From a virus: 22,198 nucleotides of DNA. Where the stretch lies: the IMG/VR virus record IMGVR_UViG_3300042905_003063, positions 1 through 22,198 of that record; one strand, 5' to 3'. The translations under genes and the position numbers were made by a program. Below, one piece after another: positions 1 through 22,198 of the stretch; the stretch's first letter is position 1, and each line of letters begins with the position of its first letter. Under the pieces are notes generated by a model. The model searched no databases. It saw nothing but the letters and a program-made list of their open reading frames with translations, and was not told the origin of the DNA.

Positions 1-1
1 A

Positions 2-676
2 GCCGTATCCGAGCGCGAACAAGCCCGCCACGAAGGCGTCAGCCCGTCGCTAATCCATCGCTGGCGCAAGCGAGGGATGCCCGCCGACTTGGAGGGGGGA
101 AGCCTGTGGCGTCAGCGTAACGCCGCCCGAGGCGGTAGCCGCCCCTCTGCTGCGCCCGTTACCGCACCGAGGGTGGAGACGCCACCCGCGCTGACCCCAG
201 CCCCACAGACGCCAGAGGAGCCCGAAGACCCAGACGCGACCAAGCAGGCTGTCGAGCTTGCCGAGCGCCCGGAGGAAATCGTCATCGGGGAACGCTCGTG
301 CCAAGAAACGCTCAAGGCGTTGCGGTCATCGCGTCAGTATTGCCAAAGCCGCATTGCCGCCTGTCACAAGCGCGGAGACGAGGCAATGGCCCGCCAGTGG
401 GTGCAGACCCTCAACAACATCGTCTCCCGCCAAGCCGCGATGGAAGACCGCTTGCGCGACATCTTGGAGCGGGACGCCAAGACCATGAGCGTCGAAGCCG
501 CCGAACGCACCTACCGCCAAGTCTTCACCGACCTACGCCAGAAGCTACTGGCCGCACCCGCCGCTCTTGCCGCGCAACTCAATCCGAACGATCCGATCCA
601 TGCCCAGGGGATCATGGAGAATTGGGTGCGCCTGCTTTTCAAAGAAACTCATGAAGGACAACGACAAGAAAATTGA
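2..676 (+). CDS. Phage terminase small subunit (Nu1-like), 5' partial
   Basis: The reading frame is open from the left edge, so the start codon lies outside the window; the ATG at 77 is internal. The first visible residues form a helix-turn-helix recognition element (GVSPSLIHRWRKRGMP), as in the DNA-binding N-termini of lambda Nu1-type small terminases that bind the packaging site. A Pro/Ala-rich linker follows. The helical C-terminal half (about 150 residues, from roughly codon 120 of the visible part) resembles the oligomerisation and large-subunit-binding region of these proteins. The position just upstream of a methyltransferase and a GpA-type large terminase supports the call. The last 26 nt overlap the next gene, suggesting translational coupling. 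It could also be a generic phage HTH protein, but position and architecture favour small terminase. Confidence 0.7.
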   Translation, partial: AVSEREQARHEGVSPSLIHRWRKRGMPADLEGGSLWRQRNAARGGSRPSAAPVTAPRVETPPALTPAPQTPEEPEDPDATKQAVELAERPEEIVIGERSCQETLKALRSSRQYCQSRIAACHKRGDEAMARQWVQTLNNIVSRQAAMEDRLRDILERDAKTMSVEAAERTYRQVFTDLRQKLLAAPAALAAQLNPNDPIHAQGIMENWVRLLFKETHEGQRQEN

Positions 677-1892
677 ACAAGTCGCCACGGCATTGCTGGT
701 GCCGTATGCGAAGAACGCCAAGAAACACGACGCCGCGCAAGTCGCCGCCATCGCCGGAAGCATCCGCGAGTTTGGCTTTAACAACCCCGTGCTGATCGAC
801 GCCGACAACGGCATCATCGCCGGACACGGGAGGGTGCTGGCCGCGCACCAGCTTGGCCTTGAGGCGGTGCCGTGCTTGCGCTTGACGCACTTGAGCGACA
901 CGCAAAAGCGCGCTTACATCTTGGCTGACAATCGGCTGGCCGAACTTGGCGGCGGATGGGATGCCGAGATGCTTGCCGCCGAGCTTGAGGCGCTATCGGC
1001 AGAGGGGATCACGATGGAGGAGATCGGCTTTGATGCCGACGCGCTGGAAGAGTTAGGCGCGGGGCTTGATGACGAAGGCAACCCCGAAGCGGACGCCGAG
1101 CCGCAGATCGACAAGGCCGAAGAACTCCGCGCCAAGTGGGGCGTTGAGCCGGGGCAGCTTTGGGAGCTTGGGGATCATCGGTTGCTGTGCGGGGATAGCA
1201 CGAAGAAGGAAGATGTGGAAAAGGCGCTGGGGGGGGCCTCACCTTTGCTCATGGTTACTGACCCACCCTATGGCGTCAGCTACGACGCAAGCTGGAGACT
1301 TGAAGCAGGAGTAAATAAACCGTGGCAAACGAGAGCCGAGGGCAAGGTTGAAAATGATGACCGCGCGGACTGGAAAGAGACGTGGGAACTTTTTCAAGGA
1401 AGCGTGGCCTACGTCTGGCACGGCGGATTGCACGCCGCCCAAGTTGCAAAAAATCTTGAAGAGGCAGGCTTTCAAATACGCAGCCAGATCGTCTGGTCAA
1501 AGCCGTCTCTTGTTATGGGTCGGGGCCACTACCACTGGCAGCACGAGCCGTGTTGGTATGCCGTCCGCTCTGGAAGGACTGCCGAGTGGGGAGGAGACAG
1601 GAAGCAGGCCACAATATGGAACATCGCAAACATGCATCGAACGCAAGGCAGTGTTGATGACGGTAAGACATTTCACTCCACGCAAAAGCCCGTCGAGTGC
1701 ATGGCCCGCCCGATCCGAAACCACGACAGCGAGTTTGTCTACGAACCCTTCAGCGGCAGCGGCACAACCATCATAGCCTGCGAGCAACTTGGCCGCAAAT
1801 GCCGCGCCATCGAGATCAGCCCCGCCTATGTCGCCGTGGCCCTGCAACGCTGGGCCGATGCCACGGGCAAGACGCCGAAGCTGGTGGCATGA
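651..1892 (+). CDS. ParB-domain DNA methyltransferase (beta-class N6-adenine/N4-cytosine type)
   Basis: A 413-residue protein if translated from the ATG at 651; longer upstream readings would run deep into the small terminase gene. Residues about 5-95 are a ParB/sulfiredoxin-like domain (IIAGHGRVLAAHQLG at 55-69). The methylase domain follows: WELGDHRLLCGDST at 171-184, catalytic motif IV DPPYG at 204-208, HSTQKPVE at 342-349, and the AdoMet-binding motif FSGSGTT at 367-373. Motif IV before motif I is the beta-class order, known for exocyclic amino methylation of adenine or cytosine. No restriction endonuclease is adjacent, so it is probably an orphan phage methylase protecting or marking DNA. 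It overlaps the small terminase by 26 nt and the large terminase by 4 nt (ATGA). A run of eight G at 1229-1236 lies just before DPPY. Target specificity cannot be read from sequence. Confidence 0.9.
   Translation: MKDNDKKIEQVATALLVPYAKNAKKHDAAQVAAIAGSIREFGFNNPVLIDADNGIIAGHGRVLAAHQLGLEAVPCLRLTHLSDTQKRAYILADNRLAELGGGWDAEMLAAELEALSAEGITMEEIGFDADALEELGAGLDDEGNPEADAEPQIDKAEELRAKWGVEPGQLWELGDHRLLCGDSTKKEDVEKALGGASPLLMVTDPPYGVSYDASWRLEAGVNKPWQTRAEGKVENDDRADWKETWELFQGSVAYVWHGGLHAAQVAKNLEEAGFQIRSQIVWSKPSLVMGRGHYHWQHEPCWYAVRSGRTAEWGGDRKQATIWNIANMHRTQGSVDDGKTFHSTQKPVECMARPIRNHDSEFVYEPFSGSGTTIIACEQLGRKCRAIEISPAYVAVALQRWADATGKTPKLVA
1229..1236 (+). repeat. G8 homopolymer tract inside the methyltransferase gene
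   Basis: Eight consecutive G residues span codons for Leu-Gly-Gly-Ala (residues 193-196), about ten codons before the catalytic DPPY motif. It is the longest homopolymer I saw in the window. Slippage by one base would truncate or scramble the catalytic domain. Poly-G tracts in methylase genes are a known basis of phase variation in some bacteria; whether this one varies is not visible here. Confidence 0.6.
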
Positions 1893-3673
1893 CGCTAACG
1901 CAGCAACTCGACCGCAGCCTGCGCGATGTCTTCGCGCCTGTGGACACGCGCCAAGTCTGGCAATGGGCCGAGGACGAGATCGTCCTTTCCCGCCGTCAAA
2001 CCGAGACACCGGGGCCGTATTCGACGCTGCTCACGCCCTACGTCCGCGAGCCGTTGGAATGTTTTAGCGATGCCCGCGTAACCGACCTCGCGCTTTGCTT
2101 TGGAACGCAGACCAGCAAAACGACCATCGTCATGATCGGAACAGCATGGCGCATGAGCAACAATCCTTTCCCGACACTTTGGGTGATGCCCACGGAAAGC
2201 ATGGCGCGCTCGTTTTCCGAGAACCGCTGGCAACCGATGGTCGATGACTGCCGCCCATTGGCCGCGCTGAAGCCGCACAATACGCATCGCTACAAGACGC
2301 TGGAGCAGCAATTCAAAGACGCCACGCTGACCTTCGTCGGTTCAAACTCGCCCTCAAATCTGGCTTCGCGTCCTGCTGGGTTGTTGGTCATGGACGAAAC
2401 GGACAAGTTTGCCGAGGCCACGGAAAAGGAATCCTCTGCCGTAGCCTTGGCCGAGAATCGCACCAAGAGCTACACAAACGCGCTGCGGGTCAAGACCTCG
2501 ACACCGACCACGCCAGACGGCGAAATCTGGACGGCATTTCAATCGGGCGATCAACGCTATTACTACGTCCCGTGTCCGCATTGCGGCAACAAGCAACGGC
2601 TGGAGTTCTCACAGGTCAAATGGGACAAGGAAGCCAAGATCGACGGCAAGTGGAACGAGGACGCTGTGCGCGCTTCGGCTTACTACGAGTGCGCGGCTTG
2701 CCAAGGCAAGATCACGGACGGTCACAAAACCAAAATGCTGCGCGAGGGGGAATGGCGCGCAACGAATCCCGCCGCGTCGGCAGGACGCCGCAGCTATCAC
2801 CTCAACTCGCTTTATGCGCCGTGGCGCTCCTGCGGATTTGGGGAATTGGCGGTCAAGTTTTTGCATGGAAAGGACACGCCTGCCGATTTGCAGGACTTTA
2901 ACAACTCGACGCTGGCGATTCCTTACGCCCCGATCGACGTGAACGTGCGCGAGGACAAGGTGCGGGAATGCCGCGACCCAGCGTGCCTATGGCAAAAAAT
3001 CCCACCGCATTGCCACGGCTACAATCTTGCCTATTTGTTTCTTGGCGCAGACCCAGGGCAGCACCAGACGCATTGGGTTGTTTCTGCCGTAAGCACATCG
3101 GGCGAAATTACTCCGATTGATTGCGGCACGGTTTTATCGCCCGAAGACCTTGTGCAATTTGTGCAGGAAGACAACCCGGCACGGTTGGCCTACAAAGACG
3201 CGGCAGGCAACACCCTCCACATTACACGCGGGTTGGTGGACTCTGGCTATCTCACCGAGCGCGTTTACAACGTCTGCTACTCGACGGCCCCGGTGTTGTG
3301 GCCCAGCAAGGGAAGCGAGGCGGCGTTTGGCAAAGACCCGGTTCGCTACACGCGCCTGCAATCGCCAGCAGGACTTGGCCTTTACACCTACATCGACCAC
3401 GAAATCAAAACGGAGTTTTACGATTGGAAGATCAACCGCCGCCGAGCGCCGTTGTTTCGACTGCCAATGGACGCACCCGAATCGCTCATATCAGGACTGA
3501 GCGGCCAGCAACTTATCACGAAGCGCACGGTGGGCGGGACGGCCCAAACATGGAAGAAGTTGCCGAATGACCACTACGGCGATTGTTGCAAGCTGGCGCT
3601 GGTCGGATGGCAAGTGCTGAAAGACCATTTTGCCGAGCGGGCACAACCTTTGACAGCCGACGCCCAAGCATGA
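1889..3673 (+). CDS. Phage terminase large subunit (GpA family)
   Basis: A 594-residue ATP-driven DNA-packaging motor with a nuclease domain. The start at 1889 shares ATGA with the methylase stop. The N-terminal ATPase domain has a P-loop region LCFGTQTSKTTIV (about 69-81), where SK replaces the canonical GK; the lambda enzyme is also irregular at this site. It has a Walker B/acidic motif LLVMDETDKF (165-174). A zinc-ribbon-like insertion has CPHC at 229-232 and CAAC at 268-271, common in the GpA family. The C-terminal nuclease region begins near LFLGADPG (383-390) and includes VDSGY further on. Length and domain order fit GpA-type terminases, which cut at cos or packaging sites with the small subunit. 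The last codons contain a TTTGACA element 14 nt before the next start. Confidence 0.93.
   Translation: MTLTQQLDRSLRDVFAPVDTRQVWQWAEDEIVLSRRQTETPGPYSTLLTPYVREPLECFSDARVTDLALCFGTQTSKTTIVMIGTAWRMSNNPFPTLWVMPTESMARSFSENRWQPMVDDCRPLAALKPHNTHRYKTLEQQFKDATLTFVGSNSPSNLASRPAGLLVMDETDKFAEATEKESSAVALAENRTKSYTNALRVKTSTPTTPDGEIWTAFQSGDQRYYYVPCPHCGNKQRLEFSQVKWDKEAKIDGKWNEDAVRASAYYECAACQGKITDGHKTKMLREGEWRATNPAASAGRRSYHLNSLYAPWRSCGFGELAVKFLHGKDTPADLQDFNNSTLAIPYAPIDVNVREDKVRECRDPACLWQKIPPHCHGYNLAYLFLGADPGQHQTHWVVSAVSTSGEITPIDCGTVLSPEDLVQFVQEDNPARLAYKDAAGNTLHITRGLVDSGYLTERVYNVCYSTAPVLWPSKGSEAAFGKDPVRYTRLQSPAGLGLYTYIDHEIKTEFYDWKINRRRAPLFRLPMDAPESLISGLSGQQLITKRTVGGTAQTWKKLPNDHYGDCCKLALVGWQVLKDHFAERAQPLTADAQA
3649..3655 (+). 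promoter_or_regulatory. TTTGACA element, copy 1 (gpW-like gene)
   Basis: Lies within the last codons of the large terminase gene, with 14 nt between its final A and the ATG at 3670. There is no clear Shine-Dalgarno sequence in the 14-nt spacer. Function is inferred only from the recurring position of this heptamer. Confidence 0.5.
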
Positions 3674-3963
3674 CCTCCGAGCTTGCTGGCATCCGCAAAT
3701 TCTTGAAGCGCACCAAGACGCTTTCCGAATTGCAGACGATGGCGACTGCGCTGTTCGCCTCGGCGGAAAGCGAAGTGGTCATCACCTCGACAGGCTTTGA
3801 GGGTGGCAGCACCAGCGGCCAGGCCAAGCGTTACAGCAAGGCCGACATCCTAAACTTGGTCGAAGACTTGATCGAAGACCTCGCCCCCTCTGCCGAGCCC
3901 ACGAAAGTCCGCAGCGCGGGCATGGTTTACGCCGATTGGTCGGAAGCGCCCGTGCGCCTGTGA
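3670..3963 (+). CDS. gpW-like head-tail connector protein
   Basis: A 97-residue protein starting at the ATG at 3670, which shares ATGA with the terminase stop. It sits between large terminase and portal, exactly as gpW does in lambda (A-W-B order). The pattern matches gpW-type proteins: an N-terminal helix (LSELQTMATALFAS), a beta-hairpin-like stretch (VVITSTGFEGG) and a second helix (YSKADILNLVEDLIEDL). gpW fills the portal exit after packaging and forms part of the connector for tail attachment. It is longer than lambda gpW (68 residues) because of an extended C-terminus ending in WSEAPVRL. Assignment rests on position and predicted fold rather than strong motifs. Confidence 0.65.
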   Translation: MTSELAGIRKFLKRTKTLSELQTMATALFASAESEVVITSTGFEGGSTSGQAKRYSKADILNLVEDLIEDLAPSAEPTKVRSAGMVYADWSEAPVRL

Positions 3964-3970
3964 TTTGACA
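3964..3970 (+). promoter_or_regulatory. TTTGACA element, copy 2 (portal gene)
   Basis: Begins directly after the TGA stop of the gpW-like gene. Exactly 13 nt separate it from the GTG at 3984, which helps to choose that GTG as the portal start. Confidence 0.5.
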
Positions 3971-3983
3971 GACCGCCGCAGGC

Positions 3984-5525
3984 GTGGCGGAAATTCAAAC
4001 GAAATCAAAGCGCGGCGGAGCGCGCCCCGGAGCAGGCAGGCCACGCAAGCCCGATGCCAAAAATGCAGCCTATGAGGCGGGCGAACTTTATCAGCCGGGC
4101 AGGACGTTCATCTATATGCCCACGGTGGAGCCGCGCAACGAGCTTACCAACGGCACGCGGGTCAACATCATGCGAAAGGCGCGCTGGCTCTACAACAATG
4201 TGGGCCTTGCCGCCCGCGCCGTGGATGGCGTGGCGCGTTATGTCTGCGGCACAGGCATCATCCCCGCCGCCCGCACCTCAGACGATGCATGGAACAAGCA
4301 GGCTGAAGAACTTTTTGAGGATTCGGTAGGCCGCGAGGCGTTCGGCTTCGACGCGGGCGGTCAGGTCAATTTCTACGAAGCGCAGTCTTTCATCATCCGC
4401 CACGTTGCTATCGACGGCGACTTTTTCGGGCAGTTCATCAAAAGCGAGAGCGGGCGCGCTTTGGTTCGGTTCATGGGAGCGGAGCAAGTGGGCAATGCCT
4501 CGACCCCGCTGGCGCAAGACGAATGGCAAGACGGCGTGCGGACTGACCGCTACGGCAGACCGACACAATACCGCATCCTTGGCAGCGCCGACGCGCAGCG
4601 TTTCACCGATGTTTCTGCCGATGACATCCTGCACTTCCGCCGCCCTGTCCGCATTGGCTACACGCGCAGCCCGTCATGGTTGGCCCGCGCAGCCCTACAT
4701 CTGCACGACATGGCCGATATCGTCAGCTTCACCAAGCAGACGTTTAAACTGGCAAGCCAGCCCGCCTTTATCATCGAGTCGCCCGACGCCATGCAGATTG
4801 GCATGGGGGCCGCGCTCAAAAAGCAGGATGCTTCCACGGGCAGCGTGACACTCGACAAGCTCTACTCGCAATCGGGCGTGGTGCAGTTGCCCCCCGGAAG
4901 CAAGTTGCAGCAGTTCAAGAACGAACACCCCGGCAACAACTTCCAGCAGTTCCTCGATTTTCTCGCCCGCGACATTTCTTGGGGCATCGGCGTATCGCCC
5001 GAAATGCTTTGGTCGGTGGCCGGGATCGGCGGGGCCAATACTCGCTATGTGCTGGCCGACGCACAGGTCTTTTTCTCCGAATTGCAGGAGTGGCTCATCA
5101 ATCAGTTTTGCCGCCGCTTCTGGAAGTATTGGGTCTGGTCGGAGATCCAAGCGGGACGCCTACCGCTGCGTGACGATTGGTGGAGGGTGGATTTCATTCC
5201 GCCCGCCCGCGCCACGGTGGACTTTGGCCGCGACACCAAGGCGCTCTTGGAGATCGTCCGCACAGGCGCAATGTCCACCCGCCGCTTTGCCGAGATGCAC
5301 GGGCTGGACGAAGAGGCCGAAGAAGATGCGGCGATTGCTGCCGCTGTTCGCCGCAAAGAAAAGTGCGAGGCCGCAGGGTTGAGCGTCACGGACGTATTCC
5401 CGCCCGCGCCCGGCTCTCCTATCACCGCGCCACCTTCGGGGTCGCAACCCGGCATCGACGCTGCGGACGAAGAGGACGCAACGGACGGCGGTTCGACCCC
5501 GCCCGACTCCACGCCCGACGTTTGA
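3984..5525 (+). CDS. Phage portal protein (lambda gpB family)
   Basis: A 513-residue portal protein; twelve copies are expected to form the DNA-entry vertex and terminase docking site. The body matches lambda-type portals: NIMRKARWLYNNVGLAARAV near 55, VDGVARYVCGTG, a central region with HFRRPVRIGYTRSPSW, and SWGIGVSPEMLWSVAGIGG about two-thirds along. The GTG at 3984 is chosen because TTTGACA lies 13 nt upstream and the following residues are compositionally coherent. Residues 10-22 (RGGARPGAGRPRK) form an AT-hook-like basic motif that I would normally expect at the N-terminus of small terminases rather than portals. The C-terminal 50 residues are Pro/Asp-rich and probably disordered. The stop TGA is embedded in the next TTTGACA element. 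Confidence 0.92.
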   Translation: MAEIQTKSKRGGARPGAGRPRKPDAKNAAYEAGELYQPGRTFIYMPTVEPRNELTNGTRVNIMRKARWLYNNVGLAARAVDGVARYVCGTGIIPAARTSDDAWNKQAEELFEDSVGREAFGFDAGGQVNFYEAQSFIIRHVAIDGDFFGQFIKSESGRALVRFMGAEQVGNASTPLAQDEWQDGVRTDRYGRPTQYRILGSADAQRFTDVSADDILHFRRPVRIGYTRSPSWLARAALHLHDMADIVSFTKQTFKLASQPAFIIESPDAMQIGMGAALKKQDASTGSVTLDKLYSQSGVVQLPPGSKLQQFKNEHPGNNFQQFLDFLARDISWGIGVSPEMLWSVAGIGGANTRYVLADAQVFFSELQEWLINQFCRRFWKYWVWSEIQAGRLPLRDDWWRVDFIPPARATVDFGRDTKALLEIVRTGAMSTRRFAEMHGLDEEAEEDAAIAAAVRRKEKCEAAGLSVTDVFPPAPGSPITAPPSGSQPGIDAADEEDATDGGSTPPDSTPDV

Positions 5526-5527
5526 CA
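5521..5527 (+). promoter_or_regulatory. TTTGACA element, copy 3 (protease gene)
   Basis: Contains the portal stop codon (TGA at 5523-5525) and sits 13 nt before the ATG at 5541. The spacer can fold as CACCC-GCGA-GGGTG (5526-5539), a 5-bp stem with a GNRA-type tetraloop that includes the Shine-Dalgarno-like GAGGG. Confidence 0.5.
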
Positions 5528-5540
5528 CCCGCGAGGGTGC

Positions 5541-6593
5541 ATGACCCAGAAGTGGTATGCGTTTAAAAACTCTTCCGACAAGAGCGGCGAGGTTGAGCTT
5601 TCTATCTACGACGAAATCGGTGCGTTCGGCATCGGCGCAAAAGAGTTCATCGCAGAACTGCGCGAATACAAAGGCCAGCACGTCCACGTCCGCATCAACT
5701 CCCCCGGTGGAGAGATCATTGACGGAAGCGCCATCGCCAACGCGCTAAACCGCCACGAAGGCGGCGTCACCGTCCACATCGACGGTCTCGCGGCTTCGAT
5801 GGCGAGCTACATCGCCATGTCGGGCAAGCCGACTTACATGAGCGAGAACGCGCTGCTCATGATCCACAACCCGTGGACGCTCGCCGCTGGCGAAGCTGAC
5901 GATCTTCGCAAGCAGGCCGACTTGCTCGACACCATGAAGTCCACGCTGGTGCGCGGCTACCAGCGCAAGAGCGGGATGCCCGCCGAAGAGATCAGCCGAC
6001 TCATGGACGAAGAGACATGGCTGACGGCGCTGGAAGCCACCGCGCTCGGCTTTGTGGACGCCATCGAGGACGGCATTCCTGCCGCCGCGAGCGCCAAGGA
6101 TTTGCGCCACAGGTTTGACACTTTTGCAAGGCGCATGGACGAATCCAACTCCGTCGCCACCGAAACCGAAGTCGCCGCGCCTGCGGTCGAAGTCGCCGTT
6201 GAGGAAGCGCCCGCCGCAGTCGAGGCCGAAGTCGCCGCGCCCGAAACCACCGAAGAGCCCGCCGCCGAAGAGGCCGCGCCCGAAGCCAAGGCCGACGATT
6301 CCGCTGAAAAGCTCGCCGCGCTGGAAGCCGAGAAGGCCGAAGCCATCGCCCGCGCCGAAGCTGCCGAGGCCGAGCTTTCCAAAGTCAAAGACGCTTTCGC
6401 CGCGCTGGAGAAATCCGCAGGCGTTTCCGCCGCAACAGTCGCCCCGGTTGCCAAGTCCGAAGAGTCCGACCCCGTGGCGCAGTGGATGGCCGCAGTCGAG
6501 GCCAAGGACTTCGCGGCCAGCAACAAACTTTACGCCGAGCACAAAAAGGCCATCTGGGCCGCTCGCGCCTCACTTTCCAAAGCCACCAGCTAA
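5541..6593 (+). CDS. ClpP-like (S14-type) prohead protease with C-terminal scaffold domain
   Basis: A 350-residue protein. Residues about 15-180 are a ClpP-fold serine protease: VRINSPGGE at 50-58, nucleophile Ser86 in DGLAASMASY, His109 in LMIHNPW, and the acidic DEETWLTALEA segment near 156-166 followed by GFVDAI. Such enzymes mature phage proheads by degrading scaffold. After Met199 the protein becomes an Ala/Glu/Pro-rich linker, then a charged coiled-coil-like helix (about 250-295) and a final helical segment ending SLSKATS. This is the layout of lambda gpC, whose C-terminus is also made separately as scaffold Nu3. It follows the portal by 15 nt and precedes the major capsid gene, as expected. 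Protease assignment is firm; the scaffold role is inferred from layout and composition. Confidence 0.9.
   Translation: MTQKWYAFKNSSDKSGEVELSIYDEIGAFGIGAKEFIAELREYKGQHVHVRINSPGGEIIDGSAIANALNRHEGGVTVHIDGLAASMASYIAMSGKPTYMSENALLMIHNPWTLAAGEADDLRKQADLLDTMKSTLVRGYQRKSGMPAEEISRLMDEETWLTALEATALGFVDAIEDGIPAAASAKDLRHRFDTFARRMDESNSVATETEVAAPAVEVAVEEAPAAVEAEVAAPETTEEPAAEEAAPEAKADDSAEKLAALEAEKAEAIARAEAAEAELSKVKDAFAALEKSAGVSAATVAPVAKSEESDPVAQWMAAVEAKDFAASNKLYAEHKKAIWAARASLSKATS
6114..6120 (+). promoter_or_regulatory. Internal TTTGACA element, copy 4 (nested scaffold start)
   Basis: Located inside the protease reading frame (codons for RFDT, residues 191-194). It has exactly 14 nt to the in-frame ATG at 6135, with a weak AAGG in the spacer. 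This is the same geometry as at true gene starts in the window. Confidence 0.5.
6135..6593 (+). CDS. Predicted nested scaffold protein (Nu3-like) from internal start
   Basis: A 152-residue product would begin at Met199 of the protease gene, in the same frame, and share its stop. It contains the Ala/Glu/Pro-rich linker, the coiled-coil-like helix (AALEAEKAEAIARAEAAEAE) and the C-terminal helix, but none of the protease residues. In lambda the scaffold Nu3 arises in this way from gene C. Here the internal ATG is preceded at 14 nt by TTTGACA, the element found before several other starts, and falls at the junction between protease and scaffold-like sequence. Independent expression would supply excess scaffold for prohead assembly. 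There is no direct proof of expression. Confidence 0.6.
   Translation: MDESNSVATETEVAAPAVEVAVEEAPAAVEAEVAAPETTEEPAAEEAAPEAKADDSAEKLAALEAEKAEAIARAEAAEAELSKVKDAFAALEKSAGVSAATVAPVAKSEESDPVAQWMAAVEAKDFAASNKLYAEHKKAIWAARASLSKATS
6166..6241 (+). repeat. 16-bp direct repeat with 60-bp period in the scaffold linker
   Basis: CCGAAGTCGCCGCGCC occurs at 6166-6181 and again at 6226-6241, exactly 60 nt apart, encoding repeated EVAAP in the Ala/Glu/Pro-rich linker. Recombination between the copies would delete 20 codons in frame. It may be only low-complexity coding sequence. Confidence 0.5.
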
Positions 6594-6637
6594 GGAAAAC
6601 CCAACAACCAACAAACCCAACCTAATCAACTAAAGAT
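6594..6637 (+). promoter_or_regulatory. A/C-rich unstructured leader of the major capsid gene
   Basis: Of 44 nt between the protease stop and the capsid ATG, 37 are A or C and only three are G, so the mRNA here should be almost unstructured. There is no strong Shine-Dalgarno sequence, only TAAAG near the ATG. It contrasts sharply with the 0-20 nt junctions elsewhere. It may support high-level translation of the capsid protein; I see no promoter. Confidence 0.4.
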
Positions 6638-7489
6638 ATGGCTAACGTATTCGATTCCGGGCTGGTGGTCGCCACCATCTCGCAACAGGTTCAGACAGTC
6701 TTGGCTAACCGCCTTGCTCCTCTGCGCCTTTTCACCACTGACTTCAGCAATGAAGTTAAGAAAGCAAAGGACACCATTCAGGTGCCCATCGTCTCGGCAA
6801 CCAGCGCCACCGCTGTTAACCCGACCAATTTTGAACCCGGTTCCGATGTGACCGTTGGCAAAGCCACCGTCACCTTGGATCATGTGGCTCAGTTCTTCGG
6901 CATCAGCCAGAGCGACCTCGCTCTCGGCCATCGCCTTGAGAACCTCATCAAGATCAACGTGGACGCTCTGGCCGACAAGCTCTGGAGCATCGCCATTACG
7001 CCCGTGACCACGGTCAACTTCGGCGCGGCGACTGTCACCACGACCACGATCACTCCGGGCAGCGGCCATCTGGCCTCGCTGTGGAGCAAGATCAGCAAGT
7101 CCAACAACAAGGGCTTGGTCGTTACTCCGTCGATTTACTCGGCGCTCATCCCGACCAACGCGGACTTCCTGCCGCTTCAAAACGGTGCCTACGGTTTCGA
7201 CCAGGGCATTTACTACGCGAACAGCTTCAGCGGTGCGGTTGCGGGCCTCGACGGCTTCGCTTGCTCACGCGAGGCAGTGTGCGTTGCCTCGGCCAAGCCG
7301 ATGATCGACCCTGCGGTTTCCTCGCAGTTCCAGATCAGCGACCAAGTTGTCACCCTCGATCAGTTGGGTCTCAGCGTTTACTGGAACGTGTGGGGCAGCA
7401 CCAACAATCGTCAGGTCAACGCCTCGATTGAAGTCATGTTCGGCGCGGCCCCCGGCCTCACGTCCGACACGATGGCTCTGGTCATCTAA
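6638..7489 (+). CDS. Probable major capsid protein
   Basis: A 283-residue protein directly after protease/scaffold and before transcription terminators, the expected slot for the most abundant head protein. The sequence is rich in Thr, Val, Ala and Asn with little low complexity. An N-terminal helical segment (SGLVVATISQQVQTVLANRL) leads into beta-rich stretches such as DTIQVPIVSATSATAV and VTLDHVAQFFGISQSDL. These features are compatible with an HK97-fold capsid subunit, at the short end of the family. No lambda gpD-like decoration gene lies before it. The A/C-rich leader and downstream terminators fit a strongly expressed gene. I assign it mainly by position, size and composition, not by a diagnostic motif. 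Confidence 0.75.
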   Translation: MANVFDSGLVVATISQQVQTVLANRLAPLRLFTTDFSNEVKKAKDTIQVPIVSATSATAVNPTNFEPGSDVTVGKATVTLDHVAQFFGISQSDLALGHRLENLIKINVDALADKLWSIAITPVTTVNFGAATVTTTTITPGSGHLASLWSKISKSNNKGLVVTPSIYSALIPTNADFLPLQNGAYGFDQGIYYANSFSGAVAGLDGFACSREAVCVASAKPMIDPAVSSQFQISDQVVTLDQLGLSVYWNVWGSTNNRQVNASIEVMFGAAPGLTSDTMALVI

Positions 7490-7503
7490 GTCTGTGTGTT
7501 CAT

Positions 7504-7540
7504 CTCCCGCCGTGTGAGTGGACGCGGCGGGAGTTTCATT
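7504..7540 (+). terminator. Rho-independent terminator 1 after the capsid gene
   Basis: A perfect 9-bp inverted repeat, CTCCCGCCG (7504-7512) and CGGCGGGAG (7525-7533), encloses a 12-nt loop and is followed by TTTCATTT. It begins 14 nt after the capsid stop. A smaller hairpin, TGCTC-TTAC-GAGCA (7541-7554), follows directly. Confidence 0.8.
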
Positions 7541-7555
7541 TGCTCTTACGAGCAG

Positions 7556-7591
7556 GGGTCACGGTTCCACTCGCCGTGGCCCTTCCTTTTT
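7556..7591 (+). terminator. Rho-independent terminator 2 (tandem)
   Basis: GGGTCACGG (7556-7564) pairs with CCGTGGCCC (7574-7582) over 9 bp, including one G-T wobble, around a 9-nt loop. It is followed by TTCCTTTTT. With terminator 1 it forms a tandem block between the capsid gene and the glycosyltransferase gene. Confidence 0.75.
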
Positions 7592-7598
7592 GTATTCA

Positions 7599-9320
7599 GT
7601 GGCGAAAATTCATCTCGGCATCATTTGCGGCAACGAAGCGGAAAACATCACCCGCTTTCTCAACAGCTTTCAGCCGCACGTTGATTCCGTTTCCGTAGTC
7701 CGCGCCTGCGGCAACCAGCCGCCCGACGAGACGCTGGACATCGCCAAAGCCCGTGGCTGCATCGTGGGCGAATACCACAACGGCGAGGCAGGCAAAGATT
7801 GGCCCCACGTCGATAACTTCGCCGCCGCCCGCAACCAGACCTTTGCCCTCGCACCCGAAGGCACCGACTGGATTATGTGGGCCGATTGCGACGATCTGCT
7901 GACCCCTACGGGCGCGGAAGTCCTGCGGATGATACGCGAGGGGCATCCGATGGAAGGGGGCGCTATTTTCTCGCCCTACATCACCAACGCCAGCGGCAGC
8001 TACGCCCGCCGCGTTCGGTTGGTCAAAGCCAGCGCTTACAAACGCTGGATCAATGCCGTCCACGAGGACATCGAGACGCACGAAGGCACGGAAAACTCAT
8101 GGTGCGCGGAAATGCAAGTCATGCATATGCCCGAAAACAACAAGCGCGGCAGCGTCACCCGGAACCGCAATATCTTGGAGAGCATACCGCCCGAAGAACG
8201 CACGGGGCGGGAATGGTGGTTTTTGTTTAGAGAGTGCGAGATTCAGCAGGACATCCCGACCGCGATGCACGCCGCGCTCATCGCTACCGGGCGCGACGAT
8301 CTGGGCAACGAGGAAAAGTTCGTTGCCTACCAAACCATAGGCCGCTGGCTGAAGGATGTGGACGAGGCCGAGCGCCCTTTGTTGGAAGCTGTTCGCCTCA
8401 TGCCGCAGCGCAGGGAAGGATATGCCGAGCTTGCCAAGCTGCACCTGGCTCGCGGCAAGGCCGACAAGGCGCTGGCCTACGCGAACGCGATGGAAGCGCA
8501 GCCCATGCCAGACGAGCCAAGCTGGACGCATGATGCTTCGCTTTACGGGTGGCGGGCGCATGACCTAAAGACGCTGGCCCTCGCCAAAGCAGGCCACACC
8601 AAGGAAGCGGAGCGCCTCCGCAAAGAATGGCTCAAGCGGTTAAAGCCCCGAATTGCCGTGGGGCATCCAGCGGGCAGAGGAGCCAAGGACATTGAAGTGC
8701 GCGATTTGTGGTTGAGCCGTGCCGCGCACCCGGAGCGCGTGGCCTACTATTTCGGCATCTGCGAGTCGGACGCTGAGATTGTCGAGCAGTTGAAGCATTA
8801 CCCGCACGGATTAGCTCCCGCCGTTCCAGAGGGCCACAGCAGCGCCGTGGCGAACTACAACGCCGCCGCCCGCGCAGCCACCGCATCGGGAGCGCGCATC
8901 TTCATTATGAGTCAGTCGGACGTTTATCCGCCTCACGGATGGGACGAGCAGATTGTCCAGGCCATGCAGCCGCACATGGACGCGCCCACCGTGCTGCACG
9001 TTTCGGATGGATTCCGTGGGCCGACCGATCCGCTGATGACGATCATGTGCTACAACTGGCGCTGGTGGCTTGGCCGGGAGTGGTTGCTTTGCCCGGAGTT
9101 CGATGGCTACTGGAGCGACACGGAGTTCAGCTTTCGGGCTTACCGCGACGGGGTGGTCAAAGATGCTCGCCACATCAAATTCTTTCACGACCACCCCGCT
9201 TTTACAGGCTCGGCCTCGGATGAGGTGTATATGCGCCAGCAGAACCCAGAGGCCAACGAGCGCGGCAAAGCTATCTTCCGACGCCGCAACCCTGACGCTG
9301 AAGCAAAGGGATGGACGTGA
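7599..9320 (+). CDS. Two-domain family 2-type glycosyltransferase
   Basis: A 573-residue protein if started at the GTG at 7599; a longer reading from 7518 would begin inside terminator 1 and is rejected. The N-terminal GT-A domain has LGIICGNEAENITRFL at 6-21, FAAARNQTFALA at 74-85, a DxD motif in WADCDDLL (94-101) and a VHE motif at 154-156, all typical of GT2 enzymes that use nucleotide sugars. A TPR-like helical middle (about 255-345) is followed by a second glycosyltransferase-like domain (about 350-573) with FIMSQSDVYPPHGWDEQIV and FDGYWSDTEFSFRAY. It probably acts in the host cytoplasm on a phage or host acceptor. It overlaps the next gene by 10 nt. There is no Shine-Dalgarno sequence or TTTGACA before the chosen start, so the exact start is uncertain. 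Confidence 0.8.
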   Translation: MAKIHLGIICGNEAENITRFLNSFQPHVDSVSVVRACGNQPPDETLDIAKARGCIVGEYHNGEAGKDWPHVDNFAAARNQTFALAPEGTDWIMWADCDDLLTPTGAEVLRMIREGHPMEGGAIFSPYITNASGSYARRVRLVKASAYKRWINAVHEDIETHEGTENSWCAEMQVMHMPENNKRGSVTRNRNILESIPPEERTGREWWFLFRECEIQQDIPTAMHAALIATGRDDLGNEEKFVAYQTIGRWLKDVDEAERPLLEAVRLMPQRREGYAELAKLHLARGKADKALAYANAMEAQPMPDEPSWTHDASLYGWRAHDLKTLALAKAGHTKEAERLRKEWLKRLKPRIAVGHPAGRGAKDIEVRDLWLSRAAHPERVAYYFGICESDAEIVEQLKHYPHGLAPAVPEGHSSAVANYNAAARAATASGARIFIMSQSDVYPPHGWDEQIVQAMQPHMDAPTVLHVSDGFRGPTDPLMTIMCYNWRWWLGREWLLCPEFDGYWSDTEFSFRAYRDGVVKDARHIKFFHDHPAFTGSASDEVYMRQQNPEANERGKAIFRRRNPDAEAKGWT

Positions 9321-9889
9321 AGCTGCAAATCCTTATCCCCACCATGCCGGGCCGCGAAAAAATGCTGGCCGAGCTTTTGTCTGTGCTAAAGCCGCAGCTA
9401 AAGAAAGGCGTTGGCTACCTGACCGATGACGGCCCTGGCACGATTGGAGCCAAGCGGCAGCGCATGATCGAGGCGGCAACCGCCGATTACATCGCCTTTG
9501 TGGACGATGATGACATGGTTGCGCCCGACTACGTTGCGCGCATCTTGCCTTGCCTTAAATCTGAGCCCGATTGCGTAGGGATCACCATGCACGTCACGAT
9601 GGATGGCCGCGATTGGCATCCGTCACCCATCTTCCGCCACAGCTACCGCTTCCGAGAAAATTTCCAGTGGCACGGGCAAGACCGCACTCCGCATCATCTT
9701 TGCCCGCTAAAGCGCGCTGTGGCGCTGAAAAGCCGCTTCCCCGACCTTATGTGGGGCGAGGACTACCGCTATGCTCTCGGACTTTTGGAACACATCAAAA
9801 GCGAGGAATGGAGCGGCGACGAAGTGATTTACTTTTACCGCTACCGCAGCAAGCCCACAGACCCGCCCCCGCCCGCTGAACAACTTTGA
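9311..9889 (+). CDS. Small GT-A (family 2-like) glycosyltransferase
   Basis: A 192-residue protein consistent with a minimal GT-A domain: QILIPTMPGREKML at 6-19, GAKRQRMIEAATADYIAFVD at 46-65 leading into the metal-binding acidic cluster DDDD (65-68), and an acidic WGEDYRYA motif (148-155) in the catalytic-base region. The C-terminus ends in a short Pro-rich tail. A Shine-Dalgarno-like AAAGGG abuts the ATG at 9311, and the start overlaps the previous glycosyltransferase gene, so the two are probably coexpressed. Donor and acceptor are unknown. Placement between capsid and head-tail joining genes suggests a virion protein as target, but modification of host surface sugars is an alternative. 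Confidence 0.75.
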   Translation: MDVKLQILIPTMPGREKMLAELLSVLKPQLKKGVGYLTDDGPGTIGAKRQRMIEAATADYIAFVDDDDMVAPDYVARILPCLKSEPDCVGITMHVTMDGRDWHPSPIFRHSYRFRENFQWHGQDRTPHHLCPLKRAVALKSRFPDLMWGEDYRYALGLLEHIKSEEWSGDEVIYFYRYRSKPTDPPPPAEQL

Positions 9890-9891
9890 CA
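9885..9891 (+). promoter_or_regulatory. TTTGACA element, copy 5 (FII-like gene)
   Basis: Contains the stop codon of the glycosyltransferase gene (TGA 9887-9889) and lies 14 nt before the ATG at 9906. The spacer contains GAGGGG. Confidence 0.5.
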
Positions 9892-9905
9892 GAGGGGCCA
9901 AAGCA

Positions 9906-10241
9906 ATGAACGCCGCAGCCGTGACCGAGTTTGCCAAGCTCGCCGCCAGCACCATCAAAAGCACGTTTGGCAGCACCGTGATTTTCGGCACGGCATGGAA
10001 CGGCGCTCCCCGCAGCTACACTTGCGCTGTTTCGACGGGAACACCCGAACTTAACCTTGAATCGGGTGGTTTTCAGCAGCCCGTCGATTTCGTGGTGCGG
10101 GTGAGCAAAACCGATATGTGCGAAGCGCCCGAAGTGAAAAGCCCAGTGACAATCGACGGCAAAAACTACCGCGTGATCTCCGTGCGGCAAAACTTTAGCC
10201 CGCTCGCGCAGGAGTGGATCGTGGAGGTTGGCAACCCGTGA
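9906..10241 (+). CDS. FII-like head-tail joining (stopper) protein
   Basis: A 111-residue protein in the position where lambda has FII (117 residues). A short N-terminal helix (EFAKLAASTIKSTFG) precedes a beta-rich body. The C-terminal pattern VTIDGKNYRVISVRQNF followed by EWIVEVGNP matches the way FII-type joiners end in a strand pair after an xIxGxxYxVxxV motif. Such proteins bind below the connector and close the head before tail docking. The start is supported by TTTGACA 14 nt upstream. The stop overlaps the next start as GTGA. The call relies on length, position and a weak pattern. Confidence 0.55.
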   Translation: MNAAAVTEFAKLAASTIKSTFGSTVIFGTAWNGAPRSYTCAVSTGTPELNLESGGFQQPVDFVVRVSKTDMCEAPEVKSPVTIDGKNYRVISVRQNFSPLAQEWIVEVGNP

Positions 10242-10657
10242 ACCCGTTAGAGGTAGAAAGCGCAACGAGGGCTTATCTTGACGCATTGCAAAGCATTGGG
10301 GCTTCCGTGCAAGTGCATGGCTCTGTTTCAGCGGAAGACATGGACTTGGATCAGCAAGCCGTTGTTGTGCAATTAGAAAACGCAGAACACCGTGGGTCGC
10401 GGGCGTGGGTTGGAACTCTTTCCGTTACGGTGCGAAGCCCGGCAAGCATTGTTTCGCTTTCTGATCACAGCGCGCTTGTTGCAGCGGTTGTAGCCGCGCT
10501 TCGTGATCGCGCAGCTTTAGTTCTTTCCTTTAACGCAAGCGCATCAAGCGTGGAGCTTGCTGGCGTTGCGCCGATTAACTACGGAACGCCAACTTTTACG
10601 GATCGGGCGTGGGTCAACGTCATCAATGCCGACATCGGCCTTTACGTCACAGCATGA
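10238..10657 (+). CDS. Tail terminator-like protein (gpU-like)
   Basis: A 139-residue protein with a GTG start at 10238 that overlaps the preceding stop as GTGA. A good Shine-Dalgarno sequence (GGAGG) lies about 10 nt upstream. The N-terminal helix (LEVESATRAYLDALQSIGA) followed by alternating strands, a central helix (HSALVAAVVAALRDRAAL) and a final strand (AWVNVINADIGLYVTA) is the layout of tail-terminator proteins, which cap the tail tube and bind the head joiner. Its neighbours, an FII-like joiner upstream and a gpZ-like protein downstream, support this. Codon use looks less GC-biased than in the head genes. The assignment is by architecture and order only. Confidence 0.5.
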   Translation: MNPLEVESATRAYLDALQSIGASVQVHGSVSAEDMDLDQQAVVVQLENAEHRGSRAWVGTLSVTVRSPASIVSLSDHSALVAAVVAALRDRAALVLSFNASASSVELAGVAPINYGTPTFTDRAWVNVINADIGLYVTA

Positions 10658-11331
10658 GCGGATGGTCAGTAGAGGTTAACACCGACAAATTCCAACAGGC
10701 ATTTGCCAAGTTTCAAGCGGCCAGCAAGCGCAGCATTGCCGCCAACTTGAAACAGCAAGCCAAATTGCTTGTTGTTGATATTGCCAAACGAACTCCGCCC
10801 GGAGGCTTTGGAGAAACAAAATGGTCGAGGATGGCGGGAGAAATAGCGGTCAAGCGCGATATTGCCAAAATCATGCGTTCCTCGCGCAGTCCAAAGGCGC
10901 GAACAGATCCACGACGAATTCATGGTGAATACAGGCGCAGCCGTGGCAGGGTTAATACCAGCCTGCGAAAAGGCGGGCGGGATGAGAGGTTTCGCGTCGA
11001 TGCCGCAACGCTGAAAATTTACATAGATCAAGTAAAGCGCCGAGTTGGCTACATGGCGGCAGGATGGGCGCAAGCGGCAAGATTTTTGGGCGCGTCTTTG
11101 CCCGCATGGATTACCCGTCACTCGGCGGTTGGCTATGGAAAGGTCAACATTAGCGGCGACGATATTGAGGTCGATTTAGGTAACCGAACAATTTACTCCG
11201 AATCGCGCGGATTGGTCGAACGCCGAGCCAGCGCAGCCTTAAAAACCCGCTATTGGGCGATGATTAAGCGCGTGGATTTTGCGGCCAAGCAAGCGGCCCA
11301 AGAGGCTGGCTTTGAGGCAACGGCAAGCTAA
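10654..11331 (+). CDS. gpZ/gp10-like minor tail (tail completion) protein
   Basis: A 225-residue protein beginning at the ATG at 10654, overlapping the previous stop as ATGA. It has a basic N-terminal half with LLVVDIAKRTPPGGFGETKW. The segment VKRRVGYMAAGWAQAARFLG, followed by LPAWITRHSAVGYG, is the pattern I associate with lambda gpZ-type tail proteins. The last part is an Ala/Lys-rich helix (FAAKQAAQEAGFEATAS). gpZ-like proteins act at the tail's head-proximal end and are needed for a functional head-tail joint. It is close to lambda Z in size. It sits between the terminator-like and tube-like genes, consistent with the role. Confidence 0.6.
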   Translation: MSGWSVEVNTDKFQQAFAKFQAASKRSIAANLKQQAKLLVVDIAKRTPPGGFGETKWSRMAGEIAVKRDIAKIMRSSRSPKARTDPRRIHGEYRRSRGRVNTSLRKGGRDERFRVDAATLKIYIDQVKRRVGYMAAGWAQAARFLGASLPAWITRHSAVGYGKVNISGDDIEVDLGNRTIYSESRGLVERRASAALKTRYWAMIKRVDFAAKQAAQEAGFEATAS

Positions 11332-11339
11332 GAGCCCGA

Positions 11340-11346
11340 TTTGACA
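11340..11346 (+). promoter_or_regulatory. TTTGACA element, copy 6 (tube-protein candidate)
   Basis: Lies in the 29-nt gap after the gpZ-like gene with 14 nt to the ATG at 11361. The spacer lacks any Shine-Dalgarno match, so this copy is a clean example of the heptamer acting as the only visible start signal. Confidence 0.55.
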
Positions 11347-11360
11347 CATTTGCCAACCGT

Positions 11361-11909
11361 ATGGCTATTACCTACGGCTCTGGAGCAGGGTTTTCTCGGC
11401 AAACGTCCAAGACGTTTGAATGGTTGCCAGTGCAGGACAACACTGGAGCAACAGCCGACAACATTCTCAAATATACGCGCACCGAAACGGCCACGGAAAC
11501 CGTGACCTCAACTTTCGGCGCTCCGACCATAGATTCGCTGGAGGTGCTGGACGCCTCTGTCATCTGGAACGTGGACGAACAAATAATTGAACCCTCCACC
11601 AGCGGCACTGCGCCTCCAGCGGCTCGCTCTTACAACCCTCGCGCGGAAGCCAGCGCGACTGTGCTTGGTGCATTTTCAAGCAGCACGTTTGAATTGGACG
11701 GCACAACTTTTGGAACGGTGTCTCACGAAAAAGCGGAAACTGCCGGGGATGTTGTAAAAACTTCGCTGCGCGGAATTTATTACGGCGCGGGCGGTAGCCT
11801 GACAGTCGGAAGCATTGCCGCAGGCGGCACGATCCGCACAGAAAAGCGGTGGAGCAATACCGATTTCTTGCGGACAATTACAACCACCGTCGCCTTTAGC
11901 GGTTCGTAA
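11361..11909 (+). CDS. Candidate major tail tube protein
   Basis: A 182-residue, beta-rich, Thr/Ser-rich protein with few charged residues. It lies after the gpZ-like gene and before the chaperone and tape-measure genes, the slot of lambda gpV and other tube proteins. Stretches such as SLEVLDASVIWNVDEQII and TTFGTVSHEKAETAGDVVKT fit a tube fold, and the C-terminal RTITTTVAFSGS could be a closing strand. No diagnostic motif is visible, so identity rests on order, size and composition. It has its own TTTGACA 14 nt upstream rather than a coupled start, which would suit a gene needing high, independent translation. Confidence 0.5.
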   Translation: MAITYGSGAGFSRQTSKTFEWLPVQDNTGATADNILKYTRTETATETVTSTFGAPTIDSLEVLDASVIWNVDEQIIEPSTSGTAPPAARSYNPRAEASATVLGAFSSSTFELDGTTFGTVSHEKAETAGDVVKTSLRGIYYGAGGSLTVGSIAAGGTIRTEKRWSNTDFLRTITTTVAFSGS

Positions 11910-11921
11910 CCGCAAGCCAGC

Positions 11922-12485
11922 ATGGACTCGCTGGCCGCAGAGGCGTTTCTAAACGCCGAGCATCGCATATACGGCCTGCGGATGCGCCCGCTTTCTTTGG
12001 GCCATGCGTTTGCCTTAGAGGCGCTATCCTCTCCTTTTTATCACGGCCAGCTTGGCTCAGAGCAAGAGTTGCGTCTGGCTGCATGGATCTGCGCACATGA
12101 TCCTTTGACGGTTCCGCGAGCTTCTGGCTGGCGGTATTTGGCGTGGAATCTTGCGACCAAATATTTCGATTTTGACCAGCAAGTCAGCCGATGGGTTGTT
12201 TATTCAGCCGACTACGTTGCCCCGCCGCAAATGTGGTCAAAAGTAAAAACTAAAGAAGAAATCAAACAGTCTCGCATCCCCGGAGCAATATCTTCTGTGG
12301 TGCGCCTAATGCGTCTTGGCATGACAGAAAAGCAAGCGTGGGCAACCCCGGTTGGAGCGGCCACTTGGTATGAGGCGGCATATTTTGAAAGCGAGGCCGG
12401 GACTGCATTGGACATCGTAACTGACTCGGAGCGCACGGCGATTGCGCGGCACAAGCAAAAGCAAAAGGCTAAATCTAATGGCTGA
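11922..12485 (+). CDS. Candidate tail assembly chaperone
   Basis: A 187-residue protein immediately before the tape measure, the normal position of tail assembly chaperones (lambda gpG/gpGT). It has an N-terminal segment LRMRPLSLGHAFALEAL and a C-terminal pattern with MTEKQAWATPVGAATWYEAA, reminiscent of tail chaperone proteins. It ends in a Lys/Gln-rich tail. The stop overlaps the tape measure ATG by 8 nt (ATGGCTGA). Lambda makes an extended chaperone by -1 frameshifting; here the next frame is +1 relative to this gene and I see no convincing slippery heptamer, so a single product is more likely. Confidence 0.55.
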   Translation: MDSLAAEAFLNAEHRIYGLRMRPLSLGHAFALEALSSPFYHGQLGSEQELRLAAWICAHDPLTVPRASGWRYLAWNLATKYFDFDQQVSRWVVYSADYVAPPQMWSKVKTKEEIKQSRIPGAISSVVRLMRLGMTEKQAWATPVGAATWYEAAYFESEAGTALDIVTDSERTAIARHKQKQKAKSNG

Positions 12486-13995
12486 AGTAAACGTCAAAAT
12501 CAAAGCGCAAAACCAGACTCGCACTGGTTTTCAGCAGGCCCTTGGAGATGCGCGCAAATTTGGGTCAGAAGCAAATCGCTCTCTGAAAGGCGCTTTTGCA
12601 TCTATTGGTAGCGACATAAGAAGCAGCATCGGCGGCGCGCTGGCTGGAATTGCCTCGATTGGAGCCATCAAAACAATCGTTGATCAATTTGGCCGCATTA
12701 ACGACCTGTCCCAAACTTTTGGCATCTCTGCCGAGGCATTGCAGCGATTTGGGCAAGTCGCCGCCGAATCGGGCGGAAGCATGGAGGAGCTTGCGCGTTT
12801 TATGGCGCGCGTCGAGCGCAGCGTTGTTTCGGCCCAAGGCGGAACGGGTGCGGCAGCGGAAGCGTTTGCCGCGCTCGGACTTAGCGCCAGCCAACTACAA
12901 CGATTGTCACCAGAGCAAAAACTGTTGGCTATTGCAGACGCGCTGGCGTCTTCCTCTGACCAAGGGCGCGCCCTTGCGGCCACGTTTGATATTGGCGGAA
13001 GGGGCGCGCTGAATCTGGTCAATTTTCTAAAGCAGGGCTCTGACTCCATTAAAGAACAGGCAAGCGGCATGAATGTGGCCTCTGCGGATATTGTCGCCCG
13101 CGTTGACGAGATCGGTGATAGATTTTCGCGTTTGGGCCAGCAAATAAGCGTTGGGCTTGGCCCGGTCATTGCCAGGCTTGGCTCGGCATTTCTGGCTGTT
13201 TTTGAAGTTGTTAAAGCGGGAGTCGAAAGGCTGGCGTCATCAATCACAACGTCGATATTGGCGGCTGGTCGAGTTGCCACAGGAGACTTTGCGGGAGCGG
13301 GGCAGCTAATGTCACAAGAGGCGCAAGCAGCGCGGGACGAGTGGAATCAGTTAAAGCAAACCCTTTCCACTGTCACAACGCCGCGAGTTCGCGGGCCGCA
13401 AGGACTTGGCGGGGCCGCAGAAGGCATTGACGGCACAAGCAACAGCGCATCCAAAGCAATTGCCGACGAAGCCTCAATGCGTCGGCAAATTGAAGAACAG
13501 CGGCGAGCAAATGAGCTTATAGGATTGTCGGCAGAACAAGAGCTTGTCGCGCTAAAGCGCGAGCTTCGTTCAATGGAAGCGCAATACGGAGACGAGCTTG
13601 GCAAAAACAACGAGAAGGCGCTTCAGCGTTATCGCTTGCTCGGCCAAATCAAAAATCTGGAAGACCAAATAGCGCGAGCGGCAAGCACAGAATTTGGCCC
13701 CGGAACAGCCCAAGCGGCGGCGGGTGGGTTTCGCGTTGATGCCGCTGAGTTTGCCAGACAGCAACAAGAGGAGCTTTTGCGGCAGGCGCAGTCGGCCCGT
13801 CCAGAAATGATCGGATCGACAGGCGCATCCGCCCTCCAACGCATCGGCTTTGCCTCAAACGAGTTTTTCGACACCCGCCGCTCGCTTGGCCCGGCAGAAA
13901 TTGTCGAGGCGATCAAGCGCAACGCGGCATTTACCAAAGAAGTGGCAGACATCCTCAAAAAAGGCGAACCCTTAGTCTTGCCCTCATCCAACTAA
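12478..13995 (+). CDS. Tail tape measure protein
   Basis: A 505-residue, largely helical protein rich in Ala, Gln, Ser and Gly, with a hydrophobic patch near residues 40-65 (SIGGALAGIASIGAIKTIVD) and another around 220-260. It also has long charged helices in the C-terminal half (MRRQIEEQRRANELIGLSAE). This composition and the position after the chaperone identify it as the ruler for tail length. By the usual ~0.15 nm per residue rule it would set a tail of roughly 75 nm, short for a siphovirus. The ATG at 12478 is preferred over an upstream TTG at 12442 because an AAAAGG Shine-Dalgarno-like sequence sits about 11 nt before it. Confidence 0.85.
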   Translation: MAEVNVKIKAQNQTRTGFQQALGDARKFGSEANRSLKGAFASIGSDIRSSIGGALAGIASIGAIKTIVDQFGRINDLSQTFGISAEALQRFGQVAAESGGSMEELARFMARVERSVVSAQGGTGAAAEAFAALGLSASQLQRLSPEQKLLAIADALASSSDQGRALAATFDIGGRGALNLVNFLKQGSDSIKEQASGMNVASADIVARVDEIGDRFSRLGQQISVGLGPVIARLGSAFLAVFEVVKAGVERLASSITTSILAAGRVATGDFAGAGQLMSQEAQAARDEWNQLKQTLSTVTTPRVRGPQGLGGAAEGIDGTSNSASKAIADEASMRRQIEEQRRANELIGLSAEQELVALKRELRSMEAQYGDELGKNNEKALQRYRLLGQIKNLEDQIARAASTEFGPGTAQAAAGGFRVDAAEFARQQQEELLRQAQSARPEMIGSTGASALQRIGFASNEFFDTRRSLGPAEIVEAIKRNAAFTKEVADILKKGEPLVLPSSN

Positions 13996-14000
13996 CTCCT

Positions 14001-14654
14001 ATGGCACAAATCGAAACAACAGGCGGCGGATTTCAAGACAGCGGCGACAGGAAAGTCATCCGAAAGGTTTACGTTTCCACGGGCGGGGGGCTCATCAATA
14101 TTCCAGCAAGCGAACAGGGTTTCCCGCTGTCCTCCGTCAGCGCCAGCGAAGAACCCGGCGGCATCCGCCGCGCCGTGGCCGAATACTCTCAAGGCGGCGA
14201 GGGGGGCGCGTCTTACAACGCTTACGGCAAGCGGGTCGAGCTTACGGGCGGGACGCGGGAGGTGCCGATTCAAACGCACGCATCCTTTAGCACATTAACC
14301 GAGACACAGTTGGCCGAGGTTGAGACGGCCATTGAAAACAAACAGCCCGACGTGTGGAAAAGTTTTGATGACGAAAAGCAGCAGCTTCTCTACAACTTTC
14401 TTCGCAAAAAAGTTGAGTATGTGTTGGCTCCCGCCATTGTTGGGAGAATTTCGCAAATAGAATCCACCCTGCCGAGCTTGACCCCCATCGCAAAGCGAGC
14501 AAACCCATCCGAGCTAAATGCTCCACCTAAAACCTTCTGGGTTTGCACCGCCATCACGGCCAACCCTATCGGCACGCGCTACGAAGTCACCCGCGAATAC
14601 ACGCTCAACTTCAGCGAGTCGGATGATGTGGAGCTTCTCTACGGCTGGAGCTAA
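14001..14654 (+). CDS. Unrecognised tail protein 1
   Basis: A 217-residue protein six nt after the tape measure stop. I do not recognise a family. The N-terminal third is Gly-rich (STGGGLINIPASEQGFPLSS, ASEEPGGIRR), the centre has a helix (TETQLAEVETAIENKQPDVW) and the C-terminus alternates strands (YEVTREYTLNFSESDDVELL). In lambda-like phages the genes here (M, L, K, I) make the tail tip, so a distal-tail role is a reasonable inference. I do not see the Cys/His protease residues of gpK or other tail-tip hallmarks. The stop is 3 nt before the next start. Confidence 0.6.
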   Translation: MAQIETTGGGFQDSGDRKVIRKVYVSTGGGLINIPASEQGFPLSSVSASEEPGGIRRAVAEYSQGGEGGASYNAYGKRVELTGGTREVPIQTHASFSTLTETQLAEVETAIENKQPDVWKSFDDEKQQLLYNFLRKKVEYVLAPAIVGRISQIESTLPSLTPIAKRANPSELNAPPKTFWVCTAITANPIGTRYEVTREYTLNFSESDDVELLYGWS

Positions 14655-14657
14655 CCC

Positions 14658-15302
14658 ATGTCCGACTTCGCGCAAATCCGATTCCTGCCCAACAGGCCGC
14701 TCTTGCGCGAACTGAGCGCGGATCGTCTCAATACGATCCTGCAAGAGATTAAACGCAACAAGCCCAAGGGCGAGCGCGGCATCACGGTCAGGCAAGACGG
14801 CACTGGCACCTACATTGGCCTCGCCGCTTCCCTGCCACGCGGCGGCGGCACCTCTACCCCAGCAACCACACACCCATTCCAAATCACCAGCTTCGCAGAT
14901 CCCGAAAGCGATCAAGAGTCACCGTCTTATTTGGCAACGGTGCGCCCCGGAGCTATCAACCAAATCATTTCAGCATCGCATTTCGACGGCGCTGATCTTG
15001 CCCAGATTTCCATAGACACCGACACGCTGACTTACGTTGTTCTGACCGCCACGTCCAACGGCAAGGAGATCACCAGCGCCACGATTTCTACGCAAACTGA
15101 AGCGCCAGAGACGCAGACCCCCACGCTTTTCGCGCTTCCAACCGAAATGAAATACACGCTTGGCTTGGTTTACAACGACAACGCTCACCAGATCATTACG
15201 AACAACATCAATGTGTCGGGCAAGATTGTTTACACTAAGGACAGGGCCACGGCAGCACAACCGGGGCAACTTCCTTTTGAAATTTGGTATGTCTGGCAAT
15301 GA
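14658..15302 (+). CDS. Unrecognised tail protein 2
   Basis: A 214-residue protein of unknown family. The N-terminus has a helix (LRELSADRLNTILQEIKRNK) followed by a short basic Gly-containing segment, then beta-rich, Thr-rich sequence up to the aromatic end PFEIWYVWQ. The layout (short helical docking region plus beta body) resembles tail-tip or appendage proteins. It shares ATGA with the next, Ser/Thr-rich protein, so the two are probably made in fixed ratio and may interact. Function is not assignable from sequence. Confidence 0.55.
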   Translation: MSDFAQIRFLPNRPLLRELSADRLNTILQEIKRNKPKGERGITVRQDGTGTYIGLAASLPRGGGTSTPATTHPFQITSFADPESDQESPSYLATVRPGAINQIISASHFDGADLAQISIDTDTLTYVVLTATSNGKEITSATISTQTEAPETQTPTLFALPTEMKYTLGLVYNDNAHQIITNNINVSGKIVYTKDRATAAQPGQLPFEIWYVWQ

Positions 15303-17203
15303 TCTCGTGGACGGAAACCGCTCCCTACACGGCACTGACCAGTGCGTCTTCGCATTCAGCGGGTGCAACATACGCCTCGGCCAGCTACGGCAGCACAGGC
15401 CAAGCCCTAAAAATCACCAGCGCCGACAGCGACGGCCTTACTTATATTACCATAACAGCTTCTGGGTCATCTTTCGTCGATAAAACAACTTTCCGAAGAA
15501 CTACCTCCACCAGCAGTTCCAGTTATGTCATGACCGATGCCGCCAACGGGGCGCGGACTGAAAGCAACACATTTGAATCGGGCTTGACAGAATACTACGA
15601 CGGCGGCTCTGACATTGTATCAACATTGGAGCCCGGCTCCTCCTCGCGCCAAGGATCAAGCGCCACGCGGCCAAGCCAAACAACCACTGCCACAACCGTC
15701 TTTGCTGCTGGCTCTATAACAGCCACAACAGCCGTGAGCGGCACCGTTGCAACAACGACACTCCGCAGCGGATCAACTGCGCCGACCATAAGATTTACGC
15801 AATCGGCCTCGACCTTCACCACCGCAATAGCAACGCAAGTAAGCAAAGCCGCCACGCAAACCACATCACTGTCCAGCACTTACACCAACTACGGCAATGG
15901 CCCTTTCGGGGGCGTGGGTCGCAGAACAAACATCATGCCAGAGCCGCACGAAGTGATTTGGGTAATGACAACCACAACCAGCGCGGCGGCGGAACTGACT
16001 GCGATTGCGACCTCTTACACCAGCTCGTTTAGCCTCTCGCCAATCACATACATCACGGCTCGCCCCGCCGCCATCACCACCGCGTTTTACGAAGTCAGCG
16101 AAGAAACTGTAGAACTAACAAGAGCGACCACCGCGAGGTCTGGCATTACGCAAACACGCGCTTTTCCGCAAAATAATCGCTTCCCCATGCAAACGTATTC
16201 CGACATTCGCAATACCGAAACAACCGTATCGACGGATGTTGGCTCTGTAGTAAGGGCGCGGGTGTTTGGAAGCAGCACCACGCACCCCGGAATCGGCGTG
16301 ACAACAATGCAGGGCCGCTTCGGTGGGCTCACTTACCACCAAGAGTACACGACAACAACAACGCGCTCAAAGTTTACGGACGGATTGAGTTTAGAAGAAG
16401 GGAGGAATAGTTACTCTACCCAATACAATGATGGCCCTACTTCTGTGACAGAAATTTCACTGGGTTCGGCCACGCTACAAGGAAGTGTCGAAACTTGGGG
16501 CTTGGCGGCCATCGACAACAGCAGTCCTGTTTCGGCGATTGAAACCGCTTTCACGGACGGCTACGCGATTCTGACCAATGTAACGCAGCCAGCGACTCTT
16601 TTGGGGCTATCCCCTGCGGTTTCCGTATTCATGCCCATCGTCACCAATCGAGCGTGGCCGCGAATCATCGCACCGCAGCTTGGAACCAACAGCCTTGGCA
16701 TTTCGCAAGGAAGCTCGACGTGGTCTTACAATCAAATCGGCGTAACTCAAAGCAGTGTGGGAACGGCCCCGGACGCCACCATTGTCACAACAAGCGCATC
16801 GTGGACTCAAGAAGGGACGGCTGGCACCGCGCAGTTCGATGATCCCCCCGGCAAGCCTGGCGCATTTGTTGAAGCATTGGGACTCTTGCGCTCGCCAGTG
16901 ACGCTTTTTTCTGGAGAGCGCGTGGGGGCGCAACGCATCGGCGGCGTGCCCGCCACGGGCGCAAGCAACATTAGCGCCGTGATGCCTCCGGGAAAATATT
17001 TTACGGCAACGGGATCGTCTTCGACTTTTGTGACGTTCAATTCGCCAACAACCCTTGCTGGAACCCTGCAGACGGCCTTTATTCCACAGCCATTGTTTAT
17101 TGCTCTGGAAAGAGACACCACGCAAGGCGTATTCAATCCTGCGGGAACCTTATCCGCTTCCAGAAACTTGCTTCCCTACAGCAGCACCTTCTTTCCGCTT
17201 TGA
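15299..17203 (+). CDS. Large Ser/Thr-rich tail protein, possible glycan acceptor
   Basis: A 634-residue protein starting at the ATG at 15299 (ATGA overlap). By hand count the first 200 residues contain about 83 Ser/Thr (about 41%), with runs such as TTSTSSSS and many TTT stretches. I see no Cys. The sequence is beta-prone with few charges, compatible with an extended tail-tip or fibre protein. It occupies the place where lambda would have J, yet is much shorter and shows no recognisable J domains. It is followed directly by a glycosyltransferase-like gene whose TTTGACA signal contains this gene's stop codon (17201-17203). The acceptor role is inference; the family is unrecognised. Confidence 0.6.
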   Translation: MISWTETAPYTALTSASSHSAGATYASASYGSTGQALKITSADSDGLTYITITASGSSFVDKTTFRRTTSTSSSSYVMTDAANGARTESNTFESGLTEYYDGGSDIVSTLEPGSSSRQGSSATRPSQTTTATTVFAAGSITATTAVSGTVATTTLRSGSTAPTIRFTQSASTFTTAIATQVSKAATQTTSLSSTYTNYGNGPFGGVGRRTNIMPEPHEVIWVMTTTTSAAAELTAIATSYTSSFSLSPITYITARPAAITTAFYEVSEETVELTRATTARSGITQTRAFPQNNRFPMQTYSDIRNTETTVSTDVGSVVRARVFGSSTTHPGIGVTTMQGRFGGLTYHQEYTTTTTRSKFTDGLSLEEGRNSYSTQYNDGPTSVTEISLGSATLQGSVETWGLAAIDNSSPVSAIETAFTDGYAILTNVTQPATLLGLSPAVSVFMPIVTNRAWPRIIAPQLGTNSLGISQGSSTWSYNQIGVTQSSVGTAPDATIVTTSASWTQEGTAGTAQFDDPPGKPGAFVEALGLLRSPVTLFSGERVGAQRIGGVPATGASNISAVMPPGKYFTATGSSSTFVTFNSPTTLAGTLQTAFIPQPLFIALERDTTQGVFNPAGTLSASRNLLPYSSTFFPL

Positions 17204-17205
17204 CA
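17199..17205 (+). promoter_or_regulatory. TTTGACA element, copy 7 (glycosyltransferase-like gene)
   Basis: Embeds the stop of the Ser/Thr-rich tail gene and lies 16 nt before the GTG at 17222. This is slightly longer spacing than the 13-14 nt at most copies. Confidence 0.45.
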
Positions 17206-17221
17206 TAGGCCACGCCACCGA

Positions 17222-18244
17222 GTGCTGGCTATAGCTACATACGCGACCAAGAGCTATTTTTACTGCTGGCCGCAGTTTTTGAGGCGCATCGCCGCCGCAG
17301 CCGGGCATCACGCCGAAGCGCATTTTGTTCTGGCGACAGACCAAAGTGACGAGGCCAAGCAGGCCGTCGAAGCAGCGCGCCACGAACTGCCCGAAGGGTG
17401 GAGAATCCAAGCCATTACCCTGCCGCTCGATGACGGGGGAGCCGAGGGCAAGGACTACAAGGTCGAGGCGCAAATGCGGATTGCTGCTTTGCAGGGGGCC
17501 GCGTTTGCCGCTGCGAGGAAGATCCGCGCCACCGCCCTGTGGAGCGTGGAGGCCGACAACCTTGTCCCGGCAGACGCGCTCCGGGTGGCCGAGTGGGCGC
17601 TGACTATGCCGCAGGCGGATGGGTCAAACTTTTACGATGTCGCGGCGGTCACTTACCCGAATGGATTATTCCTCGGAGGCAACGGCACCCCACAAAATCC
17701 CATTGCGGAGGACTTCACGGAAAAGGAACGCAAGCTACCGCCGCGCCTCATCCGTGCGCTGGAAGCCTGCCGCGAGCGGCTAAAGGACTGCAAGGACAAG
17801 GCCATGGGCGAGCGCGAGGGCAAGCGGTTGGGGCGTCTGCATGAGCGCGTGAAAAAATGCCCGCCAGACGGCAATGTGTTTGAAGTCACAGCCAAGCACG
17901 GCTGGCGCAGGCGCGGGTGGATGGACTTTGCTTACCCCGGAATCGGCAGGGGAGCCATTGTCCGATCCGATTGGTGCGGCCTCGGTTGCACACTCCTTTC
18001 GGCCAAGGCATTGGCGCTGGCAACCTTTGAGGGCTACGACGGCAGGGGAACACAAGACCTGTTCCTTTGTTGGCACAGATGGCACCCCGCAGGGCTGCGG
18101 ATTGCCTGCATCCCGCATTGTGTCGCCGACCATGTAAAGCGGGACAAAGACGGCAAGATCGTCCACCACCGCGCTTATCACGAAACCGAGGGCGAATACC
18201 GGGGCCACCTTCGCCAACGGCAACAACCTTGGATGCCATGTTAA
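17222..18244 (+). CDS. Glycosyltransferase-like protein
   Basis: A 340-residue protein with a GTG start at 17222. The N-terminal half looks like a GT-A fold: LAIATYATKSYFYCWPQFL at the start, then HAEAHFVLATDQ, and an acidic metal-site-like motif LWSVEADNLVP at 106-116. The second half has RSDWCGLGCTLLSAKALAL, GYDGRGTQDLFLCWHRW and HCVADHVK, reminiscent of the acceptor and catalytic-base side of such enzymes. A Lys/Arg-rich helical insertion lies between (about residues 165-210). It directly follows the Ser/Thr-rich tail gene and precedes DUF3431-like and RmlC-like genes, which supports a sugar-related role. The DxD motif is non-canonical, so activity is uncertain. Confidence 0.6.
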   Translation: MLAIATYATKSYFYCWPQFLRRIAAAAGHHAEAHFVLATDQSDEAKQAVEAARHELPEGWRIQAITLPLDDGGAEGKDYKVEAQMRIAALQGAAFAAARKIRATALWSVEADNLVPADALRVAEWALTMPQADGSNFYDVAAVTYPNGLFLGGNGTPQNPIAEDFTEKERKLPPRLIRALEACRERLKDCKDKAMGEREGKRLGRLHERVKKCPPDGNVFEVTAKHGWRRRGWMDFAYPGIGRGAIVRSDWCGLGCTLLSAKALALATFEGYDGRGTQDLFLCWHRWHPAGLRIACIPHCVADHVKRDKDGKIVHHRAYHETEGEYRGHLRQRQQPWMPC

Positions 18245-18248
18245 TTTT

Positions 18249-18929
18249 ATGAAAAAGGAAATCGTCATCGCCGCGCACAGAGAGCGCATTGACTGGTTGC
18301 CCGATCATTGGCGACCCATCACCACTATTTACCGCTGCGGGGATGCAAGCATTGGCAGCGCAAACAAAGCTCACCGAGCGCATGGCGACGATCTATACGC
18401 GCAGCTTGATCGAATGCGGGCCGTCATGGAGTTCGTCCGCGAAATGGCGCAAGTGAGCAAGCAGGACGCGCCGATGGCGGAACTTGAGTGTTTTGCCGAA
18501 AAGCGCGGAGACAACTGCACGAAGGGGCGCGAGGCCGAACAATGGCTCAACCATATCATTTGGCGATACGACACGCTGGCCGATGTCACGGTGTTTTTGC
18601 AGGGGCACCCTCACGACCATTGCTATGACTTCAAAAACGTGGTCGAGGATCTTGGCTATGTAACTTTTACGACCATTCCGCGAACGGACAAGCCGGGGAC
18701 GGCAGGAAAAGAGGCAGAGTTTTGCGGCAAGTTCTGGAAGGAATTGGGGCAGACCGATCTCAAGCAAGTGTGGTGGAAGCCGGGGGCGCAGTTTGCCGCC
18801 AGCCGCGAGGCCATCCGATCCCGCCCCCGCGAGTGGTATGAGCAAGTGCAAAAGTTGGCTCGGAGGACTGACCGAAGCGGGGAAATCTGCGAGCGAACTT
18901 GGTGGAACATCTTGGGTTGCCCATGTTAG
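18249..18929 (+). CDS. DUF3431-like protein
   Basis: A 226-residue protein starting 4 nt after the previous stop, at an ATG preceded by an A/T-rich stretch. It shows two patterns I associate with DUF3431: REAEQWLNHIIWRYDTLAD followed by VTVFLQGHPHDH (about 94-124), and WWKPGAQFAASREAIRSRP (about 175-193) followed by WYEQV. Biochemical function of the family is not established to my knowledge; its members often occur near glycosyltransferases, and its fold may be related to them. Context here, between a glycosyltransferase-like gene and an RmlC-like gene, points to glycan work. The C-terminus overlaps the start of the next gene by 7 nt. Confidence 0.65.
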   Translation: MKKEIVIAAHRERIDWLPDHWRPITTIYRCGDASIGSANKAHRAHGDDLYAQLDRMRAVMEFVREMAQVSKQDAPMAELECFAEKRGDNCTKGREAEQWLNHIIWRYDTLADVTVFLQGHPHDHCYDFKNVVEDLGYVTFTTIPRTDKPGTAGKEAEFCGKFWKELGQTDLKQVWWKPGAQFAASREAIRSRPREWYEQVQKLARRTDRSGEICERTWWNILGCPC

Positions 18930-19351
18930 CCGAGATTCGCCCACTCACGGCCCGCTTCGATGAGCGGGGCAGGCTTACCGAAATCTTCCGGGCCTCGGAT
19001 GACGCTCACGGATTCGGCCAAGCCTACATTACCACTTGCTCGGCGGGCGTGGTAAAGGCGTGGCACCGTCATCGGCTGCAAGTGGATCGTTGGTATTGCG
19101 TAGCGGGCGCGGCGAAAGTCGGCATCTGGGACGCGGAGGCCAAGCGGGGCGAGACAGTGATCCTTTCCGCCGACACGCCGCAGCTACTCATCATCCCCGC
19201 AGGGTTGTTTCACGGCTTCACGCCATGCCACGGCCACGCCTCGGCGGCGATTCTAAACCTTCCTTCCCGCGAATACGACCCCGCCAATCCCGATGAGGAG
19301 CGCCGGGGGCCGCTCGCCTTTCCGTTTCGGTGGACTGTGGACTCGCGCTGA
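18923..19351 (+). CDS. RmlC-like cupin (dTDP-4-dehydrorhamnose 3,5-epimerase-related)
   Basis: A 142-residue protein started at the ATG at 18923; an upstream TTG at 18899 is less likely. It shows the RmlC/COG1898 signature order: DERGRLTEIFR at 13-23, KAWHRHRLQVDRWYCV at 45-60 with His48 in the catalytic-His position, GAAKVGIWD at 62-70, and IPAGLFHGFTP at 91-101, then YDPANPDEERR. Known relatives epimerise dTDP-4-keto-sugars on the way to dTDP-rhamnose or related deoxysugars. It is shorter than typical RmlC (about 180 residues), and a 3,4-ketoisomerase-type role is possible. RmlA, B and D are not in the window, so it would have to tap host nucleotide sugars. Confidence 0.75.
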   Translation: MLAEIRPLTARFDERGRLTEIFRASDDAHGFGQAYITTCSAGVVKAWHRHRLQVDRWYCVAGAAKVGIWDAEAKRGETVILSADTPQLLIIPAGLFHGFTPCHGHASAAILNLPSREYDPANPDEERRGPLAFPFRWTVDSR

Positions 19352-19354
19352 CAC

Positions 19355-19361
19355 TTTGACA
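19355..19361 (+). promoter_or_regulatory. TTTGACA element, copy 8 (tail appendage gene)
   Basis: Sits in the 30-nt gap after the RmlC-like gene, 20 nt before the ATG at 19382, the longest spacing of the eight. The spacer is purine-rich with two GAGGG/AGGGC-like stretches. Confidence 0.45.
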
Positions 19362-19381
19362 CAGGGGGCGAGGGCAGGGCC

Positions 19382-19918
19382 ATGCGCGTCTACATCAATC
19401 TCGACACCAACGAACCCGTCGTTTCGCCCGTCCTTACCCAGCGGGTCAACACGTTCTATTTCGTGCGGCGGGACGTGGTTCCCGTTGAGGTTCAATTCGT
19501 CCGCAATGGGGCCGTGGTCGAGCTTGGGGCGGGCGCAACTGGTGCTATCGGCCTCAAAAAGACCTACACCGGGTCATTTCTTGCCAACGACAGCGATTGG
19601 ACAAAAAGCGGCACGGGCACGGCCACGGTTTACACGTTCGATCTCAACCTCAACACCACTGAGCTTTCTGCCGAGTTTAGCCCTGACGCCTCCACGGATT
19701 CAATTACCTGCAAGCTGGAAATATCGTGGTCGGTCAGCGGCACGACCTCCAGCACCATGCCGACGAGCGCGGTGGTTTATAACGATGTGATTCGCGGGAC
19801 GGAGGGCGCTCCCAACTTTGCCACCGTCATGTCGCAGTTCGATCTTCGCTCTCCTGACAACGCCACATGGCGGATCACCATCGATAACAGCGGAGTCCTG
19901 ACAGCCACCAAGCAATAA
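19382..19918 (+). CDS. Predicted tail appendage/baseplate protein
   Basis: A 178-residue, beta-rich, Thr-rich protein. The N-terminal segment VVPVEVQFVRNGAVVELGAG resembles the start of baseplate-upper-type and fibre-anchoring modules, in which a strand pair with 'V.V...NG..V.L' recurs. The rest alternates strands with small polar loops (TKSGTGTATVYTFDLNLNTT). It opens the fibre region after the sugar cluster and has its own TTTGACA element. No enzymatic motif is seen. The family assignment is tentative. Confidence 0.5.
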   Translation: MRVYINLDTNEPVVSPVLTQRVNTFYFVRRDVVPVEVQFVRNGAVVELGAGATGAIGLKKTYTGSFLANDSDWTKSGTGTATVYTFDLNLNTTELSAEFSPDASTDSITCKLEISWSVSGTTSSTMPTSAVVYNDVIRGTEGAPNFATVMSQFDLRSPDNATWRITIDNSGVLTATKQ

Positions 19919-19919
19919 C

Positions 19920-20450
19920 ATGAAACACCTTTTCTTCACCCTCCTCCTCGCCACCCTCTGCGCGGCCAACGGCTACGGCCAGACGATCAAGAGCCTCGGA
20001 TTTAATACGACGAACGGCCAAGTAGTTGCCAACACAACAAATGTTCTGACGTTCAGCAATGCGCTGGCGTTTGGAGCTAATGCCAGCACAACGCTCAATA
20101 ACCTCGGTGCCTCGACAGGAGTCCCAGATTTTGTAACCGCAGCAGAAGAAATTCCCGCCGCCACAGCTTTGGCACTGGCTGGCCCTGTTGAAGGCGCGTT
20201 AGTAAATGTATTTGGTTGGACGGGAGTCGGAACCAATTGGTATGTAGACCTTTTTTATAGAGGGCCAATACGTTCAGCACTCGGCCTGCCCCTCGCAGCC
20301 CTCACCAACACCAGCAACGTCACGGCCATGCGGGCGCTGTCGGGCTCGACCAACACGAACCACCCGTTCTCTGGATCGGTGTCGGTGGTCGGCACCAACA
20401 ACACCAACACGCTCGTTTTCTCAAACGGGATTTTGCAAGCGGTTCAATGA
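19920..20450 (+). CDS. Predicted exported protein in the fibre module
   Basis: A 176-residue protein starting at the ATG 1 nt after the previous stop. Residues 1-20 (MKHLFFTLLLATLCAANGYG) form a classical signal peptide: two charged residues, a hydrophobic core and a small-residue cleavage region. I see no proper lipobox, so Sec/signal peptidase I is more likely than lipoprotein processing. The mature part is rich in Asn, Thr, Ala and Ser, with fibre-like beta segments (SGSVSVVGTNNTNTLVFSNG). A signal peptide is unusual on a virion protein. It may be a surface or periplasmic factor, or a fibre protein with a hydrophobic N-terminus. The stop overlaps the next start as ATGA. Confidence 0.55.
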   Translation: MKHLFFTLLLATLCAANGYGQTIKSLGFNTTNGQVVANTTNVLTFSNALAFGANASTTLNNLGASTGVPDFVTAAEEIPAATALALAGPVEGALVNVFGWTGVGTNWYVDLFYRGPIRSALGLPLAALTNTSNVTAMRALSGSTNTNHPFSGSVSVVGTNNTNTLVFSNGILQAVQ

Positions 20451-20629
20451 TCCACGAGCTTTCAGATTTCTTCACCCGCCCTGCGGTAGCCGTGGCCTCC
20501 TCGCTCGGTAGCGTCATCGTCTCGCTGCTTCCGCATTTAGAGACGGGGATGCGTCTCGGAACCCTTGGATGCGGCCTCGCTATCGCCGTGCTGGCCTTGG
20601 GCAAAGCGTGGAGGGACAGAAACAAGTGA
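20447..20629 (+). CDS. Small two-helix membrane protein, holin candidate
   Basis: A 60-residue protein with two probable membrane segments, around residues 13-30 (AVAVASSLGSVIVSLLPH) and 36-52 (LGTLGCGLAIAVLALG), and a charged end KAWRDRNK. This matches the size and topology of class II holins, which permeabilise the inner membrane at lysis. It overlaps its upstream neighbour by ATGA and its downstream neighbour by GTGA, so it is translated within the fibre operon. No endolysin lies next to it here. Another small phage membrane protein is possible. Confidence 0.5.
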   Translation: MIHELSDFFTRPAVAVASSLGSVIVSLLPHLETGMRLGTLGCGLAIAVLALGKAWRDRNK

Positions 20630-20985
20630 GCGCGTGCGCGTGCGGCAACAGCTACGACCTGTGCATCCAGCAGGGCGCAACCTTTCGCCGTGTCATCACA
20701 TGGAAAGCGGGCGGCGCGGCAGTCAATCTCACGGGCTACACGGCGCGTATGCAGATCCGCGCCACCGCAGAGGCCGCGACTTCGCTCATTGAGCTAACGA
20801 CCGCCAACAACCGCATTGCGCTCGGCGGCACGGCGGGCACGATCACGCTGACCATTTCCGCCGCAGACACCGCCGCCCTGACGGCAGGCCGTGCGGTTTA
20901 CGATCTTGAGCTTGTCGCGCCTGACGCCACGGTCACTTGCTTACTCGGTGGCGTGGTCACAATCCCGCGCAACATCACCCGCTAA
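20626..20985 (+). CDS. Phage tail-region protein of the 'QGATFRR...LTGYTARMQIR' type
   Basis: A 119-residue protein. The GTG at 20626 overlaps the previous stop (GTGA), and GGAGGG lies about 12 nt upstream, which decides this start over longer readings. The sequence QQGATFRRVITWKAGGAAVN, then LTGYTARMQIRATAEA, and the later GTAGTITLTISAADTAALTAG and VYDLEL stretches match a small beta-rich protein common in fibre modules of tailed phages, sometimes annotated as baseplate- or fibre-associated. The N-terminus carries three Cys (SACACGN plus CIQ). Its exact role is unknown. Confidence 0.65.
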   Translation: MSACACGNSYDLCIQQGATFRRVITWKAGGAAVNLTGYTARMQIRATAEAATSLIELTTANNRIALGGTAGTITLTISAADTAALTAGRAVYDLELVAPDATVTCLLGGVVTIPRNITR

Positions 20986-20986
20986 G

Positions 20987-21853
20987 ATGTCCGACGAAAT
21001 CATCATCGAGACAAGCGCACCCGAAGTCATCGAGGTCGGCGTGCCGGGGCCGCAGGGGCCAAAGGGCGACAAGGGCGACCCCGGTGATGTGGCGGGCCTA
21101 CCGCTCACGACCACGGGCGACACGCTTTACCGCGCAGCAAGCGGCCAAAACGCCAGCCTCCCGATTGGCACCAGCGGCCAAGTGCTAAAGGTTGCCAACG
21201 GCATCCCCGCGTGGGGCAACGAGTCAGGGGCGGTCACGAGCGTTAATGGTCAGACGGGAGCAGTCACGGTTGCCGTCCCATCCGCGTCCTCGACCACTCC
21301 CGCCGCCCTCGGAACAGCGGCAGTCGGCTCGGCATCCACGTTTGCGCGGGCCGATCACGTTCATGCGATGCCAAACGCATCAGAAGTTGGCGCGTTGCAA
21401 TCCGCTATTTCCATTGAAGAATACACGTTCAGCGGAATATCAGGAGTGCTGCCAGCACGTCGAAACGTGCAATGGCAAATAAATTTCATAGTGAGCGGAG
21501 GGACGCGAAACTTGTTTTTCCCAGGATCGGCGCAAGTTGGTGATCGCCTGCGCGTTGCTCTGACCGTTCCGGCGGGAACCACGCTGAATGTGATTAAACC
21601 AAACCCAGGAGCAGATGTGACGATCGCCACATTGAGCGCAGGAACGCGCTTTGTTTATTCTGCTCAGGTTACGCAGTTAGTTGGCGGAACCCCGGTGTGG
21701 CTCAGTATTGGCGAACTATCTGCCGCTGTTGGCGCATCGCCATTGACGAGCTCAAGCACGGGAACGGTTGGTCAATTTAGTTTCAGCGACAATTTTATGT
21801 ATGTCTGCATTGCCTCTGACACTTGGAGGCGTGTGCCAATTGCCGCTTTTTAA
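20987..21853 (+). CDS. Tail fibre protein with collagen-like segment
   Basis: A 288-residue protein starting at the ATG at 20987, one nt after the previous stop. After a short acidic head (MSDEIIIETSAPEVIEV) come about six Gly-X-Y triplets (GVPGPQGPKGDKGDPGDV, residues 18-35), a collagen-like trimerising element frequent in phage fibres. Next are GTSGQVLKVANGIPAWG and GSASTFARADHVHAMPNASE, typical fibre repeat motifs, and a beta-rich C-terminus. Host recognition or a fibre stalk is the likely role. Fibre identity is well supported; receptor specificity cannot be read. Confidence 0.8.
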   Translation: MSDEIIIETSAPEVIEVGVPGPQGPKGDKGDPGDVAGLPLTTTGDTLYRAASGQNASLPIGTSGQVLKVANGIPAWGNESGAVTSVNGQTGAVTVAVPSASSTTPAALGTAAVGSASTFARADHVHAMPNASEVGALQSAISIEEYTFSGISGVLPARRNVQWQINFIVSGGTRNLFFPGSAQVGDRLRVALTVPAGTTLNVIKPNPGADVTIATLSAGTRFVYSAQVTQLVGGTPVWLSIGELSAAVGASPLTSSSTGTVGQFSFSDNFMYVCIASDTWRRVPIAAF

Positions 21854-21856
21854 TTT

Positions 21857-22198
21857 ATGGCACTCAACGACATCAAGGTTCCCAAGGAAAACGCGAGCGG
21901 CACGTTCGACGAAGTTGTCTTAACGCCAGCGCAGATCGGAGCCGTCAGCACCTCCGACAGCCGCCTCACCGACTCCCGCACCCCAAGCAGCACCCTCGCG
22001 CACAAAGCCTCCCACGCCACAGGCGGCACGGATGCGCTGGCTCCGAGTGATATTGGGGCGCAGTCGATTTTTGCAAGATCGGAGGCCGATGTTCCTGTCT
22101 CTGGCCCGCTACAACTTTCCGCAGCGCGAGCCGCGATTGTTTCTGTCACCAATAATCGCCCCGAAGCGCGGGATGTTTATTTGCCGATGACGAGCATC
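21857..22198 (+). CDS. Tail fibre protein, 3' partial
   Basis: The frame is open from the ATG at 21857 to the right edge (114 codons visible). The start follows the previous stop within a TAATTTATG stretch. Visible residues include VVLTPAQIGAVSTSDSRLTD, then ASHATGGTDALAPSDIGAQS, the 'H.SGG.DAL.P.DIGA' pattern frequent in phage fibre stalks and fibre-associated proteins. The C-terminal receptor-binding part lies outside the window. It probably forms a multi-part fibre with the preceding collagen-like protein. Confidence 0.75.
   Translation, partial: MALNDIKVPKENASGTFDEVVLTPAQIGAVSTSDSRLTDSRTPSSTLAHKASHATGGTDALAPSDIGAQSIFARSEADVPVSGPLQLSAARAAIVSVTNNRPEARDVYLPMTSI

What the first reader, a model, noticed from the sequence alone, without database searches (positions are those of the whole stretch)
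15299..17203. Extremely Ser/Thr-rich tail protein in place of a J-like tip protein
A hand count gives about 41% Ser+Thr over the first 200 residues, with apparently no Cys and few charged residues. It sits where the central tail-tip protein is expected, but no known domain is recognisable, and glycosyltransferase-like genes follow it. It could be an O-glycosylated adhesin-like tail tip.
Basis: partly seen in the sequence, partly recalled or inferred. Interest (0 to 1): 0.55.

Follow-up and report, generated by a model that had tools for sequence, protein, structure and literature searches.

The report
Phage tail protein with dedicated glycosyltransferase
A very serine- and threonine-rich tail protein of an uncultured bacterial virus is inherited as one swappable cassette with its own probable sugar-transferring enzyme and half of an adaptor protein, which suggests that these viruses sugar-coat a fast-changing part of their tail.

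Summary
ORF 15299-17203 (634 aa) is 41.5% Ser+Thr over its first 200 residues, has no Cys, and matches no known family. It is a real gene: relatives show dN/dS of about 0.1-0.46. Alone it finds almost no relatives, but its neighbours do. In all 80 IMG/VR contigs kept for the next gene (17222-18244, a GT-A-fold glycosyltransferase by predicted structure), the enzyme lies beside an S/T-rich ORF (21-39%), usually upstream. In 13 contigs the two are tail-to-tail on opposite strands. The C-terminal half of the preceding gene (14907-15299) travels with them: 75 of 80 contigs, the other five cut by contig ends. Six contigs with the same tail backbone lack all three parts and carry a shorter, non-S/T-rich ORF in the slot. 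A search with the adaptor half alone found one new contig, and it held the whole trio. Most likely mechanism (inferred, 0.65): the enzyme O-glycosylates the S/T-rich tail protein. The tip or adhesin role is plausible but unproven, and the protein's structure prediction failed. Phage virion glycosylation is known; this three-part tail cassette looks like a new variant.

The parts
15299..17203 (+). S/T-rich hypervariable tail protein, 634 aa (proposed glycosyltransferase substrate; possible tip or adhesin)
17222..18244 (+). Dedicated GT-A-fold glycosyltransferase (named GT17222 here), 340 aa, very conserved
   Evidence: absent from 50,697 phage records
14907..15302 (+). C-terminal half of the adaptor protein t14658, which travels with the S/T ORF and GT17222
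14658..14906 (+). N-terminal part of t14658: shared by phages with and without the cassette (tail-anchoring side, inferred)
18249..18929 (+). DUF3431 protein (accessory, optional; also in 4 of 43 close relatives)
18923..19351 (+). RmlC-like / Polysacc_synt_C cupin (optional sugar-nucleotide enzyme, inferred)
14001..14654 (+). Conserved small tail protein: upstream backbone flank used to fetch relatives
19382..19918 (+). Conserved downstream flank (S/T 24%), present with or without the cassette
12478..13995 (+). Tape measure protein (places the region in the tail operon)

Best explanation
The S/T-rich ORF is a surface-exposed tail protein at or near the tip. It is O-glycosylated on its many Ser/Thr residues inside the infected cell by the soluble GT-A enzyme encoded next to it (17222-18244). 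The preceding small protein is an adaptor: its N-terminal part fits the phage's own tail and its C-terminal half fits the S/T-rich protein. The adaptor half, the S/T-rich protein and the enzyme are exchanged between phages as one cassette; the cupin and DUF3431 genes may alter the donor sugar or the glycan. Shown: the linkage, the co-replacement, purifying selection and the predicted GT-A fold. Inferred: the substrate, the O-linkage, the virion location, and the role in adsorption or shielding.
For: (1) Among the 80 GT17222 contigs kept of 102 found, 79 have an ORF of 300 aa or more beside the enzyme with S+T 21-39% (73 of 79 at 25% or more), against a median of 14.3% in 188 other ORFs. The 80th shows the cut-off C-terminal end of one, 24% S+T. 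(2) In 13 contigs the pair is convergent on opposite strands instead of co-directional, so a shared transcript alone does not explain the linkage. (3) Contigs fetched without using the enzyme: 26 have both, 6 have neither, 0 have one alone (Fisher 1e-6, not corrected for relatedness). Trees need 4-5 switches, at least 3 forced by well-supported branches. The 6 without it lack the enzyme anywhere in the contig. (4) The adaptor C-terminal half was found in 75 of 80 (63 of 68 contigs not used to train the model; the 5 misses are contig ends) and in 0 of 6 contigs without the cassette. In 213 genomes of one order it occurs in 2, both of which carry the enzyme. (5) A search with the adaptor half alone found 9 contigs, one of them new; it holds adaptor, an 823-aa 34% S/T ORF and a 48%-identical enzyme. 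(6) GT17222 models as GT-A (pLDDT 79); Foldseek's best PDB match is human collagen galactosyltransferase ColGalT1, a protein O-glycosyltransferase (E 1e-8; VIA Z 19.1, 3.2 A over 234 residues). (7) Most dN/dS values in related pairs are 0.1-0.46.
Against: No biochemical or proteomic evidence exists. The structural match to ColGalT1 is tied with Mnn9 (Z 18.6) and close to other GT-A enzymes that act on glycans, so the acceptor type is not shown. No GT17222 match appears in PDB by sequence; the window's copy has no Pfam match and only 7 of 26 members hit a GT2 model weakly. The S/T ORF model is uninformative. Three enzyme-linked ORFs are only 21-23% S/T, and 8 of 188 unlinked ORFs are 25% or more. 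One chromosomal GT fragment (L141) has no S/T ORF. The S/T lag-2 spacing typical of strands is significant in the family but not in the window protein alone.
Confidence: 0.65

Rival explanations
1. The S/T-rich composition is ordinary for a beta-rich tail protein. The linked enzyme modifies something else: host surface glycans (receptor alteration), the adaptor, or another tail protein.
For: 8 of 188 unlinked ORFs also reach 25% S/T. The family shows an S/T lag-2 excess (1.15-fold), as expected of strands. The neighbouring small tail genes are also moderately S/T-rich. GT-A enzymes near this fold include polysaccharide-acting ones.
Against: The enzyme and the S/T-rich ORF are replaced together in close relatives and stay adjacent in both orientations. 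A host-acting enzyme would have no reason to follow one tail protein and one adaptor half.
Confidence: 0.2
2. The genes merely hitch-hike: a recombination hotspot between conserved flanks swaps whole blocks, with no biochemical link between enzyme and tail protein.
For: The cassette lies between conserved flanks (14001 and 19382 products) and is swapped at least 3 times.
Against: Adjacency also holds in phages with little or no detectable homology to the window's backbone (13 convergent-clade and 24 distant contigs) and in metagenome-assembled-genome contigs down to about 43% enzyme identity, with no separation in the 80 contigs examined.
Confidence: 0.05
3. The S/T-rich protein is glycosylated, but as an antigenic or defence shield along the tail rather than as a receptor-binding tip.
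For: Known mycobacteriophage virion glycosylation alters immune recognition (Freeman 2023, seen only as a citation in the passages).
Against: The slot lies after the tape measure with an adaptor in front, and its proteins vary like adhesins; this does not exclude a shield.
Confidence: 0.1

Closest known systems
Phage-encoded virion glycosylation in mycobacteriophages (Freeman et al. 2023, Cell Host Microbe; not held, seen as cited in PMC11256854 and PMC13313380)
   Same: Phage-encoded glycosyltransferases are thought to modify the phage's own structural proteins.
   Different: There (passage) the glycans are on major capsid proteins. Here a dedicated enzyme is tied to a hypervariable S/T-rich tail protein and an adaptor half. 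GT17222 had no match in 50,697 phage records, a set recalled to include those phages.
Serine-rich repeat glycoprotein adhesins of Gram-positive bacteria (Fap1, GspB, L. reuteri SRRPs; abstracts)
   Same: An S/T-rich adhesin with dedicated glycosyltransferases from its own gene cluster, glycosylated inside the cell.
   Different: No tandem repeats were reported in the ORF and no export system was seen in the window; this is a phage tail gene; the predicted enzyme fold is GT-A, whereas the SRRP GtfA/GtfB enzymes are GT-B (recalled).
Collagen hydroxylysine galactosyltransferase ColGalT1 (PDB 9evj)
   Same: Best predicted-fold match of GT17222: GT-A, aligned over residues 1-340.
   Different: 13-14% identity; no sequence-profile match; eukaryotic, much larger, different acceptor.
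Lambda J / Tal-type central tail-tip proteins
   Same: Location after the tape measure in the tail operon.
   Different: No profile match, far more S/T-rich, two small genes intervene, and no usable structure model.

Membership tests
GT-A glycosyltransferases (GT17222) | Rossmann-like nucleotide-sugar fold with a DXD-type metal motif after a central strand | tested here: met
   Model m8650995b647a (pLDDT 79): 930 of 999 compared chains at Z 8 or more, the 50 listed ones being glycosyltransferases or synthases with GT domains. Invariant E110 and D112 (VExD) lie at the end of strand 105-110. Reading VExD as a DXD variant is inference; catalysis not tested.
Protein O-glycosyltransferases | Transfers sugar to Ser/Thr/Hyl of a polypeptide | not testable with these tools
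   Only the fold resemblance to ColGalT1 and LH3 and the genetic linkage to an S/T-rich ORF.
Phage virion glycosylation systems | Phage-encoded glycosyltransferase genetically tied to a structural gene | tested here: met
   80 of 80 contigs; co-loss in 6 contigs. That the S/T ORF is a structural gene is inferred from its place in the tail operon.
Phage virion glycosylation systems | Glycans detected on virion proteins | not testable with these tools
   No virions available.
Serine-rich repeat adhesins | Long Ser/Thr-rich tandem repeats | tested here: not met
   No tandem array was found within 15299-17203.
J / Tal-type tail-tip proteins | Profile or fold match to a known tip family | tested here: inconclusive
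   No profile match for the ORF or its relatives in A2; structure model unusable.
Diversity-generating retroelement targets | Reverse transcriptase gene in the genome | tested here: not met
   0 of 22 related contigs match RVT_1; the records may be fragments and the window's own record was not in this search.

The most novel reading that the evidence does not exclude
The sugar, not the protein surface, is the conserved functional element. A nearly frozen enzyme (60-92% identity across very different phages) paints glycans on a tail protein whose sequence is free to change beyond recognition as long as it stays Ser/Thr-rich. The phage would present a glycan (as a ligand for host lectins or surface proteins, or as a mask) on an exchangeable scaffold, with a standard adaptor joint letting unrelated tails plug in the same glycan-display module.
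Probability: 0.25. Interest if true: 0.85.

Novelty: new variant of a known kind. Interest (0 to 1): 0.62.

Why it matters
If true, it gives a natural enzyme-substrate pair for protein O-glycosylation by phages, with clear cassette boundaries: the break lies inside the adaptor gene. It makes testable whether phages use sugars on their tails for adsorption or for hiding, and it gives a rule (adaptor half, S/T-rich ORF, GT) for finding such tails in metagenomes. GT17222 and both tested S/T-rich proteins had no match in 50,697 phage records, so this biology appears to be missing from that collection of phage records.

Tried and rejected
Direct homology search of the ORF alone gave nothing: 0 loci in viral contigs, 0 in phage records, 0 in PDB. 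An alignment query (A3) returned only the already known L061 contig.

AlphaFold2 of the ORF with an alignment of 14 sequences failed (pLDDT 29.9, pTM 0.19).

Diversity-generating retroelement: no reverse transcriptase in 22 contigs, so not favoured.

Gene artefact: rejected, because the frame is kept and dN/dS is 0.10-0.46 in the related pairs; one pair with very little divergence gives 0.82.

Iterative HMM search from the window protein stopped at one relative, L061. Profile-profile comparison adds one group of 6 (97.8% probability, C-terminal part). Many S/T-rich ORFs in the same slot (28 clusters among 67 sequences) are not demonstrably homologous to each other by sequence. A shared C-terminal RN is present in 39 of 67 against 2.6 in shuffles. 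My first motif (NE-V-LY type) matched 19 of 67 (2.7 shuffled) and missed the window protein.

A disordered mucin-like stalk is not supported by charge-hydropathy, a crude measure. Positional retention of S/T in aligned pairs is high (82%) but partly expected from abundance, so I do not lean on it.

Host: one contig lies in a metagenome-assembled genome named Chthoniobacter and two in betaproteobacterial ones. Binning errors are possible, so no host is claimed. Literature: searches showed no description of this cassette. Only search listings (titles and starts of abstracts) were seen, except passages of PMC11256854 and PMC13313380. Freeman 2023 itself is not held.

Full report
What is there. 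The window is a 22,198-base IMG/VR virus record with a tailed-phage late operon: terminase, portal, protease, head genes, tape measure at 12478-13995, small tail proteins at 14001 and 14658, then the ORF in question, glycan-related genes and fibre-like genes. ORF 15299-17203 starts at an ATGA overlap with the preceding gene and codes for 634 aa. Ser+Thr is 41.5% in residues 1-200 and 31% overall; there is no Cys. No family library recognises it and it has no tblastn match in 50,697 phage records.

Finding relatives through neighbours. The products of 14001, 11922 and 19382 gave 20, 12 and 21 loci in IMG/VR, and 17222 gave 80 kept of 102. In the same slot these phages carry S/T-rich ORFs of about 480-860 aa. 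Most are unalignable with the window's by BLAST even when the neighbouring enzyme is 90% identical; the one clear match is L061 (33% over 171 residues). They fall into 28 clusters of 67 sequences. Related pairs show dN/dS of about 0.1-0.46, with one nearly identical pair at 0.82. The family often ends in a conserved RN motif (39 of 67; 2.6 expected), which the window protein shares.

The enzyme next door. 17222-18244 is strongly conserved: the 25 other members aligned share 62-90% identity with it and many invariant residues, including the E and D of VExD and the TQDL stretch. AlphaFold2 with these members gives pLDDT 79 and pTM 0.73. Foldseek's top PDB matches are human ColGalT1 structures (E 1e-8). 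VIA-align gives Z 19.1, 3.2 A over 234 residues for 9evj, tied with Mnn9 at 18.6 and followed by many GT-A enzymes. It is therefore a GT-A glycosyltransferase by predicted fold; the acceptor cannot be read from this. It is absent from 50,697 phage records and rare in the collection of 84,980 prokaryote genomes (3 loci).

Linkage. Of the 80 enzyme contigs, 79 have an adjacent ORF of 300 aa or more with 21-39% S/T (73 at 25% or more), against a median of 14.3% in 188 other ORFs. The remaining one is cut by the contig end but shows the C-terminal piece. In 13 contigs the two genes are convergent. All three metagenome-assembled-genome contigs, with the enzyme down to 43% identity, show the same arrangement, and so does one more genome (L140). 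A chromosomal partial enzyme (L141) without an S/T ORF is the only exception seen.

Natural replacement. Among contigs fetched without using the enzyme, 26 have both genes, 6 have neither and none has only one; after removing near-duplicates 23 and 5. The 6 (L006, L007, L008, L018, L126, L130) keep the same flanks but carry one ORF of 222-296 aa at 15-21% S/T in the slot, and no enzyme anywhere in the contig (the profile search confirms this for 5 of them). On trees of two flanking proteins the state changes 4-5 times, at least 3 forced by well-supported branches. These tests treat related phages as separate points, so the Fisher value (1e-6) overstates the certainty.

The adaptor. The 14658 product is a two-part protein. 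Its N-terminal part (up to residue 78-100) matches in all 19 cassette phages and all 6 others that I compared; residues 105-214 match in 14 of 19 and 0 of 6. A profile of that half, built from 14 sequences (12 of them from contigs of the 80), finds it just before the S/T-rich ORF in 75 of 80 contigs (63 of 68 not used for training). The five misses end at the contig edge, and the 6 cassette-free contigs have none. In distant phages the N-terminal part differs while the C-terminal half is kept. In 213 genomes of one bacterial order only two carry this half, and both carry the enzyme. As a blind test I searched IMG/VR with the half alone: of 9 contigs one was new, and it holds adaptor, an 823-aa S/T 34% ORF and a 48%-identical enzyme in that order.

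Reading. The cassette is adaptor half, S/T-rich protein and glycosyltransferase. The simplest mechanism is that the enzyme decorates the S/T-rich protein before assembly and the adaptor attaches it to whichever tail the phage has. The RmlC-like cupin (32 of 43 close relatives, 12 of 13 convergent ones, 0 of 24 distant ones) and DUF3431 (4 of 43) are optional, as is a sulfotransferase in one distant locus (L136), so glycan finishing may vary. A parallel pairing exists at the capsid: GT7518, next to the major capsid protein, changes type together with that protein (both types in 25 loci, redundant by contig) and is kept when the tail cassette is lost.

Limits. Nothing here shows a sugar, a virion location or receptor binding. 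The S/T-rich protein's fold is unknown. The comparison with mycobacteriophage virion glycosylation rests on passages citing Freeman 2023. That with SRR adhesins rests on abstracts in a listing plus recall.

Noticed in passing
window 7518-9320 and 6638-7489: A two-domain glycosyltransferase next to the major capsid protein; its sequence type tracks the capsid type across 25 loci (capsid 76-97% with enzyme 67-83%, capsid 23-24% with enzyme 33-37%), as if it were a dedicated capsid glycosyltransferase. It also weakly resembles SunS peptide S-glycosyltransferase.
   Followed up: partly
L085:912-3723: Two extreme repeat proteins (TETGTETQTSTQTN repeats, 41% S/T; SSSRSQSGSQSN repeats, 51% S/T) followed by a glycosyltransferase of Pfam group 1, in a phage that also carries the GT17222 gene.
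   Followed up: partly
L136:10338-11129: A sulfotransferase gene and a DUF3431 homologue downstream of the cassette enzyme in a betaproteobacterial metagenome-assembled-genome contig: possible further glycan decoration.
   Followed up: no
L021 against window: A contig with portal 100% and capsid 97% identical to the window but GT7518 only 73% and an S/T-rich ORF only 27% identical: very sharp mosaic boundaries.
   Followed up: no
L006, L007, L008, L126, L130 slot ORFs (for example L007:9330-10199): Short alternative proteins (217-296 aa) that replace the S/T-rich protein; no PHROGs match at E 1.
   Followed up: partly
window 567-1892: ORF that looks like a ParB-like plus DNA methyltransferase fusion upstream of the terminase (read by eye, not searched).
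   Followed up: no
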